DNA from: Thiomicrospira pelophila DSM 1534
Lineage (GTDB): Bacteria > Pseudomonadota > Gammaproteobacteria > Thiomicrospirales > Thiomicrospiraceae
Assembly (NCBI RefSeq): GCF_000711195.1
Contig: NZ_JOMR01000001.1
Location: forward strand, 1,674,001 to 1,738,000
Length of the DNA stretch: 64,000 bases
Direction: 5' to 3'
Below, piece by piece: positions 1 through 64,000 of the stretch (position 1 is the stretch's first letter; every line of letters starts with the position of its first letter). The notes under the pieces are model-generated. The model saw only the letters and a list, made by a program, of their open reading frames with translations. It was not told the DNA's origin and did no database searches. The position numbers and the translations under genes were made by a program.

Positions 1-1539
1 CAACACCAAATACACACTGCGACGTACCACACTTTCAATCACACTTAAGGCACGTTGCAATGCGATTTCTTGGTTATCTTCCTGACCAGCCAATTGTTTT
101 AATAACAACGGCATTACGTGCTCTAATCGAGTGGTCGCTTCGGCACTCATCTGCCCGACAGAGCGCGCCTTTTTAAATTGGCGCAATAAATTCAAAATTT
201 CGCCCGGCTTATGGAAACCAAACTGCGTCAAAATCACCAGCGCGTCATCTTCAAGCGGTCCCTTCCATGCCTGTGCCAACGCATCCGTTAAATCGCACAC
301 ATCGGCTTCCTCAGCAAACACATCGTCAAAGTGCTGTTGTACGATTTGGCGATAGTCATTGAGTTGTTGCATAAACTCCGCATAGTTGGCAAAGCCCATG
401 GCTTCGGCTAACACTTGTCGTTGCGCTTCGTCATCAGGTAGATCATGAGTTTGTTGGTCGTTCCATTCTTGCAGACGATTTTCGGCACGACGTAAAAACA
501 CATAGGCCGCTTTAAGCTCCTCAGCATCTTGGGTCGCAATATAATCCTGCTCTGCCAAGTATTGCAGCATGGGTAATAACGAACGCCCTTGTAGCACCTT
601 ATCTCGGCCACCATGCACCAATTGGAAGGCTTGCACGATAAATTCTATTTCGCGAATGCCGCCCGCCCCCAACTTTATGTTATTTTCCATGCTCTTCTTG
701 CGCACTTCGGTTTTAATCATTCGCTTTAAATCACGTAACGAATCCATCGCGGTGTAATCGACATAACGGCGATAAACAAACGGACGCAAAATTTCAAATA
801 ACTCTTGCGCCTTGTCCCTATCCCCTGCTATTGCACGTGCTTTCACTAGTGCATAACGCTCCCACGCTCGGCCATGCATTTCATAATAATGCTCGCTACC
901 CGCAAAACTTATCGCTAATGGGCCGGCCTCGCCAAATGGACGCAAGCGCATATCCACACGATACACAATGCCTTCGGGCATCATTTCGGTTAGCATTTTG
1001 TTTAGCATCTGCCCTAGTTTGGCGAAAAACTGGTCATTCGACATCGCCCGCGCACCGTCCGTTTGACCGCTTTCAGCGTAAACAAAAATCAAATCAATAT
1101 CGGACGAAAAGTTAAGTTCATAGCCGCCGAGTTTCCCCATTCCCAATACAATTAAAGTTTGAGCTTCACCGGATTCCTGCCCAATTGGTGTGCCGTATTT
1201 TTCGCAGAAACGTGGATACAACCAATCCAATGCGCCTGACACCAAGCCATCCGCCAAATCGGAAACATCACGCATGGTTTCATTCAAATCCGCCAAACCA
1301 GCCAAATCACGCACTGCAATACGCACCATCTGCTCACGTCTGAGTTGGCGTAGCATTTGTTTGAGTGCCAATTCCGACTCACAAGCCAATAAGGCTTCAC
1401 GGCATTCGGCTACCAATTCATTCGGTTGATACAGTCGTTCATAATTGAGCTCGATCAGTTCTGGATAACGCTGATATTCACGTTCGACAAACAAACTCCA
1501 AGGCGTAACCGACTCGATTAATGAACGCGCATCATGCAT
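1..1539 (-). CDS. glnE: Glutamine synthetase adenylyltransferase/deadenylase GlnE (N-terminal part, runs off left edge)
   Basis: Bifunctional enzyme that adds AMP to, and removes it from, glutamine synthetase in response to PII status. The frame is open on the minus strand from ATG at 1539 to the window edge, giving about 513 residues of a family usually near 950. The nucleotidyltransferase hallmark GMGKLGGYELNFSSDIDLIF lies near residues 130-150, so the adenylyl-removing (N-terminal) half is what is seen. The start overlaps the stop of the upstream methyltransferase gene by 8 bp (shared ATGCATGA), suggesting translational coupling. Its closeness to glnK-amtB makes this a nitrogen-control region. 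Identification is firm; the C-terminal adenylylating half lies outside the window. Confidence 0.95.
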   Translation of the reverse strand, partial: MHDARSLIESVTPWSLFVEREYQRYPELIELNYERLYQPNELVAECREALLACESELALKQMLRQLRREQMVRIAVRDLAGLADLNETMRDVSDLADGLVSGALDWLYPRFCEKYGTPIGQESGEAQTLIVLGMGKLGGYELNFSSDIDLIFVYAESGQTDGARAMSNDQFFAKLGQMLNKMLTEMMPEGIVYRVDMRLRPFGEAGPLAISFAGSEHYYEMHGRAWERYALVKARAIAGDRDKAQELFEILRPFVYRRYVDYTAMDSLRDLKRMIKTEVRKKSMENNIKLGAGGIREIEFIVQAFQLVHGGRDKVLQGRSLLPMLQYLAEQDYIATQDAEELKAAYVFLRRAENRLQEWNDQQTHDLPDDEAQRQVLAEAMGFANYAEFMQQLNDYRQIVQQHFDDVFAEEADVCDLTDALAQAWKGPLEDDALVILTQFGFHKPGEILNLLRQFKKARSVGQMSAEATTRLEHVMPLLLKQLAGQEDNQEIALQRALSVIESVVRRSVYLVL

Positions 1540-2341
1540 GACTTAACTCCTGGTTTGACTCGCTCGGCGAATCTTTTTTATACACAAATAATTCGGTTTG
1601 ACGCTTATCGGCCAGCTGCCAAATCGCATCGGGAATCACATCCGGTATCGCAAAACTATTACTCACAAATAAAGCGTTGGGCGACATCTCAGCCTGCACC
1701 TTTCGCCAAAGCTGCGCCATAGGCTCGGGAGATAAAAACGCATAGATCAGATTGTATTGCGATAAATCCACCGAGTCGATATTCTGCCTGAATACTTGCC
1801 CGCCGCTCAACAGGCTTTGAAATTTTGCCCACCAATAAGGCAACCAAGCCGTTTCGACACCCACGGATTGGGTCACATTCGTCAAACCATTCATATAAAC
1901 TACGTTATGACCCATGCCACAACCCAGATCAATAAAAAGAACATCAGTACGATCACTTACCAACTCTTTTAAGGCCTGACGCGTAATCTGATTGGTCAGA
2001 TATAAAGGCACACGATTCACCACACTGTTGCGAAACACTAGCCACAAAAGCACAAACGAGACCAAGGCCAACAACGGACTCACGTTAAGCAACAAGGCCG
2101 CATATAACCCCAGAGGAATAATAAACTGAATCCAACGCCACCAATAAGGTAAGCGCCAACTTAACAAGGCTGCAATCGTCGCTTGCCCCAGCACAAGTGC
2201 CCAATCTGGATAAGGTGGCGAAATCACAAAACTTAACCCCTTCACTATCAGCGCCAAAGCGCCTATCGCCAACAGCTGCAACACCAAAGCCCACACTATT
2301 TTAGGCCACTGAGCTATCCATCCAATCGTCTTATGCACCAA
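1532..2341 (-). CDS. Membrane-anchored class I SAM-dependent methyltransferase-like protein
   Basis: 269 residues. About the first 115 residues are very hydrophobic and would make about four membrane segments. They are followed by a soluble Rossmann-like domain whose motif I reads VLFIDLGCGMGHNVVYM. This resembles small membrane-linked methyltransferases, but I cannot name a substrate; the later methyltransferase motifs are weak. The gene overlaps the start of glnE by 8 bp and is probably co-transcribed with it. The hydrophobic N-terminus with a cytoplasmic SAM domain suggests action on a membrane or envelope substrate, which is inference. Confidence 0.7.
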   Translation of the reverse strand: MVHKTIGWIAQWPKIVWALVLQLLAIGALALIVKGLSFVISPPYPDWALVLGQATIAALLSWRLPYWWRWIQFIIPLGLYAALLLNVSPLLALVSFVLLWLVFRNSVVNRVPLYLTNQITRQALKELVSDRTDVLFIDLGCGMGHNVVYMNGLTNVTQSVGVETAWLPYWWAKFQSLLSGGQVFRQNIDSVDLSQYNLIYAFLSPEPMAQLWRKVQAEMSPNALFVSNSFAIPDVIPDAIWQLADKRQTELFVYKKDSPSESNQELSHA

Positions 2342-2455
2342 CTTTAATCACCTTGCACCAATCAAAAACAAGACCGCTCTTTTAATATTAAAAAGATGAC
2401 TTATTTTCATTAAATTAAAAACTAACCTATTGTATTTTATGTGTTTTATAAAAAT

Positions 2456-2472
2456 AGGCACAACTAAAGCTT
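2456..2472 (+). promoter_or_regulatory. Sigma-54-type promoter candidate upstream of glnK
   Basis: The segment AGGCAC-N5-AAGCT keeps the invariant GG (2457-2458) and GC (2469-2470) separated by exactly 10 bases, as required for sigma-54 (RpoN) promoters. It lies about 85 bp upstream of glnK, a gene that is normally RpoN/NtrC dependent, so the position makes sense. The -12 part is not the full TTGC consensus. Confidence 0.55.
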
Positions 2473-2479
2473 ATTGTAA

Positions 2480-2896
<417 letters not shown>

Positions 2897-2916
2897 TTAA
2901 CAGAAGGAATAATGTG

Positions 2917-4164
2917 ATGGAACAAGTACTCGAACTCAGTTACGCGCTCGACACCTTTTACTTCCTCATGGCGGGGGCACTCGTTATGTGGATGGCGGCG
3001 GGCTTTACCATGCTCGAAGCCGGTTTGGTGCGCAGTAAAAATACCACTGAAATCTTAGCGAAAAACGTGGGCTTATTTTCAATTGCCAGCTTGATGTATA
3101 TGTTGGTCGGTTACAACATTATGTATGGTGACGGCGTTAACAGCGTAATTCCTGGCCTAAGCTTCTTATTAGGTGCGGATAACACAACCGCGGCCGTGGT
3201 AGCCGGTGGTGAGGATGCTCCTTACTACTCAAACCTAGCCGACTTCTTCTTCCAAGTGGTGTTTGTAGCCACGGCGATGTCGATTGTTTCTGGTGCGGTT
3301 GCTGAACGTATGAAACTTATGTCGTTCTTTGTGTTTGCTATCGCGATGACCGCGGTTATCTATCCGGTTCAAGGTTTCTGGACATGGGGTGGCGGTTTCC
3401 TAAGCGAGCTTGGTTTCTCTGACTTTGCTGGTTCTGGTATCGTTCACATGGCCGGTGCAGCCGCCGCTCTAGCAGGTGTATTAGTACTTGGTTCACGTAA
3501 GGGTAAATATGGTCCAAACGGTGAAGTTCGTGCGATTCCGGGCGCAAACATGCCTTTAGCTGCGCTAGGTACCTTCATCCTATGGTTAGGTTGGTTCGGT
3601 TTCAACGGTGGTTCACAGTTGCAAATCTCAACCGTTGAAAACGCTAACGCAGTGGCGATGATCTTTGTAAACACAAACTTAGCGGCTGCAGCAGGTGTGA
3701 TCGGTGCGATGATTATCTCACGCATCATGTTTGGTAAAGTTGACTTAACTATGATCTTAAACGGTGCGCTAGCGGGTCTAGTATCTATCACCGCTGACCC
3801 ATTATCACCTACGCCTCTATCGGCGGCGGTTATTGGTTTAATCGGTGGTATGTTAGTCGTATTCGCGATCTTGATCATGGACAAGAAGTTAAGAATCGAT
3901 GATCCGGTTGGTGCGATCTCTGTTCACGGTATCGTAGGTATCTGGGGCTTAATCGCAGTCGTATTCAACAACGCAGATGCAACCATTGGCGCACAGCTAA
4001 TCGGTATCGTATCAATCTTTGCTTGGGTATTCATTGCCAGCTTAATCGTGTGGTTCATTATCAAAGCGGTAATGGGTGTACGTGTTAGCGAAGAGCAAGA
4101 GTACGAAGGTCTTGATCAATCAGAGTGTGGCATGGAAGCCTACCCTGAGTTTGGTAAAAAATAA
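2917..4164 (+). CDS. amtB: Ammonium transporter AmtB
   Basis: Inner-membrane ammonium channel of the Amt/Mep/Rh family, about 415 residues with 11 predicted membrane segments. The twin pore histidines appear in GSGIVHMAGAAAALAG and in AISVHGIVGIWG. ATG 2917 is chosen because the ribosome site AAGGA (2904-2908) sits 8 bases upstream; an in-frame GTG at 2914 is a less likely alternative. No cleaved signal peptide is visible, unlike E. coli AmtB. It forms a two-gene operon with glnK, and PII binding to the cytoplasmic face would close the channel under nitrogen excess. Confidence 0.95.
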   Translation: MEQVLELSYALDTFYFLMAGALVMWMAAGFTMLEAGLVRSKNTTEILAKNVGLFSIASLMYMLVGYNIMYGDGVNSVIPGLSFLLGADNTTAAVVAGGEDAPYYSNLADFFFQVVFVATAMSIVSGAVAERMKLMSFFVFAIAMTAVIYPVQGFWTWGGGFLSELGFSDFAGSGIVHMAGAAAALAGVLVLGSRKGKYGPNGEVRAIPGANMPLAALGTFILWLGWFGFNGGSQLQISTVENANAVAMIFVNTNLAAAAGVIGAMIISRIMFGKVDLTMILNGALAGLVSITADPLSPTPLSAAVIGLIGGMLVVFAILIMDKKLRIDDPVGAISVHGIVGIWGLIAVVFNNADATIGAQLIGIVSIFAWVFIASLIVWFIIKAVMGVRVSEEQEYEGLDQSECGMEAYPEFGKK

Positions 4165-4190
4165 GACTGAATAATAACTCGCTTAAAACT

Positions 4191-4214
4191 AACCCCGCTT
4201 CGGCGGGGTTTTTT
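4191..4214 (+). terminator. Rho-independent terminator after amtB
   Basis: Perfect 8-bp stem AACCCCGC/GCGGGGTT with a TTCG tetraloop followed by a T run. It lies 26 bp after the amtB stop and before the convergent hypothetical gene. Confidence 0.92.
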
Positions 4215-4245
4215 ATATCTGCAATAAAGGTTAGCCACCAAGAGC

Positions 4246-4257
4246 ACCAGGCCTGGT
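4246..4257. repeat. Iterated palindrome ACCAGGCCTGGT, copy 1
   Basis: Intergenic copy in the 106-bp gap between convergent amtB and the 142-residue hypothetical gene. The flanks extend the palindrome to 16 bp (GCACCAGGCCTGGTGC, 4244-4259). It stands about 30 bp beyond the amtB terminator. Confidence 0.97.
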
Positions 4258-4270
4258 GCCTATATTAGGC

Positions 4271-4699
4271 CTACAAATTACGAATTTTATATAACAACTG
4301 CAATAACCGCATTTTTAAACTGGGCTTCACTTCAATCGGATGGCGAAACTCCAGCACAACCGGCTGTTCATTCGGATTCGCTAAATCATGATTCGGCCAA
4401 TCTAAAATATCATCCAACTCAAACCCGGTATCCATCGCCACTAGCTGCCAAGGTAGTTCACGATCTCGTCCAACCGCATGCGCCCCCTGCTGATCAAACG
4501 CAATTGGCCACTTGGCCTCAATCGCCACCTCTTTGGCTTTTCCCGACTCCATCCAAATTCGGACTATTTCGTTTTTTTGCAACAAAGTGCCATAAGGTAA
4601 AAACAAATACTGCGCGTTCATATTCGTGACCGAATAATCCGTTAAAGGCGCTCCGTCCGCAAACTGAAAATTGCAAAAACCCTTTCCACAACAAGACAT
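4271..4699 (-). CDS. Conserved-looking hypothetical protein with N-terminal Cys cluster
   Basis: 142 residues, no family recognised. It begins MSCCGKGFCNF, a cysteine cluster that could bind metal. The rest is mixed, with PilZ-like or beta-rich character that I cannot confirm (for example VRIWMESGKAKEVAIEAKWP), and a basic C-terminus KMRLLQLLYKIRNL. The start is supported by AAAGGA just upstream on the minus strand. It is divergent from the flagellin gene with a 73-bp shared upstream region and convergent with amtB. There is no signal peptide, so it is probably cytoplasmic. Confidence 0.65.
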   Translation of the reverse strand: MSCCGKGFCNFQFADGAPLTDYSVTNMNAQYLFLPYGTLLQKNEIVRIWMESGKAKEVAIEAKWPIAFDQQGAHAVGRDRELPWQLVAMDTGFELDDILDWPNHDLANPNEQPVVLEFRHPIEVKPSLKMRLLQLLYKIRNL

Positions 4700-4709
4700 T
4701 AGCTTTCCT

Positions 4710-4737
4710 TTGATTTTTAAAAAATTAGGCGTATTAT
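4710..4737 (+). promoter_or_regulatory. Sigma-70-type promoter candidate for the flagellin gene
   Basis: TTGATT (4710-4715), a 16-bp spacer, and TATTAT (4732-4737), reading toward the flagellin gene 35 bp downstream. No sigma-28 (FliA) consensus TAAA-N15-GCCGATAA is visible, which is notable for a flagellin. Confidence 0.45.
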
Positions 4738-4772
4738 AGAACTACGAAACAAAATTTCTCAGGAGAATGAGT

Positions 4773-5558
4773 ATGAGCGTCGATTCTATTAACAGTGTAG
4801 GTTCGCCTTATAGCCCTTACAACCCAACCAACACTAGCTTAACAACTGGTCAGCAAATTAACCGATCGGCGGATAACGCGGCAGGCTTAGCCGTGGTGAC
4901 TGGCATGACCACAGAAATCATGGGTCAATCGGTTGGTATGCGTAACGCGAATGATGGTATGTCATTATTGCAGACCGCTGATGGCGCGTCTCGTGGCATG
5001 ACAGACAGTATCCAGCGTATGTATGAACTATCCATCCAATCAATGAACGGAACCATGAGCGCATCTCAGCGTAATATGCTCAACACTGAGTTTCAGCAGC
5101 AGATGGAAGAAATTAACCGTACAGCGGCCACCACCAAGTTTAATGATATTTCATTATTGGACGGCCAGAATCCAGACATTGAGATTGCGCTGGGTGATAG
5201 TAGCAAAAGCAACCTTACCATGCCAACTCTAACCAGCGATGCGTTGGGCTTAACTGGCATGGATTTAAGCAACCCGGCTAATGCAAGTGCGGCAGCCGAA
5301 GCCTTGTTAAACGCCACCGACCTACTTAGTGCAAGCCAAGCCAATTTTGGCGCCCAACAAAACGGCCTATATTCAGCGGTATCCAATATGGCCACCAGCC
5401 AAGAAAACAGTTACGCTAGTCGTAGCCAAATTCTTGATACCGACATGGCGCGAGCTTCTACAGATAAAGCACGCAACGATGTACTTATGCAAGCCAGCAT
5501 CATGATGCAAGTACAAGGCAACCAAGACAAATCCAATGTCCTCCAATTACTAGGTTAA
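4773..5558 (+). CDS. Compact orphan flagellin-like protein
   Basis: 261 residues from ATG 4773; this start lies 7 bases after AGGAG (4761-4765), while the ATG at 4767 is too close to it. The flagellin N-terminal signature is present in altered form, INRSADNAAGLAVVTGM, and the C-terminal D0 helix is clear, SIMMQVQGNQDKSNVLQLLG. Usual flagellins are 270-500 residues and carry about 50 residues before the DNAAGL motif; here there are only about 33, with a Pro/Tyr/Ser-rich stretch (GSPYSPYNPTNTS) where the N-terminal D0 helix should be. No other flagellar gene is in the window. It could be a minor filament, hook-junction or secreted flagellin-family protein. Family assignment is firm, role unknown. 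Confidence 0.8.
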   Translation: MSVDSINSVGSPYSPYNPTNTSLTTGQQINRSADNAAGLAVVTGMTTEIMGQSVGMRNANDGMSLLQTADGASRGMTDSIQRMYELSIQSMNGTMSASQRNMLNTEFQQQMEEINRTAATTKFNDISLLDGQNPDIEIALGDSSKSNLTMPTLTSDALGLTGMDLSNPANASAAAEALLNATDLLSASQANFGAQQNGLYSAVSNMATSQENSYASRSQILDTDMARASTDKARNDVLMQASIMMQVQGNQDKSNVLQLLG

Positions 5559-5577
5559 GATTCTCCGCCTAGTCTTA

Positions 5578-5610
5578 TGCGCCCAATACCTAAGGGCGCA
5601 TTATTTTTTT
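5578..5610 (+). terminator. Rho-independent terminator after the flagellin gene
   Basis: Stem TGCGCCC/GGGCGCA with a 9-base loop, then TTATTTTTTT, 20 bp after the flagellin stop. A possible upstream ATG for the next gene at 5577 falls inside this hairpin, which argues against that longer start. Confidence 0.88.
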
Positions 5611-5639
5611 CAGCCCTCCTCTACAAACACTTGCAAACC

Positions 5640-5651
5640 ACCAGGCCTGGT
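5640..5651. repeat. Iterated palindrome ACCAGGCCTGGT, copy 2
   Basis: Intergenic copy 39 bp upstream of the oxygenase start at 5691 and 30 bp beyond the flagellin terminator. It lies in the leader of the downstream gene. Confidence 0.97.
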
Positions 5652-5690
5652 CGCATAATTCGCGAATCCACTTCGGCAGGAACCCCAGCC

Positions 5691-6338
5691 ATGCAACCTC
5701 AGTATTTTGATCAAACCCAACTTGACCTCGCTATCGACAACCTGGTTGAAAAAGGCTGGCATGTTTGGCCGGATGCCATTGATTCGCAACTTTGTTTAAC
5801 TTTGCTACATGAAATCGATCAGCTTGATCAACAGGGTGAAATGCAACAAGCCGGTATTGGTCGAGGTCAAGAGCATCAACTTAACCAACGCATTCGACGC
5901 GACAGCATTCACTGGCTCGAACGCACCAGCCCTGCTCAAGCTCAATACCTGGATCTAATGCAGCAGTTACAACTCGAACTGAATCGCCAATTATTTCTTG
6001 GCTTGTTTGAATACGAAGCCCACTTTGCACTCTACTCGCCTGGTGACTTTTATAAAAAACATTGGGATAGTTTTCGTGGTGCGGCCAATCGAATGGTAAC
6101 GACCGTGAGCTATCTTAATCCCGACTGGCTAGACAGTTGGGGCGGCGAACTCGTGATCTACGACGAACAAGACACTCACATTATCGGCCAAGTCACGCCC
6201 GAAATCGGCACGCTGGTACTGTTTATGAGCGAACAAGTACCCCACGAAGTCAAACCCACCCAGCAACCAAGAGCCAGCATTGCGGGTTGGTTCCGACTTA
6301 ACACTTCCATCGCAGGGCAACTTAACCCACCCTCTTAA
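5691..6338 (+). CDS. 2-oxoglutarate/Fe(II)-dependent oxygenase
   Basis: 215 residues. The iron-binding facial triad is visible as HWD (in YKKHWDSF) and the distal H in EQVPHEV, with the 2-oxoglutarate-binding Arg in QQPRASIAGWFRL. The C-terminal jelly-roll strand pattern GGELVIYD...IGTLVLFMSE is typical of the prolyl-4-hydroxylase-like or PKHD-type fold. Start 5691 is chosen because AGGAA at 5678-5682 is 8 bases upstream and the frame before it includes a terminator and an iterated palindrome. The substrate is unknown; protein or small-molecule hydroxylation are both possible. Confidence 0.8.
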   Translation: MQPQYFDQTQLDLAIDNLVEKGWHVWPDAIDSQLCLTLLHEIDQLDQQGEMQQAGIGRGQEHQLNQRIRRDSIHWLERTSPAQAQYLDLMQQLQLELNRQLFLGLFEYEAHFALYSPGDFYKKHWDSFRGAANRMVTTVSYLNPDWLDSWGGELVIYDEQDTHIIGQVTPEIGTLVLFMSEQVPHEVKPTQQPRASIAGWFRLNTSIAGQLNPPS

Positions 6339-6357
6339 TCTGCCCATTTAACTCGGC

Positions 6358-6369
6358 ACCAGGCCTGGT
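6358..6369. repeat. Iterated palindrome ACCAGGCCTGGT, copy 3
   Basis: Intergenic copy 19 bp after the oxygenase stop and about 140 bp before valS. The 5' flank is GC and the 3' flank GG, so it is extended by one base pair on each side. Confidence 0.97.
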
Positions 6370-6466
6370 GGTTTGATCACAAAGTCTAACAAGGATTAAT
6401 CCATCCCCGTATAACTAAGAAGTTCGATATTGCGGGCGGATTCCCTCCCACCAAAAGCCTTTGGCT

Positions 6467-6475
6467 TGCTATAAT
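6467..6475 (+). promoter_or_regulatory. Extended -10 promoter candidate for valS
   Basis: TGCTATAAT is a perfect extended -10 element, 36 bp upstream of the valS ATG. No good -35 hexamer is seen, as is common for extended -10 promoters. Confidence 0.6.
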
Positions 6476-6511
6476 TAATCCTATTTTTCAAACAGAAACG
6501 AACAACACATT

Positions 6512-9280
6512 ATGGAAAAGCATTTCGACCCCAAAACGATTGAAACCAAGTGGTACCAAACTTGGGAAAACGCCGGCTACTTTGCACCCAACTTAAACAG
6601 CGATCAAGATCCTTATTGCATTATGATCCCACCGCCCAACGTCACCGGCAGTTTACATATGGGGCACGCTTTCCAAGATACGATTATGGACACCCTAATC
6701 CGCCTGAATCGTATGCAAGGCAAACCTACACTCTGGCAACCGGGTACAGATCACGCCGGTATTGCGACCCAAATGGTGGTAGAACGCCAGCTGGCCGCGA
6801 AAGGTTTAAGTCGTCATGATGTGGGTCGAGAAAAGTTTATTGATGAAATTTGGAAATGGAAAGCCGAATCTGGCGGTACCATCACCAAACAGCTACGTCG
6901 CTTAGGCGCTTCTCCAGACTGGAGTCGTGAGCGTTTTACCATGGATGATGGTTTGTCGAATGCGGTAAAAGAAGTGTTCGTTAAGCTGCACGAAGAAGGC
7001 TTAATTTATCGCGGCAAACGTCTGGTTAACTGGGACCCAGTTCTGCACACCGCCGTATCCGATTTAGAAGTTATTTCCGAAGAAGAACAAGGTAATCTAT
7101 GGCACATGCGTTATCCATTAACGGATGGTTCCGGTCATCTAGTGGTGGCCACCACACGTCCTGAAACCATGTTAGGCGATCAAGCTGTCGCCGTGCACCC
7201 AGAGGACGAGCGTTACCAAGCGCTGATCGGCAAAACCATCACCCTGCCTTTAGTGGGTCGTGAAATCCCGATTATTGCCGATGACTATGTGGATCCTGAA
7301 TTTGGTACTGGTTGTGTCAAAATCACGCCGGCTCACGATTTTAACGATTACGAAATGGGCAAACGCCATAACTTGCCGATGCTGAACATCTTCACCCAAG
7401 ATGCAGCGATTAATGACGAAGCACCGGAAAAATATCAGGGCTTAGATCGTTTTGCTGCGCGTAAGCAAATCATTGCCGATTTAGAAGCGCTGGATTTGAT
7501 GGAAAAAATCGAGCCGCATAAACTCATGGTGCCGCGCGGCGATCGTACTCATGCGGTGATTGAGCCATTACTGACCGATCAATGGTATGTCGCGGTTCAA
7601 GAACTTGCCAAACCGGCGATTGACGCGGTTAAAAATGGCGACATTGAATTCGTTCCCAAAAATTGGGAAAACACCTACTTTGAATGGATGAACAATATCC
7701 AAGACTGGTGTATTTCACGTCAAATCTGGTGGGGGCACCGCATCCCAGCTTGGTACGATGACGAAGGCGGTGTGTATGTTGGTCGTGACGAAGCCGAAGT
7801 GCGCGCCAAACATAACCTAGGTGAGCGTGCATTACGCCAAGATGATGATGTGCTCGACACCTGGTTTAGTTCGGCTTTATGGACCTTCTCGACACTCGGC
7901 TGGCCGGAAAAAACACCTGAATTGGAAAAATTTCATCCTACCTCCGTATTGGTAACCGGTTTTGACATCATTTTCTTCTGGGTCGCCCGTATGATTATGA
8001 TGACCCTCAAGTTCACAGGCCAAGTGCCTTTCAAACAAGTATATGTGCATGGTTTGGTTCGTGACAGCGAAGGTCAAAAAATGTCGAAATCCAAAGGCAA
8101 TGTGCTTGACCCGATAGACCTCATCGACGGCATAGATTTAGAAAGCCTTGTCAGCAAACGTACCACCGGCCTGATGCAGCCTGAAAAAGCCGCCAAGATC
8201 GAAAAAGATACCCGCAAACAATTCGCCGACGGCATTGCGGCTTTCGGCACCGATGCGATCCGTTTTACGTTTGCTTCGCTTGCCTCTACTGGGCGCGATA
8301 TTCGTTTCGACTTAAATCGCTGCGACGGTTATCGCAACTTCTGCAACAAACTTTGGAACGCGACCCGCTATGTTCTAATGAATACACAAGGCTTCGATAC
8401 TGGGGTAGATGAAAAACAGCCCATCGAATTATCGCTAGCCGATCGCTGGATTGTGTCGCGTCTACAAACAGTCGAAACCGAAGTGGTACGCCATTTCGAA
8501 CAATACCGTTTTGACCTCGCCGCTAACCTTATCTATGAGTTCACCTGGAACGAATACTGTGATTGGTATTTAGAATTATCTAAACCCATCCTAAACCAAG
8601 ACTCATCCGATGCCGCCAAACGTGGCACCCGCCGTACCTTGGTGCGCGTACTCGAAACCCTATTACGCTTAATGCACCCGATTATGCCGTTTATCACCGA
8701 AGAAGCTTGGCAGACAGTCGCGCCTTTGGCTGGCAAACAGGGTGACACCATTATGTTGCAACCTTATCCGCAAGCCGACAGCACAAAAATTGATACCGCA
8801 GCCGAAGCCGAGCTGGACTGGGTTAAGCAATTTATTATGGGCGTACGTCGTATCCGTTCAGAAATGGATATCGCCCCTAGCAAAGCCTTGCCCGTGTTGT
8901 TAAGCAAGGTTTCTGATCAAGACCAGGTCTGGTTAAACAATAACCGTTTATTCTTAATGACCCTGGCTAAACTAGAATCCATCGACATCCTTACCGATGC
9001 CAACCAAGCCCCGGAGTCGGCGATCGCACTGGTCGGTGAAATGAATATATTGATCCCAATGGCTGGCTTAATTGACAAGTCAGCGGAGTTAGCTCGCCTT
9101 GAAAAAGAGATTGATCGTTTAAAAAACGAACAAAAAAGATTGGATGGCAAGCTAAATAATGATAAATTTGTAGCACGAGCGCCGGCAGAAGTAGTTGCCA
9201 AAGAGCGTGAAAAACTGCAAGATATAGCCAACGCCTTGACTAACCTGGAGCAACAACATGCGAAAATTCAACAGCTTTAA
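6512..9280 (+). CDS. valS: Valyl-tRNA synthetase
   Basis: 922-residue class I aminoacyl-tRNA synthetase. The HIGH signature is HMGH at residues 49-52 after PPPNVTGSL, and the KMSKS motif is intact in [14 protein letters not shown] near residue 523. The editing domain (CP1) and anticodon-binding domain follow the normal order. The C-terminal coiled-coil arm is present ([20 protein letters not shown]), as is usual for ValRS. Length is close to the family norm of about 950. Its 3' end overlaps the SH3-protein gene by 23 bp. Confidence 0.97.
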
Positions 9281-9968
9281 ACGATTTTTACCTATTGTCG
9301 GCCTAGCCGTTATGGTTCAGCCCATGTGGTTAATACCGTCCTTAGCTCACGCTGAAGAATATACGCATTATATTAGTGACAGCATTGAAGTGCCGTTGCG
9401 TCGTGGTGCGGGTAACGAATTTCGCATTATTCGTATGTTGGAAGCCGGCAGCCCAATTAAAGTGCTTGAAGTAGGTGACTCCAACTGGTCACGCGTTGAA
9501 TATATTCACAATGGCGCCACGTTAGAAGGCTGGGTGAATAAAATCGCGATTCAAAATGACACACCATCAAAAGTTTTACTGGCTGAACAAACCGCTCGTT
9601 TGAATAAACTAAACGCTCAGTACAAAGCTTTACAGTCTGAGCACAACGAATTAAAAACACGTGCAAATACCACCAGCCAAGAGCTTGAAACCATCAAGCA
9701 AGAAAAGTTTGAACTTGATAAAGAGTTTGATCACCTTACCAGTATTTCAGGTGGTGCAATCGAGCTTGATCAACAAAACCAGGAAATGCGTCGTTTGATT
9801 GGTGATTTAGAATCGCAAAACGTGATTATGCGCGAACAAATTGCGCGTGCTGAAGACACGGTTAAACGCCAGTGGTTTTTAGCCGGTGCGGGCGTGTTAC
9901 TAGCCGGTTTGCTATTGGGTCGTTTCTTTAGAATTCCAAAACGTCGTGGCGGTTGGGACAAGATTTAA
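9258..9968 (+). CDS. SH3 and anchor domain protein (TIGR04211/YgiM type)
   Basis: 236 residues: a signal peptide (cleavage probably after SLAHA), a bacterial SH3 domain (residues about 36-100, [19 protein letters not shown]...EGWVNK), a coiled coil (about 112-200), one membrane segment ([19 protein letters not shown]) and a short basic tail. This layout matches the SH3-plus-membrane-anchor family thought to act in the periplasm near the envelope; the exact role is unknown. It starts inside the valS 3' end with GGAG upstream, so it is likely co-transcribed and coupled with valS. Confidence 0.88.
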
Positions 9969-9998
9969 AAATCTAAACCTGAAAAAACCTTGCCCATA

Positions 9999-10038
9999 AA
10001 AAAACCAGGCCTGGTGCTCGCACCTTGCCTGGTTTTTT
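9999..10038. terminator. Bidirectional terminator built on an iterated palindrome (copy 4 at 10004-10015)
   Basis: A perfect 12-bp stem pairs AAAAAACCAGGC (9999-10010) with GCCTGGTTTTTT (10027-10038). The 16-base loop itself contains GGTGC-TC-GCACC. The upstream arm is the left half of an ACCAGGCCTGGT copy (10004-10015), so two alternative hairpins compete. It lies between the convergent SH3-protein and dsbC genes and has an A run on one side and a T run on the other, so it can end transcription from both. Confidence 0.88.
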
Positions 10039-10106
10039 GTTCGTAAAATTTAATGCCACAACCAACCTCCTGGCTTTAAAAGGAGGTCGTCTAGCGGTAT
10101 TCGAGT

Positions 10107-10832
10107 CTACTTCAACAACGCTGGTATCAATTCTTCTGCTGGCACATAACCTGGCACCATATTACCATCTTCAAAAATAATGGTTGGGGTACCGTTAATA
10201 CCAAACAACTGGGCTTGTGACATATGGTCTTTTACCGGGTTATCACAGCTTTTGGTCTGCGGATTCGTGCCCTTCTTAGCATCATCTAAGCTTTTAGCGG
10301 GATCATCGGCACACCAGATCGATACCATTTTTTCATAGCTAGGCGTATCCACACCTGAGCGTGGGAAAGCTAAATAACGTACCGTAATGCCTTCTTTATT
10401 TAGCTCGGGTACATCTTTATGAAACTTCTTACAATAAGGGCAGTCAATATCGGTAAATACAGTAATGGTAGCTTTCGTATCACCTTTTGCCGGGAACTCA
10501 ATCATCGAATCCGTCGGAATGGCCTCTAGGGTTTGCTTACGTGCTTGATTTTTAGCCGATTCGGTTAAATTCTCGCGCGTAGCCAAATCAATTAAATTTC
10601 CGTTAAACAAAAACTTTGTATCCGCCGTCATGTAAATCACATTTGGGCCCACAATGACTTGATACAAACCTACAACCGGCGATTCGCTTATTTGTGCTGT
10701 TGGCGCGCTCGGAATAATTTCGTTAAGCTTCTTTTGAATCTTATCGGTGGTCTCGTCTGCGATGGCTATATTCATACTTAACGCACTGATCACCAGACCT
10801 GGTAGTGTTCGTTTCAAAACTGTTGTAAACAT
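10107..10832 (-). CDS. dsbC: Thiol:disulfide interchange protein DsbC
   Basis: 241-residue periplasmic disulfide isomerase. It has a signal peptide ending near IAIADE, an N-terminal dimerisation domain, and a thioredoxin domain with the active site DIDCPYCKKFH. The cis-Pro loop is GINGTPTIIFEDG. It isomerises wrong disulfides and would be kept reduced by DsbD (encoded at 44.3 kb). It follows xerD by 23 bp, the same order as in many gammaproteobacteria, with AGGAC 5 bases before the ATG. A near-copy of the iterated palindrome (CCAGACCTGG, 10793-10802) encodes LPGLV inside the signal peptide. Confidence 0.95.
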   Translation of the reverse strand: MFTTVLKRTLPGLVISALSMNIAIADETTDKIQKKLNEIIPSAPTAQISESPVVGLYQVIVGPNVIYMTADTKFLFNGNLIDLATRENLTESAKNQARKQTLEAIPTDSMIEFPAKGDTKATITVFTDIDCPYCKKFHKDVPELNKEGITVRYLAFPRSGVDTPSYEKMVSIWCADDPAKSLDDAKKGTNPQTKSCDNPVKDHMSQAQLFGINGTPTIIFEDGNMVPGYVPAEELIPALLK

Positions 10833-10855
10833 ACTTGTCCTATTCTTTAATAAAA

Positions 10856-11767
10856 TTAGCCGCGCGGATGATGTTGCTGATGTAAGGATTTTAAGCGCTC
10901 TTTCGCGACATGAGTATAAATTTGTGTAGTCGACAAATCACTATGCCCTAGCAACAACTGCACACTGCGTAAATCCGCTCCATGATTAATCAAATGCGTC
11001 GCAAATGCATGACGCAGACCATGAGGCGATAGTTTACCAGCGATGCCCGCGATTTGGGCAAGATTATGAATCCGGTGCCAGAGTGTCTGCCGTGTCATGG
11101 TACGCCCTAAACGCGATACAAACAAAGTATCAACCCATTTGTCACCCACCAGGCCTGGTCGTGCGCTTTTTAAATAACGCGCTAACCATTCACTCGCATA
11201 CTCACCCAATGGCACAATGCGTTCCTTGTTACCTTTACCTGTGACCATGACCAAACCCGCCGACAAATTTAACTGCGACAAAGGTAAGTTCACCACTTCC
11301 GATACACGCAAACCACTGGCATACATTAACTCTAAAATCGCACGATCTCGCAAACCCAAATCCGTGCTGGTATCCGGTGCATCTAACAAATCACTAATTT
11401 GTGATTCGCTTAACACACTTGGAATCGCCGCCGACGTATTTGGTGTTTTTAATAAATCACACGGATTAATTGACAACCAGGCCTGTTCAATCGCAAACCC
11501 ATACAAGCGTTTAAGCGATGACACCATACGAGCGATTGAACGATCCTGTCGACCGGCTTCTTGCAGGTAACGAATATAGCTCTGCAAATCATCCCGACTC
11601 ACCTGTTGCCAAGCCGCGGATTCCAGCTTGCCCAACCAACGTGCAAACTGGGTTAAATCGGTCCGATACGCCGCTTGTGTATTTGCACTCAAACCTTCAG
11701 ATAATAATAAATGTTCTAAAAATAACGCCAAAGCGTCTTCAAATTTTACGGCGTCCATAAACCTCAT
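10856..11767 (-). CDS. xerD: Site-specific tyrosine recombinase XerD
   Basis: 303 residues, normal for XerD. It has an N-terminal SAM-like core-binding domain (about 10-100) and a C-terminal catalytic domain with the RHRHY set: Arg in ASGLRVSEV, HGLRHAFATHL, then GHSDLSTTQIYTH with the catalytic tyrosine. It resolves chromosome dimers at dif with XerC during division. XerD rather than XerC because of the dsbC neighbour. A perfect iterated palindrome (11148-11159) encodes RPGLV, and a near copy (around 11477-11486, last base changed) encodes EQAWL. The ATG at 11758 is an alternative start. Confidence 0.93.
   Translation of the reverse strand: MRFMDAVKFEDALALFLEHLLLSEGLSANTQAAYRTDLTQFARWLGKLESAAWQQVSRDDLQSYIRYLQEAGRQDRSIARMVSSLKRLYGFAIEQAWLSINPCDLLKTPNTSAAIPSVLSESQISDLLDAPDTSTDLGLRDRAILELMYASGLRVSEVVNLPLSQLNLSAGLVMVTGKGNKERIVPLGEYASEWLARYLKSARPGLVGDKWVDTLFVSRLGRTMTRQTLWHRIHNLAQIAGIAGKLSPHGLRHAFATHLINHGADLRSVQLLLGHSDLSTTQIYTHVAKERLKSLHQQHHPRG
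11148..11159. repeat. Iterated palindrome ACCAGGCCTGGT, copy 5 (in xerD)
   Basis: Within xerD. On the coding strand it reads CCA GGC CTG GT, giving PGLV in SARPGLVGD. It lies in a linker before the WVDTLF strand, away from the catalytic residues. Confidence 0.97.
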
Positions 11768-11832
11768 TTCACTTTAGGCGTACAAATTAAACTTATTAAA
11801 CCATACTCTGCTAAGTCGCCAAAGCCAGATAT

Positions 11833-11857
11833 AAAAAACCCCGCCATGGCGGGGTTT
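11833..11857 (-). terminator. Rho-independent terminator of the RND efflux operon
   Basis: Stem AAACCCCGCC/GGCGGGGTTT with a 2-base centre. On the minus strand it is followed by a T run, and it stands about 20 bp after the pump gene stop. It also separates this operon from xerD. Confidence 0.85.
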
Positions 11858-11878
11858 ATAACAAGCTAATGGATTTAT

Positions 11879-14800
11879 TTATTTCGCTTGTAAATCTCTC
11901 GCGATTCTAGGTGAATCTTCCGGATCTGGGCTAGACGGATAATAGGTCTGCCAGATGAAATACATCAACGGAATCACTAATAAGGTCAACACAGTTGATG
12001 AAATCGTACCGAAGATCAACGCAATCGCCAGTCCACCAAATACCGGGTCGGTCGTTAGAATCAACGACGCCGTAATAATGGCTAAGGCCGTTAACAGAAT
12101 CGGACGGAAACGAACCTTACCGGCTTCAATCACCGATTCTCGCAAGCTCTTACCTTCACGACGATATTCCAAAATAAAGTCGATCAATAACAAGGAGTTA
12201 CGCACCACGATACCCGCCAAAGCAATGACCCCGATCATAGAAGTCGCCGTAAATGCTTGCCCCATTAACCAATGGCCTGGGAATACACCAATCATCGTCA
12301 ATGGAATCGCTCCCATGACAATTACCGGCACCATGAACGAGCGATAGTAGCCAACTAAAATCAGATAGATAAAGATCAACGCGACAATAAACGCCGAGCC
12401 CATATCTCGGAACACATCCAGCGTAAGACGCATTTCACCGCCCCACAACAAAGTGTAATCCGTCACATCTTTTGGTTGAGCTTCGACAAAGCCCAAGTTG
12501 GCCGTGGTAAAGCTCACGCCCGACTCTGGCAAGGTCACGCCGTCTAACATTTTATCCAGAGTTAATACGGCATAAACTGGGCTAGAGCGCAACAATTCGC
12601 CACCAACCATCACCATCGAATGTTGATCACGCCGCATGATTGGTTTATCCAATATGCGTTCATTAATTGTCGCGATAGACGACAACGGCACCGCTTCACC
12701 CGAGAAAGAATTCACGCGCAAGTTCAGCAACTGCTCTGGCACGGTACGCTCTTCACGCGGCAAACGTACCACAATATTGACCGGTTCACGCACATTATCC
12801 AAATGCATATAACCCAGCTCGTAACCATTAATATAGTCGCGCAACATCTTACTCACCACCGCAGGAGCGATGCCGAGTAAATTAGCCTTTTCGCGGTCAA
12901 TATTAATTTCGTAACTATGCACATCACCCGTCACCGAGTTATCGATATTGATCATGCCGTATATCTGCTCATACTTAGCGGTGATTTCATTTGCCGCCGT
13001 ACGTAACACGTCATAATCCGGACCATAAACTTCAGCTAAAATTTGTGAAGAGACCGGTGGCCCAGGCGGGGTTTCGTAAATTTTCACCTTCGCTTCTGGG
13101 AAATCTTGACGCACCATCGCAAATCGATCATGTAATAGTTGCGCAATTTCATGCGAACTTAAACTACGGTGATGCTTATCTTCTAAGTTCACTCTAATTT
13201 GAGCAAACTCACTACCCTGCTTAATCAAGTCGCCACGCACTAAGGCCGCGAAATCAATCGGAGCAGGCGCACCCAAATAAACCGTGTAATCGTTTACATA
13301 AGGCGTTTTAGATAAAATATCACCCACAAAACGTACCACCCGATCGGTCGCTTCTGTCGCGGTACCGGCTGGCATGTCCACCTGCACTAAGAACGTATTG
13401 GTGTTATCAAATGGCAACATTTTGACCTCAACCCCCGCCTTATGCAGCGGATTATTCATGCCATCATCTCGCATAAACTGCAACGCCGGTTGCAACATCG
13501 CGGCCATCAGGCTCACCAAGACCGCACCCAAGAAAATATTACGCTTGGTACGGCTTTCAATCATCGGCACAATGGTTTTGACATATAAACGTTGCATCCA
13601 ATCTTCTTTTTCGACGTGATGCGATTCCATACTTTCGCGGCGTTGCATCTCAGCAATAGCTTTTTTGCCCAACCAACGGTAAGAGGCATAAGGCACTAAA
13701 ATATAAGCAATCAACAAAGAAGCGATCATCGCAATCGGCACGTTAAACGGAATCGGAGCCATAAACGGCCCCATCATGCCAGTTACAAACATCATTGGGA
13801 TAAACGCCAAAATAACCGCTAAAGTCGCCACATTAGTTGGGTTACCAATTTCATTGGTGGCTTTAATCAAGAGTTGATCAAAGTTTTTTGGGTCAAAACC
13901 TTGATGGATATGCCGGTGAATATTTTCAATTACAACAATCGCGGCATCCACCAATAAACCCAACGACAGAATCAAGGCGAAGAGCGTAATGCGGTTCATG
14001 GTTTGGCCAAACAATAGCCCCACCACTAATACCACAAACAAAATTAGCGGCACGGTTAGGGTTACAATGCCCGCTTCGCGCCAACCCAAAAAGATCATTA
14101 AAATAATCACCACTGAGGCAATGGCGATACCCAAGTGTTCAATCAAAATATTCACAGCTTGATCGGCCATTTCGCCGTCATTGCGAGTCACGACAACTTC
14201 GACATCAGCCGGTAACATACTCACTTTTAATTCTTCGAGCTTTTCCAGTACCGCATTCGATACGGTTACCGCGTTGGTACCGGGTTTCTTAGCAACCGAC
14301 AAGGTCACGGCTGGGAATTCGCCGCGTTTGCTGGCGTGTGCCGCCATGCCATAGCCAATACGCGTATGCACCTCAGTCTCAAGCGGTCCATCTTCAATGC
14401 GTGCAATGTCACGCAAGAAAATCGGTTGGCCTTTATCCGCGCCAATAATAATATCGCCCACTTCCTGCGCATTCCCTAAATAACCATTCACGCGTACCGG
14501 ATGATGGCTATTGTTATTAACCAACGAACCTACTGGCAACGACACATTACTGCCCATCAACATATCGCTAATATCTTCCAGCGATAAACCAGTCATGGCA
14601 ATCTTTTGCGAATCCAACCAAACATTGACCGCTCGCTGCTGACCACCCATAACTTCGGTAAACGAAACACCCGGCACATTACGCAACTGTTCAATCAGTT
14701 TTAAACTGATATCGCGTAAATCAAACCCTCCCAAACGTTCCGATGTTAAAGCCAAGGTTAAAATCGGCACATCATCCACATTAATTGGTTTTATAATGGG

Positions 14801-15211
14801 ATCTTGGGTATCTGGCGGCATGCGATCCATATTTTGCATCACCTGGTTGTAAACCTTCACCAAGCTATCAACCTGGTTTTCACCCACTTCAAACTGCACC
14901 GTGACCACGCCAAAATCGCTAGTAGCATAACCATAGGTGTTTTCCACCCCCGGCAAGGCGTTCATAATGGTTTCAAGCGGTTTCACCACCATGTTGTTTA
15001 CTTCATCCGGAGTTGCACCCGCCTTCGGCACCATAATATTAGCGGCCGGCACCACAATTTGTGGATTGTATTCACGCGGCGTGACAAATAATGCCAACAT
15101 CCCGGCCAACAACACCGCAATCATAATCATCATGGTAATTTTGGAATGAATAAACATCTGCGCCAGCTTACCGGCCATGTTTAATTTAATCTCTTTATCC
15201 TCATGCGCCAT
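11879..15211 (-). CDS. RND efflux pump permease subunit
   Basis: 1110-residue inner-membrane proton-driven pump with the 12-segment RND layout: one segment, a large periplasmic loop, a block of segments, a second large loop (about 570-880), and a final block. The proton-relay segment 4 reads GLLVDAAIVVIENIHRH: the first Asp is kept, but the second Asp of AcrB (VDDAIV) is Ala, as in heavy-metal (HME) and several uncharacterised RND groups. The start overlaps nothing; the adaptor gene ends 3 bp upstream. The substrate cannot be told from sequence. It forms a three-gene tripartite pump operon with the two genes upstream. Confidence 0.92.
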   Translation of the reverse strand: MAHEDKEIKLNMAGKLAQMFIHSKITMMIMIAVLLAGMLALFVTPREYNPQIVVPAANIMVPKAGATPDEVNNMVVKPLETIMNALPGVENTYGYATSDFGVVTVQFEVGENQVDSLVKVYNQVMQNMDRMPPDTQDPIIKPINVDDVPILTLALTSERLGGFDLRDISLKLIEQLRNVPGVSFTEVMGGQQRAVNVWLDSQKIAMTGLSLEDISDMLMGSNVSLPVGSLVNNNSHHPVRVNGYLGNAQEVGDIIIGADKGQPIFLRDIARIEDGPLETEVHTRIGYGMAAHASKRGEFPAVTLSVAKKPGTNAVTVSNAVLEKLEELKVSMLPADVEVVVTRNDGEMADQAVNILIEHLGIAIASVVIILMIFLGWREAGIVTLTVPLILFVVLVVGLLFGQTMNRITLFALILSLGLLVDAAIVVIENIHRHIHQGFDPKNFDQLLIKATNEIGNPTNVATLAVILAFIPMMFVTGMMGPFMAPIPFNVPIAMIASLLIAYILVPYASYRWLGKKAIAEMQRRESMESHHVEKEDWMQRLYVKTIVPMIESRTKRNIFLGAVLVSLMAAMLQPALQFMRDDGMNNPLHKAGVEVKMLPFDNTNTFLVQVDMPAGTATEATDRVVRFVGDILSKTPYVNDYTVYLGAPAPIDFAALVRGDLIKQGSEFAQIRVNLEDKHHRSLSSHEIAQLLHDRFAMVRQDFPEAKVKIYETPPGPPVSSQILAEVYGPDYDVLRTAANEITAKYEQIYGMINIDNSVTGDVHSYEINIDREKANLLGIAPAVVSKMLRDYINGYELGYMHLDNVREPVNIVVRLPREERTVPEQLLNLRVNSFSGEAVPLSSIATINERILDKPIMRRDQHSMVMVGGELLRSSPVYAVLTLDKMLDGVTLPESGVSFTTANLGFVEAQPKDVTDYTLLWGGEMRLTLDVFRDMGSAFIVALIFIYLILVGYYRSFMVPVIVMGAIPLTMIGVFPGHWLMGQAFTATSMIGVIALAGIVVRNSLLLIDFILEYRREGKSLRESVIEAGKVRFRPILLTALAIITASLILTTDPVFGGLAIALIFGTISSTVLTLLVIPLMYFIWQTYYPSSPDPEDSPRIARDLQAK

Positions 15212-15214
15212 GGG

Positions 15215-16315
15215 TTAGGCTCCTGTTTCAGAATTCGAAGACGTTACGACCACTTGATCGCCATTTACCAAGGTTTGATTGTTTGAAGTCACAATCACTT
15301 CATCAATATCCAAACCAGCTTGCACTTCGTAATGCCCATTCTGCTCCATACCTATACGCACCATACGGAACTGCACATGATTATCATCATTGACCACAAA
15401 TACACCTTCAATCCCACTACGGTTCACCACCGCTTCTTTAGGGATCAACAGCGTTTGGCGCTCGCCGCGTTTAAATTCAATGCGTGCAAATGTACCGGAA
15501 TTGACGTTATTAACCACTGGCAAGCTTAACTTCAAGTTATGTCCACGCGTCTTTGGGTTGGCGGCTGAAACTAATGAATAAATTTCGGCTTCTAACGGCT
15601 CTTTCTGACCATCCACCATCACTAACGCGGTGTCACCCACTTGCAATTGTGCATACAAATCTTGTGATACTTCCGCCTGTACACTTAAGGACTTCAAGTT
15701 TTCAATAATGACTACAGGATTGCCCGGTGCCGCTAAATCGCCTGCTACCGCCATTTTTCTGACAACTACGCCATCAAACGGCGCCCGCACATTCGCATAA
15801 TTTAGTTGCGATTCAGCTTGTTCCAAACCGGCTTTGGCGGCCGCTAGGTTTTCTTGTGCCACACTGTATTGCAAACGAATCCCGTCAAACTGCTGACGCG
15901 ACACCGACTCTTCTTTATACAATTCTGAGAAACGCTCAAAATCGGCCTTCGCATTTTCTAACGCCGCTTGCGCCTGTAAAAATCCGGCACGTGCTTGCGA
16001 AATTTGGCTTTGAATGTCTTGCGGGTCAATGGAGAATAATAAATCACCGCGTTTCACGCTTTCGCCCACTTCCACTGGGATGCTGCGAATATACCCCATC
16101 AAACGTGAGGCAATACGCGCTTGCTGATCTGGCACCACAGAACCAGGAACGTGCGACACCATTGGCACCGTTCCCAAGCCCACTTTATGTGTCGTCACTT
16201 CATATTTGGCTACATCATAAGCCGCCTCATCTTTCGCATCATCCGACGAACAACCGCTTACACCTAAAAGCGCCGCGACAATACCGGCATTTATTAACAT
16301 CCACATCGGTTTCAT
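15215..16315 (-). CDS. RND efflux periplasmic adaptor (membrane fusion) lipoprotein
   Basis: 366 residues. The lipobox LGVSGC places the lipid-bearing Cys near residue 22, so the adaptor is anchored in the inner membrane. The order is beta-barrel and lipoyl half-motif (VPGSVVPDQQARIASRLMG), an alpha-helical hairpin (ISQARAGFLQAQAALENAKADF), the second lipoyl half (VRAPFDGVVVRKMAVAGDLA) and a membrane-proximal domain. It bridges the pump encoded 3 bp downstream and the TolC-like channel encoded upstream. Confidence 0.93.
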   Translation of the reverse strand: MKPMWMLINAGIVAALLGVSGCSSDDAKDEAAYDVAKYEVTTHKVGLGTVPMVSHVPGSVVPDQQARIASRLMGYIRSIPVEVGESVKRGDLLFSIDPQDIQSQISQARAGFLQAQAALENAKADFERFSELYKEESVSRQQFDGIRLQYSVAQENLAAAKAGLEQAESQLNYANVRAPFDGVVVRKMAVAGDLAAPGNPVVIIENLKSLSVQAEVSQDLYAQLQVGDTALVMVDGQKEPLEAEIYSLVSAANPKTRGHNLKLSLPVVNNVNSGTFARIEFKRGERQTLLIPKEAVVNRSGIEGVFVVNDDNHVQFRMVRIGMEQNGHYEVQAGLDIDEVIVTSNNQTLVNGDQVVVTSSNSETGA

Positions 16316-16335
16316 AATTTCTATCCTCTAATCGA

Positions 16336-17703
16336 TTACATTTGATCCAAGTGCATACGGCCTGTCGCCAATCGCAATTGCGCTTTTTGTATATTCTTCG
16401 CGTACTCGGCATTCGCCAATTCGGCGCGGGCTTTATCCAGCTGAGCTTGACTCGTCAAAACCTCTGTCATGGTCGATACCCCAGTTTCATAACGGCGTGC
16501 AATCAAACTTTGCGCTTCTGCTGCATAGTTAACCGCGGCTTTATTTGACTCCACTTTTTTCAACTCGTTTTGATACTGACGCCAAGACTTCAGCAAATTT
16601 AAACGCACCGCTTGTTCTTCCAAACGCAGCTGCGCTTCCTGACCTCTGGCCGCTGCATTGGCTTGATCCACCGCACGACCGGTCACACCAAAGTCGGTGA
16701 TTTTCCAAGACGCGACCGCCGCCACTGTATAAGAGCTGGCGTTAAAGCCAAGCTCGTTATCGTTCCAATCGTGACGCGCCATTAAATTAAAGCTTGGATA
16801 CAAATCGGCACGCGAGCCTTTCACGGCCGCATGGCTGGCTTTGACTTGTTGACGCATGGCTTGCAACTTAGGGTTCGAGTCCAACGCCATTTGCGTCATC
16901 TCATCCAAGCTCTCACTTGGCAAATCAATATTAACGCGACCAGCCACATCCAACGGCGCGTAGGTTTCCATACCCATTAACGACCGCAAACCGTCCAATG
17001 CCATTTGCTCGTGGTTTTTGGCTTGTTCTAGCATCAATTCAGCTTCGGCTTGGTGGGCTTGGGCGCTTAATAACTCCGAACGTAACACCACTCCTTGTTG
17101 TACTAAGTTACGCGTGGTTTTGACATAAGCATCCGCCGCTTTCAAGGCTTGTTCGGCCACTTGAATAAAAGCACGTGCGGCATGCACCCCCTCATAAGCT
17201 TCATACACATAATAGGTCAGCATTTGCTGAACCGCGACATCGCCTTTTTGCGCCGCTTCTAGCATCGCACCAGCTTGATTCTTGGCACTTGAAATTTTGC
17301 CACCATTCCAAATCGGCAATAGCATTTCAATGCGCGTATTAAAGTCGGTGTAACCGCCTGGTTTGTTCAAATCGTCTGGTACAGTATCTATTGAACCCGT
17401 AGGGGGTGCTTCAGCAAAACCAAAGTCGCGAAAACTTGCATCACGCTGCTGCAACTTCATGCCAAATACATTTAACGGGTTATTAGAGTTAGAAGCCGTA
17501 AAAGACAAATTAAACTGCGGCAAACGACTCAAGCCAGCCTGACTTAAAGCGGCTTGCGCCTGGTCAATTTGCGCATGACTTTGGTCACGCTGCGGGTTTT
17601 GAGACAGCGTGGTTTCCACGCTGGTTTGAAAGTCGATGGTTTGCGCCGTCACCAGGCCTGGTGATGCCACCGCAATAGCCAATGCCAAAATACGTAATTT
17701 CAT
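16336..17703 (-). CDS. TolC-family outer-membrane efflux channel
   Basis: 455 residues with a signal peptide (MKLRILALAIAVASPGLVTAQ) and two internally similar helical-barrel halves rich in Ala/Gln (for example DQAQAALSQAGLSRLPQFNLS and DLYPSFNLMARHDWN). It is the first gene of the pump operon and so the outer-membrane exit duct. An iterated palindrome (17651-17662) lies within the signal-peptide codons, encoding SPGLVT. Confidence 0.92.
   Translation of the reverse strand: MKLRILALAIAVASPGLVTAQTIDFQTSVETTLSQNPQRDQSHAQIDQAQAALSQAGLSRLPQFNLSFTASNSNNPLNVFGMKLQQRDASFRDFGFAEAPPTGSIDTVPDDLNKPGGYTDFNTRIEMLLPIWNGGKISSAKNQAGAMLEAAQKGDVAVQQMLTYYVYEAYEGVHAARAFIQVAEQALKAADAYVKTTRNLVQQGVVLRSELLSAQAHQAEAELMLEQAKNHEQMALDGLRSLMGMETYAPLDVAGRVNIDLPSESLDEMTQMALDSNPKLQAMRQQVKASHAAVKGSRADLYPSFNLMARHDWNDNELGFNASSYTVAAVASWKITDFGVTGRAVDQANAAARGQEAQLRLEEQAVRLNLLKSWRQYQNELKKVESNKAAVNYAAEAQSLIARRYETGVSTMTEVLTSQAQLDKARAELANAEYAKNIQKAQLRLATGRMHLDQM
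17651..17662. repeat. Iterated palindrome ACCAGGCCTGGT, copy 6 (in tolC-like gene)
   Basis: Coding-strand frame CCA GGC CTG GTG gives PGLV at the end of the signal peptide of the TolC-like protein, a place that tolerates many sequences. Confidence 0.97.
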
Positions 17704-17800
17704 CGTTGTTTTCCTTTAGAAAATGACTAACAAACTGATCAAAATTGGATAATTTAGCCAGAATATAGCTAGGTTTTTTTCTTTTCAAGCACATTAGAAT

Positions 17801-17820
17801 ATAAGAAATTCCTAATATTA
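17801..17820. repeat. AT-rich 20-mer, copy A
   Basis: ATAAGAAATTCCTAATATTA lies about 100 bp upstream of the TolC-like gene. A 19/20 match occurs at 19714-19733. Together they may mark a shared operator or a small dispersed repeat. Confidence 0.5.
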
Positions 17821-17875
17821 TATCGAACTTCATATATAAGTAAAACCTTATATACCAATAAAATTTACTAAAAGC

Positions 17876-18505
17876 TTACTCTATGGCGAGATTGACGACC
17901 TTTTTTAACCAGAGTAATTCGCCATGAAAGTAATGACTCGCGCCTTCACGCCAATACACATCTGGTCGATGATTTAAACCACGCATCCAATTAATCACCT
18001 TATGTGGCGGCACCACTTCGTCTTGGCCACCTTGCACCAAGTGCCAACGCAAGTTATCTGGTAAATTCAACTCGCCAAAATTATATAAGTTAACTGGCGG
18101 CGCAACCGTCATTAGGTGCTGTGCTTGTAAGCTTTTGGCCTGCATTAAACTTACATAACTGCCAAACGAGAAGCCCGCCAATGCTAAAGGCAAATCCCCA
18201 AACATACCTTGCGCCCAAGTCACTGCGGCGGCCAAATCGGCTTGTTCGCCCTCGCCATGATCGTATTCGCCTTCGCTACGCCCCACGCCCCGAAAGTTAA
18301 ACGCCAAAGTTTGCCAACCCATTTGTGCAAACGCACGTTCCATGGTGGTAACGACCTTATTATTCATGGTGCCATCATATAATGGATGCGGATGCGTCAG
18401 CACCACCAGGCCTGGTGGTCGCAAGCCCGGCTTAACCCGTCCTACTCGGCACTCAATTGACCCCGTCGGTCCTTCAATCAAAGTCGATTGCGTTTTTTGT
18501 AACAT
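17876..18505 (-). CDS. Alpha/beta hydrolase (COG2945 type)
   Basis: 209 residues, a single alpha/beta hydrolase domain. Features are the oxyanion strand LTHPHPLYDGTMNNKVV, the nucleophile elbow GFSFGS, the acid in GGQDEVV and the catalytic His in ASHYFHG. No signal peptide, so cytoplasmic. It is related to small predicted hydrolases of the dienelactone-hydrolase superfamily; the substrate is unknown. It is divergent from pdxB with about 70 bp between starts. An iterated palindrome (18405-18416) encodes PPGLVVL. Confidence 0.85.
   Translation of the reverse strand: MLQKTQSTLIEGPTGSIECRVGRVKPGLRPPGLVVLTHPHPLYDGTMNNKVVTTMERAFAQMGWQTLAFNFRGVGRSEGEYDHGEGEQADLAAAVTWAQGMFGDLPLALAGFSFGSYVSLMQAKSLQAQHLMTVAPPVNLYNFGELNLPDNLRWHLVQGGQDEVVPPHKVINWMRGLNHRPDVYWREGASHYFHGELLWLKKVVNLAIE
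18405..18416. repeat. Iterated palindrome ACCAGGCCTGGT, copy 7 (in hydrolase gene)
   Basis: The flanks extend the palindrome to 18 bp (ACCACCAGGCCTGGTGGT, 18402-18419). On the coding strand it encodes PGLV just before the first core beta strand. Confidence 0.97.
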
Positions 18506-18578
18506 GCGTTATCCTTCTTCAAACCCTTACCCAATGCGCACAACTCGGCGATGGGCGACCTATTTTATGGAGCTTAGT

Positions 18579-19712
18579 ATGACACAAAAAACCCTCATTA
18601 TTGATGATGCGATTCCTTATGCACAAGCCATGTTTTCGCACCTGGGCGAGATCAAACTGGTGCCCGGTCGCGACATTAATGCCGATTTAGTACGCCACGC
18701 CGATGCACTGATTGTGCGCTCACGCACCCAAGTGAATGCCGCCCTGCTCGATAGCAGCTCAGTCAAGTTTGTTGGTAGCACCGTGGTGGGGTTAGATCAT
18801 ATCGACCAGGCCTGGTTGGCGCGAAATAATATTCGCTTTTATTCAGCCCAAGGTTGCAACGCCAATTCGGTAGCGGAATATGTGATTAGCGCCCTACTCG
18901 TGTTAGCCGAACAACATCACATCGATTTATCACAACAAACCCTTGGCATTATTGGAGTGGGTCACGTTGGCAAACTTTTACGACAAAAAGCACGCGCACT
19001 CGGCATGACCTGTTTATTAAATGACCCACCACGCCAACAAGCGGAAGGCCAAGCCGAATTTACTGGGTTGAATAACTTACTTCAACAAGCCGACATTATT
19101 AGTGTACATACCCCTTTAACCAAAACTGGCGAGTTTGCCAGCTTCGATTTACTCAACTCAAACAATATGAGCTTGATTAAGTCCAGCGCTATTTTAATTA
19201 ACGCCGCGCGTGGCGGCATTATTAACGAGCAGGCCTGGTGCCAGCTTCATAATCGCGCCAATGTGATCGACTGCTGGCAAAACGAACCCCATATTAATGC
19301 CGAACTCTACGCCAAGGCCGATATCGCGACAGCCCATATTGCAGGGCATTCGTTAGAAGCCAAAGTTGCGGGTTCATCTATGGTGTATCAACAATTGTGT
19401 GATTTTTGGCAGGTCACAGCTCAAAATGACTGGCAAAAGCAATTACCGCCCGCACCTAAACCCCTAACCCCACCGACGAGCCATAAAACCCAAACCGCCT
19501 TGGCACAAATACTAAAACAAGCCTACGATATTGTCGCGGACGACCAAGCCATTCGCGATAAAAGTGTAAACAATGTGCAAAACCAATTTGAATTACACCG
19601 CCGTCAATACCCAATTCGACGAGAATGGAGATGGCACAAACTGGAGTCTAGTGCACAATTTGAACTTAATAAAACCCTGAAAGCACTTGGATTCCAAATC
19701 AAAGATGATTAA
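18579..19712 (+). CDS. pdxB: Erythronate-4-phosphate dehydrogenase PdxB
   Basis: 377 residues, matching the usual 378-381. It is a D-2-hydroxyacid dehydrogenase fold: N-terminal VRSRTQVNAALL, NAD-binding LGIIGVGHVGKLLRQKA, substrate-binding INAARGGIIN and the catalytic His in TAHIAGHSLEAK. A C-terminal PdxB dimerisation domain follows. It performs the second step of deoxyxylulose-independent pyridoxal phosphate synthesis. Start 18579 is chosen from the GGAG site at 18568-18571; the frame is open well upstream but overlaps the divergent gene. It contains one exact palindrome (18805, DQAWL) and a near copy around 19229 (EQAWC). Confidence 0.95.
   Translation: MTQKTLIIDDAIPYAQAMFSHLGEIKLVPGRDINADLVRHADALIVRSRTQVNAALLDSSSVKFVGSTVVGLDHIDQAWLARNNIRFYSAQGCNANSVAEYVISALLVLAEQHHIDLSQQTLGIIGVGHVGKLLRQKARALGMTCLLNDPPRQQAEGQAEFTGLNNLLQQADIISVHTPLTKTGEFASFDLLNSNNMSLIKSSAILINAARGGIINEQAWCQLHNRANVIDCWQNEPHINAELYAKADIATAHIAGHSLEAKVAGSSMVYQQLCDFWQVTAQNDWQKQLPPAPKPLTPPTSHKTQTALAQILKQAYDIVADDQAIRDKSVNNVQNQFELHRRQYPIRREWRWHKLESSAQFELNKTLKALGFQIKDD
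18805..18816. repeat. Iterated palindrome ACCAGGCCTGGT, copy 8 (in pdxB)
   Basis: In pdxB the frame is GAC CAG GCC TGG TTG, giving DQAWL. This is a different frame from the PGLV copies. Confidence 0.97.
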
Positions 19713-19713
19713 G

Positions 19714-19733
19714 ATAAGAAATCCCTAATATTA
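19714..19733. repeat. AT-rich 20-mer, copy B
   Basis: ATAAGAAATCCCTAATATTA is 19/20 identical to 17801-17820. Here it also forms an inverted repeat CCCTAAT (19723-19729) / ATTAGGG (19738-19744). It lies just after the pdxB stop and about 155 bp before the DUF302 lipoprotein gene. Confidence 0.5.
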
Positions 19734-19889
19734 GAGAATTAGGGAATGCTAATAAAATTTTGTTATCACAGAACAAAAAATTTGATTTTCTCTTTTGCAA
19801 AATATAAGAGTAATCTTATTTCCGAAATCAAGAAAGCGTCACACTTTGTGCTCTTTCGATTAGAAAACCAAATTAAAGGATGTACTCAC

Positions 19890-20462
19890 ATGAAAACCAT
19901 CACAATGCTAAAAGTTGGCTTCCTAGCCGGCATCATCGCCTTAATGTCAGGCTGTGGCACAATGAAAGCAGCAGGCAACCTTGAAGAAGGCGCTTGGGGC
20001 ACTTTCAACGAAATCTGGGATCGCTGGGTTGAAAGTGAAGGTGATATCGGTTGGGCGGTAGTATGGCACCGTAAAGTAGCGGACGATCTAACCCTACAAG
20101 ACGTTATCGACAGCATCAACGACGTAGCCATTCAAACTCCTGGCTTAATGAATGTTGGTGAACTGCCTTTATCTTCTGAATTGAATGCTCGCGGCATTGA
20201 ATCAGACGTAATCCATATCATTTCTGCATGTAACCCAGAAACCGCTCGTCACATGCTTAACTTCAGCCCAGCCATGTCCGCTTTCCTACCTTGCCGTGTA
20301 GCGGTGGTTGAACAAGAAGATGGTTTACATCTTTACACCATGAACATGGACATGATGGTAAAAATGGGTAAAGAAATGCCACCAGAGTTAAAAGAATTAA
20401 CTATGGACGTACGTAATGCAATCTGGAAAATGATGGAAAATGGCGCAACTGGCGCATTCTAA
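19890..20462 (+). CDS. DUF302-domain lipoprotein
   Basis: 190 residues. The lipobox LMSGC near residue 21 marks a lipoprotein. The DUF302 core is seen in HIISACNPETARHMLN and AFLPCRVAVVEQEDG followed by a conserved MD-type strand (LYTMNMDMMVKMG). DUF302 proteins have no settled function; many are envelope proteins. Start 19890 is chosen because AAAGGA precedes it by 9 bases and a signal peptide begins exactly there; the frame extends upstream to 19746 without a signal sequence. A palindrome-containing terminator follows 34 bp after the stop. Confidence 0.85.
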   Translation: MKTITMLKVGFLAGIIALMSGCGTMKAAGNLEEGAWGTFNEIWDRWVESEGDIGWAVVWHRKVADDLTLQDVIDSINDVAIQTPGLMNVGELPLSSELNARGIESDVIHIISACNPETARHMLNFSPAMSAFLPCRVAVVEQEDGLHLYTMNMDMMVKMGKEMPPELKELTMDVRNAIWKMMENGATGAF

Positions 20463-20496
20463 TCTGACCCGAATCTAACGATTCATTGCATAAAAC

Positions 20497-20532
20497 AAAA
20501 CCACCAGCGCCACCAGGCCTGGTGGTTTTTTT
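20497..20532 (+). terminator. Terminator containing iterated palindrome copy 9 (20512-20523)
   Basis: A perfect 11-bp stem AAAACCACCAG (20497-20507) / CTGGTGGTTTT (20519-20529) with an 11-base loop and seven Ts. The right arm is half of an exact ACCAGGCCTGGT at 20512-20523, so the palindrome and the terminator share bases and compete for pairing. Confidence 0.88.
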
Positions 20533-20551
20533 ATGCCTGAATCAAACCCCC

Positions 20552-20630
20552 TTCTGTCACTCTGAGCAAAGCGAAGAGTCTCAAACCCAGTCCACCCGCC
20601 ACAAGATCTTTCACTAGGTTCAAGATGACG
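20552..20630. repeat. REP-like intergenic element, copy 1
   Basis: About 79 bp, with left part GTCACTCTGAGCAAAGCGAA and right part AAGATCTTTCACTAGGTTCA. Its first 31 bases (20552-20582) are an exact inverted copy of 23288-23318. The remaining DNA up to fadL (20631-20902) is AT-rich leader in which I see no gene. Confidence 0.75.
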
Positions 20631-20902
20631 GTTAAAAACCGTGTCATGCTAAAAAAAGATGCATCCCCCAAAAACCCGCTCATTCATCAAAAAAACTTAT
20701 ACCAATATACGTATTTCAATATAAGAACATCATTGTATTATCAAAAACTTATGTCACATTAATTTAGCAAATACCCCATAAAGTTTTTTGAATTATCTTT
20801 TTTGTTTCAATTACGCGATAGTAACGTCCAACGCAGGATGTGACCTCGCGCTACACAAAATAAAGTCTTAAGTATAAAAGATCACTAAATAAGGATATTC
20901 AA

Positions 20903-22189
20903 ATGAAAAAAACCAAAATTGCATTAGCCATCACCGCAGCGGTCATGGTTTCACAACCAGTTTTAGCAACCAACGGTGACCACCTAATCGGTCTAGGCGC
21001 ACAAGCACGCGCATTAGGCGGCACAGGCGCCGCCGCTTTCTTCGGTTCTGAAAACGCTCTAACCAACCCAGCTTTGATCGGTAAAATGCAAGGCACTGAA
21101 TTTGCGATTGGTGGGACTTTGTTTAAGCCGAATGTAAAAGCTGAAACGGATGTTGCAAGCCAGACTGGCCCAGTTTCACAAACAAGTGATGCTGACACCA
21201 ACATTATTCCTGAAGTGTCTATGGCGACTCGCATTAACGAAAATTTAGTCTTTGGCCTAGGCATTTACGGTTCAGCCGGCATGGGTGTTGACTATCGTGA
21301 CAACGGTGGTGCAACAGATGGAATGGGTTTGTTTAATGGTTATAGTAACTTGCAGATTATGAAGTTTGCTCCAACTTTAGCTTATAACACAGAGCAATAT
21401 GGCATTGGTTTTGCGCCAGTTATCCAATATGGTTCACTTGATATCAACCTTAAGCAATATGATACTAATGGAACACCTCTGAATCCAGCTGATGACGTTA
21501 CTCATAACGTTGGTAACGGTATGTCAACCGATTTAGGTTATGGCTTTAACTTAGGTGGTTATTTTGACATTTCTCCTGAACTAACAATCGGTTTAGCTTA
21601 TCAGTCTGCTATTGCCATGAAGTACAAGGATCAAATTACTACTGCTGCAGACGGGTTTAACCTTCCTGCTGGAACATTTAGTGATGACCTAGAGCAACCA
21701 GCAGAATTAAAAATTGGCGTTGCTTATAACATGGGTAATATGATGTACACTGCTGACTTTAAGCAAATCGCATGGGGCCAAGCTAAAGGCTATAAAGATT
21801 TTAACTGGGATGACCAAAATGTCTTTGCCTTAGGCGCAAAATACTCTGGTAATGGATATTGGGCAGGTGTAGGTATCAACCATGCCGAAGACCCAATAAA
21901 AGAAGTAGATGACGCAACAGCAAGCGCTCAAGCTAATGGCTTAGCTCAAGCTACTAACATTTTTAACAACCATTTCTTCCCAGGTATTGTTGAGACTCAT
22001 TTTACAATCGGCGGTGGTTACGAATTAACTAACCGCATGACTTTGGAGGGTGCAGTAGTGTATGCTTCTGAAGTTAGCAAAACTGTAAATACAGGGTATC
22101 TATCTCAGCAAGCTACTGCAGATGCAACAACTCACGAAGTTACTCACTCGCAAATCGGTTATACCGTGTCATTGCGTATGAACTTCTAA
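20903..22189 (+). CDS. FadL/OmpP1-family outer-membrane transport protein
   Basis: 428 residues: a signal peptide (cleaved near VLATNGD), the FadL N-terminal signature NGDHLIGLGAQARALGGTGA with NPA in SENALTNPALIGK, and a 14-stranded beta-barrel pattern ending in the aromatic SLRMNF. FadL-type channels bring long-chain fatty acids or hydrocarbons across the outer membrane. The substrate here is unknown. Ribosome site AAGGA lies 7-10 bases upstream. It is a single gene flanked by terminators and by the two REP-like elements. Confidence 0.9.
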   Translation: MKKTKIALAITAAVMVSQPVLATNGDHLIGLGAQARALGGTGAAAFFGSENALTNPALIGKMQGTEFAIGGTLFKPNVKAETDVASQTGPVSQTSDADTNIIPEVSMATRINENLVFGLGIYGSAGMGVDYRDNGGATDGMGLFNGYSNLQIMKFAPTLAYNTEQYGIGFAPVIQYGSLDINLKQYDTNGTPLNPADDVTHNVGNGMSTDLGYGFNLGGYFDISPELTIGLAYQSAIAMKYKDQITTAADGFNLPAGTFSDDLEQPAELKIGVAYNMGNMMYTADFKQIAWGQAKGYKDFNWDDQNVFALGAKYSGNGYWAGVGINHAEDPIKEVDDATASAQANGLAQATNIFNNHFFPGIVETHFTIGGGYELTNRMTLEGAVVYASEVSKTVNTGYLSQQATADATTHEVTHSQIGYTVSLRMNF

Positions 22190-22205
22190 AAAACCGTAAG
22201 ATCAA

Positions 22206-22271
22206 CGCGTGCTTCGGCACGCGCTGTTTTCCTCCTAATAGAGCTTTAGCCAGACCTAGTCTGGCTTTTTT
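22206..22271 (+). terminator. Two tandem terminators after the FadL gene
   Basis: The first is CGCGTGC-TTCG-GCACGCG followed by CTGTTTT (22206-22230). The second is AGCCAGAC-CTA-GTCTGGCT followed by a T run (22248-22271). The second is the more canonical. Confidence 0.82.
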
Positions 22272-22407
22272 GTATCTAGCTTATATACTGTACGCTCCAA
22301 CCTGCGCTTAAAATTTCCTTCGAAAATCTTTCGCTACATCTTTTTTATTCCAGCAATTTTGTGCATACTACACCCAAAATCCACCCTCACATTTATATAG
22401 GGACGTT

Positions 22408-23229
22408 ATGGCGAAAATACTCATTGCTGGCTGTGGTGACATAGGTTGTCGTTTAGGACTTGAGCTGACGGCCGACGGCCACCAGGTTTACGGTTTACGC
22501 CGCGATGGCGACAAAATCCCCGAACCCATGATCGCGATCAGCGCCGATTTAACCAGCGAGGCATTAGAGCTGCCGAGTGATTTGGACACGGTGTTCTACA
22601 CCGCGGCTGCGGGTAAATATAACGACTTTGCCTATTACCAAGCTTATGTGGCGGGTTTGAAAAATCTGTTGCATGCGTTAAACGGTCAAAAGCTGAGACA
22701 CTTGTTTTTTACCTCCAGCACCTCCGTTTTTAGTCAAAACGAAGGCGAATGGGTAACCGAAGACAGCTTGGCCGAAGAGCATAACTTCTCAAGTCGTCGT
22801 TTATTAGAAGGCGAAAACCTCGCCTTAAACTCAGGTTATCCGGCGACGGTGGTGCGTTTTGGCGGCATTTATGGCCCAGGCCGCACCCATATCATCGATT
22901 TGGTGATGAAAGGCAAGGCGCATTGTATGGAGGACGTATACAGCAATCGTATCCACACAGATGATTGCGTCGGCATATTTAAACACTTAATGAATCTAGA
23001 TAAAGCGGACCCGCTTTACATTGGCGTGGACAACCAACCCACCCAGTCCTGTGAAGTCTATGAGTGGCTAGCCGAGCAATTAAGCGTGGGCTACATCGAA
23101 CACACCGAACCCACCGAAAACAGCCGCACCATGCGCAGCAACAAACGCCTATCCAACGCCAAAATCCGTGAGAGCGGCTATGAGTTTAAATACCCAACTT
23201 ACCAAGAAGGTTACGGGAGTTTGATTTAA
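22408..23229 (+). CDS. SDR-family NAD-dependent epimerase/dehydratase (YeeZ-like)
   Basis: 273 residues, extended SDR fold. The dinucleotide-binding loop is AGCGDIGCRLG near residue 7; FFTSSTSVF supplies the catalytic Ser region, but the usual YxxxK is not obvious (SSRRLLEGE sits there instead), as in the YeeZ group. The C-terminal region carries NRIHTDDC. The role is unknown; possibly an NAD(P)-dependent sugar or envelope-metabolite enzyme. It is a single gene between fadL terminators and the second REP-like element. Confidence 0.8.
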   Translation: MAKILIAGCGDIGCRLGLELTADGHQVYGLRRDGDKIPEPMIAISADLTSEALELPSDLDTVFYTAAAGKYNDFAYYQAYVAGLKNLLHALNGQKLRHLFFTSSTSVFSQNEGEWVTEDSLAEEHNFSSRRLLEGENLALNSGYPATVVRFGGIYGPGRTHIIDLVMKGKAHCMEDVYSNRIHTDDCVGIFKHLMNLDKADPLYIGVDNQPTQSCEVYEWLAEQLSVGYIEHTEPTENSRTMRSNKRLSNAKIRESGYEFKYPTYQEGYGSLI

Positions 23230-23238
23230 CCCTACCCT

Positions 23239-23318
23239 ATCATCCTGAACGTAAGTGAAGGATCTTAGAGCTGGAGGGATTCGGAAGGAGACTCTTCGCT
23301 TTGCTCAGAGTGACAGAA
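23239..23318. repeat. REP-like intergenic element, copy 2 (inverted)
   Basis: About 80 bp in the opposite orientation to 20552-20630. It carries TCATCCTGAACGTAAGTGAA at one end and the exact 31-bp match (23288-23318) at the other. It separates the epimerase gene from the convergent beta-barrel gene. Confidence 0.75.
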
Positions 23319-23330
23319 CCGACCTGCTCA

Positions 23331-23945
23331 TCAATAATAATACAACCAACTCAAACCGATAGAGTCGCGCTTCATTTGGCCGGTGTTATCAAAACTATCG
23401 CGGCTCTGTAGAGACAAGTAGTTTAACTCAACCGTATGACTAGGGTTCAGTTTAAAACTCGCGCCCACGCCATACATAAAGCCATCTTGGGTTTGTTTAT
23501 TCACATCCTGTGCAACCCCGGCATTCACTTCGCGTGTTTTATATTGACTAAAGTTATAACCTAGAGTGGCATGTAAACCAAGCGGTTGCGGTTGCGCTGA
23601 CCCTTGACCTTGCCATTTAAACTTAAACAACCCACTAACATCATAAAATTCGTCAAATTGCATTTCGACATTAAAATCCGCATGCTTGATGTCAATTTGC
23701 TTTTGATTAGTGGATACACGAAACTCCGCATCTACCCAGGATGAAACTTGGGTTCCTACAGTAAGCACCAGGCCTGGTACTTTGGTGTCTTTAAAGTCTT
23801 TTACCTTGATAGTTTGCTGTGCGACCCCCAATCCTACATAAGTATCCGCATCCATCAAACCAAAATAGCCGGCTCGATCTGATGCTTGCGCGCCTGATAG
23901 CAAGCCTAATCCAATTAGCCACGACCAAGTTTTCATCCACTTCAT
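23331..23945 (-). CDS. Small outer-membrane beta-barrel protein at the end of the Tad cluster
   Basis: 204 residues with a signal peptide (SGAQASD) and an 8-strand barrel-like pattern of alternating residues, ending in the aromatic SWLYYY typical of outer-membrane proteins. It resembles OmpA-like or OmpW-like barrels (YVGLGVAQQTI, HATLGYNFSQY, YGVGASFKLN). It lies 28 bp after the last tad gene and may be an extra operon member; its role in the pilus is inference. A palindrome copy encodes VPGLVLT. Confidence 0.75.
   Translation of the reverse strand: MKWMKTWSWLIGLGLLSGAQASDRAGYFGLMDADTYVGLGVAQQTIKVKDFKDTKVPGLVLTVGTQVSSWVDAEFRVSTNQKQIDIKHADFNVEMQFDEFYDVSGLFKFKWQGQGSAQPQPLGLHATLGYNFSQYKTREVNAGVAQDVNKQTQDGFMYGVGASFKLNPSHTVELNYLSLQSRDSFDNTGQMKRDSIGLSWLYYY
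23767..23778. repeat. Iterated palindrome ACCAGGCCTGGT, copy 10 (in beta-barrel gene)
   Basis: Coding-strand frame CCA GGC CTG GT gives VPGLVLT at the start of a predicted beta strand. Confidence 0.97.
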
Positions 23946-23973
23946 TTTGTACCCTTATCTTTATATGACGGTT

Positions 23974-25242
23974 TTAATACCAATCGCCCCAAATAAATGA
24001 GCCATACCAGCGCATGTTTCGAGTCACACAATCCACATCTTGATAGCTTCGTTCCCAGCTGATAAATGGCCAGGTGAAACTCATAATCATCCATTGTAAA
24101 AAACTGACCTTGGTTTCACGTTGCTGTTCAACGCAACTTTGCTGCAGATATCGGTTATTTTCCAAGTAACTTAAACAACGGGTGACTTTGCTATCGTTTA
24201 CCGAGTCTTGCGGTATGGTGGATTTATCACTATAAAAAGCCGACAAGTTAGCGACATTAGTATTATTGGTGTTAGCGATACACATGCCCACGCGCCCAAC
24301 ATAAAAATCACCGCTGACTTTTTCAGCTTTAGGCATAAAACAACAACCCAGTGTGTAAACCGTTGTGCCGTTATAGTTTTTATGCGTAATGCCGCCTGAT
24401 GGCATACACGGGCACATAAAAAAATTAGATGAACTAACGCTAACCGGGCTTTGGTAATTGACCATTTCAACTTCAGACACATCAGTTGAACCTAACCACT
24501 TGTCCGGCACATCGAAATTCAGGTATTTCTTCTCCGTTGTACTACTTGATTTGGTTGGCATGTAACCATACTCACAATAGTTTTTACGTACGGCGTCGGC
24601 CTCAACGGTATCGGTTTCTTTTTGTCCCATAATGGTTTCATATCCGACTTCAGGTTCGGCGGCAAGACAAGCGTTATAACGACTTTGACAAAAACAGCCA
24701 CCGCCAATATCTTCTTTTTGTTTTTCAGACAAACCATAAATAGTTCGCCCTTTGGGTTTAAACCAATCAAATTCACCAATAAAACTAGACTGTTGGTAAG
24801 TTAACTCAACCGCAACCGCGCTAAATTCAACAATGTCATCCATATTATTTGCCAATCCACGCGGGTTGGAAGCATTCATTGACAAAGGAGTAAAGCGGGC
24901 ATTATCACCCTGCCCTTCAATATTACCGAACGTCAGGCTGACATTGATTGCCTTGTCTTCGCCCTCTTCCGGTATCTGGTTATAGCCGAGCTGGTTAAGC
25001 AGTTGATCGACTTCTTTAATCGCACGCTGTGGATCATCCGAGTCTTGACGAATGGCTATCTCAGCTCGAATCGCAACCGGCGCCACCGCCGTGGCATGGT
25101 TCTCTAAAACTGATTGCTGGGTCATTTTGTCGCTGAGTTCTAATATCATTAAGAAGCCCGTTAGCCCAGATAATACCGTTAAAATCCCTAACACAGATAT
25201 TGACCCAGTTTGTCGAATAGATTGTTTAGTTTTAATACTCAA
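23974..25242 (-). CDS. Cysteine-rich TadG-position protein
   Basis: 422 residues. The N-terminus resembles TadG/TadE-class pseudopilins: a basic stretch, then GSISVLGILTVLSGLTGFLM as a membrane segment. The rest would be periplasmic or extracellular and contains 12 cysteines, several in pairs (CFC, CPC, CC), and many aromatic residues near the end (WMIMSFTWPFISWERSY). I do not recognise this C-terminal region, and the usual TadG von Willebrand (vWA) domain is absent. The gene overlaps tadD by 4 bp, so it belongs to the operon. It may be an adhesin or a tip component needing disulfides. Confidence 0.65.
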   Translation of the reverse strand: MSIKTKQSIRQTGSISVLGILTVLSGLTGFLMILELSDKMTQQSVLENHATAVAPVAIRAEIAIRQDSDDPQRAIKEVDQLLNQLGYNQIPEEGEDKAINVSLTFGNIEGQGDNARFTPLSMNASNPRGLANNMDDIVEFSAVAVELTYQQSSFIGEFDWFKPKGRTIYGLSEKQKEDIGGGCFCQSRYNACLAAEPEVGYETIMGQKETDTVEADAVRKNYCEYGYMPTKSSSTTEKKYLNFDVPDKWLGSTDVSEVEMVNYQSPVSVSSSNFFMCPCMPSGGITHKNYNGTTVYTLGCCFMPKAEKVSGDFYVGRVGMCIANTNNTNVANLSAFYSDKSTIPQDSVNDSKVTRCLSYLENNRYLQQSCVEQQRETKVSFLQWMIMSFTWPFISWERSYQDVDCVTRNMRWYGSFIWGDWY

Positions 25243-25874
25243 GGCTGACTCTCCTGCTCCTGTATTTGACGTAATAACGCCAAATTATTTCGCGATTTTT
25301 GATTAAGCGGATCGAGGGCTAAGGCTCGATCAAAATAGGTTCTGGCCTGCGCTAAATTCGATTGCAGTAAAGCACTAAATCCCAAATTATTTAATCCCGC
25401 CACTTGTACATGATTTTGTTCGTCTAACAACCAGGCCTGGTAGGTAGTTTCCGCCGCCTCATATCGTTCTAACTGGATCGCCGTGCGTGCAAAATCGGCT
25501 TCGTCTGAGCGCGTATGCTCTTCAATTTTTAAAAGTTGTTCACGGGTTATATAAGCTAGGTCTAGCTGGTCTTTTGCCTCATACACACGCCCTAATAAAC
25601 GAAATACTTCCGGTTCATTTGCATGCGAACGGCGCAGCTTTAACAGCAATTTTTCGGCTCTTTCCCACTCCGCACGATCCATTTGTAAACGCACCATATC
25701 CATCGCAAACTCAAACTGCGACTCCTCGGTTAAACTGTCAGCCAATGGCTTGGTGTTTTCAGTCGGATCGGCCGACTCATTTTTTGGGGTGTTTGCACAA
25801 CCACTCAAACCGAGCGCGGCGAGTAGTAAAACCATTGAAATAACTGAGGTGATCGTTTGCATTGTTTTTACCAT
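25239..25874 (-). CDS. tadD: Tad pilus assembly TPR lipoprotein TadD
   Basis: 211 residues. The lipobox LGLSGC lies near residue 26, followed by tetratricopeptide repeats (WERAEKLLLKLRRSHANEPE, then NLGFSALLQSNLAQARTYFD and a final ALDPLNQKSRNNLALL). TadD is an outer-membrane-facing lipoprotein likened to a secretin pilotin. It overlaps tadC by 7 bp and the next gene by 4 bp. It contains the only exact iterated palindrome in the tad core genes (25430-25441, QAWLL). Confidence 0.88.
   Translation of the reverse strand: MVKTMQTITSVISMVLLLAALGLSGCANTPKNESADPTENTKPLADSLTEESQFEFAMDMVRLQMDRAEWERAEKLLLKLRRSHANEPEVFRLLGRVYEAKDQLDLAYITREQLLKIEEHTRSDEADFARTAIQLERYEAAETTYQAWLLDEQNHVQVAGLNNLGFSALLQSNLAQARTYFDRALALDPLNQKSRNNLALLRQIQEQESQP
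25430..25441. repeat. Iterated palindrome ACCAGGCCTGGT, copy 11 (in tadD)
   Basis: Coding-strand frame TAC CAG GCC TGG TTG gives YQAWLL, between TPR helices. The next exact copy upstream is more than 9 kb away. Confidence 0.97.
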
Positions 25875-26764
25875 CCTCTGGCCATCATGACGAACTTCTC
25901 GCCAAGCATTAATATGAAATACGGCAGCATCAAAAACGGCAAAATCACCACCGCCATTTTGGCTGAAGCTTGAGCGGCTTTATCGGTCATAATTTCTTCT
26001 CGCTCATCGTACATCCGCTTTGAAAAGGCTCGTATTGAGTCACTCACCGGGCTGCCGAGTTTTTCGTTTTGAATCAACAATAGAACCAACTGCTCAATAT
26101 CTTTTATCGGGTTTCGGCTAGCGAATTGACGCAGCGCTTCTATTCGCGGCACACCTATTTGAATCTGCTCTAATAGGTAGTTGAATTCATAACTGATATC
26201 TGGATGCAGATCCTTTAATTCGTGCGATACACGTTTAATCGCCACCATCCAACTTAAACCTGCGTTCATACAAACGTTGGCCATATCCAAAAAATCCGGC
26301 AAACTTTGGCTAATACGATTAAGGCGCAACTTAGCTAACCAGCTTAAAAAATGTTCGGGAATTAATAATGAAAACACCGGCAAAATAAACACGATTGGCC
26401 AAGGCGCAATTTGCGCCACCCACAAAACCAGACCGATTGCCAATAAAGCCAGTACAAATAATGTTTTCAAAAAATAGAATGCTCCAATATGTTCGGCCTT
26501 TCTAAATCCGGCGCGCACCAATTTGATTTGAATTTTCTGCAGCTCTTTTATGTTTTTAGAGCCTAAATAATTACCGACGACACACCACCAACAATTATTG
26601 TGTTGGGTTTGAATTTGGCTATAAAGCTGACCAACTCCCACGCGTGATTTGAGTCGTTCGAGTTGAAACAACTTGTCATGCTGCTTAAAAAACAACCGCG
26701 TTAAAGAAAACACACTGACAAATACCAACAAGCCTGTTACCAATAATAAACTCAAGATATCCAT
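25868..26764 (-). CDS. tadC: Tad inner-membrane platform protein TadC
   Basis: 298 residues with a type II secretion F (T2SF) domain. There are membrane segments at the N-terminus (LLLVTGLLVFVSVFSL), in the middle (FLKTLFVLALLAIGLVLWV, IVFILPVFSLLIP) and at the C-terminus (MAVVILPFLMLPYFILML). It pairs with TadB as the inner-membrane platform that the TadA ATPase drives. It is 5 bp after tadB. Confidence 0.92.
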   Translation of the reverse strand: MDILSLLLVTGLLVFVSVFSLTRLFFKQHDKLFQLERLKSRVGVGQLYSQIQTQHNNCWWCVVGNYLGSKNIKELQKIQIKLVRAGFRKAEHIGAFYFLKTLFVLALLAIGLVLWVAQIAPWPIVFILPVFSLLIPEHFLSWLAKLRLNRISQSLPDFLDMANVCMNAGLSWMVAIKRVSHELKDLHPDISYEFNYLLEQIQIGVPRIEALRQFASRNPIKDIEQLVLLLIQNEKLGSPVSDSIRAFSKRMYDEREEIMTDKAAQASAKMAVVILPFLMLPYFILMLGEKFVMMARGW

Positions 26765-26769
26765 AGGCC

Positions 26770-27714
26770 TTAAAACCTTATTTTAAGCATGACACGTAAT
26801 AACACTGTGCCGGTTAACATTAAAAATAACGAGCCCCAAAATAACTTTTGGCCGGTGGGGTCCGTTAAAAAGAAGGTCATTGAGTCTGGCTGAAACAGGA
26901 GTTTGTAAGCTAAATAAACCAATGGCGCACCGCCAATAAATAAAGCGGTAAAGCGTGATTCGGCGGTTAGGGATTTTAATTTGGCTTGAAAACGTTCACG
27001 ACGGCGCATCATTTTGGATAGATCACTTAAAATTTCAACCAGTTGACCGCCGGTCTCACGTTGAATAATTAAGGTGACAACAAAATATTGCGCTTCGGAT
27101 AAGGTGATACGACGCTGAAATTCACGCAAAATATCACGCATACTAATGCCCAGTTGCAACTGTGAATTCACTTCTTTTATTTCTTTGCCCAAGGGATCAG
27201 GAAACTCATTCGCGACCAGATTAAGCGCACCATCAATACCAAAACCCGACTGTAGAGCACGCACTAACGTATCGAGCATTTCGGGAAACTGTGACTTTAT
27301 TTTGGCCTGACGTTTACGCTGTTTAAGCCAAACAAATAAAGCGGGCAAAAACGGTAATAAACTCGCCATCAACAAGGCTTGATGATCTTGACTACCCATA
27401 CGGGTAACCCAAACATAAACCGAAATAAACACCAGTAACGATTGCACGACGATTAATTTAATAATGGCGGCGCGCTCTATTAAACCGGCTTGTTTTAGCT
27501 GGTTTTGCACGAGGGTATAAATTGGGAAGAACTTAATTAAACGACGTTTTTGTTTATTCAAGCCATCTTGTGGACTTGGATCCAGGCCGATACGGCTTAA
27601 CATCCGGTGTAAATGTTCAGCCGTTTGGCGTTTTTGTTTCATTTGATGAATCGCCACCAATATGCCAAACGGTAGCATGATCGCCAAAGACACCAGCACA
27701 AAGCCCAACTCCAT
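26770..27714 (-). CDS. tadB: Tad inner-membrane platform protein TadB
   Basis: 314 residues, T2SF-domain protein with membrane segments near residues 1-20, 85-135 and at the C-terminus (FWGSLFLMLTGTVLLRVML). The conserved core reads LVRALQSGFGIDGALNLVA and RETGGQLVEILSDLSKMMR, typical of TadB. It shares one base with the tadA stop. Confidence 0.92.
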   Translation of the reverse strand: MELGFVLVSLAIMLPFGILVAIHQMKQKRQTAEHLHRMLSRIGLDPSPQDGLNKQKRRLIKFFPIYTLVQNQLKQAGLIERAAIIKLIVVQSLLVFISVYVWVTRMGSQDHQALLMASLLPFLPALFVWLKQRKRQAKIKSQFPEMLDTLVRALQSGFGIDGALNLVANEFPDPLGKEIKEVNSQLQLGISMRDILREFQRRITLSEAQYFVVTLIIQRETGGQLVEILSDLSKMMRRRERFQAKLKSLTAESRFTALFIGGAPLVYLAYKLLFQPDSMTFFLTDPTGQKLFWGSLFLMLTGTVLLRVMLKIRF

Positions 27715-29111
27715 TAGAAGACCTCGGTTTCAAAGTCAAACAAATTGGACGGCAGAATAATGCCGGAGTCTTCACACTTTTTGCTGCAACTTGGTCTAAG
27801 CCCAGTGGCGCTAAACACACCTTTACTCAGACCGCTAATCGGATCTTTTTGTTGTTTAAACTGGAAGATTTCCTGTAATACGACATTGTCTTCTTCAACT
27901 CCGGTTACTTCGGTAATCGATTTAATCCGACGTTTACCATCGCGCCCACGCTCGACAAAGATAATTAAGTCGATGGCGCTCGAAATTTGTTTGCGAATCG
28001 AGGTAAATGGAATATCCACCCCGCTTAAGTTAATCATCAATTCCAATCGAGAAATGCAGTCGCGTGGGTTATTGGCGTGCAAGGTAGCCAATGAACCATC
28101 GTGCCCCGTATTCATGGCTTGCAACATATCCAACACTTCGCCACCACGCACTTCACCCAAAATGATTCGATCTGGGCGCATACGCAGTGCGTTTTTTAGC
28201 AGTTCGCGCTGTGAAATTTCACCAATACCTTCAGCGTTACTCGGGCGCGACTCTAAACGCACTACATGATTTTGCTGCATGCGTAATTCGGCACTGTCTT
28301 CAATCGTAATCACCCGTTCGTCTTCGGGAATTAAGCCAGACAAAATATTCAATGTGGTGGTTTTGCCTGAGCCGGTTCCACCGCACACAATCATGTTTAA
28401 ACCGGCTTTCACCGAATACTCCAAAAACTGATACATTTCTTCGGTCAAAGCACCAAAAGTAATCAGGTCTTTCGGGCGTAAATGCTTGTCGGGAAAACGA
28501 CGAATCGACACCACGATGCCATCCACTGAAAGCGGTGGGATAATCACGTTTATACGCGAACCGTCGGCTAAACGCGCATCGACCAATGGAGAGCGTTCAT
28601 CTACACGCCGGCCAGTCACATAGAGCATGCGATCTACCTTATTGCGCAAATGATCTTCACTAATAAATGAAATATTGGTCAGTTCTAACTTGCCAAATCG
28701 TTCTACATAAATTTGGTTATAACCGTTAATCAAGATATCTGACACGCTGGGGTCAGCAATCAAGGGTTCGATAGGTCCGAGGCCATAAATTTCGTCCAAC
28801 AACTCATAGCTGAGCTGGCGCACTTCGAGTTCGGATAACGGATAGCCCATTTCGTTGGCGACTTCATGCACTAACTCTTCTAATCTGGGGCGTAACTCTT
28901 GACGAGTTTCTTTACTATCGGCTCGATAAAACGCATCGTCCTCGGCCGCTTTACGCTGACAACGATCTTTAATTTGAAAAAAGTCGTCTTTTTGCGATTG
29001 CTTAGCCAAGGCAACTTTGGCTTTTTCGTTTTGAGTCGCAACCGGCGAATTCGGAGCGGTATAGTGTTTTTTGTTTTCGTCGAATTGTTTTAATCGATCA
29101 CGCAAGTTCAT
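27714..29111 (-). CDS. tadA: Tad secretion/pilus ATPase TadA (CpaF)
   Basis: 465-residue hexameric ATPase of the GspE superfamily. Walker A is CGGTGSGKTTTLN; the Asp box and Walker B are in TIEDSAELRMQQNHVV and RPDRIILGEVRGGEVLD; the His box is NTGHDGSLATLHANNP. It powers Flp pilus extension and probably retraction. It overlaps tadZ by 4 bp upstream and tadB by 1 bp downstream. Confidence 0.95.
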   Translation of the reverse strand: MNLRDRLKQFDENKKHYTAPNSPVATQNEKAKVALAKQSQKDDFFQIKDRCQRKAAEDDAFYRADSKETRQELRPRLEELVHEVANEMGYPLSELEVRQLSYELLDEIYGLGPIEPLIADPSVSDILINGYNQIYVERFGKLELTNISFISEDHLRNKVDRMLYVTGRRVDERSPLVDARLADGSRINVIIPPLSVDGIVVSIRRFPDKHLRPKDLITFGALTEEMYQFLEYSVKAGLNMIVCGGTGSGKTTTLNILSGLIPEDERVITIEDSAELRMQQNHVVRLESRPSNAEGIGEISQRELLKNALRMRPDRIILGEVRGGEVLDMLQAMNTGHDGSLATLHANNPRDCISRLELMINLSGVDIPFTSIRKQISSAIDLIIFVERGRDGKRRIKSITEVTGVEEDNVVLQEIFQFKQQKDPISGLSKGVFSATGLRPSCSKKCEDSGIILPSNLFDFETEVF

Positions 29112-30397
29112 GATTTGACAACCTTAAGTTCAGCTTCGCTAGCAACCGTTTTTTTCGACTTAAACTTAATATTGCTGATGGTTGGTTTTTTAAGATGCGA
29201 CAGCAAACTCTGTTTCACAAAGCCCATTAAAGAGCGTGTGGCTTTCTGGCTGGATTCGTCGCGCAATATTTCATGATGGGCGGCACCATGATGCAGAAGC
29301 TTGGCAATGCATTCTAATTGCTGGTTGACTCGAGATTTAGGTGCAAATTTATTGATCAGCTCGCCTTTGTTGAGCGATTCATTAAATAACATGTAATCGT
29401 TATCCACATAGGTGGTTTGGCCAGCTTCTAACATTTGAATGATTTCTTGCAAACCTTCGTCAATATTTGATTGATTTCGGTTCATCAACAAAGTCATCGT
29501 GCCTTCGGAATAACCTAGTCTTTTACCAAGTTGAAGCACTTTATTAACGGAGCGCAGTGATGATAAGGAAGGCTCTGCTACCAAAATAATATTGTCAGAT
29601 ACATCCAAACAAGAAAGCGTAACATCCGATAAGTTACTCGCACAATCGATAATCACGTGATCAAAATAGCGGCGTAACGAGGCAATGATTTTTTTAATGG
29701 TTTCGCCATTTAGGCTATCCAATTCGGTCATTTCAACCGGCAAAGGTAACAGAAACAAACCCGATTCATGCTTGCTAAGTGACTTATAGATTAAGTTGTC
29801 ATCGAAACGGTTAATGTTGTGAATAAAATCGGTAATGGTATAAAGCTGACGTTCTTCCATATTCAAGTAAAGCGCGGTATCGCCCAACGGCACATTTAAA
29901 TCTAAAATTACCGCATGTTGATCCGTCATGCTGCGAATATGTGAGGCTACATTGGTGGCCAAAGTGGTGCAACCAACCCCGCCTTTTAAGCTGAAAAAGC
30001 TCGACACCACCCCATTTTTACCGGTGCGGCGACGATCTTGCATGTGAATAATCGATAGAATCTGAAGTACTTCATACGGACATTCAATAAAGCCTTGAAC
30101 CCCGTAATGACTGGCTTCGATAATAAAATCCACATCTTTTTGCTTTAATAAAATATAAAGCGGCACACCTTTCGATATGGTCAAAATGTGCGCGATATTG
30201 GATAAAGTAGCGGCCTTTTCGCCATCAAACTCCATTAAAACCAGGTTAACTTCTTGTGGCCAAACTTTGGGCGCGCCCGCGAGCGATTCCATCGTGTATT
30301 TACTGCTGATGGCAACGCGTACCGATTCTTTAAGGTCTTCGTCCTCACCAATATAGAGTGCCGATTTTAAAACCAGGTTGGTCGCTTTTGAGGTCAT
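29108..30397 (-). CDS. tadZ: Tad localisation protein TadZ (CpaE)
   Basis: 429 residues: an N-terminal receiver-like domain lacking a clear phospho-acceptor, then a ParA/MinD-type ATPase domain (FFSLKGGVGCTTLATNVASH near residue 135). The Walker A has Cys where canonical P-loops have the second Lys, as often in CpaE-type proteins. TadZ places the pilus machine at its cellular site. Overlaps with both neighbours are 4 bp. Confidence 0.9.
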   Translation of the reverse strand: MTSKATNLVLKSALYIGEDEDLKESVRVAISSKYTMESLAGAPKVWPQEVNLVLMEFDGEKAATLSNIAHILTISKGVPLYILLKQKDVDFIIEASHYGVQGFIECPYEVLQILSIIHMQDRRRTGKNGVVSSFFSLKGGVGCTTLATNVASHIRSMTDQHAVILDLNVPLGDTALYLNMEERQLYTITDFIHNINRFDDNLIYKSLSKHESGLFLLPLPVEMTELDSLNGETIKKIIASLRRYFDHVIIDCASNLSDVTLSCLDVSDNIILVAEPSLSSLRSVNKVLQLGKRLGYSEGTMTLLMNRNQSNIDEGLQEIIQMLEAGQTTYVDNDYMLFNESLNKGELINKFAPKSRVNQQLECIAKLLHHGAAHHEILRDESSQKATRSLMGFVKQSLLSHLKKPTISNIKFKSKKTVASEAELKVVKS

Positions 30398-31974
30398 AAT
30401 GGGCTCTCCAATCCAATTTTGATACTTGTTGTTGGCATAGCACTAGTATCGGGCGGCAACATCTTGGCCACCTTGCCGAAAATAAAACCATCCAATGCAC
30501 TTGGACGATCCAAATCTTCACCTGGCAATTTCACGTTTTGGTCCGAATTAATCGGGTCTTCAAATTTAGCGGTCACCATAATCGCCAACTCGGACTCATC
30601 TTTTTCATAGCTAGTCGAGCGAAATAACGCGCCCAAAACCGGAATATCACCTAAGAAAGGTATTTTGTTAACACTGCTACTGAAGTTGTCTTGAATCAAA
30701 CCACCAATTACAAAACTTTGGCCGGAAGCCAATGTAATAGTGGTCGCGGCTTTACGCGTTTTGAACCCCGGTACGATAATGGTGCCGGCTTGAGTGCCGC
30801 TGCCTTGGTCTATATTGCTGATTTCAGGTTCAACCGTCATTTGAATATTGCCCTGCTCCGTCACAATCGGACTAAAACTCAGGCGCACACCATATTCTTT
30901 AAAACTGACCGAAATCGCATCTTCGTTTTGCGCCACCGGAATCGGTACTTCGCCCCCCACTAAAAAGCTGGCGGTTTCGCCCGATTGAACAATCAACTCT
31001 GGCTTAGCTAATACTCGTGCTAAATTATGTCCTTCGAGCATCGATAGCACCCCAAATAAGTTGCCCCCGCGTGGATTAAAGCCAAGTTGAAAGCCATCTT
31101 GATGCGGAAAAGACAGACCTGCTTGGGTACCCGAAGCCACACTATCAACATTTAATAAAAAACTGGCGGTTGTACCTAAATTACCCGGTGGGAAGATGCC
31201 ATAGCGATCGCGTTTATCACGCACCGCAAAACCACTTCTAAATGGATTGCCTTTGGTGACTTCGGCCACTCGCACCGACAAGCGAATTTGTTTAGGGCCG
31301 GTAACATTGATCATATTAACCACGCTTAAACCCAGCGCAGAGATGACGGAATGAATGCGTTTTTTCTTGGCGGCATTGTTCACTTCACCGCTTAATATCA
31401 CCATGTAATTGCCCGCCAAGGATTTCACTCGAAGCTGGCCGACGTTTTCGGCATCCTGTAGAACGGTTTTATCCTGACGCCCTAAAATACGGGCGTTGCC
31501 ATCACCATCAACCTGATTCCCCACTTCATCAATTTCGCGGCGTACTGAAGATTCTGGGTTAATCCAAGCGGTTCTTAATTGAAAGGTAACGCCGCCATCC
31601 GGATCTAAATCACGCATTAAGTCGGTTAACGCGTCCATAATTTCTTCGTGACGTGACTGGTCTGGGGTGATTTTTAACGAAATCCTTACATCTTGATTAG
31701 GCTTATTTCGGTACCACAAAATGAGATCGGTACGCCCTGCTTTTTGGCCGCTCACTAACAATTCGCGATTATTGATCACCTGTACACTGGCTAAGTCAGA
31801 ATTAGCGACCATGGCTCGCTGCAAGTCAGAATCGAGCTTAACTATTTTGCTTTCGGTTTCCATCATTTCATAAACCGACTGCACCGCAGATTGGACAGAA
31901 AAAGGTAAGCCAAACAGAAGCGCAATTAATGTGAGTTGAGCAAAGCTTAAATTTGAGTAGGTTAGTTTGTTCAC
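30394..31974 (-). CDS. rcpA: Tad outer-membrane secretin RcpA (CpaC)
   Basis: 526 residues: a signal peptide (FGLPFSVQSA), a pilus-assembly N-terminal domain (SDLASVQVINNRELLVSGQK), a BON-like region, and the secretin domain ending VNKIPFLGDIPVLGALFRS. It forms the outer-membrane ring through which the Flp pilus passes. 4-bp overlaps on both sides show tight coupling in the operon. Confidence 0.93.
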   Translation of the reverse strand: MNKLTYSNLSFAQLTLIALLFGLPFSVQSAVQSVYEMMETESKIVKLDSDLQRAMVANSDLASVQVINNRELLVSGQKAGRTDLILWYRNKPNQDVRISLKITPDQSRHEEIMDALTDLMRDLDPDGGVTFQLRTAWINPESSVRREIDEVGNQVDGDGNARILGRQDKTVLQDAENVGQLRVKSLAGNYMVILSGEVNNAAKKKRIHSVISALGLSVVNMINVTGPKQIRLSVRVAEVTKGNPFRSGFAVRDKRDRYGIFPPGNLGTTASFLLNVDSVASGTQAGLSFPHQDGFQLGFNPRGGNLFGVLSMLEGHNLARVLAKPELIVQSGETASFLVGGEVPIPVAQNEDAISVSFKEYGVRLSFSPIVTEQGNIQMTVEPEISNIDQGSGTQAGTIIVPGFKTRKAATTITLASGQSFVIGGLIQDNFSSSVNKIPFLGDIPVLGALFRSTSYEKDESELAIMVTAKFEDPINSDQNVKLPGEDLDRPSALDGFIFGKVAKMLPPDTSAMPTTSIKIGLESPL

Positions 31975-32843
31975 TTTCTGATTACCTCTTGCACTTGTCC
32001 GCCCTGCATAATTTCAATAACTTCACGTTTGGGTTTTGGGGTATAAACAGGTCGATGCTGCGGTGATGACTCCATCACTTTGACATTGACACCATTTGAG
32101 TTAACCAGGGCGACATCGGTGGCATTACGTAAAGCCAAATGCACCGTGCCCACATTCACGGCTAACGCCAACTGTTCGGCTTGATTGGTATCCACATTCA
32201 AAGTCACCATCGAACGTCCTTGCGATGACGCCGACTTTTCATCCGATTTTTTGTTCTCAGAGCGGGAATAATTGGCCTGGTCTCCCACCATCAGAACTTC
32301 TATGTTTTCCAAAACAGTTCGGCTAATCATGCGACTGCCATCCGCGCTTTCAAACACACCGATGACGTCCACATGATCGCTGGGGCGTAACAAACCGATT
32401 AAGCCACTTTCAGGACTCACCGGAATTCGCACAGCGCGACGTCCTTCGTCTAATAAACTTCCCATTCCAGTGTTCGACTGGCTTTCGTCTGAGCCAATTT
32501 TGCGATCAATAATCCATTCACCGGCATATACGGTTTGGTTTAATACATGCCCGACTACCGCTTGGGGATCGACGATAACGCCTTTTAATACCACGCCTTC
32601 GGTCGGCACGTTTAATACCGTAATGTCCTCTACCTCAATGCGTTCGCCGCGATACAGATCTCGACTCGCCACCACCACACTACGTAATTCTGGCTTTTCG
32701 ACCACCGTGACGGTTTTAACAGCCACTTGTTGGCTGGCCTGGTCCACTCGGCTTTGCACATAGCCGTACACAAGCAATATCGCGAGCATGGCGGAAATAA
32801 AGGCAACGCCATACAGCACTAAATCACTTTTTTTAGCTTTCAT
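31971..32843 (-). CDS. rcpC: Tad pilus assembly protein RcpC (CpaB)
   Basis: 290 residues. One N-terminal membrane segment (LVLYGVAFISAMLAILLVYG), then an SAF (antifreeze-like) domain (ASRDLYRGERIEVEDITVLN) and the CpaB core (RAVRIPVSPESGLIGLLRPS, SDHVDVIGVFES). CpaB proteins sit in the periplasm with the secretin. It overlaps rcpA by 4 bp. Confidence 0.92.
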   Translation of the reverse strand: MKAKKSDLVLYGVAFISAMLAILLVYGYVQSRVDQASQQVAVKTVTVVEKPELRSVVVASRDLYRGERIEVEDITVLNVPTEGVVLKGVIVDPQAVVGHVLNQTVYAGEWIIDRKIGSDESQSNTGMGSLLDEGRRAVRIPVSPESGLIGLLRPSDHVDVIGVFESADGSRMISRTVLENIEVLMVGDQANYSRSENKKSDEKSASSQGRSMVTLNVDTNQAEQLALAVNVGTVHLALRNATDVALVNSNGVNVKVMESSPQHRPVYTPKPKREVIEIMQGGQVQEVIRK

Positions 32844-32860
32844 GACAACTCCTGAATGGA

Positions 32861-33322
32861 TTAACAGCTTAGATCAATGCTTAACAGCATATTGGTTTTG
32901 ATAGGAAACGACGTAGCAAAGGCTTCGGGCAACACAATTGTGCTAGATGGCACAGACACCTCCACCACAAAACTGGTGACGCCGTTGGTAACCGAGGGTT
33001 TATACACGATTTCCATCGCATCGGGATCGACCCCAATCGCGGTTTCAAAATTAGAACGCAACGCGGCTTCCGCTTGTGTATCAAGAACCTCGACCCGCCC
33101 ATCGGCATTGCAAATGGTAAACCCGACATCTTCACCGGATGTCGAGGTTTGATTCGCATGCGACATTACCAACTGGTTCATGTCGGTCATGATGTTATTG
33201 GCATACAAACGATCGCTGGCGTAATTGACGGCTTCGATTTGCAATAAAATCGCGAGAAACATAAAGGGCAACACATAAGCCGCCTCGATCATAATCGCGC
33301 CGCGTTGCGGGTCTTGCTTCAT
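32861..33322 (-). CDS. TadE-like pseudopilin
   Basis: 153 residues from ATG 33322. The leader MKQDPQRG is followed by AIMIEAAYVLPFMFLAILLQ, matching the prepilin-peptidase site G/AxxxE of TadE-type pseudopilins. The rest is a short periplasmic domain with two Cys (FTICNADG and SIDLSC at the C-terminus). An upstream in-frame ATG at 33358 would overlap flp by 29 bp; the shorter start is preferred because it gives a normal 8-residue leader and begins 7 bp after the flp stop. Confidence 0.78.
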   Translation of the reverse strand: MKQDPQRGAIMIEAAYVLPFMFLAILLQIEAVNYASDRLYANNIMTDMNQLVMSHANQTSTSGEDVGFTICNADGRVEVLDTQAEAALRSNFETAIGVDPDAMEIVYKPSVTNGVTSFVVEVSVPSSTIVLPEAFATSFPIKTNMLLSIDLSC

Positions 33323-33329
33323 GGTTAAG

Positions 33330-33542
33330 TTAAGCGCCACCGATAGCCGTTGAAACATCTGTTAACAAATCATTAACTATCTTGCCTAGCCCAGAGGTAG
33401 TATCGCCAGTAAAGAAAATAGCTACCAAACCTGCTACACCAGCGGCTACGAGGGCGTACTCAATCAAAGTGGCGCCTTTTTGCTTTTCTAATTTACGAGC
33501 CATCATTTGGGCGTGGATTTGTTCTAGTTTTGACATCTTCAT
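33330..33542 (-). CDS. flp: Flp type IVc major pilin
   Basis: 70 residues. The leader is MKMSKLEQIHAQMMARKLEKQKG, then ATLIEYALVAAGVAGLVAIF with the Glu+5/Tyr+6 pair of Flp pilins. It is the first gene of the cluster, directly behind a good promoter, as expected for the major structural subunit. The leader of 23 residues is typical of Flp. Processing needs a TadV/PilD-type peptidase, which is not encoded in the window. Confidence 0.93.
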   Translation of the reverse strand: MKMSKLEQIHAQMMARKLEKQKGATLIEYALVAAGVAGLVAIFFTGDTTSGLGKIVNDLLTDVSTAIGGA

Positions 33543-33648
33543 GTGGACACTCCTTAAGTTATCTTCGTATTCTTTTTATGATTTACACATTTTCCATCAA
33601 AGTGCTAAGAAGACAAAAAAACCACTTTGTGAAAAAAATGTTCACGCA

Positions 33649-33677
33649 ATTATACACGAGAGAAAGCTGGGTCACAA
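33649..33677 (-). promoter_or_regulatory. Promoter candidate for the flp-tad operon
   Basis: On the minus strand TTGTGA (33677-33672), a 17-bp spacer and a perfect TATAAT (33654-33649) point toward flp, with a predicted leader of about 100 bases. The leader contains an inverted repeat CAAAGTG/CACTTTG (33598-33604, 33623-33629) that could act in leader control. Confidence 0.6.
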
Positions 33678-33982
33678 TAAAAAAGTGCGCATTTTATATA
33701 AGAACATTTTTATAACCTTATTAAGTCATGTAATTAGGATTTAATAATATGGTAATAAAATTATCTTTTAACATATAAGCGATTGGTTTTATTGCATTTT
33801 TAATGACTTATACCGGTATTTATTCAACTTATAGCCGTTCTCAAAGCTATAAGAAAAAACTATACGGGCATCAAGAAAAATCTTATAACCACATGATATT
33901 AATTGGAATTTACAGGAAGGTGACTTGAATAAATAAAAGCTAAATGAAAATAACAAAAAATTGAGCGGTTCAATTAAGCGAA
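33678..33982. other. AT-rich non-coding stretch upstream of the tad operon
   Basis: No gene is seen. The region holds an 8-bp inverted repeat CTTATAGC/GCTATAAG (33828-33835 and 33846-33853, loop 10) without a T run, which could be an operator or a weak end signal for the cysQ transcript. The high AT content contrasts with the neighbouring genes. Confidence 0.5.
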
Positions 33983-34828
33983 CTAACTTTTAGTTTTTTT
34001 AGGCGGCAAAGGAAAGGCAGGCCAAGCGAATTGAGCATCACCGATGACCATAAAATAAGGATTCAATAAGGATGCACTGGGTTGATAACGCAAGTCGTGA
34101 CCTTGCGCATCAATAATACGGCCACCGGCGGACTCGACAATCACTTGTGAGGCGGCGGTATCCCAGTGCGAAGTTGGGCCAAAGCGTGGATAAACATCCG
34201 CCACGCCTTCGGCGACTAAGCAAGACTTTAAGGCCGACCCCATATGCACGGTTTGGCAATCTGGCAAGGCGGCTTGAAAGGCTTTGACTTTGGTGCCATG
34301 ACGACGACTGACCGCAACTTTAATCGGTTGTTGTATCGGCTTGCGAACCTGAATGGTGCGAGTTTTATTTTGATCCGTTTTAGTGGCTGGCTGCCCCGCT
34401 ATCGCGCAATAGGTCACGTTCAACACTGGGCCGTAAACCACACCCAGCACCGGCTGTTGATTTACAATCAGCGCAATGTTGACACAAAACTCATCGGTGC
34501 GCTCAATAAACTCTTTGGTTCCATCCAGTGGATCGACTAGCCAATAGACCGCCCAGTTCTGGCGCTCTGAAAAAGGTGTGGACTCGACATTTTCTTCGCT
34601 CACCACCGGAATATGTGGCGTCAGTTTCGCCAAAGCTAAACGAATCGACTCGTCGGCTGTTTTATCCGCTATGGTCACCGGTGAGCCATCGGCCTTTTTT
34701 TCGATTTCGCATTCTGGACAACGGTATATTTCTAAAATCTGTTCCCCGGCTTTGTGCGCGGCGTCGCACACCTTAGGCAACCAGGCCTGGTAGTCGTCTG
34801 TACTGGGTGTAATGCCCGATGAAGTCAT
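33983..34828 (-). CDS. cysQ: 3'(2'),5'-bisphosphate nucleotidase CysQ
   Basis: 281 residues of the inositol-monophosphatase family. Metal-binding motifs are SEENVES, WLVDPLDGTKEFI and HWDTAASQVIVESAGG. CysQ removes 3'-phosphoadenosine 5'-phosphate made during sulfate assimilation. It overlaps nudE by 4 bp, an arrangement known from other gammaproteobacteria. A palindrome copy near the N-terminus encodes DYQAWLP. Confidence 0.93.
   Translation of the reverse strand: MTSSGITPSTDDYQAWLPKVCDAAHKAGEQILEIYRCPECEIEKKADGSPVTIADKTADESIRLALAKLTPHIPVVSEENVESTPFSERQNWAVYWLVDPLDGTKEFIERTDEFCVNIALIVNQQPVLGVVYGPVLNVTYCAIAGQPATKTDQNKTRTIQVRKPIQQPIKVAVSRRHGTKVKAFQAALPDCQTVHMGSALKSCLVAEGVADVYPRFGPTSHWDTAASQVIVESAGGRIIDAQGHDLRYQPSASLLNPYFMVIGDAQFAWPAFPLPPKKTKS
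34780..34791. repeat. Iterated palindrome ACCAGGCCTGGT, copy 12 (in cysQ)
   Basis: Coding-strand frame TAC CAG GCC TGG TTG gives YQAWL near residue 14 of CysQ, in the variable N-terminus. Confidence 0.97.
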
Positions 34829-35397
34829 GCTAGGCGTCCGAGTTTTTGTAGCACTAAAAATAACGCCGCGTAAGCGCGACCTTCACTAAAATCGGGGTGA
34901 ATTAGAAGTTTTTGCCAATCATCCAATGGCCAAGTCACCACTTCAAGCGGTTCCGGCTCATCGCCTTCGGCTGAGTCTTCTACTAGTCCACGCGCCAATA
35001 CCAAATGCGTATGGTGATCCATATAACCGGCGGCTAAAGTCACTTGATCCAAATAATCAAGTTGCAAAGGCCGAAATCCAATTTCTTCAACACATTCGCG
35101 CGTGCCGGCCTCAAGCCAGGTTTCACCTGGATCAATCTTGCCTTTGGGAAAACCCAGCTCGTAGCGGCCGACCCCCGCGCTATACTCGCGAATCAATAAT
35201 AAGGTTTCGTCATTCAGCATCGGCACAATTAATACCGCACCATCTTGATGTCCCATCAAACGCTCATAATGCACTTGCACCCCATTTGAAAACTCAAGAT
35301 GTTGAGCTTGCACGGTAAAGATTCGTGACTGCATCACGATATTTTCAGCTAAAATGGAGGGTCGTTTTTTCAGTTTCATGAACGAATCATACGTCAT
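34825..35397 (-). CDS. nudE: ADP compounds hydrolase NudE
   Basis: 190 residues with a full Nudix box, GKIDPGETWLEAGTRECVEE. NudE cleaves ADP-ribose, NADH and Ap3A-type compounds. The start could be ATG 35397 or ATG 35379 (MKLKKRP); neither has a clear ribosome site. It is divergent from yrfG, as in Enterobacteria-like contexts, and translationally coupled to cysQ. Confidence 0.92.
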   Translation of the reverse strand: MTYDSFMKLKKRPSILAENIVMQSRIFTVQAQHLEFSNGVQVHYERLMGHQDGAVLIVPMLNDETLLLIREYSAGVGRYELGFPKGKIDPGETWLEAGTRECVEEIGFRPLQLDYLDQVTLAAGYMDHHTHLVLARGLVEDSAEGDEPEPLEVVTWPLDDWQKLLIHPDFSEGRAYAALFLVLQKLGRLA

Positions 35398-35501
35398 GGC
35401 CGCGATGGCTTCAACTTATAAACCGCCCAACAAAACCTTTATAAGCCGCTTAAAGCGCGTTCATATAAACAGCGGCAAATCAGAGACTATAAGGAGCGAT
35501 T

Positions 35502-36182
35502 ATGTCAGACCTAGCATGGGATGAAATCGACACAGTATTATTAGACATGGACGGCACCTTGCTCGACTTGCATTTTGATTGGTCCTTTTGGATGGATTAT
35601 TTGCCCGAAGCCTATGCCTTACACCATAACCTAGGGTTTGATGAAGCCAAAAAACAGGTTAGAACGGCAATTCAAGAGCAAACTGGAACACTTAATTGGT
35701 ATTGTCTAGATTATTGGAGCGAACGTTTTGAACTATCGATTGCAGATTTAAAGCGCGAAATTAAACATCTGATTCGGGCCCACCCGGATGTGATGACATT
35801 TTTAGGCCAGTTACGCCAACTGGATAAAAAAGTCGTGATGGTGACGAATGCGCATCGCGATAGTTTGGCACTCAAGTTAGAGATGACTCAAATCGCCCCC
35901 TACTTTGACCATTTAATTTCCGCACATGATTTTGGCACCCCTAAAGAAGACATCGCGATTTGGAACCACATTCAATCGGTGAGTCCTTATGATCCAGCGC
36001 GTACTTTATTAATTGATGACAACATTCACGCTTTGCAAACCGCTGAGCAATATGGCATTGCACATTTATTAGCGGCGGTCCATGTCAGTCCGCAAATGGA
36101 TCGGATCGATCCGCAAGGTTTTAACTACTTTGAGTTTTTCGGCGAAATCCTGCCTTTACGCCAAGGTGCTTTACATGAGTAA
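35502..36182 (+). CDS. yrfG: GMP/IMP nucleotidase YrfG (HAD family)
   Basis: 226 residues. HAD motif I is LLDMDGTLLDL, motif II VMVTNAH, motif III the K region FGTPKED and motif IV LLIDDNIHAL. The LHFDWSFW stretch after motif I is typical of YrfG, which dephosphorylates GMP and IMP. The nudE/yrfG divergent pair supports the call. Its last codons overlap the thioredoxin-like gene by 8 bp. Confidence 0.9.
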   Translation: MSDLAWDEIDTVLLDMDGTLLDLHFDWSFWMDYLPEAYALHHNLGFDEAKKQVRTAIQEQTGTLNWYCLDYWSERFELSIADLKREIKHLIRAHPDVMTFLGQLRQLDKKVVMVTNAHRDSLALKLEMTQIAPYFDHLISAHDFGTPKEDIAIWNHIQSVSPYDPARTLLIDDNIHALQTAEQYGIAHLLAAVHVSPQMDRIDPQGFNYFEFFGEILPLRQGALHE

Positions 36183-36714
36183 CCTGCGTGATCGTCTTAA
36201 ACAGGCTTGGCAAAATAAGTGGATTAATAACGCTGTTTGGCTAGTTGGCTTTTTTATCATTTATTTGATGATTCGCCCTTTTATGCAAGGCGATGTGGTG
36301 CGTGACGTGGCCCCCGATTTTCAAACCGCCAACTTAATGGGCGAAAACCTCAGCCTGGCGGATTTTGAAGGCGAAGCCGTGTTGGTGCACTTTTGGGCGA
36401 CCTGGTGTCCGATTTGTGAGTTTTCGCGCGATGGTATTGAGGACTTGGCAAAAGACTACCGCGTACTCAGCATCGCCACCCAATCCGGCAATGACCAGGC
36501 TTTACTGGATTATGCCGAGCAACATAATATGGACCCACGTTTAATTATTAACGACGCCGACGGCTCACTGTTTAAACAATACGGCGCACGCGCGGTGCCC
36601 GCCGACTTTATTATTGATGCGCAAGGCCACATTGCGTTTATTGAAGTTGGCCTGAGTTCGAGCTGGGGCTTGCGCGCCCGATTGTGGTGGGCGAACCGTC
36701 AGGGAGCGTTTTAG
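36175..36714 (+). CDS. Membrane-anchored TlpA-like thioredoxin-fold protein
   Basis: 179 residues: one N-terminal membrane segment (NNAVWLVGFFIIYLMI), then a periplasmic thioredoxin fold with active site WATWCPICEF and cis-Pro region GARAVPADFIID. It is related to protein disulfide oxidoreductases of the TlpA/ScsD type. Start 36175 is chosen since the frame further upstream lies inside yrfG. Coupling to yrfG by overlap suggests co-expression, not a shared pathway. Confidence 0.85.
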   Translation: MSNLRDRLKQAWQNKWINNAVWLVGFFIIYLMIRPFMQGDVVRDVAPDFQTANLMGENLSLADFEGEAVLVHFWATWCPICEFSRDGIEDLAKDYRVLSIATQSGNDQALLDYAEQHNMDPRLIINDADGSLFKQYGARAVPADFIIDAQGHIAFIEVGLSSSWGLRARLWWANRQGAF

Positions 36715-36715
36715 A

Positions 36716-37423
36716 TTGGTCAATCCGTTCCGCCTTAAACGCTCAAACCGCCAAACCCCGTCACCAAAACAGCGTTACGGCGGCGAAATTATTCATGCCG
36801 AACGTGATGAATACGGCTTGATTCAAGTAATCGACACTAAAATTTGTCGCAGTTTGCATTTCGACTCGCCCGTTAAACAAAGCCGTTACTTTTTTCAAGC
36901 GCCGTTAAATTTAGCGTTTGAATACCAACAGGTGCTCGAACAAAAAATCGCTGAGTTCTCCTATAAAAAACCACTCAACAGCTTATTAATGCTAGGCGTC
37001 GGCGGCGGCTCACTGGCGAGTAAATTATTTATCTCCGAACCCAAGCTACAGATGACACTGGTGGATTTACGCCGAAGTGTTATTGACATTGCACACGATT
37101 TTTTTCACCTGCCGTTTCACACCAACATTAAAACCCAAGCGCAAGATGCGGCCGTGTTTATGCAACACAACCGCCAAACCTTCGATGTCATCGTAGTGGA
37201 TGTTTTTAATGAAGATGGCATGCCAAACGAATTTTGCCAACCGGCGTTTTTAAACCAGCTCGTCGAACAAGTGAAAGCACCAGGCCTGGTGCTTTTCAAC
37301 CTGTGGCAAAGCACGCCCGAACCCACCTTAAAAGTCATTCAGTTTTTTGAATCGCTCGGCCCGATCGAACTGTTTCCAATCAACTCAAGCAAAAACTTGA
37401 TCCTACAATATCAAACAAGCTAA
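36716..37423 (+). CDS. Spermidine-synthase-like methyltransferase-fold protein
   Basis: 235 residues starting with TTG; the ribosome site AGGGAG at 36701-36706 (9 bases before the TTG) and the 1-bp gap after the preceding stop favour this start. The core LLMLGVGGGSLASKLF, LVDLRRSVIDIAHDFF and FDVIVVDVFNEDGMP match the spermidine synthase/SpeE-like fold, but the N-terminal domain is short and the putrescine site is not evident. It could be one of the many uncharacterised SpeE-like proteins. A palindrome copy encodes KAPGLVLFN. Confidence 0.78.
   Translation: MVNPFRLKRSNRQTPSPKQRYGGEIIHAERDEYGLIQVIDTKICRSLHFDSPVKQSRYFFQAPLNLAFEYQQVLEQKIAEFSYKKPLNSLLMLGVGGGSLASKLFISEPKLQMTLVDLRRSVIDIAHDFFHLPFHTNIKTQAQDAAVFMQHNRQTFDVIVVDVFNEDGMPNEFCQPAFLNQLVEQVKAPGLVLFNLWQSTPEPTLKVIQFFESLGPIELFPINSSKNLILQYQTS
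37279..37290. repeat. Iterated palindrome ACCAGGCCTGGT, copy 13 (in SpeE-like gene)
   Basis: Flanks extend it to AAGCACCAGGCCTGGTGCTT, a 20-bp perfect palindrome at 37275-37294. In frame it encodes APGLVLF, in a core strand position. Confidence 0.97.
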
Positions 37424-37425
37424 CC

Positions 37426-37437
37426 ACCAGGCCTGGT
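37426..37437. repeat. Iterated palindrome ACCAGGCCTGGT, copy 14
   Basis: Intergenic, starting 3 bp after the stop codon of the SpeE-like gene and 52 bp before the uup start. It is only 147 bp from copy 13. Confidence 0.97.
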
Positions 37438-37489
37438 GCAAACCCTGCTAAAATAGTTCCACATTTTTATTCGAGACCCTTTCGTTATC

Positions 37490-39403
37490 ATGGCTTTATT
37501 ATTCTTACGCGACATCTCTTTAAGCTTTGGCGCCGCGCCCTTGCTCAGCAAAATTCATTTCCAAGTCGAGCCAAACGAGCGCGTTTGTATTGTCGGGCGT
37601 AACGGTGAGGGTAAATCGACCCTGCTCAAAATTATCGAAGGCATTCAGCCGATGGATGAAGGCACGCGCATCGTGCAAGATGGCGTGCATATTGCAAAAC
37701 TGCAGCAGGAAGTGCCGCACGATGTGCAAGGCACAGTATTTGATGTAGTCGCGCAAGGCTTAGGTGATATTGGCGAAGTATTAAAAGCGTATCACCACGC
37801 CGCGCAAGCGCTCGGTCAAGAATTTACGGACGAAGCGATGGATCGTTTACAAAAACTGCAGCAAACCATCGAATCGCAAAATGGTTGGGAAATGAATCAA
37901 CGCGTGGATACGATTTTATCCAAACTGGGTTTGCCGACCGATGATGAATTTTCATCCCTTTCCGGTGGCATGAAAAGACGCGTGTTATTAGCCCAGGCTT
38001 TGGTGCAAGAACCCGATGTGTTATTGCTTGACGAACCCACCAACCATTTGGATATTCCGTCGATTCAATGGTTGGAAGGCTTTTTGAAAAACCTGCGTTG
38101 TGCGCTGATTTTTATTACGCATGACCGTGCCTTTTTGCAGGCATTAGCCACGCGTATTGTTGAAGTGGATCGCGGTCATTTATCCAGTTGGGAGTGCGAT
38201 TACGCCACATTTTTAGAACGCAAACAAGCGCATCTGGAAGCCGAAGCCAAAGCCAATGCCGAGTTTGATAAAAAACTCGCGCAAGAAGAGGTTTGGATTC
38301 GCCAAGGCATCAAAGCGCGCCGTACCCGCAACGAAGGCCGTGTACGCGCATTAGAAAAACTGCGTTTAGAACACCAGGCACGTCGTAGCCAGCAAGGCAC
38401 GGCTAACCTACAAGTCAATCTGGGCGAAAACTCGGGCAAGAAAGTCATCGAGATTAAAGACCTAAGCTTCGCTTGGCCAGATAAAACCATTGTCAAAGAC
38501 TTCTCTTGTGTGATTATGCGCGGCGACAAAGTTGGCTTAATCGGCCCGAACGGCTGTGGTAAATCCACCTTATTAAAACTTTTACTGGGTAAACAACAAC
38601 CTAATCAAGGGTCCGTGGAACTGGGCACCAATTTACAGATTGCCTACTTTGACCAGCATCGCGCCAAACTGGATGAAAACCTTTCCGTCGCAGAAAACGT
38701 GATGGATTCGAGCGATCATGTTGAAATCAACGGTGTGCGCAAACACATTATTGGTTACTTAAGCGACTTCTTGTTTGCGCCGGATCGTGCACGTCAGCCG
38801 GTTAAGTCCTTATCTGGTGGCGAACGTAATCGTTTGTTATTGGCTCAGGTATTTGCCAAACCATCCAATCTATTAATTTTGGATGAGCCCACCAATGATT
38901 TGGATGTCGAAACGCTCGAGTTGTTGGAAGACTTATTAATGAACTACGCTGGCACGGTATTAATTGTGAGCCATGACCGTGCCTTTTTAAATAACGTGGT
39001 CACCAGCTCAATTGTATTTGATGCACCAGGCCTGGTGAACGAATACGTGGGTGGCTACGATGATTGGATTCGCCAGCGCCCGAACCTAGATCAGTCTAAA
39101 TCCAAGTCAGGCGGCAAAGCCCAGACTCCAGCCGAAACCAAACCATCTCAGCCATCGGCCGAAACCAGCAAACCGCCCAAAAAACTCAGCTATAAAGACC
39201 AGCGCGAATACGATGCCCTGCCGGCTAAAATTGAAACGCTTGAATCCGAGTTGGAAGCTTTAGGCGAGCAGATGGCCGATGCCGATTTTTATCAGCAAGA
39301 TGACGCCAAAGTACAAGCCGTGTTGGCCGAACTCAATAAAAAAGAAGCGGAACTGGAGCAGGCATTTGCCGACTGGGAACGTTTAGAAAGCTTATTAAAC
39401 TGA
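37490..39403 (+). CDS. uup: ABC-F family ATPase Uup
   Basis: 637 residues, two ABC domains and no membrane segments. The first Walker A is GRNGEGKSTLL with signature LSGGMKRRVLLAQAL; the second is GPNGCGKSTLL with LSGGERNRLLLAQVF. A charged linker lies between them, and the C-terminal coiled-coil domain (KKLSYKDQREYDALPAKIET) is characteristic of Uup. ABC-F proteins act on the ribosome; Uup also affects branched DNA and transposon excision. A palindrome copy encodes DAPGLVNEY after the second domain. Confidence 0.93.
   Translation: MALLFLRDISLSFGAAPLLSKIHFQVEPNERVCIVGRNGEGKSTLLKIIEGIQPMDEGTRIVQDGVHIAKLQQEVPHDVQGTVFDVVAQGLGDIGEVLKAYHHAAQALGQEFTDEAMDRLQKLQQTIESQNGWEMNQRVDTILSKLGLPTDDEFSSLSGGMKRRVLLAQALVQEPDVLLLDEPTNHLDIPSIQWLEGFLKNLRCALIFITHDRAFLQALATRIVEVDRGHLSSWECDYATFLERKQAHLEAEAKANAEFDKKLAQEEVWIRQGIKARRTRNEGRVRALEKLRLEHQARRSQQGTANLQVNLGENSGKKVIEIKDLSFAWPDKTIVKDFSCVIMRGDKVGLIGPNGCGKSTLLKLLLGKQQPNQGSVELGTNLQIAYFDQHRAKLDENLSVAENVMDSSDHVEINGVRKHIIGYLSDFLFAPDRARQPVKSLSGGERNRLLLAQVFAKPSNLLILDEPTNDLDVETLELLEDLLMNYAGTVLIVSHDRAFLNNVVTSSIVFDAPGLVNEYVGGYDDWIRQRPNLDQSKSKSGGKAQTPAETKPSQPSAETSKPPKKLSYKDQREYDALPAKIETLESELEALGEQMADADFYQQDDAKVQAVLAELNKKEAELEQAFADWERLESLLN
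39025..39036. repeat. Iterated palindrome ACCAGGCCTGGT, copy 15 (in uup)
   Basis: Frame CCA GGC CTG GTG gives APGLVNEYVGGY. The extended form is 16 bp with CA and TG flanks (TGCACCAGGCCTGGTGAA region). Confidence 0.97.
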
Positions 39404-39410
39404 TTTTTAT

Positions 39411-39746
39411 ATGAAGATTGAACTGGATTTAAATACCAAAACAGCAGACAGCGTAAGCTTAAACCAGCAACTTGCTGAGGCTTTACGCGCCCGCTTAAAT
39501 GAGTTGGAAGCTGAACTGATTACCGATTTGTCACATATTAGCCACTTCGCCAATTACACGGGCGACATGCAAATTGATGCGATTGAACATCTAGCTGAAC
39601 AACGCTATTTAATGCATTACAGTTTTGGCTGGCAAATCAACAACGCTTGCGCCGATCAACTCGACGAAGGCCGCATCAGCGAAAAAGTACGTTTTGAGCT
39701 GCACCCACCAGGCCTGGTGGTATTTAAGATTTTGCGTTTTGATTAA
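39411..39746 (+). CDS. Hypothetical 111-residue protein
   Basis: No family recognised. It starts 7 bp after the uup stop and is mainly helical and acidic (NQQLAEALRARLNELEAELI), with no signal peptide or membrane segment. The C-terminus FELHPPGLVVFKILRFD contains a palindrome copy. Its last 23 bp overlap the convergent GGDEF-EAL gene. Codon use resembles the neighbours and the spacing suggests co-transcription with uup, so it is probably a real small protein. Confidence 0.6.
   Translation: MKIELDLNTKTADSVSLNQQLAEALRARLNELEAELITDLSHISHFANYTGDMQIDAIEHLAEQRYLMHYSFGWQINNACADQLDEGRISEKVRFELHPPGLVVFKILRFD
39707..39718. repeat. Iterated palindrome ACCAGGCCTGGT, copy 16 (in hypothetical gene)
   Basis: Extended to CCACCAGGCCTGGTGG. 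It encodes PPGLVVF eight residues before the stop, just beyond the end of the convergent GGDEF-EAL gene, so it also sits at a gene 3' end. Confidence 0.97.
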
Positions 39747-42174
39747 AAAAATCTTCAATTGGCACCGGCCGACCAAACAAATAACCTTGAAACATTCGAC
39801 AACCCATACGGCTTAACATTTGATGTTGCTCTGTCGTTTCGACGCCTTCCGCGATGACATTAAACTCCATACTACCGGCTAATGCAATGACGGCTCGCGC
39901 TATCGCCGCATCGTTACTATCGCCAATAATATCGCGCACAAACGCTTGATCAATTTTGAGCTGATCTATCGGCAGACGTTTTAGATAAGACAAGGACGAA
40001 TAACCGGTGCCAAAATCATCCAGTGAAAAACTAACCCCGAGTTTTTTAAGCGCTTGCATTTTATCAATCACATCTTCCATGTCTTTAACCAACAAGCTTT
40101 CGGTTAATTCTAACTTTAGGCGCCGTGGGTTCGCACCGGTCTGACGGCAAATCGTTTCTACCTGTTCAACCAAATCGCTTTGATGGAACTGACGCGCACT
40201 CACGTTAACCGCAATCACTAGCTTCTCGGTAGATGGTTGGCTTGACCAAGCCACTAACTGCTCACAAGCGGCCTGTAAAACCCAGCGTCCTATCGGCAAA
40301 ATCAACCCATTTTCTTCAGCCAATGGAATAAACACATTCGGCGCAATTAAACCATGCTCTGGGTCAAGCCAGCGTAGCAAAGCTTCTGCGCCAATAATCT
40401 GACCATCGCTATTGATTTGAGGCTGGTAGAACAACACAAAGTGGTTTTTCTGAATGGCTTGGCGCATATTCGTTTCCATCAGTGCTTTAGCGTGTACTAC
40501 TTCTTGCATGGTTTTATCATAAAAACGAACCGTATTACGGCCTTTGGCTTTGGCTTGATACATCGCTAGATCAGCATGTTTAAGCAGCTCTTCCAGAGTT
40601 TCACGATGACCGGAAAACAATTTAACCCCAATGCTGGGAGTGATGTGATAAGTGGTTGAACTTAACTGATAAGGCTGATTTAAAACACGTAACACTTTTT
40701 GAGCGACCTGTTCGGCATGAGTCGCGGCATCATTCCAGTCACTATCCATATCTGGCAACATTAAGACAAATTCATCCCCCCCAAGTCGTGCCACCGTGTC
40801 GCAATCTCTTACGCACTCTCTTAACCTAACGGATACTTGGCGTAGCAGTTCATCACCCGTGTCGTGTCCCAACGTATCGTTTAAGGTTTTAAAGTCGTCC
40901 AAGTCAATAAACATTAACGCACACACGCGCTTGCTACGTTCGGTAACGGCCATTTCTTGTTGTAAGCGATCTTGTAATAAGCGCCGGTTTGGTAGTTGGG
41001 TCAGTGGATCATAAAACGCCAGGTTTTCAATCGCCTCTTCAGCCTGCTTACGTTCAGTCACCTCATAAAATCCGCCCACCATTCGCAAAGGATTGCCATC
41101 TGAGTCGCGCTCAACCACGTCTCCTCGATCCTGCACCCAAACTTCTTTACCTGTGGTCATTTGTATAAACCGGTACTCTAGTCTGTAGTAGCCTTGGAGT
41201 TTAAAACACTCGCCTACCGCAAAATTGACTTTTTCACGATCCTCAGGATGTACGGCATCAAAAAAAACACTAGCCGGGTGCTCCAACAAACCATCTGTAA
41301 GTCCGATCAAATCGGCCCAACTTTGATTATGAATAACCTTGCCCGCTTTAATATCCCAATCCCAAATACCTTCATGGTTAACAGCCATAATTTGGTTTAA
41401 ACGGCTTTCACTCTCTTCTAAGGCTTGATGAGATTCAATAATTTCATTTTCACGATTTACCAAGGTGTCGAGCATCATATTAAAACGTTTGGCTAATTGT
41501 GCGGCTTCGTCAATCCCATCAAGCTTGACCCTTAATGACCGCTTGCCCAACTTAACCTGATCCGCCACCGTTCGAATCGCATACAGCCGACGCGTTAAAT
41601 AACGCGCGGCCATAGTGGCTAACAAAGCCGACAAAACGACAGCCATTAACAAAAACACCGTAGCCGAATATTTAATTTTCTCAAACCGTTTAAGTTCTGC
41701 TGCTTGGGTTAAACCAATTCGCACCCACCCAATATGCTGACCAGCTAACATAATGGGATTGGCTAGATCAATGAAGTCTTGATTCTTCTGGATCACTGTC
41801 AAGACTGGCTGACTAGGCATGTCTAATAAGTATTGGCCACGATAAGAGACATCGTTGTGTGCCAAAATCTGACTGTTAATATCTAGTATGATGGCATGGG
41901 TTAAATCTGGATATTTATCGACCCCATCAATAATATTTTGCAGTCCAGAAAAATCACGCGAGGCAACCCAAACGGCAGTCGAACTCGCCACATTTTGCGC
42001 CAAACCCATGGCGTGTTCGGTTTTAAGTTCCTGCATCAAGCTTCGATGTTCACGCGTGACCTCCCAAATAAATAATGCGAGCAATGCCGTTACCACCAGA
42101 ACCATCCCAACCACAAGTTGACGACGAACACTGCCAAGCAGCCAATACTTTAGTTTTAAAAAAGTCTGTTTCAC
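39724..42174 (-). CDS. Membrane sensor GGDEF-EAL protein (cyclic-di-GMP turnover)
   Basis: 816 residues: membrane segment (LVVGMVLVVTALLALFIWEV), a periplasmic sensor domain (about 40-170), second membrane segment (ATVFLLMAVVLSALLATMAA), HAMP domain, PAS domain with PAC (about 255-375), GGDEF domain and EAL domain. GGDEF is intact (RLGGDEF) with an inhibitory RxxD site (RDCD) five residues upstream. EAL is intact (AEALLRW, DDFGTGYSSL). Both synthesis and breakdown are therefore possible. The gene overlaps the PhnD-like lipoprotein gene upstream by 4 bp, suggesting that ligand binding by that protein is sensed here. Confidence 0.93.
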   Translation of the reverse strand: MKQTFLKLKYWLLGSVRRQLVVGMVLVVTALLALFIWEVTREHRSLMQELKTEHAMGLAQNVASSTAVWVASRDFSGLQNIIDGVDKYPDLTHAIILDINSQILAHNDVSYRGQYLLDMPSQPVLTVIQKNQDFIDLANPIMLAGQHIGWVRIGLTQAAELKRFEKIKYSATVFLLMAVVLSALLATMAARYLTRRLYAIRTVADQVKLGKRSLRVKLDGIDEAAQLAKRFNMMLDTLVNRENEIIESHQALEESESRLNQIMAVNHEGIWDWDIKAGKVIHNQSWADLIGLTDGLLEHPASVFFDAVHPEDREKVNFAVGECFKLQGYYRLEYRFIQMTTGKEVWVQDRGDVVERDSDGNPLRMVGGFYEVTERKQAEEAIENLAFYDPLTQLPNRRLLQDRLQQEMAVTERSKRVCALMFIDLDDFKTLNDTLGHDTGDELLRQVSVRLRECVRDCDTVARLGGDEFVLMLPDMDSDWNDAATHAEQVAQKVLRVLNQPYQLSSTTYHITPSIGVKLFSGHRETLEELLKHADLAMYQAKAKGRNTVRFYDKTMQEVVHAKALMETNMRQAIQKNHFVLFYQPQINSDGQIIGAEALLRWLDPEHGLIAPNVFIPLAEENGLILPIGRWVLQAACEQLVAWSSQPSTEKLVIAVNVSARQFHQSDLVEQVETICRQTGANPRRLKLELTESLLVKDMEDVIDKMQALKKLGVSFSLDDFGTGYSSLSYLKRLPIDQLKIDQAFVRDIIGDSNDAAIARAVIALAGSMEFNVIAEGVETTEQHQMLSRMGCRMFQGYLFGRPVPIEDFFNQNAKS

Positions 42175-43079
42175 GGCTGCCTCACAAGTCGAACATTCTG
42201 TTCAAAACGTTGAATATAGTCTCGCACCAAATCATAACGAGCGTTATCAGCGGCATAAAACTGCTCGGTTTCCATGAGCCCCAAAACACGCTGACCTTGA
42301 TCACTCTTATGCAGGTTTAATAAATGTTTTGTTACCTGTTTGGCCAAATCAAGAGGCACATCCTCTCTCACCATCACCGAATTGTTTAATAAAGGTTCAG
42401 TTTGCCAAATGACTTTAAGCTGGGCGGCCTCTTGTGGATGATCTTTTACAAATGCCCGCCAGGGCGGTGGCCAGGTGGCACCTGCGGCTGCCGAACCAAG
42501 ATAAACATTCATAATGGAAGACTCTTGTGAGCCAACATAACTATTCTGAACATCGTTATTTATATTCAAGCCCGCTTGGTATAAAAAGTATTGCGGCATA
42601 ATAGCCGCCGCTAACGCAGTCGGGGATGGGTAAGCAACGGTTTTACCAATTAAATCTTTTGGAGCTAGAATATTAGCGTCTTTGCGCACGATAAAAATGC
42701 CCTTAAAATCATCCGCATTTCCGGCCATCGCTATCACGTTATAACCTTTTTGCATGGCCACCAAAGTTTGCCATGGATTGGGTAATATAAACGCCGGTTC
42801 ACGCTGTTCAATCTTAGCTTCATAGACTTGATAGTCTCGCGACGCTTCCAGTTCAATGCGAACACCGTCTAGATCCTGATTAATATGATTAATCAAAGGC
42901 TGATAGGCTTCCATAAGTTTTTGAGGGTTATGCAAAGGGTGAACCGCAAAGCGGTAGACGCTAACAGAATTTGATGGAGGGGTTTGGCTGTAGGGAAGTT
43001 TGATATCGGGCGTATTAGATTGTTCACAGCCAGCTAGAATTAACACGCCTAATAGCACTAGCATAAAAAACGATTTCAT
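42171..43079 (-). CDS. PhnD-type phosphate/phosphonate-binding lipoprotein
   Basis: 302 residues from ATG 43079, which is preceded by GAGGG at a spacing of 5 (a GTG at 43091 is in frame but less likely). The lipobox LILAGC marks a lipoprotein. The PBP-like domain shows HPLHNPQKLMEAYQPLINHI, FKGIFIVRKDANILAPKDL and GKTVAYPSPTALAA, typical of PhnD-family binding proteins. There is no ABC transporter next to it; instead it is coupled to the GGDEF-EAL gene. It is therefore more likely a signal-sensing partner than a transporter part. Confidence 0.85.
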   Translation of the reverse strand: MKSFFMLVLLGVLILAGCEQSNTPDIKLPYSQTPPSNSVSVYRFAVHPLHNPQKLMEAYQPLINHINQDLDGVRIELEASRDYQVYEAKIEQREPAFILPNPWQTLVAMQKGYNVIAMAGNADDFKGIFIVRKDANILAPKDLIGKTVAYPSPTALAAAIMPQYFLYQAGLNINNDVQNSYVGSQESSIMNVYLGSAAAGATWPPPWRAFVKDHPQEAAQLKVIWQTEPLLNNSVMVREDVPLDLAKQVTKHLLNLHKSDQGQRVLGLMETEQFYAADNARYDLVRDYIQRFEQNVRLVRQP

Positions 43080-43238
43080 AGGCACCCTCACTCATTGCAT
43101 TTTAAGCAATAACAACTGCTGCAGTATTCCAAGCAGAATAAGCTCAAAAAAAAAACTATTTCAATAAATAGTATAAAGAAGATCCCATACAAATACTGCA
43201 GAAATTAGCCGTCGGATGCCTAAAAAACACTTAGTGAA

Positions 43239-43508
43239 CTAATCTTGCTGGCTTTTCCAGTTTTGACCGGGGCTTAATATAAGCTCACGTCCTTCAAACT
43301 CAAGCTTGACCTGGCGATAATCCATATCCAACACTTTGACGCCATCTTTCTCACTTTGGCGGGTTAAAAACTGACCGTTTATGCTTACTCGCATTTGACC
43401 GTCAGTGCCCATTACGACAGAACCGACCTCAATCTCTTTAGGTTCAGATGCATAAACATTGACCCAACCCAAACTCAGCATTAATACCAAAATTCCTAAT
43501 CGCTTCAT
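43239..43508 (-). CDS. Small secreted protein of unknown function
   Basis: 89 residues with a signal peptide (LGILVLMLSLGWVNVYASEP) and a short beta-rich domain. The end KLEFEGRELILSPGQNWK resembles the C-terminal motif of secretion or pilus accessory proteins such as GspB/MshK, but the match is too short to be sure. Ribosome site GAGGG precedes the ATG. It is a lone gene between fxsA and the PhnD-like gene. Confidence 0.65.
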   Translation of the reverse strand: MKRLGILVLMLSLGWVNVYASEPKEIEVGSVVMGTDGQMRVSINGQFLTRQSEKDGVKVLDMDYRQVKLEFEGRELILSPGQNWKSQQD

Positions 43509-43545
43509 ATCCCGCCCTCTTTTCTAAAACTGAACTTAATTTGAC

Positions 43546-44064
43546 CTAGCGCGCCGAACGGTCGTCTTGATCGGTTTTTTTATCGTCTGAATCCACTACT
43601 TCACCTTCAATTACATCGGCATCACGTGTTGATTGGTAGTGACGCACGCGTGTCGGCTCAACGTCTTTTACTGTCCATTCGGTTTGTACATAACTAAAAC
43701 CTTGCGGGTCACGGGCGCGTTTGGCCAGCCAACGTTTGGCCAGCGCGACTCTAACAGGGGGTAGCAGAAACATAAAACCTAAGAAATCCGTCACTAGGCC
43801 TGGTAGTAATAACATTGCACCACCAATGAAGATCATCATGCCTTCAATCACTTGTTGCTCTGGCGCTTCGCCCTTCGCCACGGCTATTTGAGCTTGTTGC
43901 ACCACTTGCAGACCTTGATATTTCATTAACAAGCCACCTATCAAGGCGGTGAGAATCGTCAATAAAATTGTCGGCAAGGCGCCAATTTCTGAGCCCACTT
44001 CGATTAATACATACAGCTCCAACAAGGGCACGACAATAAAAACAATAAAAAATACTTTAAACAT
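43546..44064 (-). CDS. fxsA: FxsA-family membrane protein
   Basis: 172 residues from ATG 44064 (MFKVFFIVFIVVPLLELYVL); ATG 44082 is an alternative but lacks a ribosome site. Membrane segments lie at the N-terminus, near IGALPTILLTILTALIGGLL and at MMIFIGGAMLLLPGLVTDFL. FxsA is a cytoplasmic-membrane protein linked to exclusion of phage T7 F-plasmid effects in E. coli; its housekeeping role is unclear. A degenerate palindrome (CTAGGCCTGG, 43795-43804) encodes the family-conserved LPGLVTD. Confidence 0.9.
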   Translation of the reverse strand: MFKVFFIVFIVVPLLELYVLIEVGSEIGALPTILLTILTALIGGLLMKYQGLQVVQQAQIAVAKGEAPEQQVIEGMMIFIGGAMLLLPGLVTDFLGFMFLLPPVRVALAKRWLAKRARDPQGFSYVQTEWTVKDVEPTRVRHYQSTRDADVIEGEVVDSDDKKTDQDDRSAR

Positions 44065-44323
44065 AATTTCCGCTCTAACCATAAATGAACTGTTTTTATG
44101 ACATCATCGGCTTCGTTTTTCAAGAGGAACTCGAATATTTACCGTCTAATTATCTTGTTTGGGTTTTGCACAAACCCTCCACACTTTAAAAGCTTACCCC
44201 TGTCTATAATGGAGTCTGCTAGAATTAGCAACCAAATTGGTACTAAGATATTAAGGCTCCTTGTTTAGCCTTCTTTGACCGCCCCTTTAGTGGGTTTGTG
44301 ATTCAATACGATTGGAAATTATT

Positions 44324-46549
44324 ATGAAACAAACATGGCGTTTACTTATTCAAACCTGGCTTGTCGCTGGTTTATTGGCGATTTCAAGTCAGAGTTTTGC
44401 GAACGAAGACGATCTGCTTGAAGCCGATCAAGCCTTTCAATTGCAAACCATTAAAGCTTCCGATGCCGAATTAACGGTCGGCTGGAAGATAGCCAAGGGT
44501 TATTATTTGTATCAGGAACGCATCAGCGTTGAATCGTCTGATATTCAATTATCTAAACCTCAATTTCCAACCCCTGTTCGCAAAAACGACCCATTATTTG
44601 GTGAAGTAGACGTTTATAAAAAAGATTTCAGTATTCGCGTGCCCTATCAAGCGCAAACTTCAAGCGCACAGCTGACCGTTAAATACCAGGGCTGCTCGGA
44701 AGAATATGGTGTCTGCTACCCGCCTCAAACCAAAAAAGTATCGGTTGAATTACCGGCTCAAGCTTCCGGTTCACAATCCGATCTGAGCTCGGTCAACTCT
44801 TTAGCTGAACTTAACAAGTTACTCGCTTCCGGTTCGGATCAGTCTGGTGATTTGCTGGATGTTGATGACGCCTTTAAGTTTCAAGCCGAACCGAATGGCG
44901 AAGGTCAAATCATTGCCGACATTCGTATCGCAGAAGCTTACTATCTGTACCGCGACAAAATCAAAGCGCGTATTGTGGATGGCGAAGCGCGTTTAGGTGA
45001 GTTGCAAACTCCAAGCGGCAAAATGAAAGACGACCCAATTTTTGGCCAAGTGGAAGTCTATTACGGTCAAGCTGAAGCTAGTTTGCCACTTTATGACATC
45101 AAAGGTAACGTAACCGTTGAATTTGAATACCAGGGTTGCGCGGATGCGGGTGTGTGTTATCCACCGCAAACCAAAACGGTGCAAATTGACGCGGATAGCT
45201 TTGGCGTTGCAAACGCGGCCGCTTCTACTAGCAGTGTGGATCGTGCCGACATGTCGGAATCGGATCGTATTACCGACACTTTAATGAACGCCAATCTTTG
45301 GGTAGTGGTTCTAACTTTCTTTGTATTCGGTTTATTATTGTCTTTCACGCCTTGCGTGTTCCCGATGATTCCGATTTTATCGAGCATTATCGTAGGCCAA
45401 GGCGGTAAAGAACTCTCGACCAAACGCGCCTTTATTATGTCACTGGTATTCGTATTAGCGATGGCGGTGGCTTATACCATTGCAGGCGTACTCGCTGGTA
45501 TCTTTGGTGCGAACCTGCAAGCGGCCTTCCAAAACCCTTGGATTCTGGGAAGTTTTGCCGTGGTCTTTGTCTTGTTAGCCTTATCCATGTTTGGCTTTTA
45601 TGAACTGCAACTACCAAGCGGCTTACAAAGTAAAATCACCAACATCTCGAACCAACAGCAAGGTGGTTCATTAACCGGCGTAGCCATTATGGGCTTCTTG
45701 TCAGCCTTAATTGTAGGTCCATGTGTCGCCCCACCTTTAGCCGGTGCGTTAATCTACATCGGCCAAACTGGCGATGCCCTATTAGGCGGTTTAGCCTTAT
45801 TTGCAATGAGTATCGGTATGGGTGTCCCGCTCCTATTGTTAGGCACCTCTGCAGGTAAACTACTACCACGAGCGGGCGCTTGGATGAATACTGTAAAAGC
45901 GGTATTTGGTGTCCTACTACTAGCGGTTGCCTTATGGTTGGCCGATCGTATTATGCCGGGCTGGTTAAGCCTAATAGCTTGGGCGGCATTATTAATTGCT
46001 TCAGCGATTTATATGGGCGCGCTCGAACCGGTTGGCGACAAATCCAGCTGGCATAAACTTTGGAAGGCTATGGGACTTGGTATGCTGGTATACGGTATCG
46101 TATTAATTATCGGCGTTTCAGGTGGCTCGCGTGACCTTCTGCAACCGCTTAAAGTTTTCCAAGGCGGCAGCGGATCGGCCGCGCAAGCTGAAGACAAACT
46201 CAGCTTTGAGAAAATCAACAATCTAGAAGAGCTACAAGCTCGCCTTGTTCAAGGACAGCCTGTAATGCTCGACTTCTATGCCGACTGGTGTGTGAGCTGT
46301 ATCGAAATGGAACGCTTTACCTTTAGCGATCCCAAGGTACAAGCCGCACTGCAAGGTGTGACTTTGCTAAAAGCGGATGTGACCGCCAACAACGACGATC
46401 ATAAAGCTTTAATGAAAGAACTAGGCATTGTTGGGCCACCCGCGATTCTGTTTTATGATGCCAATGGCAATGAACAGCGCGGCCAACGTGTCGTCGGCTT
46501 CCAAAATGCCGAGAAGTTTACCAACACTATTGAATCGGCTTTAAAATAA
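44324..46549 (+). CDS. dsbD: Thiol:disulfide interchange protein DsbD with duplicated alpha domain
   Basis: 741 residues, well above the usual 570-600. After a signal peptide (ending near SFANED) there are two DsbD-alpha domains in tandem: the first with YQGCSEEYGVCYPPQTK, the second with YQGCADAGVCYPPQTK, each with its Cys pair. Then comes the eight-segment beta domain with the redox cysteines in SFTPCVFPMIP and VGPCVAPPLAG, and the gamma thioredoxin domain with DWCVSCIEME (Cys near 656 and 659). It passes electrons from cytoplasmic thioredoxin to DsbC and other periplasmic proteins. The ATG at 44324 is chosen over a TTG at 44312. A 24-bp palindrome follows the stop. Confidence 0.93.
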   Translation: MKQTWRLLIQTWLVAGLLAISSQSFANEDDLLEADQAFQLQTIKASDAELTVGWKIAKGYYLYQERISVESSDIQLSKPQFPTPVRKNDPLFGEVDVYKKDFSIRVPYQAQTSSAQLTVKYQGCSEEYGVCYPPQTKKVSVELPAQASGSQSDLSSVNSLAELNKLLASGSDQSGDLLDVDDAFKFQAEPNGEGQIIADIRIAEAYYLYRDKIKARIVDGEARLGELQTPSGKMKDDPIFGQVEVYYGQAEASLPLYDIKGNVTVEFEYQGCADAGVCYPPQTKTVQIDADSFGVANAAASTSSVDRADMSESDRITDTLMNANLWVVVLTFFVFGLLLSFTPCVFPMIPILSSIIVGQGGKELSTKRAFIMSLVFVLAMAVAYTIAGVLAGIFGANLQAAFQNPWILGSFAVVFVLLALSMFGFYELQLPSGLQSKITNISNQQQGGSLTGVAIMGFLSALIVGPCVAPPLAGALIYIGQTGDALLGGLALFAMSIGMGVPLLLLGTSAGKLLPRAGAWMNTVKAVFGVLLLAVALWLADRIMPGWLSLIAWAALLIASAIYMGALEPVGDKSSWHKLWKAMGLGMLVYGIVLIIGVSGGSRDLLQPLKVFQGGSGSAAQAEDKLSFEKINNLEELQARLVQGQPVMLDFYADWCVSCIEMERFTFSDPKVQAALQGVTLLKADVTANNDDHKALMKELGIVGPPAILFYDANGNEQRGQRVVGFQNAEKFTNTIESALK

Positions 46550-46573
46550 ATAAGTCGAACTTTTAGACCAAAC

Positions 46574-46597
46574 AGAACCACCAGGCCTGGTGGTTCT
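46574..46597. repeat. 24-bp perfect palindrome around iterated core, copy 17 (46580-46591)
   Basis: The flanks extend ACCAGGCCTGGT to a perfect 24-bp palindrome with outer arms AGAACC/GGTTCT, 24 bp after the dsbD stop. A hairpin of this strength could end transcription, but the following T content is low, so it is called a repeat and not a terminator. Confidence 0.95.
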
Positions 46598-46759
46598 ATC
46601 CATTTTCTTAAGTTTTATTCACTTTCCATTCAGTTCAACGCCTTTTAGCGCATTTCAAAACAAAAATAGCTCGTTTATTTTTGACACACATAGTTTTATG
46701 CTTTTTTTTCCAGTATAATTGCACTATTTAAACCACTCCACTCACAGGTAACGTCTGTT

Positions 46760-47197
46760 ATGTCAAGCATTTTGGTGATAAACGGCCCCAATCTAAATAT
46801 GCTGGGACGCCGCGAACCGCTTATTTACGGTCGTCAAACCCTCACCGACATTATTGAAGAACTTGAAACCATAGCCGACGACTTTGCTGTGCGTTTATGG
46901 CACTTTCAATCAAACGCGGAACACGAAATTATCGAACGCATCCATCAAGCTATGGACGACGGTACCGAATTCATCATTATTAATCCGGCCGCTTTCACCC
47001 ATACCAGCGTAGCGATTCGGGATGCGCTCGCGGCCGTGAGCCTACCATTTATTGAAATACATTTATCTAACGTACACAAACGCGAAGACTTCCGTCAACA
47101 CTCTTATTTTTCTGATCTTGCGGTTGGCGTGATTGCCGGTCTTGGATCGGATGGTTACCGGTTTGCGTTGGAAGCCGCGATTAAACACCTCGAATAA
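46760..47197 (+). CDS. aroQ: 3-dehydroquinate dehydratase, type II
   Basis: 145 residues, standard length. Signature [21 protein letters not shown] at the start, the substrate loop [16 protein letters not shown] and the catalytic [18 protein letters not shown]. It carries out the third step of the shikimate pathway. It is the first gene of the aroQ-accB-accC-prmA run, a common gammaproteobacterial order. A TATAAT at 46714-46719 upstream is the likely -10 element. Confidence 0.95.
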
Positions 47198-47226
47198 TTT
47201 AACTAAAGAAAACAAAGGATACTCAC

Positions 47227-47685
47227 ATGGATATTCGTTCTATTCGCAAGCTGATCGAAATTGTTGAAGAATCAAACATTGCTGAAATCGAAATCAAAGA
47301 AGGCGAACACACGGTTCGTATCAGCCGCAATAAAGAACCGATTATTATGCAGTCGGCACCGATGCAGCAGCATCAAATGCAGCAACCTATGCAAGCGTCT
47401 GCTCCGTCTGCTCCTGCCGCCGCTCCAGAAACTGCTCCCGCTCCAGAAACGGGGCAAAAAATCACCTCACCAATGGTCGGCACCTTTTATGCCGCCCCTT
47501 CTCCTGACGCTGCAGACTTTGTAAAAGTAGGCCAAAAAGTCAATGTGGGCGACACACTTTGCATTATCGAAGCCATGAAAATCATGAATCCAATCGAAGC
47601 GGAAGTTTCTGGCACCATCAAGCAAATCCTGGTTCAGAACGGCGATCCAGTTGAGTTTGGCCAAACCCTGTTCATCATCGAATAA
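47227..47685 (+). CDS. accB: Biotin carboxyl carrier protein of acetyl-CoA carboxylase
   Basis: 152 residues. An N-terminal helical domain ([20 protein letters not shown]), an Ala/Pro/Gln linker (about 45-80) and the biotinyl domain with the acceptor Lys in EAMKIMN (Lys near residue 118). It carries biotin between AccC and the carboxyltransferase. 29 bp after aroQ and 15 bp before accC. Confidence 0.96.
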
Positions 47686-47700
47686 TCTGCGGAGCGTTTC

Positions 47701-49047
47701 ATGGAAAAATTGTTAATTGCGAACCGCGGCGAGATTGCCTTGCGCGTGTTACGTGCTTGTAAACAACTCGGGATTAAAACCGTTGCCGTCCACTCAACGG
47801 CAGATACGAATCTTAAGCACGTATTAATGGCGGATGAAACGGTTTGTATTGGCCCAGCGCCATCTAACCTGAGTTATCTAAATATTCCGGCGATCATTTC
47901 GGCCGCCGAAGTCACCGACTCCGAAGCGATTCACCCGGGTTATGGCTTTTTGTCTGAAAATGCTGATTTCGCCGACCGTGTTGAAGAAAGCGGTTTTATT
48001 TTTGTTGGTCCAAAAGGCGATACTATTCGCATGATGGGCGATAAGGTACAAGCCATTCGTGCCATGATGGCGGCCGGCGTGCCGACCGTTCCAGGTTCGG
48101 GTGGCCCATTAGGAGATAACGGCGAAGAAAATATAAAGATGGCCAAAAAAATTGGTTATCCAGTTATCATCAAAGCCTCTGGCGGCGGCGGTGGACGTGG
48201 CATGCGAGTGGTTCACACCGAAGGCAGCCTGCTTAAATCAATCCAACTGACCAAACAAGAAGCCGGTGCGGCGTTTGGTAACCCTGAAGTTTACATGGAA
48301 AAGTTTCTTGAAAACCCACGCCATATTGAAATCCAGGTATTAGCCGATGGTCAAGGCAACGCGATTCACCTTGGCGAACGAGACTGCTCAATGCAGCGTC
48401 GTCATCAAAAAGTGGTGGAAGAAGCCCCGGCTCCAGGCGTGACTCAAGAACAGCGTGATCGCATAGGCGCAATTTGTGCCAAAGCCTGTATCGATATTAA
48501 CTATCGTGGTGCGGGCACATTTGAATTCTTATATGAAAACGGTGAGTTTTACTTTATTGAAATGAACACCCGTCTTCAGGTTGAGCATCCGGTCACCGAA
48601 CAAGTAACGGGCATCGACCTAGTGAAAGCTCAGATTGAAATTGCAATGGGACGTCCTTTGTCGATTAAACAGTCCGACGTAAAAATCACGGGGCATGCAA
48701 TCGAGTGTCGTATTAATGCCGAAAACCCATCGAAGAACTTTATGCCTTCTCCGGGTAAAATCACGCGACTCCATTTACCGGGTGGTCCAGGTGTTCGAAT
48801 AGATACACATATCTACACAGAATATACCGTTCCTTCGCATTACGATTCGATGATCGGCAAGGTGATTTGTTACGGCTCTGATCGTGATATTGCGATTGAG
48901 CGTATGCATACGGCTCTTACTGAACTGGCGATTCGAGGTATTGACACCAATATTGAGCTACAAAAAGAGATTATGAGCGACCAAGGTTTCCGAGAAGGTG
49001 GTCGCAACATTCACTATCTTGAACATCGTTTAGAACACTTAATTTAG
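47701..49047 (+). CDS. accC: Biotin carboxylase subunit of acetyl-CoA carboxylase
   Basis: 448 residues, standard length. ATP-grasp enzyme: [20 protein letters not shown], glycine-rich loop [15 protein letters not shown], and the catalytic [20 protein letters not shown] with VEHPVTE. It carboxylates biotin on AccB, the first step of fatty-acid synthesis. Operon with accB (15 bp gap). Confidence 0.97.
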
Positions 49048-49058
49048 TGTCCAGTTCG

Positions 49059-49934
49059 ATGGCATGGATACAAATCAACACCATTGTTGAAGAAGCATTA
49101 GCCGAACCGCTTTCAGATGCCCTTATGGACATCGGTGCGGTCTCGGTCACCTTCGCCGAAACCGGCGAACAAGAAATTTTCGAACCTGAGATTGGCACCA
49201 CGCCTATCTGGGATCAAACACGTGTCATGGGATTATTTGATGCGGAACTCGACACCGCCGCCCTATTACTCGCACTCACCCAAGTGATGCCCCAAATCGC
49301 CACGAGCGCCTATCGCATTGAACAGATCGAAGACAAAGACTGGGTTCGTGAATGGATGGATCAATTTCAACCTATGCAATTTGGCGACAATCTGTGGATT
49401 GTGCCGAGCTGGCTAGACGCGCCCGTTCCGAGTGCCGTTAACCTACTACTTGATCCAGGTATGGCGTTTGGTACGGGTACACACCCAACCACCGCCATGT
49501 GTTTACGCTGGTTGGATAAAAACCCACCACTTAATCATCAGGTAATTGATTATGGCTGTGGATCAGGCATTTTAGCGATTGCCGCCGCCAAACTTGGTGC
49601 GGCGGAAGTTAAAGGCACCGATATTGACCCGCAAGCTATTTTGGCTAGTCAAAATAATGCACAGCGCAATCAAGTCAATATTGACTTTGCGCTGGTTAAA
49701 GACTTTCAAGCCGAACCCGCCGATTGTTTATTAGCCAACATCTTAGCTGGGCCTTTAAAACAGCTTGCCCCAGAGTTTGATCGCTTAGTAAAATCCGGCG
49801 GCCAACTTGTTCTGTCGGGTTTATTAGCCAACCAAGCTGACGAATTAGTCGCCCATTACCGTGAATTCGGATTTGAATTAAATACTCGTCATACACAAGA
49901 TGAATGGGCTTTACTCGCTGGTCAAAAAGCCTAA
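49059..49934 (+). CDS. prmA: Ribosomal protein L11 methyltransferase PrmA
   Basis: 291 residues from ATG 49059, giving the family N-terminus MAWIQINTIVEE; a GTG at 49047 overlapping the accC stop is in frame but less likely. The N-terminal L11-recognition domain reads LSDALMDIGAVSVTFAETG, and the SAM domain has VIDYGCGSGILAIAAAKLG plus LLDPGMAFGTGTHPTT. It methylates L11 at several lysines and the N-terminus. Last gene of the aroQ-acc run. Confidence 0.95.
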   Translation: MAWIQINTIVEEALAEPLSDALMDIGAVSVTFAETGEQEIFEPEIGTTPIWDQTRVMGLFDAELDTAALLLALTQVMPQIATSAYRIEQIEDKDWVREWMDQFQPMQFGDNLWIVPSWLDAPVPSAVNLLLDPGMAFGTGTHPTTAMCLRWLDKNPPLNHQVIDYGCGSGILAIAAAKLGAAEVKGTDIDPQAILASQNNAQRNQVNIDFALVKDFQAEPADCLLANILAGPLKQLAPEFDRLVKSGGQLVLSGLLANQADELVAHYREFGFELNTRHTQDEWALLAGQKA

Positions 49935-49949
49935 AATACTCGCTTCATA

Positions 49950-49961
49950 ACCAGGCCTGGT
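49950..49961. repeat. Iterated palindrome ACCAGGCCTGGT, copy 18
   Basis: Fills much of the 34-bp gap between the prmA stop and the dusB ATG. It ends 7 bp before the dusB start codon, so a hairpin here would overlap the ribosome-binding area. Confidence 0.97.
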
Positions 49962-49968
49962 GCTCTAA

Positions 49969-50934
49969 ATGTCATTGCAAATTGGACCTTACCCCCTCCC
50001 CAACAACTTAGTTCTGGCTCCCATGGCTGGCATTACCGACTCAGTGTTTCGTCGCCTTTGCTATCAAAACGGTGCGGGGTATGCCGTGGGTGAAATGTTA
50101 AGCGCACAAACCCATTTATGGGACTCAAAAAAATCCAGCACACGCTTTGCCAACCTAGAAGATCCCGAACCTCGTTCGGTACAATTACTCGGGATAGACC
50201 CGCAAGAACTTGCCCAAGCCGCCCGTCTACAAGTCGAACAAGGGGCGCAAATCATTGATTTAAACTTGGGATGCCCAGCCAAAAAAGTCTGCAATATTGC
50301 CGCTGGTTCAGCCCTATTGGGATATCCCGAACGTGTTGAACAAATTTTTAAAGCCGTCACCGAGGCCGTCGATGTTCCGGTTACAGTCAAAATTCGTACT
50401 GGCACGGACCCACTAAATCGCAATGCGGTGCAAATTGCGCAACTCGCCGAACAGCAAGGTCTAGCGGCCATCACAATTCATGGTCGAACCCGCGCCGACA
50501 AGTTTTTAGGTCAAGCCGAATACGACAGTATAAAGCGCGTAAAACAGGCGGTATCACTACCCATAATCGCCAATGGTGATATTTGTGATGTCGAACAGGC
50601 GCAATTTGTATTAGAATACACGCTTGCCGATGGCATAATGATTGGTCGAGGCGCGCTGGGAAATCCCTGGATTTTCAAACAGATTGAGGCTTACTTGTCG
50701 AATAAACAAGCTGTGAGCCCGCCCGACGCAAGTCAACGCTACCAAGTCATCCGCACGCACCTAGACGGTCTGTACCAACTCTATGGTGAACTTCAAGGCC
50801 TACGGATTGCGCGCAAACATATTGGCTGGTATGCCCAACATATCGAACAGGGCGACACACTACGTCGTCGGTTCAATAGCTTGCAAAGCGCCGATGAACA
50901 AACCCTATGGCTCCAACAATTTTTTGAAACCTGA
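49969..50934 (+). CDS. dusB: tRNA-dihydrouridine synthase B
   Basis: 321 residues, FMN-dependent TIM barrel. Motifs: VLAPMAGITDSVFRRLCYQN, the catalytic Cys in DLNLGCPAKKVCNI, TVKIRTG, ITIHGRTRADKF and MIGRGALGNPWIF. It reduces uridines in the tRNA D-loop. Co-transcription with fis 28 bp downstream is the classical gammaproteobacterial arrangement, which separates DusB from DusA/C. A clear ribosome site is lacking; the palindrome lies where it would be expected. Confidence 0.95.
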   Translation: MSLQIGPYPLPNNLVLAPMAGITDSVFRRLCYQNGAGYAVGEMLSAQTHLWDSKKSSTRFANLEDPEPRSVQLLGIDPQELAQAARLQVEQGAQIIDLNLGCPAKKVCNIAAGSALLGYPERVEQIFKAVTEAVDVPVTVKIRTGTDPLNRNAVQIAQLAEQQGLAAITIHGRTRADKFLGQAEYDSIKRVKQAVSLPIIANGDICDVEQAQFVLEYTLADGIMIGRGALGNPWIFKQIEAYLSNKQAVSPPDASQRYQVIRTHLDGLYQLYGELQGLRIARKHIGWYAQHIEQGDTLRRRFNSLQSADEQTLWLQQFFET

Positions 50935-50962
50935 CGACTGTAACTAAAGACAATGTAACTTC

Positions 50963-51220
50963 ATGAATTTGAATACACCCACTACCTCAATAAGTGAACA
51001 CCTAGTCCAAACATTGGATCACTACTTCAACACTCTTGAAGAAGAACAAGCGTGCAACCTGCATGAAATGGTGATTCAACAGGTCGAAAAACCCCTAATT
51101 GAATATGTGCTGACTAAATCTTGCGGCAATCAATCCAAAACCGCTTGTATTCTTGGCATTAACCGCAACACCCTACGCAAGAAAATTCTGCAATACAATA
51201 TTATGATTGATTCGGATTGA
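50963..51220 (+). CDS. fis: DNA-binding protein Fis
   Basis: 85 residues. The C-terminal helix-turn-helix is intact (CGNQSKTACILGINRNTLRKKIL), preceded by the dimerisation core HEMVIQQVEKPLIEYVL. Slightly shorter than the 98-residue E. coli protein. Fis is a nucleoid-shaping growth-phase regulator of rRNA and many other promoters. It lies in the dusB-fis operon. Confidence 0.95.
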   Translation: MNLNTPTTSISEHLVQTLDHYFNTLEEEQACNLHEMVIQQVEKPLIEYVLTKSCGNQSKTACILGINRNTLRKKILQYNIMIDSD

Positions 51221-51280
51221 ACCCTCGCAAAAGCCAAACACCCTTTTTCTTTTTAAAATTTGTTATTCCTGGAGATCGTT

Positions 51281-52843
51281 ATGAAACCCGTGCGTCGTGC
51301 ATTAATCAGTGTTTCTGATAAAACTGGCATTATTGAATTTGCCCAAACCCTAAATAAAATGGGCGTTGATATTTTATCAACAGGCGGCACATATAAAGCC
51401 TTATTAGAAGCCGGTCTGCAAGTGACCGAAGTATCGGATTACACAGGGTTTCCAGAAATGATGGACGGACGCGTTAAAACCCTGCACCCGAAAGTACATG
51501 GTGGTTTATTAGGCCGTCGTGGTAAAGATGATGCGATTATGGCCGAACACGGCATTAAACCAATTGATATGGTCGTCGTGAACTTATACCCGTTTGAAGC
51601 GACCGTTGCCAAAGCCGATTGCTCGCTAGAAGACGCCGTAGAAAATATCGACATCGGTGGCCCAACCATGTTGCGTTCGGCCGCCAAAAACCACAAAGAC
51701 GTCGCCGTCGTTACCGACCCAAAAGATTACGCTCGCATTCTAGAAGAGTTGCAAGCTAATAACGGTCAGCTTGCACATGCGACGCGTTTTGATTTAGCGA
51801 TTAAAACCTTTGAACAAACCGCACGTTATGACGGCGCCATTGCCAACTACTTCGGCACCATGTTCTCAGAAGATCAAACCGATCGTTTCCCGCGCACTTT
51901 CAACACTCAGTTTGTGAAAAAACAGTCGATGCGTTATGGCGAAAATCCACATCAAAAAGCCGCGTTTTATGTAGAACGCAATGCTACTGAGGCCTCCGTT
52001 TCAAGCGCCACTCAACTACAAGGTAAAGAACTGTCATTCAACAACATTGCCGATACGGATGCCGCTTTAGAATTGGTGAAAACCTTTGATAAAACCGCTT
52101 GCGTAATCGTCAAACACGCCAATCCTTGCGGTGTATCAATTGGTTCTAGCTTATTTGAAGCTTATGATCGTGCTTATAAAACCGACCCGACTTCAGCGTT
52201 TGGCGGCATTATCGCGTTTAACCGCGAACTTGACGCGCAAACCGCCCAAGCAATTGTGGATCGTCAGTTTGTTGAAGTGATTATCGCACCAAGTATTAGC
52301 GCTGAAGCTCAAGCGATTGTCGAAGCGAAGAAAAATGTGCGCCTACTAGCTTGTGGCGAACTGTCTGGTCAACAGGCGGCTTACGATTACAAGCGTGTTA
52401 CCGGTGGTTTATTAGTCCAAGATCGCGACTTAGGCATGATTACCGAATCAGACTTAAAAGTGGTCACCGACACCGCTCCAACGGCTGAACAAATGCAAGA
52501 CCTATTATTTGCCTGGAAAGTGGCGAAATACGTTAAATCTAACGCGATTGTGTATGTTAAAGACGGCATGACGATTGGTGTGGGCGCTGGCCAGATGAGC
52601 CGTGTTTACAGTGCCAAAATCGCGGGCATTAAAGCCGCCGATGAAGGTTTAGAAGTGAAAGGCTCAGTCATGGCATCAGATGCCTTCTTCCCTTTCCGCG
52701 ATGGTATAGATGCGGCGGCGGCGGCCGGGATTAAAGCTGTGATTCACCCGGGTGGCTCCATGCGCGACGAAGAAGTCATCGCCGCCGCCAACGAACACGG
52801 CATCGCGATGGTGTTCACTGGAATGAGACACTTCAAACATTAA
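51281..52843 (+). CDS. purH: Bifunctional AICAR transformylase/IMP cyclohydrolase PurH
   Basis: 520 residues from ATG 51281, chosen from GGAG at 51271-51274; a TTG at 51260 would add seven residues. The cyclohydrolase domain reads [17 protein letters not shown] and [17 protein letters not shown]; the transformylase domain has the catalytic KHANPCG. Last two steps of IMP synthesis. It lies before purD, the same order as in other gammaproteobacteria but with a palindromic intergenic insert between. Confidence 0.96.
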
Positions 52844-52870
52844 ATAAATCCGCAGCCGCTTATTTACTCA

Positions 52871-53036
52871 ATCTCGGCGTTGGAGAAACGCTTCCGATGC
52901 TCACCTACTTTTAGTAGGCTGCGCTTCGGATCATTTCTCCGCCTTGATCTTGAGCAAAGCGCAGACTGCTCTACAGCATTAAATTTTGTTTTTCCTTCGT
53001 GTTCTTCGTGAACTTCGTGGTGAATCAAGTAAAGGA
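52871..53036. repeat. Imperfect palindromic intergenic element between purH and purD
   Basis: Nested inverted repeats: GGAGAAA/TTTCTCC (52882-52888, 52934-52940), TCCGA/TCGGA (52893-52897, 52926-52930) and CCTAC-TTTTA-GTAGG (52904-52918). It is followed by TTGAGCAAAGCGCAGACT, which shares the GAGCAAAGCG core with the REP-like elements at 20.55 and 23.3 kb, and by a run of CTTCGTG-type units (about 52994-53025). Purely repeat DNA; no gene is seen. Confidence 0.75.
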
Positions 53037-53043
53037 AGATTAA

Positions 53044-54330
53044 ATGAAAGTTTTAATTATTGGCAATGGTGGGCGTGAGCATGCGTTGGCTTGGAAGACG
53101 TTGCAAGCGCCTAATGTTGAGCAGGTGTTTGTGGCACCGGGTAATGCGGGTACCGCGATTGAGCCGGGTTTAACCAATGTCGATATCGGTGTGACCGATC
53201 TAGCAGACCTGGTGGCGTTTGCTAAAGACAAGGCGATTGATTTAACCATTGTTGGTCCAGAAGCGCCATTAGTAATTGGGGTGGTGGATGCGTTTGAAGC
53301 GGCTGGCTTAAAATGCTTTGGCCCCAGCAAAGGGGCGGCTCAGCTAGAAGGTTCGAAAGCCTTTAGTAAAGACTTTTTAGCTAAGCACAAAATTCCGACC
53401 GCCGAATACCAAGTGTTCACCGAAGTTGATCCGGCGTTAGCCTACATCGCTGAAAAAGGCACGCCGATTGTAATTAAAGCCGACGGCTTAGCCGCAGGCA
53501 AAGGCGTGATCCTGGCGCAAACTAACGCTGAAGCGGAAGAAGCGATTCGCGATATGTTAGCGGGCAATAAATTTGGTGACGCGGGTTCACGCGTGGTGGT
53601 CGAAGAATTTTTATACGGCGAAGAAGCCAGCTTTATCGTCATGGCGGATGGCGAGCATGTTTTACCGATGGCGACCTCGCAAGATCATAAAGCGCGTGAT
53701 GATGGCGACAAAGGCCCCAACACCGGCGGCATGGGTGCTTACACGCCAGCTCCGGTGGTAACGCCAGAGATTCACAACCGCATTATGAATGAAGTGATCT
53801 ACCCTACCATCAAAGGTATGGCGGCGGATGGCTTGCCTTACACCGGCTTTTTATACGCCGGTGTCATGGTCGCCGCCGACGGCACGCCAAAAGTATTGGA
53901 ATTTAACTGTCGATTTGGTGACCCAGAAACTCAGCCGATTATGATGCGCTTGCAATCTAACTTGGCTGATCTTTGCTTGGCTGCTTTAGACAAGCGCTTG
54001 GATCAGGTTGAAGCCCAATGGGATGCACGAAGCGCCTTAGGCGTGGTGTTAGCGGCTGGCGGTTATCCTGAAGACTACAATAAAGGGGATGTGATCTCTG
54101 GTTTAGAGCAAGTCAATGCGGATGATTTAAAAGTCTTCCACGCCGGAACTGCACTGAATGACCAAAACCAAGTCGTTACTAACGGTGGTCGCGTGTTATG
54201 CGTCACCGCGTTAGGCGATAACGTTACCGCCGCACAAAAACGTGCGTATGAAGGCGTCAAACAAGTTAAGTGGTCCGGCTGTTTTTCACGTTCTGACATA
54301 GGCTATCGTGCAATCGCGCGCGAAAAATAA
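53044..54330 (+). CDS. purD: Phosphoribosylamine-glycine ligase PurD (GARS)
   Basis: 428 residues, standard length. N-terminal MKVLIIGNGGREHALAWK, ATP-grasp motifs IKADGLAAGKGVILA and EEASFIVMADGEHV, and the metal-binding EFNCRFGDPETQPIM. Second step of purine synthesis. Ribosome site AAGGA precedes the ATG by 7-8 bases. Likely transcribed with purH unless the palindromic element between them ends transcription. Confidence 0.96.
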   Translation: MKVLIIGNGGREHALAWKTLQAPNVEQVFVAPGNAGTAIEPGLTNVDIGVTDLADLVAFAKDKAIDLTIVGPEAPLVIGVVDAFEAAGLKCFGPSKGAAQLEGSKAFSKDFLAKHKIPTAEYQVFTEVDPALAYIAEKGTPIVIKADGLAAGKGVILAQTNAEAEEAIRDMLAGNKFGDAGSRVVVEEFLYGEEASFIVMADGEHVLPMATSQDHKARDDGDKGPNTGGMGAYTPAPVVTPEIHNRIMNEVIYPTIKGMAADGLPYTGFLYAGVMVAADGTPKVLEFNCRFGDPETQPIMMRLQSNLADLCLAALDKRLDQVEAQWDARSALGVVLAAGGYPEDYNKGDVISGLEQVNADDLKVFHAGTALNDQNQVVTNGGRVLCVTALGDNVTAAQKRAYEGVKQVKWSGCFSRSDIGYRAIAREK

Positions 54331-54458
54331 TCCACTTCCTTGCCTCAGACTGGTTTTGCTATCAAAGCCAGTCCCGTTTCAAAACCTACCTAAATTTCCC
54401 CTATCAATATTCTCACCTGTTGGTAAAATACAAATTGAATTTACGAGGTATTTGGCTC

Positions 54459-54728
54459 ATGGCATTTGATTCTGTTCACAATTATTATGAAAAACTCGTG
54501 TTTGATGAAATCAATCAGTTTTATGCAAATGACAGCTTAAGTGAAGATGAGATTGAAGACATGGCTTGTTTAGCGCTCAATAAAATTCAACCCCGCTATA
54601 TCAGGCATAATGTCGACATGTGTTTTTTTATGACCGAAAACGAACGTATGAAAATTGTCGATTCTGTCAAAGATGCCGTCGCCTATGCTCATGACAAAGT
54701 CACCAGAATACACAACCGCACCGCTTGA
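54459..54728 (+). CDS. ComFB-family protein 1
   Basis: 89 residues from ATG 54459 (MAFDSVHNYYEKLVFDEINQ). The ComFB (late competence development) signature is clear: EIEDMACLALNKIQPRYIRH, then DMCFFMTENERMKI. ComFB-family proteins have been reported as cyclic dinucleotide receptors in Bacillus and cyanobacteria, which would fit the GGDEF-EAL gene at 40 kb; the function here is not known. It is followed 15 bp later by a paralog. Confidence 0.85.
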   Translation: MAFDSVHNYYEKLVFDEINQFYANDSLSEDEIEDMACLALNKIQPRYIRHNVDMCFFMTENERMKIVDSVKDAVAYAHDKVTRIHNRTA

Positions 54729-54743
54729 TAAGGAGCCGCGACC

Positions 54744-55031
54744 ATGGAATTAGATTCGATTCATAACTATTTCGAACGTTTGGTGTTTAACGAAATCAAA
54801 GAAAACTACGTTGGCAAAGAACTCAGCGAAGAACAGCTGACGGACATGGCTTGCTTAGCCTTAAATCAAATTCCACCGCGCTACATTCGCTACGATATCG
54901 ACATGAGCTTTTTTATGACACCTCAGCAACACCACGAAGTGGAACAGAAAGTCGCGCTCGCCGTCGAAACCGCTTATCACAAAATGCTCCACCTCGAAAA
55001 ACCCGAAGTATCCGCCACCCTTGACGACTAA
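54744..55031 (+). CDS. ComFB-family protein 2
   Basis: 95 residues. It matches protein 1 along its length: LDSIHNYFERLVFNEIKENY, MACLALNQIPPRYIRYDIDM and SFFMTPQQHHEVEQKV. The two are a tandem duplication that has diverged, mostly at the C-termini. Its stop shares a base with the next gene start (TAATG), so it is coupled to the methyltransferase gene. Confidence 0.85.
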   Translation: MELDSIHNYFERLVFNEIKENYVGKELSEEQLTDMACLALNQIPPRYIRYDIDMSFFMTPQQHHEVEQKVALAVETAYHKMLHLEKPEVSATLDD

Positions 55032-55666
55032 TGAGTCACGTTTGCCCGCTTTGCGCGTCAGATAATTATTATGATTTCAGCTGTCGCGACAAGCCTTATT
55101 CGCGCTGTCAGTCATGCGATTTCGTTTGGCTGAAACGCGACCAGCTCCTTAGTGAAACGGCTGAAAAAGCTATCTACGACATCCACCAGAATCAGCTAGA
55201 CGACCCCGGTTATCGACAATTTCTAAGCCGTAGCTTAAATCAAGTAATCGAACATATCGCCCCGCCTGCGCAAGGTTTGGATTTTGGTTGTGGTCCAGGC
55301 CCGGCCTTAATTAAAATGGCGGAAGAACTCGGCTATGAAATGCAAGCTTACGATAAGTTTTATGCTGACCAACCCGAAGTATTAAGCCAAACATACGATT
55401 TTATTACCTGCACCGAAGTGGTAGAACATTTAGCCAATCCACGGCTGATTCTGGAGCAGCTCTGGTCGATCACCAGGCCTGGTGGTGTATTAGTAATTCA
55501 AACCAAACGGGTTTTAGACGATACACGTTTTTGTAACTGGCATTATCGTAACGACCCAACCCACATTAGTTTTTTCAGCGAACCCAGTTTCCTCTGGCTT
55601 GCGCAACGCTGGCAAACTCGAATCGAATTTCCCCATAACGATGTCGTGACTCTAAAAAAAGCCTAA
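55031..55666 (+). CDS. Zinc-ribbon class I methyltransferase
   Basis: 211 residues. An N-terminal CxxC pair (CPLCASDNYYDFSCRD, then CQSCDF) suggests a zinc ribbon. Then comes a SAM domain: GLDFGCGPGPALIKMAEE, ITCTEVVEHLANPRLILEQL and RPGGVLVIQTK. This layout matches the methyltransferase group often annotated as domain-22/24 types; the substrate is unknown. It starts 1 bp into the ComFB2 stop. A palindrome copy encodes TRPGG, the conserved post-motif III turn. Confidence 0.85.
   Translation: MSHVCPLCASDNYYDFSCRDKPYSRCQSCDFVWLKRDQLLSETAEKAIYDIHQNQLDDPGYRQFLSRSLNQVIEHIAPPAQGLDFGCGPGPALIKMAEELGYEMQAYDKFYADQPEVLSQTYDFITCTEVVEHLANPRLILEQLWSITRPGGVLVIQTKRVLDDTRFCNWHYRNDPTHISFFSEPSFLWLAQRWQTRIEFPHNDVVTLKKA
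55472..55483. repeat. Iterated palindrome ACCAGGCCTGGT, copy 19 (in methyltransferase gene)
   Basis: In frame ACC AGG CCT GGT, giving TRPGG. This is the third possible frame of the motif and uses the otherwise rare AGG and CCT codons. Confidence 0.97.
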
Positions 55667-55791
55667 CCAGCAAGCCTGATCAAAAATAAAAACACTTACA
55701 AACTTGCAAACCCCCTAGCCATTTGTTTAGACTTATAAAAAATTTAGCTGTAGCTAATTATTTTTTTACATTCTAAAAGGAGATCTGAATT

Positions 55792-56562
55792 TTGAAAAAA
55801 ACAACGTGGTTATTAATAGGATTAACCAACCTCACTTTACCCGTCTTAGCTAATGCGATGGACTTACGTCCGCTGGCGGCTGACCGACCGGATGCAACTG
55901 AAAGTCCACAAACTGTTGATAGAGGACATTGGCAAGTTGAAACGTCGATTCTGGGTTACGCACAAGACAAACAAGATGGTCAAACAACTCGAACCTATCA
56001 AGCTCTCAATACCAACTTAAAATACGGTTTAACAAATTCCGTTGATATTCATGTGGTGTTTACGCCCTATATTCATCAAGAAACGTCTAACACTTCTGAA
56101 CAAGGTCATAGTGATCTAGAATTGCGCACCAAAATAAACCTTTGGGGCAATGATGGTGGTAACAGCGCCATGGCGCTGCTGCCATATATCAAACTGGCCA
56201 CAGGAGAGTTTTCGAATGACAAAACAGAGGGCGGGATCATTGCTACCTACGGTTCAGGCCTAGCGGACTATAGTATTGGCGCTCAATTGCAGGTTGATTA
56301 TGTTTACGATGAGCTTAAAGACGAAATGAACTTTGTTGGGAGCTATGCGGCGGTACTTGGTTATGACATCAATCATAATGTCGGCGGCTATATTGAACAG
56401 ATTGGTGAGTTCGACACGGAGGATACATATATTCCTTATGCAAGCTTAGGCTTTACTTACCAAACTAATCGTAATCGACAATGGGACTTGGGGTCTAAAC
56501 TTGCGATGGATGATAAAGGACAAGATTTTGAGGTGTTTTTTGGCTTAACCCAGCGTTACTAA
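55792..56562 (+). CDS. Outer-membrane beta-barrel protein, meta-pathway phenol-degradation type
   Basis: 256 residues starting with TTG, supported by AAGGAG (55778-55783) 8 bases upstream. It has a signal peptide (LTLPVLANAMD) and begins with the family motif RPDATESPQTV and GHWQVETSILGY. Repeated amphipathic strands follow, ending QRY with a terminal aromatic. The family is found near aromatic-degradation genes but no such genes are nearby. Role unknown; probably a small channel. Confidence 0.78.
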   Translation: MKKTTWLLIGLTNLTLPVLANAMDLRPLAADRPDATESPQTVDRGHWQVETSILGYAQDKQDGQTTRTYQALNTNLKYGLTNSVDIHVVFTPYIHQETSNTSEQGHSDLELRTKINLWGNDGGNSAMALLPYIKLATGEFSNDKTEGGIIATYGSGLADYSIGAQLQVDYVYDELKDEMNFVGSYAAVLGYDINHNVGGYIEQIGEFDTEDTYIPYASLGFTYQTNRNRQWDLGSKLAMDDKGQDFEVFFGLTQRY

Positions 56563-56580
56563 ATTAGAGCCATTTATATA

Positions 56581-56628
56581 GAGCACCAGGCCTGGTGGTC
56601 AAATCAACAACCAGGCCTGGTTGCTTTT
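56581..56628. terminator. Bidirectional hairpin from two iterated palindromes (copies 20 and 21)
   Basis: Two exact ACCAGGCCTGGT copies (56584-56595 and 56610-56621) 26 bp apart, between convergent genes. With their flanks (AGCACC... and ...GGTTGCT followed by TTTT) they can pair as one long stem or fold as two separate hairpins. It lies 19 bp after the beta-barrel stop and within 2 bp of the convergent gene's stop, so it probably ends both transcripts. Confidence 0.82.
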
Positions 56629-56629
56629 G

Positions 56630-57196
56630 CTATAAATGTTTTTTAAAACTAAACGCACCACGGATTTGACCGACTTTATAACCGGTCGCTTTATCGTGTG
56701 GATAAAGTTCACCCAAACGTTTTTTAACGTCGTCATTAAGATTGGTGCCATGGCACTGCAAACATGGTTGACCTTCACCTATCGCAATCGCCTTCATATA
56801 ACGGAAGGTTTTTTGACCACGCTCCTGCACCACTTCGCTATATTCCATTTTGGTCGGATCGGCACCTTGTGCGCGCTGCTGATCAAACTGCGTCAATACT
56901 TTAATTTCCCATGCATCAGGTTGCGCATCGGCCGAACGATTTTTTAAACTTACACGCTTTATATCCCAGCCCGAACGATCACTCAAACTCTGTGCAATTT
57001 CTGGCGCTTTGGTCTGACAAACACCAAGCGCATTAACTGGACCCCCCGACTTCATCGCCTTACCCAATGCCGGTTGCAACTGACCTGCAAATTGTTTGGC
57101 TAAATCACGAGCTTGGCTAACATCTGCCGAATCGGCAAAACTTAACCCACTTAAAGCCACCCCAAAACCGAGGACTAACGCATATCTAAGTTTCAT
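56630..57196 (-). CDS. DUF3365-domain c-type heme protein
   Basis: 188 residues with a signal peptide (SGLSFADSADV). A single heme-c binding site CLQCHG lies near residue 148, after the conserved KAIAIGEGQP. The DUF3365 (Tll0287-like) fold is suggested by ALGVCQTKAPEIAQSLSD and WDIKRVSLKNR. Such proteins are thought to be periplasmic redox or gas/signal sensors. A lone gene, convergent with the beta-barrel gene. Confidence 0.85.
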   Translation of the reverse strand: MKLRYALVLGFGVALSGLSFADSADVSQARDLAKQFAGQLQPALGKAMKSGGPVNALGVCQTKAPEIAQSLSDRSGWDIKRVSLKNRSADAQPDAWEIKVLTQFDQQRAQGADPTKMEYSEVVQERGQKTFRYMKAIAIGEGQPCLQCHGTNLNDDVKKRLGELYPHDKATGYKVGQIRGAFSFKKHL

Positions 57197-57668
57197 AGCC
57201 TTACCCTTTAATTATTGCCTATCAATTCTCAAACGGCCGAGTGACGAAACTGTCATAACCGCAACCGTCAATTCAAATACTAAAGCGTCCACAAGAGTCT
57301 GTCAAAACCTTAATTTTGTAATGGTGATAACCCTAAACATTCGTTTCGATTTGAATTAAGGCACAAGGACTTATCGAGTCACACCAGGCCTGGTAACTCG
57401 AAAATTGATAGCCTCTTCCACATGACCAAGCATATAGATTTAGTAGGAAGTGAGACTAACCACCGTACAATAAATACAAAATATCTTTAAATATCTTACA
57501 CTTAAGGTTATAAGAAAAGTTGATGAAGCAATATATAGATTCTATTACCATCAGTAGTACCTGTTCTGATAGTGTAGAAACTACAGGTTAAAAACTTACT
57601 CCAAACATTAGGTTTTAACCATATTAAAAACTTCAACCTTTGATGATTTTCAAAGTAAGGAGGATGTA
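57197..57668. other. 472-bp intergenic region upstream of the DUF2189 gene
   Basis: AT-rich and non-coding as far as I can see. It holds palindrome copy 22 at 57383-57394, whose flanks CGAGT and ACTCG can extend the hairpin imperfectly. A 6-bp inverted repeat ACCTGT/ACAGGT (57559-57564, 57583-57588) could be an operator. The strong ribosome site AAGGAGG (57657-57663) fixes the downstream start. Confidence 0.6.
57383..57394. repeat. Iterated palindrome ACCAGGCCTGGT, copy 22
   Basis: Intergenic between divergent genes, about 190 bp from one start and 275 bp from the other. It is one of the few copies not downstream of any gene. Confidence 0.97.
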
Positions 57669-58475
57669 ATGCTTAAAAGCGAATTATCAACACATGATCA
57701 TTATACTGAAGCGGGTGAACATATCATTTCGCATGATGCCAAGTTTTCTGACATCGGAAAATGGTTAAAAAATGGCTGGTACGACATTGCACATGCACCC
57801 GGCGTTTCACTATTCTACGGACTGGTAATGAGTTTAACCGTCGCACTCTTGTTTCTTGTTTTTCAGCAACAACCAATCTATATGCTGATTGTAGCCATCG
57901 CCTTTATTATCTTATCGCCATTTCTGGCAACGGGCTTGTATTACACAGCCCATAGACTTGAAAAAGAAAAACAAACCTCACTAGGGTCCTCTATGATCTC
58001 CTGGCGAGGGAATATCCCTGATTTCGCGCTGTTTGCTGTGTCTTTAGTGATCATTGCGGCTATTTGGGTTAACTCTATGCCATTTTTAACGGCTATTGTA
58101 CTTGAGACAAGTTCACTATTAATTGTTGACACAAGCATGGGGTTAACAGGATTCATCGTCTCTGAGGCGGGCCTAACCTTCTTAGCTCTTTTTGCAGGTA
58201 TTAGTTTGCTAATATCGGCATTTGTGTTTGCGATCAGTGTCGTGACCATTCCGTTGCTGTTGCATGATAAAAAAATCGGCGCCATTCAAGCCATGATTCT
58301 AAGTTTCCAAATCGTGATGGAAAATAAACAAGTTATGGCGGCTTGGGCCTTAGTGATTGGCCTAATGTTGATTGCCGGTATCGTAACACTTGGTTTAGGA
58401 ATGCTGATTGTTATGCCATTACTTGGCTATGCAAGTTGGCATGCATTTAATGACCTAATCGAAATTGAAAAATAA
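57669..58475 (+). CDS. DUF2189 integral membrane protein
   Basis: 268 residues with about six membrane segments. A conserved cytoplasmic start (KWLKNGWYDIAHAPGVSLFYG) is typical of DUF2189; then LFLVFQQQPIYMLIVAIAFI, LSPFLATGLYYTAHRLEK, and later IPLLLHDKKIGAIQAMILSF and LIVMPLLGYASWHAF. It is a family of unknown function seen in proteobacteria. Strong ribosome site AAGGAGG at a spacing of 5. Single gene. Confidence 0.85.
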   Translation: MLKSELSTHDHYTEAGEHIISHDAKFSDIGKWLKNGWYDIAHAPGVSLFYGLVMSLTVALLFLVFQQQPIYMLIVAIAFIILSPFLATGLYYTAHRLEKEKQTSLGSSMISWRGNIPDFALFAVSLVIIAAIWVNSMPFLTAIVLETSSLLIVDTSMGLTGFIVSEAGLTFLALFAGISLLISAFVFAISVVTIPLLLHDKKIGAIQAMILSFQIVMENKQVMAAWALVIGLMLIAGIVTLGLGMLIVMPLLGYASWHAFNDLIEIEK

Positions 58476-58496
58476 ACTTTATTAACCTCCCTATCA

Positions 58497-58516
58497 GGGC
58501 TCTATTAAGAGCCCTT
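58497..58516 (+). terminator. Hairpin after the DUF2189 gene
   Basis: 7-bp stem AGGGCTC/GAGCCCT with a 6-base loop 21 bp after the stop. The T run is short (TTTA), so it may be a weak terminator. A doubly mismatched relative of the iterated palindrome (ACCAAGACTGGT) follows near 58528. Confidence 0.6.
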
Positions 58517-58577
58517 TACCTCAAAACACCAAGACTGGTAGTTGCTTAAATATTTGCAAACATGTTTTTGTAACCAT

Positions 58578-59357
58578 TTATATTTCAATTACGCCTTCCA
58601 TATATTTCACGGCACGGCCTGAGATAAAAACCCGGTCGCTTTTTAACTCACAAAATACCTGTCCGCCTCTTTGTGAAACCTGCTTAGCACTCAGTTTTGT
58701 TTTGCCGGTTCTTTCCGACCAATAAGGCGTAAGCTGCGTATAGGCTGAACCGGTTACAGGATCTTCTGGAATACCAAATTTAGGTGCAAAAAATCTTGCC
58801 ACAAAATCTTGTTTAAACGAGGGCGCTGTAACAATAACACCACGAAGATCAAGCTGTTCTAGGTAACGATGCTTCGGTTTAATGTTTAATACATCATCCT
58901 CATTGTCAAACACAACAAAGTAATCTTCGTTTTTATAACACTCAAAAGGCATTGCTCCCAGGCCATTAACAAGCGCCTCCGGCACATCACATCTAACCGG
59001 AACTTGTGCCGGAAAATCCATCGTTAAAACCCTATTCTGGCTCGTAACAATTAATGGACCCGACAAGGAATCAAAAATAATCTGCTCTTTCTTATAACCC
59101 AGTAATTCAAACAACACAAAAGCCGATGCCAAAGTAGCATGTCCACATAGCTTCACTTCTTTATTAGGTGTAAACCACCGAATATGAAAATGCTCTTCTA
59201 CTGGAACAAAAAAGACCGTTTCAGAAAGGTTGTTTTCTTCCGCAATCGCCTGCATAGTCTTATCAGGCAACCATTGCTCTAACGGAATGACCGCAGCTGG
59301 ATTGCCAAAAAAAGGCTTATCGGAAAATGCATCAATTTGATAAATAGTCAGCTTCAT
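58578..59357 (-). CDS. PhzF-family isomerase/epimerase-like protein
   Basis: 259 residues of the diaminopimelate-epimerase-like PhzF fold. Motifs: YQIDAFSDKPFFGNPAAVIP, the catalytic-Glu region AEENNLSETVFF, and EVKLCGHATLASAF. C-terminal FAPKFGIPEDPVTGSAYTQL is also typical. PhzF enzymes isomerise phenazine precursors, but most family members have unknown substrates. There are no phenazine genes here. Single gene. Confidence 0.88.
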   Translation of the reverse strand: MKLTIYQIDAFSDKPFFGNPAAVIPLEQWLPDKTMQAIAEENNLSETVFFVPVEEHFHIRWFTPNKEVKLCGHATLASAFVLFELLGYKKEQIIFDSLSGPLIVTSQNRVLTMDFPAQVPVRCDVPEALVNGLGAMPFECYKNEDYFVVFDNEDDVLNIKPKHRYLEQLDLRGVIVTAPSFKQDFVARFFAPKFGIPEDPVTGSAYTQLTPYWSERTGKTKLSAKQVSQRGGQVFCELKSDRVFISGRAVKYMEGVIEI

Positions 59358-59398
59358 TAATACTACGCTCTATATTAAATCCAGCATATAACTTAACC

Positions 59399-59410
59399 AC
59401 CAGGCCTGGT
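59399..59410. repeat. Iterated palindrome ACCAGGCCTGGT, copy 23
   Basis: Intergenic, 14 bp after the stop of the minus-strand NAD(P)-binding gene and 41 bp upstream of the PhzF gene. Confidence 0.97.
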
Positions 59411-59424
59411 GATTATGATAAGTT

Positions 59425-60153
59425 TTACGCGAAGCCTTGATTGTAGATTACCGGCATTTGGCCTTTCCATTGTTGCCAAAGCGACTCTTCGGTTGCAAGC
59501 CGTGCCATAAAGTCGGCCACATTGATTCGGCTGGTTTTGCCCGGGTCAAAAATCGCGCTTCGGGTCGGGGAAGGATGGATTTCGTATTCGCTGACCGCAT
59601 CCTCATTTATCAACGAATCGGGGCGAACCGCCACCCACTCAACCGCTTCATCCTTCGAACCGATTTGGGTTCTTAAATAATCAGCGGCTTGTTCATTATC
59701 GGGGTGTGGCGGCACCAAGGCGCGGATCAACCCCACAACCAAACGTTCACCAAACGAAATAGGCTCGTTCAAATCACGATTCCGGTTGCCCGACGTGTTC
59801 ATCAACACAAAGCGCACCGCTTGCTCGGGCTGATTCACCTTAACCGCTTCACACAAACGTTTCACCGAATCGGTCACCAATTTACGCGGCGCGCCATACA
59901 TACCGCGAAACGTCAAATTGTGCCCGAGACACGACGCGATGGCCGAACAGCCATTCACCAAATCCGCCAATTGAGTGTCGTTAAAATCGAGAACACTGCC
60001 CTCAATCACCGTCAATAAAGGATTCGACAGCACAGACTCCGGTAACCGTTCCGCCGAACGCACCACCGCCTTAACTGCCACACCATGATTAAGCAGATTC
60101 TCAACCAACAACCGCCCGGTCGCACCACTCGCCCCCACCACTAAAACCGACAT
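59425..60153 (-). CDS. NAD(P)H-binding SDR-like protein
   Basis: 242 residues from ATG 60153, which has GGAGG four bases upstream; an ATG at 60225 would add a tail without features. NAD(P)-binding signature SVLVVGASGATGRLLVENLL (atypical SDR, NmrA/SDR_a5 type). The later residues LMNTSGNRNRDLNEP and WVAVRPDSLINEDAV are typical of this class. The function is unknown. A palindrome copy follows the stop. Confidence 0.82.
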   Translation of the reverse strand: MSVLVVGASGATGRLLVENLLNHGVAVKAVVRSAERLPESVLSNPLLTVIEGSVLDFNDTQLADLVNGCSAIASCLGHNLTFRGMYGAPRKLVTDSVKRLCEAVKVNQPEQAVRFVLMNTSGNRNRDLNEPISFGERLVVGLIRALVPPHPDNEQAADYLRTQIGSKDEAVEWVAVRPDSLINEDAVSEYEIHPSPTRSAIFDPGKTSRINVADFMARLATEESLWQQWKGQMPVIYNQGFA

Positions 60154-60260
60154 AACACCTCCAGTCAGAGTGTAAAAACACCATTTTGCGAATAACCGTG
60201 CCAGAGCTTTGGAAGTGCCGCTCAAGTACGACTTGATAATTGATATATATATAAAGTTAC

Positions 60261-60614
60261 TTATGACTCTTCATTTTTCTTATCTTTCTTTATCAAAAAT
60301 GGAATTGCTAAAAGAAAGACAAGAAAAAATGTTACAGAAAAATAAACTAATATTGTTAACCCAAATGGAATTTTTAGTACTTCTACCGCCACTTCTGAAG
60401 ATTCAAGCACACCACTTTCCTTACTTATATAAGGGTATAATTCAATATATGTATAACTAACGGCTATATTCCATAGTGTTATACACATCACTACAGCTGC
60501 CCCTAAAATAATGAGCGGTATGTAAATCCGGTTAAATGCTTCTGGATGCTTGTAGGCTAGAAAAGCTAAACCAGAAAGCCCTGCTTAAATAAGGCTCGAT
60601 ATTAATGTTTCCAC
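60261..60614 (-). pseudogene. Broken small membrane protein gene (in-frame stop)
   Basis: On the minus strand a GTG at 60614 with an AGGT-type ribosome site starts VETLISSLI, then a TAA (60587-60585), and then the same frame continues AGLSGLAFLAYKHPEAFNR to the stop at 60261. The joined product would be about 117 residues with three membrane segments (including IYIPLIILGAAVVMCITLW and FGLTILVYFSVTFFLVFLL). The frame on both sides of the stop reads as protein, so this looks like a gene inactivated by a nonsense mutation. The family is not recognised, and the reading could also be chance in AT-rich DNA. Confidence 0.45.
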
Positions 60615-60737
60615 AATTTTCAACCTACCTTTAAAATAATGCGAAGCTTTTAAATATAAAATCGTACTTTATCTTTCCCACATGATTACATTATCACATC
60701 GAATTATAGTGCGGACTCCAATCTAACTAGATACTAA

Positions 60738-60875
60738 TGTTGGAGTAAAAATACCTTACAGTATCAAAACTTCGATGTAATTTATGATGTTTATAATGCG
60801 GATGAGGGGGTTTTAACTGGCAGTGGTGCGGAGTTGATTCCGATTGCCGAACTGGATGGTTACCGTTTGCGCTAA
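60738..60875 (+). pseudogene. C-terminal gene remnant
   Basis: An open stretch without a start codon reads LQYQNFDVIYDVYNADEGVL, then TGSGAELIPIAELDGYRLR and TAA. The amino-acid make-up is that of a real protein end, while DNA directly upstream has stops and is AT-rich. It suggests the tail of a gene whose front was deleted. The stop codon lies in the 26-bp palindrome. Family not recognised. Confidence 0.35.
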
Positions 60876-60896
60876 ACACCAGGCCTGGTGTTTAGC
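60871..60896. repeat. 26-bp perfect palindrome around iterated core, copy 24 (60878-60889)
   Basis: The longest perfect extension in the window: arms GCTAAACACCAGG and CCTGGTGTTTAGC. It begins inside the stop of the gene remnant and lies 42 bp upstream of the broken DinB gene. Confidence 0.96.
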
Positions 60897-60937
60897 CAAC
60901 TCAAGCAGGCCTTTATCGAAAAAACTCAGGAGATGGC

Positions 60938-61299
60938 ATGAACTTATTGCAAAATTTGGTTTGGCAAGCGCAATACAACCAGACCATGAACCGACAGTTT
61001 TTCGCCAAATGCGCGTCGAACGTGAACGCACGGATCAGCGGATTCTGGCGTTTTTCGAATCTTTATCCGAGGCCGATTTGTCGGGCACCATTCGCTATAC
61101 CAGCATTGCCAACAAGACTGAAAATGCGTTTAGGCTTGATCAAATTTTGATGCATCTTTTCTTGCATCAAACCCATCATCGCGGTCAGGTTACGACGCTG
61201 ATTGGTCAGTTGGGTATGATTTCAGTGACACTGATATTTCCCGTTTTAGACGGGCTAAGGAAACAGTATGGGTCAGAAACTCGACGTATTAACGGATAA
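60938..61299 (+). pseudogene. Broken DinB-family gene (frameshift and internal deletion)
   Basis: A good ribosome site (AGGAG, 60928-60932) precedes ATG 60938 and a DinB-like start MNLLQNLVWQAQYNQTMNRQ. After about 22 codons the DinB sequence continues in another frame as RVERERTDQRILAFFESLSE, then ILMHLFLHQTHHRGQVTTLI, the metal-binding C-terminal part, stopping at 61299. The middle section normally present (about 60 residues with the first His) is missing. So one deletion that also shifts the frame explains it. DinB proteins are metal-dependent, often thiol-transferase or damage-linked. The gene is probably dead. Confidence 0.65.
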
Positions 61300-61819
61300 G
61301 TTAATCGATTTTATTGAGCAGCAGAAAATCTACTTTGTTGGCACCGCCACCAAAGACAGTCGCGTAAATGTGTCGCCTAAAGGCATGGATTCTCTGCGAG
61401 TGCTTTCGCCGAATCAAGTGGCTTGGTTGAATGTCACCGGCAGCGGCAATGAAACCGCCGCCCATGTGCAGCAGCAGCCCAGAATGACACTGATGTTTTG
61501 CGCGTTTGAAGGCGCGCCATTGATTTTGCGTTTATACGGCACGGCGAAATTGGTGCATCGCCAAGACCCGCAATGGAATGAGCTCTATCGTCAATTCCAT
61601 CCCCTTCCAGGCGCACGCCAGATTTTTGTATTGGACATTGATTTAGTGCAAACCTCTTGCGGCATGGCGGTGCCGTTTTTTGACTATGTCGAGGAACGTG
61701 AACTGTTGAACGAATGGGCGGTCAAAAAAGGTGATGATGGCATCGAACAATATTGGGAACAGAAAAACCAAACCAGTTTAGACGGCTTGCCGACGCATAT
61801 TGTTGAGAAAAATATCTGA
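61268..61819 (+). CDS. Pyridoxamine 5'-phosphate oxidase-fold protein
   Basis: 183 residues. Split-barrel flavin-binding fold: IYFVGTATKDSRVNVSPKG, WLNVTGSGNETAAHVQQQPR and PLILRLYGTAKLVHR. Members of this PNPOx-like group bind FMN or F420, but most have unknown substrates. It begins inside the end of the broken DinB gene and overlaps the next gene by one base (TGATG), making the first of five closely packed genes. Confidence 0.88.
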   Translation: MGQKLDVLTDKLIDFIEQQKIYFVGTATKDSRVNVSPKGMDSLRVLSPNQVAWLNVTGSGNETAAHVQQQPRMTLMFCAFEGAPLILRLYGTAKLVHRQDPQWNELYRQFHPLPGARQIFVLDIDLVQTSCGMAVPFFDYVEERELLNEWAVKKGDDGIEQYWEQKNQTSLDGLPTHIVEKNI

Positions 61820-62487
61820 TGTTGACTCCACCCTTGCAAGCCGTGATTTTTGATATGGATGGTTTAATTGTGGATTCAGAACCCTACTGGAAAAAAGCCG
61901 AGTATAAGGTATTTTCAGCGCTGGGTTGCGAAGTCACCCCACAAGATCAACAACACACGGCCAACTTAACCACTCAAGCAGTGACAGAGTATTGGTTTGC
62001 AAAATCACCTTGGCAGCAACCCAAACACCATGCCGAGCAGGCGGTGATTGAGGAAGTCGAAGCCTTGCTAAAAACCCAATGCCAAGCCAAATTGGGTTTC
62101 TACCAGGCATTAGACCTTTGCCGTCAACATGATTTAAAAGTCGGACTTGCCTCCAACGCGCCTTTGCGCTTATGTCGTGCCATAACGCAAAGCCTAAATT
62201 GTGCCGCGGCGTTCGACTGTATTTTGTCGTCCGAGCAGGTTAAAGCAGGAAAACCCGCGCCGGACGTGTATTTACATGCACTCAAAACATTAAACGCCTC
62301 CGCCGAGCTGACACTGGCTTTAGAAGATTCTATAACCGGGGCAAAAGCCGCGAAGTCAGCAGGCCTAAAGGTCATCGGCATTCCTTCTGAACACCATTAT
62401 TACGAACCGTTAAAACATTTAGCCGACGTAACCTTAAGCTCATTATGCGAGCTGCGCCCTCACCACTTGATCGGAAAAACGTCATGA
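61819..62487 (+). CDS. HAD-family sugar-phosphate phosphatase (HxpB/YniC-like)
   Basis: 222 residues. HAD motif I VIFDMDGLIVDSEPYW, the cap domain, motif II LKVGLASNAPL, motif III Lys in EQVKAGKPAPDVY and motif IV LALEDSITGAKAAKSAG. The motif order matches the HxpB/beta-phosphoglucomutase-like group, which dephosphorylates hexose phosphates. It overlaps the previous stop by 1 bp and the next start by 4 bp. Confidence 0.88.
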   Translation: MLTPPLQAVIFDMDGLIVDSEPYWKKAEYKVFSALGCEVTPQDQQHTANLTTQAVTEYWFAKSPWQQPKHHAEQAVIEEVEALLKTQCQAKLGFYQALDLCRQHDLKVGLASNAPLRLCRAITQSLNCAAAFDCILSSEQVKAGKPAPDVYLHALKTLNASAELTLALEDSITGAKAAKSAGLKVIGIPSEHHYYEPLKHLADVTLSSLCELRPHHLIGKTS

Positions 62488-63155
62488 CAGTCAAGGAAGA
62501 ACAAGCTATTTTAAAGTCCTGGGACACCAATGCCAAAGCCTGGACGCAGGCGGTGCGCAATCAAGAAATCGAAAGCCGAAATCAGGTAACCAATCAAGCG
62601 ATTGTCGAGGCAATCCTGGCACAAGACTTTCAATCCATGCTGGATGTCGGCTGTGGTGAAGGCTGGCTGATACGCGAAATCGCAAACACCAGGCCTGGTG
62701 ATTATATGGGTATCGATGGCAGTGAGGATTTGATTCGCCTGGCACAGGAACTTGACCAGGAGCATAGCTACCTTAACCTGACTTACCAGGCGTTAAACAT
62801 CGGCAGTTTACAACGCAAGTTTGATTTGATTGTCTGCAACTTCTCGCTATTCGGTAATGAATCGGTTGATGATTTATTGCTAAAGCTTAAAGGCTTGCTA
62901 AACGAAAACGGCCGGATTTTAATTCAGACTTTATATGTTGAAGATGAACAAACCGGCTGGCAAGCCGGCTCCTGGCAAGGCTTTTCTAAACAATTTACCG
63001 ACCCAGCACCTTGGTATAAGCGTAATCACCAGGCCTGGATAAACACCTTTAAATATGCGAATCTATTGCTATTAAGGCACCAGATTAACTCACACCCAGA
63101 TACCCGAAAACCTTGTTCGGTTATTTTTCATCTTACAACGCAAACACAGGAATAG
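62484..63155 (+). CDS. Class I SAM-dependent methyltransferase
   Basis: 223 residues from ATG 62484 (ATGA overlap with the HAD gene). An N-terminal helix, then SAM motif I MLDVGCGEGWLIREIA, motif II MGIDGSEDLIRLAQEL, and FDLIVCNFSLFGNE. The substrate is unknown. It carries two exact palindrome copies, TRPGDY and NHQAWIN, in two different frames of the motif. Confidence 0.88.
   Translation: MTVKEEQAILKSWDTNAKAWTQAVRNQEIESRNQVTNQAIVEAILAQDFQSMLDVGCGEGWLIREIANTRPGDYMGIDGSEDLIRLAQELDQEHSYLNLTYQALNIGSLQRKFDLIVCNFSLFGNESVDDLLLKLKGLLNENGRILIQTLYVEDEQTGWQAGSWQGFSKQFTDPAPWYKRNHQAWINTFKYANLLLLRHQINSHPDTRKPCSVIFHLTTQTQE
62688..62699. repeat. Iterated palindrome ACCAGGCCTGGT, copy 25 (in methyltransferase gene)
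   Basis: Frame ACC AGG CCT GGT gives NTRPGDYMGID, just before SAM motif II. Confidence 0.97.
63028..63039. repeat. Iterated palindrome, copy 26 (ACCAGGCCTGGA)
   Basis: The only copy of the 10-bp core whose last outer base differs (A for T). Frame CAC CAG GCC TGG ATA gives HQAWI. It is 340 bp after copy 25, in the same gene. Confidence 0.95.
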
Positions 63156-63156
63156 C

Positions 63157-63375
63157 ATGATGACCCTATTAATACGATTAAGCTTTTTATTAGCCATTAC
63201 GAGCCTAGCCGCATGTAGCGCAGAACAAGCTTATTATGGGGTGCAATTTAGCCAGAAAAATCAATGCCAAAAATACCTTCCCAATGATGAAGACTACCAG
63301 CGTTGCATTGAAAGTAACAATATGAGTTATGAAGAATATGAACGCCGCCGTCAAGAACTCAAAACCTCTCCCTAA
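63157..63375 (+). CDS. Small lipoprotein
   Basis: 72 residues. Signal peptide and lipobox LAITSLAAC near residue 20, then SAEQAYYGVQFSQKNQCQKY and a conserved-looking CIESNNMSYEEYERRRQEL. It resembles small proteobacterial lipoproteins of unknown function, with two more Cys that could form a disulfide. ATG 63157 or 63160 may be used. It lies 1 bp after the methyltransferase stop. Confidence 0.75.
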   Translation: MMTLLIRLSFLLAITSLAACSAEQAYYGVQFSQKNQCQKYLPNDEDYQRCIESNNMSYEEYERRRQELKTSP

Positions 63376-63388
63376 GACGACTTCAACG

Positions 63389-63970
63389 ATGCAAGACACA
63401 CGTATTTGTTTTATCGGTGATTCGTTCGTGAATGGCACGGGCGACGAAATGATGCTGGGTTGGGCCGGTCGTCTTTGCGCCGAAGCTCGACAACAAGGTC
63501 ACGACATCACCTATTACAACTTGGGCATTCGTCGTCATACCTCGACCGACATTCTGCAACGCTGGCCTGAGCTTGCCCTACGCCAGCATCCAGATAGCGA
63601 TAACCGCATTGTACTGTCATGCGGTGTGAACGACACCATGATGGAAAACGGTGCCTTGCGTGTCGATTTCGAAACGACGATAGATAACATGCGTGAATTA
63701 TTTAAACGTATGGAATCATCACCAGGCCTGGTGGTTGGCCCGCCGCCCGTTGGTGACGCCCCACAAAATCAACGTATCCAAACCCTCTCCAATGCCATGC
63801 AGATCGAAGCTGAAACGGCTGGGTTGCCCTTTATTCCACTGTTCGATCATTTGATTCAAGATAGCGCTTACCTGGCTGAAATCGCGAAAAATGACGGCGC
63901 ACATCCAAAATCGACCGGCTATAACAAAATAGCTCGTATTATCTTAGACTCTGAAAAATGGTGGTTTTAG
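63389..63970 (+). CDS. SGNH/GDSL hydrolase
   Basis: 193 residues. Block I is ICFIGDSFVNGTGDE (catalytic Ser), block III SCGVNDTMMEN and block V DGAHPKSTGYNKIA (Asp and His). It is a lipase/esterase-like hydrolase of the GDSL group, with no signal peptide from ATG 63389, so cytoplasmic. An upstream ATG at 63329 lies in the lipoprotein gene and is unlikely. A palindrome copy encodes SPGLVVG. Confidence 0.88.
   Translation: MQDTRICFIGDSFVNGTGDEMMLGWAGRLCAEARQQGHDITYYNLGIRRHTSTDILQRWPELALRQHPDSDNRIVLSCGVNDTMMENGALRVDFETTIDNMRELFKRMESSPGLVVGPPPVGDAPQNQRIQTLSNAMQIEAETAGLPFIPLFDHLIQDSAYLAEIAKNDGAHPKSTGYNKIARIILDSEKWWF
63721..63732. repeat. Iterated palindrome ACCAGGCCTGGT, copy 27 (in SGNH hydrolase gene)
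   Basis: Frame CCA GGC CTG GTG gives SPGLVVGPPPV. The extended form is CACCAGGCCTGGTG. Confidence 0.97.
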
Positions 63971-63984
63971 CCACCAGGCCTGCT
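63971..63984. repeat. Near copy of the iterated palindrome
   Basis: CACCAGGCCTGCTG, with one change in the right arm, beginning just after the stop of the SGNH hydrolase gene. It is another example of a copy at a gene 3' end. Confidence 0.8.
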
Positions 63985-64000
63985 GAGGGTTTTGCGAACA

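What the first reader, a model, noticed from the sequence alone, without database searches (positions are those of the whole stretch)
4773..5558. Orphan compact flagellin lacking the usual N-terminal D0 helix
The gene has a clear flagellin core and C-terminal D0 helix but only about 33 residues before the DNAAGL motif, filled with a Pro/Tyr/Ser-rich segment in place of the usual coiled-coil helix. It has its own sigma-70-like promoter and terminator, no FliA box, and no flagellar neighbours. Since both D0 helices are needed for filament packing, this may not polymerise in the standard way.
Basis: partly seen in the sequence, partly recalled or inferred. Interest (0 to 1): 0.5.

Follow-up and report, generated by a model that had tools for sequence, protein, structure and literature searches.

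The report
Conserved flagellin missing its N-terminal helix
This bacterium and most of its relatives carry, besides ordinary flagellins, one extra flagellin that has lost the front helix and several charged residues that ordinary flagellins keep, so it is probably exported by the flagellum without building the tail in the usual way.

Summary
The gene (4773-5558, +) encodes a 261-aa flagellin in which a short Ser/Asn/Pro/Tyr-rich stretch replaces the N-terminal D0 helix. Close orthologs occur in 49 of 62 family genomes; each of the 48 others extracted has a ribosome site and ATG giving the same short start. They form one clade apart from canonical flagellins (60 of 60 bootstraps) and mostly occupy one slot, amtB / small unknown gene / this gene / valS. 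Seven charged positions (nearly) invariant in canonical flagellins are mostly lost, while the C-terminal D0 tail that binds FliS is kept. Genome G041 has in the slot an intact gene whose D1 is barely recognisable. A complete genome lacking FlhA and flagellins has lost this gene from an otherwise intact slot. The promoter is conserved and not FliA-like. A second FliS, encoded elsewhere, is family-wide. My reading: an exported, non-filament flagellin that works like Campylobacter FlaC or Caulobacter FljJ but belongs to neither. Function is untested; two incomplete genomes that keep it without detected flagellar markers speak against.

The parts
4773..5558 (+). coding sequence of the short-N flagellin paralog, 261 aa
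4773..4871 (+). residues 1-33: Pro/Tyr/Ser-rich N-terminal segment in place of the D0 N-helix, up to DNAAG
   Evidence: pLDDT under 50; canonical control helical; lengths
4872..5423 (+). D1 core, residues 34-217 (start by the model; border to CD0 approximate); positions 84, 113, 116, 198 and 211, charged in canonical flagellins, are mostly neutral in the orthologs (this copy itself keeps E113, R116 and E211)
5424..5555 (+). C-terminal D0 segment (residues 218-261, border approximate), highly conserved, the FliS-binding part in other flagellins
   Evidence: FliS binding from passages of PMC7248283
4728..4737 (+). GGCGTATTAT, conserved -10-like element with TATTAT at 4732-4737; weak -35-like TTGATT at 4710-4715
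4761..4765 (+). Shine-Dalgarno for the ATG at 4773
5577..5601 (+). terminator hairpin followed by a T run
4271..4699 (-). divergent neighbour of unknown family (142 aa, Cys-rich start), beside the ortholog in 46 of 48 loci; linked, but kept without it in several genomes

Best explanation
It is a flagellin paralog specialised as an export client of the flagellar type III secretion system rather than as a standard filament subunit. Shown from sequence: it lacks the N-terminal D0 helix and, across the family, charged residues that canonical flagellins keep; it keeps the C-terminal D0 segment that FliS binds in other bacteria; its promoter is conserved and not FliA-like; it is under purifying selection. 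Inferred: it is made independently of the late flagellar genes, is carried to the export gate by a FliS (perhaps the second, separately encoded one), leaves through the hollow flagellum and, having no N-terminal D0 helix to pair with its C-terminal one, is released or held only transiently instead of being built stably into the filament. Split: released outside, FlaC-like (about 0.3), or removed from the cytoplasm as a signal that the hook is finished, FljJ-like (about 0.2).
For: 49 of 62 family genomes carry it, scoring 325-409 bits against at most 251.5 for canonical flagellins. Short N-terminus with ribosome site in 48 of 48 extracted orthologs. One clade in 60 of 60 bootstraps. dN/dS 0.026 against the nearest relative, like valS 0.024 (synonymous sites near saturation). 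Charged residues lost at seven positions, present in at most 6 of 49 orthologs each and in at least 77 of 83 canonical flagellins each; C-terminal D0 motifs kept in at least 44 of 49 (positions 245-259). G041: intact ORF in the same slot with the same -10-like element, related to this family (hhalign prob 98.1, E 8e-14) far more than to canonical flagellins (prob 33), D1 motifs eroded, tail kept. G054, 100% complete, has no FlhA, no Flagellin_N protein and no FliS, and has lost this gene from an otherwise intact slot. A second FliS in 54 of 62 genomes, closer to the main genus set than the cluster FliS is in 39 of 43 genomes compared; 46 of 50 ortholog-bearing against 8 of 12 other genomes have it (Fisher p 0.039, G041 counted as without; no correction for kinship). 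Partial distance correlation given valS is 0.55 with the second FliS (p 0.0025) and about 0 with the cluster FliS when G041 is included.
Against: No secretion, binding or assembly data. Two MAGs (G035, 88%; G049, 86% complete) have the gene and the second FliS but no detected FlhA, FlgL, canonical flagellin or cluster FliS: either missing contigs or a life without flagella. Flagellated genomes without the gene exist (clean deletion in G051, which keeps four canonical flagellins; none detected in the four g2 genomes or G019). The second FliS is absent from two complete genomes that keep the gene (G053, G060) and present in g2 without it. The FliS2 co-divergence falls to 0.17 (p 0.065) without G041. 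Two conserved D1 positions (82, 106) are kept in 44 and 45 of 49, and the window's own copy keeps E113, R116 and E211. The D1 core still models as a flagellin.
Confidence: 0.5

Rival explanations
1. It is a minor structural subunit with a special place, such as the hook-filament junction, the tip or a filament terminator, inserted through D1 and the C-terminal D0 helix alone.
For: D1 fold and C-terminal D0 are kept; Caulobacter FljJ cannot form a filament alone yet lies nearest the hook (passages of PMC7591256).
Against: Charged D1 residues are lost, D1 is nearly unrecognisable in G041, the promoter is not FliA-like, and flagellated G051 does without it.
Confidence: 0.2
2. It is a cytoplasmic regulator that titrates a FliS and so tunes flagellin export or translation, never leaving the cell.
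For: Conserved FliS-binding tail, a second FliS, separate promoter. No FliW in the genome, so the known FliW-CsrA switch cannot fill that role.
Against: The export-proximal motif SLTTGQQIN is kept; the co-occurrence with the second FliS is imperfect.
Confidence: 0.17
3. It is a flagellin-derived protein that no longer needs the flagellum at all.
For: G035 and G049 keep it without detected flagellar markers.
Against: Both are 86-88% complete MAGs; G054, complete and without FlhA, lost it.
Confidence: 0.08
4. It is a decaying flagellin copy, or an artefact of a wrong start codon.
For: Loss of otherwise conserved residues; clean deletion in some lineages.
Against: Intact in 49 genomes with conserved start, promoter and slot, dN/dS 0.026, no stop inside.
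Confidence: 0.03

Closest known systems
Campylobacter jejuni FlaC (passages of PMC5466977)
   Same: A small flagellin beside the structural ones, without D2-D3; [quoted passage not shown]
   Different: FlaC is described as carrying D0 and D1; here the N-terminal half of D0 is missing. Secretion is unknown here.
Caulobacter crescentus FljJ (passages of PMC7591256)
   Same: One divergent paralog (49% identical to the others) among several flagellins, under different control, unable to form a filament alone.
   Different: FljJ works with FlbT and is cleared with FlaF; neither was sought here. No loss of the D0 helix was mentioned in the passages seen.
Helicobacter pylori HP1076 (passages of PMC7248283)
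   Same: A flagellin-D1-like protein that binds FliS and competes with flagellin.
   Different: Described there as sharing the topology of D1; not shown to be a flagellin paralog with a C-terminal D0 tail.
Canonical flagellins of the same genome (C1:835.9-839.8 kb)
   Same: D1 fold, C-terminal D0, 43-47% identical over residues 17-260.
   Different: They have the D0 N-helix and the charged residues, lie in a tandem array of four near other flagellar genes, and FliA-like boxes precede at least three of them.

Membership tests
Bacterial flagellin (PF00669 / PF00700) | Both Pfam domains above the curated cut-off | tested here: met
   100.8 and 47.2 bits against 26.6 and 23; solved-structure hits are flagellins
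Bacterial flagellin, filament-forming type | N-terminal D0 helix of about 32 residues before [ST]SG | tested here: not met
Bacterial flagellin, filament-forming type | C-terminal D0 segment (FliS binding) | tested here: met
   sequence motifs kept; binding itself not tested
Bacterial flagellin, filament-forming type | Polymerises into the filament | not testable with these tools
   needs filament purification or cryo-EM
FlaC-like secreted flagellin | Complete D0-D1 without D2-D3 | tested here: not met
   no D2-D3, but D0 is half missing
FlaC-like secreted flagellin | Secreted through the flagellum, not in the filament | not testable with these tools
   no proteomic data found
FljJ-like regulatory flagellin | FlbT / FlaF partners | not tested
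   not searched
FliW-CsrA flagellin switch | FliW present | tested here: not met
   no FliW match in the own genome; positive in 2 of 14 control genomes
FlgL (hook-associated protein 3) | Score over the TIGR02550 cut-off | tested here: not met
   62.4 bits against 127.2; a separate FlgL-like ORF lies at C1:822.7 kb

The most novel reading that the evidence does not exclude
A natural flagellin family without the N-terminal D0 helix, freed from filament building, works with a dedicated second FliS as a two-part module: a protein that the flagellum exports for its own sake, as signal of a finished hook or as an external factor. G041 would be its far end, a flagellin-derived export client whose D1 is nearly free to drift.
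Probability: 0.3. Interest if true: 0.75.

Novelty: new variant of a known kind. Interest (0 to 1): 0.55.

Why it matters
Flagellins are taken to need both D0 helices, which pair in the filament. A conserved natural paralog without one of them, in a family of free-living bacteria with several canonical flagellins for comparison, gives a ready test of what the N-terminal helix is needed for (export, cap-guided insertion or stable packing) and shows which residues are given up once that job is dropped. If it is exported but not built in, the flagellum is also used as a secretion device outside host-associated bacteria.

Tried and rejected
Wrong start or local deletion: rejected. FlgL: rejected. 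A FliA promoter: not found. Functional link to the downstream 2OG-Fe(II) oxygenase (prolyl-hydroxylase-like, PF13640) because of the Pro-rich N-terminus: dropped, as it lies beside the gene only in G000, G058 and G053 of the 49 and remains in G054, which lost the gene. A fixed partnership with the divergent 142-aa gene: weakened, as that gene is kept without the flagellin in G054, G025, G051, G019 and G020 and is missing beside it in G008 and G013, although it stays beside it in G055, G056 and G059 where amtB and valS have moved away, and their distances correlate given valS (0.45, p 0.0025 without G041; 0.28, p 0.055 with it). RNA-level constraint in the first 33 codons: rejected as special, since valS shows the same dip. 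Rfam over the window: no match. Members outside the family: none scored like one among 369 class genomes (four of them of this family; best outside 229.1 bits) or 398 phylum genomes (best outside 233.4, reported to E 1e-60 only); these are samples, and strongly diverged forms like G041's would be missed. For 27 class-level loci (36 ORF rows) the N-terminus was checked and is of normal length, but for one unclear start; L221 was not checked.

An early thought that the lost residues include the TLR5 / inter-protofilament hot spot of PMC5247705 was given up: by motif, with numbering recalled, that pair corresponds to the kept positions 82 and 106. What the lost positions do in the filament was not established; paper searches gave nothing on them. 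Paper searches listed no natural flagellin lacking the N-terminal D0 helix and nothing on this gene; the library holds open-licence papers only.

Full report
WHAT IS THERE. The window lies in a 2.1-Mb single-contig genome. A MAG named Thiomicrospira sp. Kmv17 encodes a 95% identical protein, so this is most likely a Thiomicrospira. The ORF at 4773-5558 is a flagellin by both Pfam domains, but its Flagellin_N match starts at profile position 23. The genome has six Flagellin_N matches: four canonical flagellins in tandem at C1:835.9-839.8 kb, an FlgL-like ORF at 822.7 kb and this one, 0.84 Mb away.

THE SHORT N-TERMINUS IS A FAMILY TRAIT. A search of the 62 family genomes held, repeated with a profile, separates 49 orthologs (325-409 bits) from canonical flagellins (at most 251.5 bits). 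Among the 48 orthologs other than the window's, each has an ATG with a Shine-Dalgarno-like stretch that gives a short N-terminus, leaving 22-29 residues before the invariant Gly. Canonical flagellins have an ATG with a ribosome site 32 residues before the [ST]SG motif in 87 of 88 rows, from inside the family (52 rows) and from elsewhere in the class (36 rows). The replacement is rich in Ser and Asn (25% and 13%), nearly free of Arg and Lys, and holds Pro in 33 of 49, against none of 47 family canonical flagellins. AlphaFold2 on 48 orthologs leaves residues 1-33 mostly coil at pLDDT under 50, and the last 11 residues are also below 50. The control, a canonical flagellin of the same genome with 39 relatives, is helical from residue 2. 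Against solved structures the model aligns from residue 27 on, to chain residues from about 34 on, with Z up to 22.8 over 229 residues.

ORIGIN AND SELECTION. Orthologs form one clade in 60 of 60 resampled trees and family canonical flagellins one in 55 of 60. Nonsynonymous to synonymous ratio against the nearest relative is 0.026; valS 0.024, canonical flagellin 0.011, neighbour 0.051 (synonymous sites near saturation). In the 48 loci fetched, the divergent 142-aa gene lies directly upstream in 45 and downstream in one; amtB is seen upstream in 38 and valS downstream in 42, six of the ten loci without amtB having flanks too short to show it.

WHAT WAS LOST AND KEPT. Seven positions that are Arg or Glu in canonical flagellins are mostly neutral in orthologs (own numbering; orthologs keeping the residue, of 49): 22 (0), 84 (3), 113 (5), 116 (6), 198 (0), 211 (4), 228 (0); canonical flagellins keep them in 77 to 83 of 83. 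The window's own copy still has E113, R116 and E211. Kept in orthologs: Arg 82 (44 of 49), Glu 106 (45), Asn 30, 58 and 124 (49 each) and the C-terminal D0 motif around 245-259 (44 or more). What the lost residues do in the filament was not settled here. FliS is known to bind the C-terminal D0 segment, and N- and C-terminal D0 segments pair as a coiled coil (passages of PMC7248283).

G041, A NATURAL EXPERIMENT. Sequence searches scored no ortholog there, but the slot between valS and the 142-aa gene holds an intact 262-aa ORF with the same -10-like element and a ribosome site. Profile comparison ties it to this family (prob 98.1, E 8e-14, 204 columns) far better than to canonical flagellins (prob 33). 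It averages 25% identity to the other orthologs of its genus while its valS averages 86%. Pfam sees only a sub-threshold Flagellin_C match. Length, address, promoter and tail persist; D1 does not.

LOSSES. G054, same genus and 100% complete, has no FlhA, no Flagellin_N protein and no FliS; its slot is intact except that the gene is gone. G025 and G051 show clean deletions with about 330 bp between neighbours; G051 keeps four canonical flagellins, and in G025 none was found although FlhA and an FlgL-like ORF are there. G019 and G020 have no room for the gene; G018 carries its 3' part at a contig end. No copy was detected in the four g2 genomes, G044 and G057; their slots were not seen. So the gene follows the flagellum in the clearest case and is dispensable in others. 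Against this, G035 and G049, 86-88% complete MAGs, keep it with no FlhA, FlgL, canonical flagellin or cluster FliS detected. Complete genomes would settle it.

PROMOTER. CGTAnnAT, reading as a -10 element after GCG, occurs within 100 nt upstream in 38 of 49 orthologs, mostly 38-65 nt before the ATG, against 3 of 196 control upstreams and 1.4 of 49 in shuffles. FliA boxes are no better than in shuffles, whereas 31 of 51 canonical upstreams come within 4 mismatches.

A SECOND FliS. The genome has two FliS proteins: one near the flagellin array and one at C1:208.9 kb, next to purT, with genes that look like a nucleosidase and luxS (named from recall of their sequences). The second type is found in 54 of 62 family genomes and is closer to the main genus set than the cluster FliS in 39 of 43 genomes compared. 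It is absent with the flagellin gene in G054, G025 and G051 (the last two perhaps one event) and in the incomplete G020; but G053 and G060 have the flagellin without it, and g2 has it without the flagellin. Fisher p 0.039 takes no account of kinship. Co-divergence with the flagellin given valS is 0.55 (p 0.0025) with G041 or without its sub-clade, but 0.17 (p 0.065) with the sub-clade and without G041; for the cluster FliS it stays between -0.02 and 0.14. A lead, not a proof.

READING. The simplest account of these facts is an export client of the flagellum no longer selected as a standard filament subunit. Released (FlaC-like) and export-signal (FljJ-like) versions cannot be told apart by sequence.

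Noticed in passing
window 4271-4699 (-): 142-aa protein with a Cys-rich start (MSCC...), no Pfam, NCBIfam or PHROGs match, in 54 of 62 family genomes, one copy each: an undescribed conserved family.
   Followed up: partly
L211 8874-9308 (-), genome C1:208.9 kb: A second FliS, away from the flagellar cluster, family-wide and mostly more conserved than the cluster FliS.
   Followed up: partly
L100 5775-6563 (-), genome G041: Strongly diverged copy of the short-N flagellin in the ancestral slot.
   Followed up: yes
genomes G035 and G049: MAGs with the short-N flagellin and second FliS but no detected FlhA, FlgL, canonical flagellin or cluster FliS.
   Followed up: partly
genomes G011 and G025: 99-100% complete drafts with FlhA and an FlgL-like ORF but no canonical flagellin found; perhaps lost at contig breaks.
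   Followed up: no
L222-L281, sub-clade G029, G031, G043, G052: Second FliS much diverged (46-49% against about 80% in the rest of the genus) while valS is not.
   Followed up: no
window 5682-6338 (+): 2OG-Fe(II) oxygenase between the flagellin gene and valS, seen there only in G000, G058, G053 and, without the flagellin, G054.
   Followed up: partly
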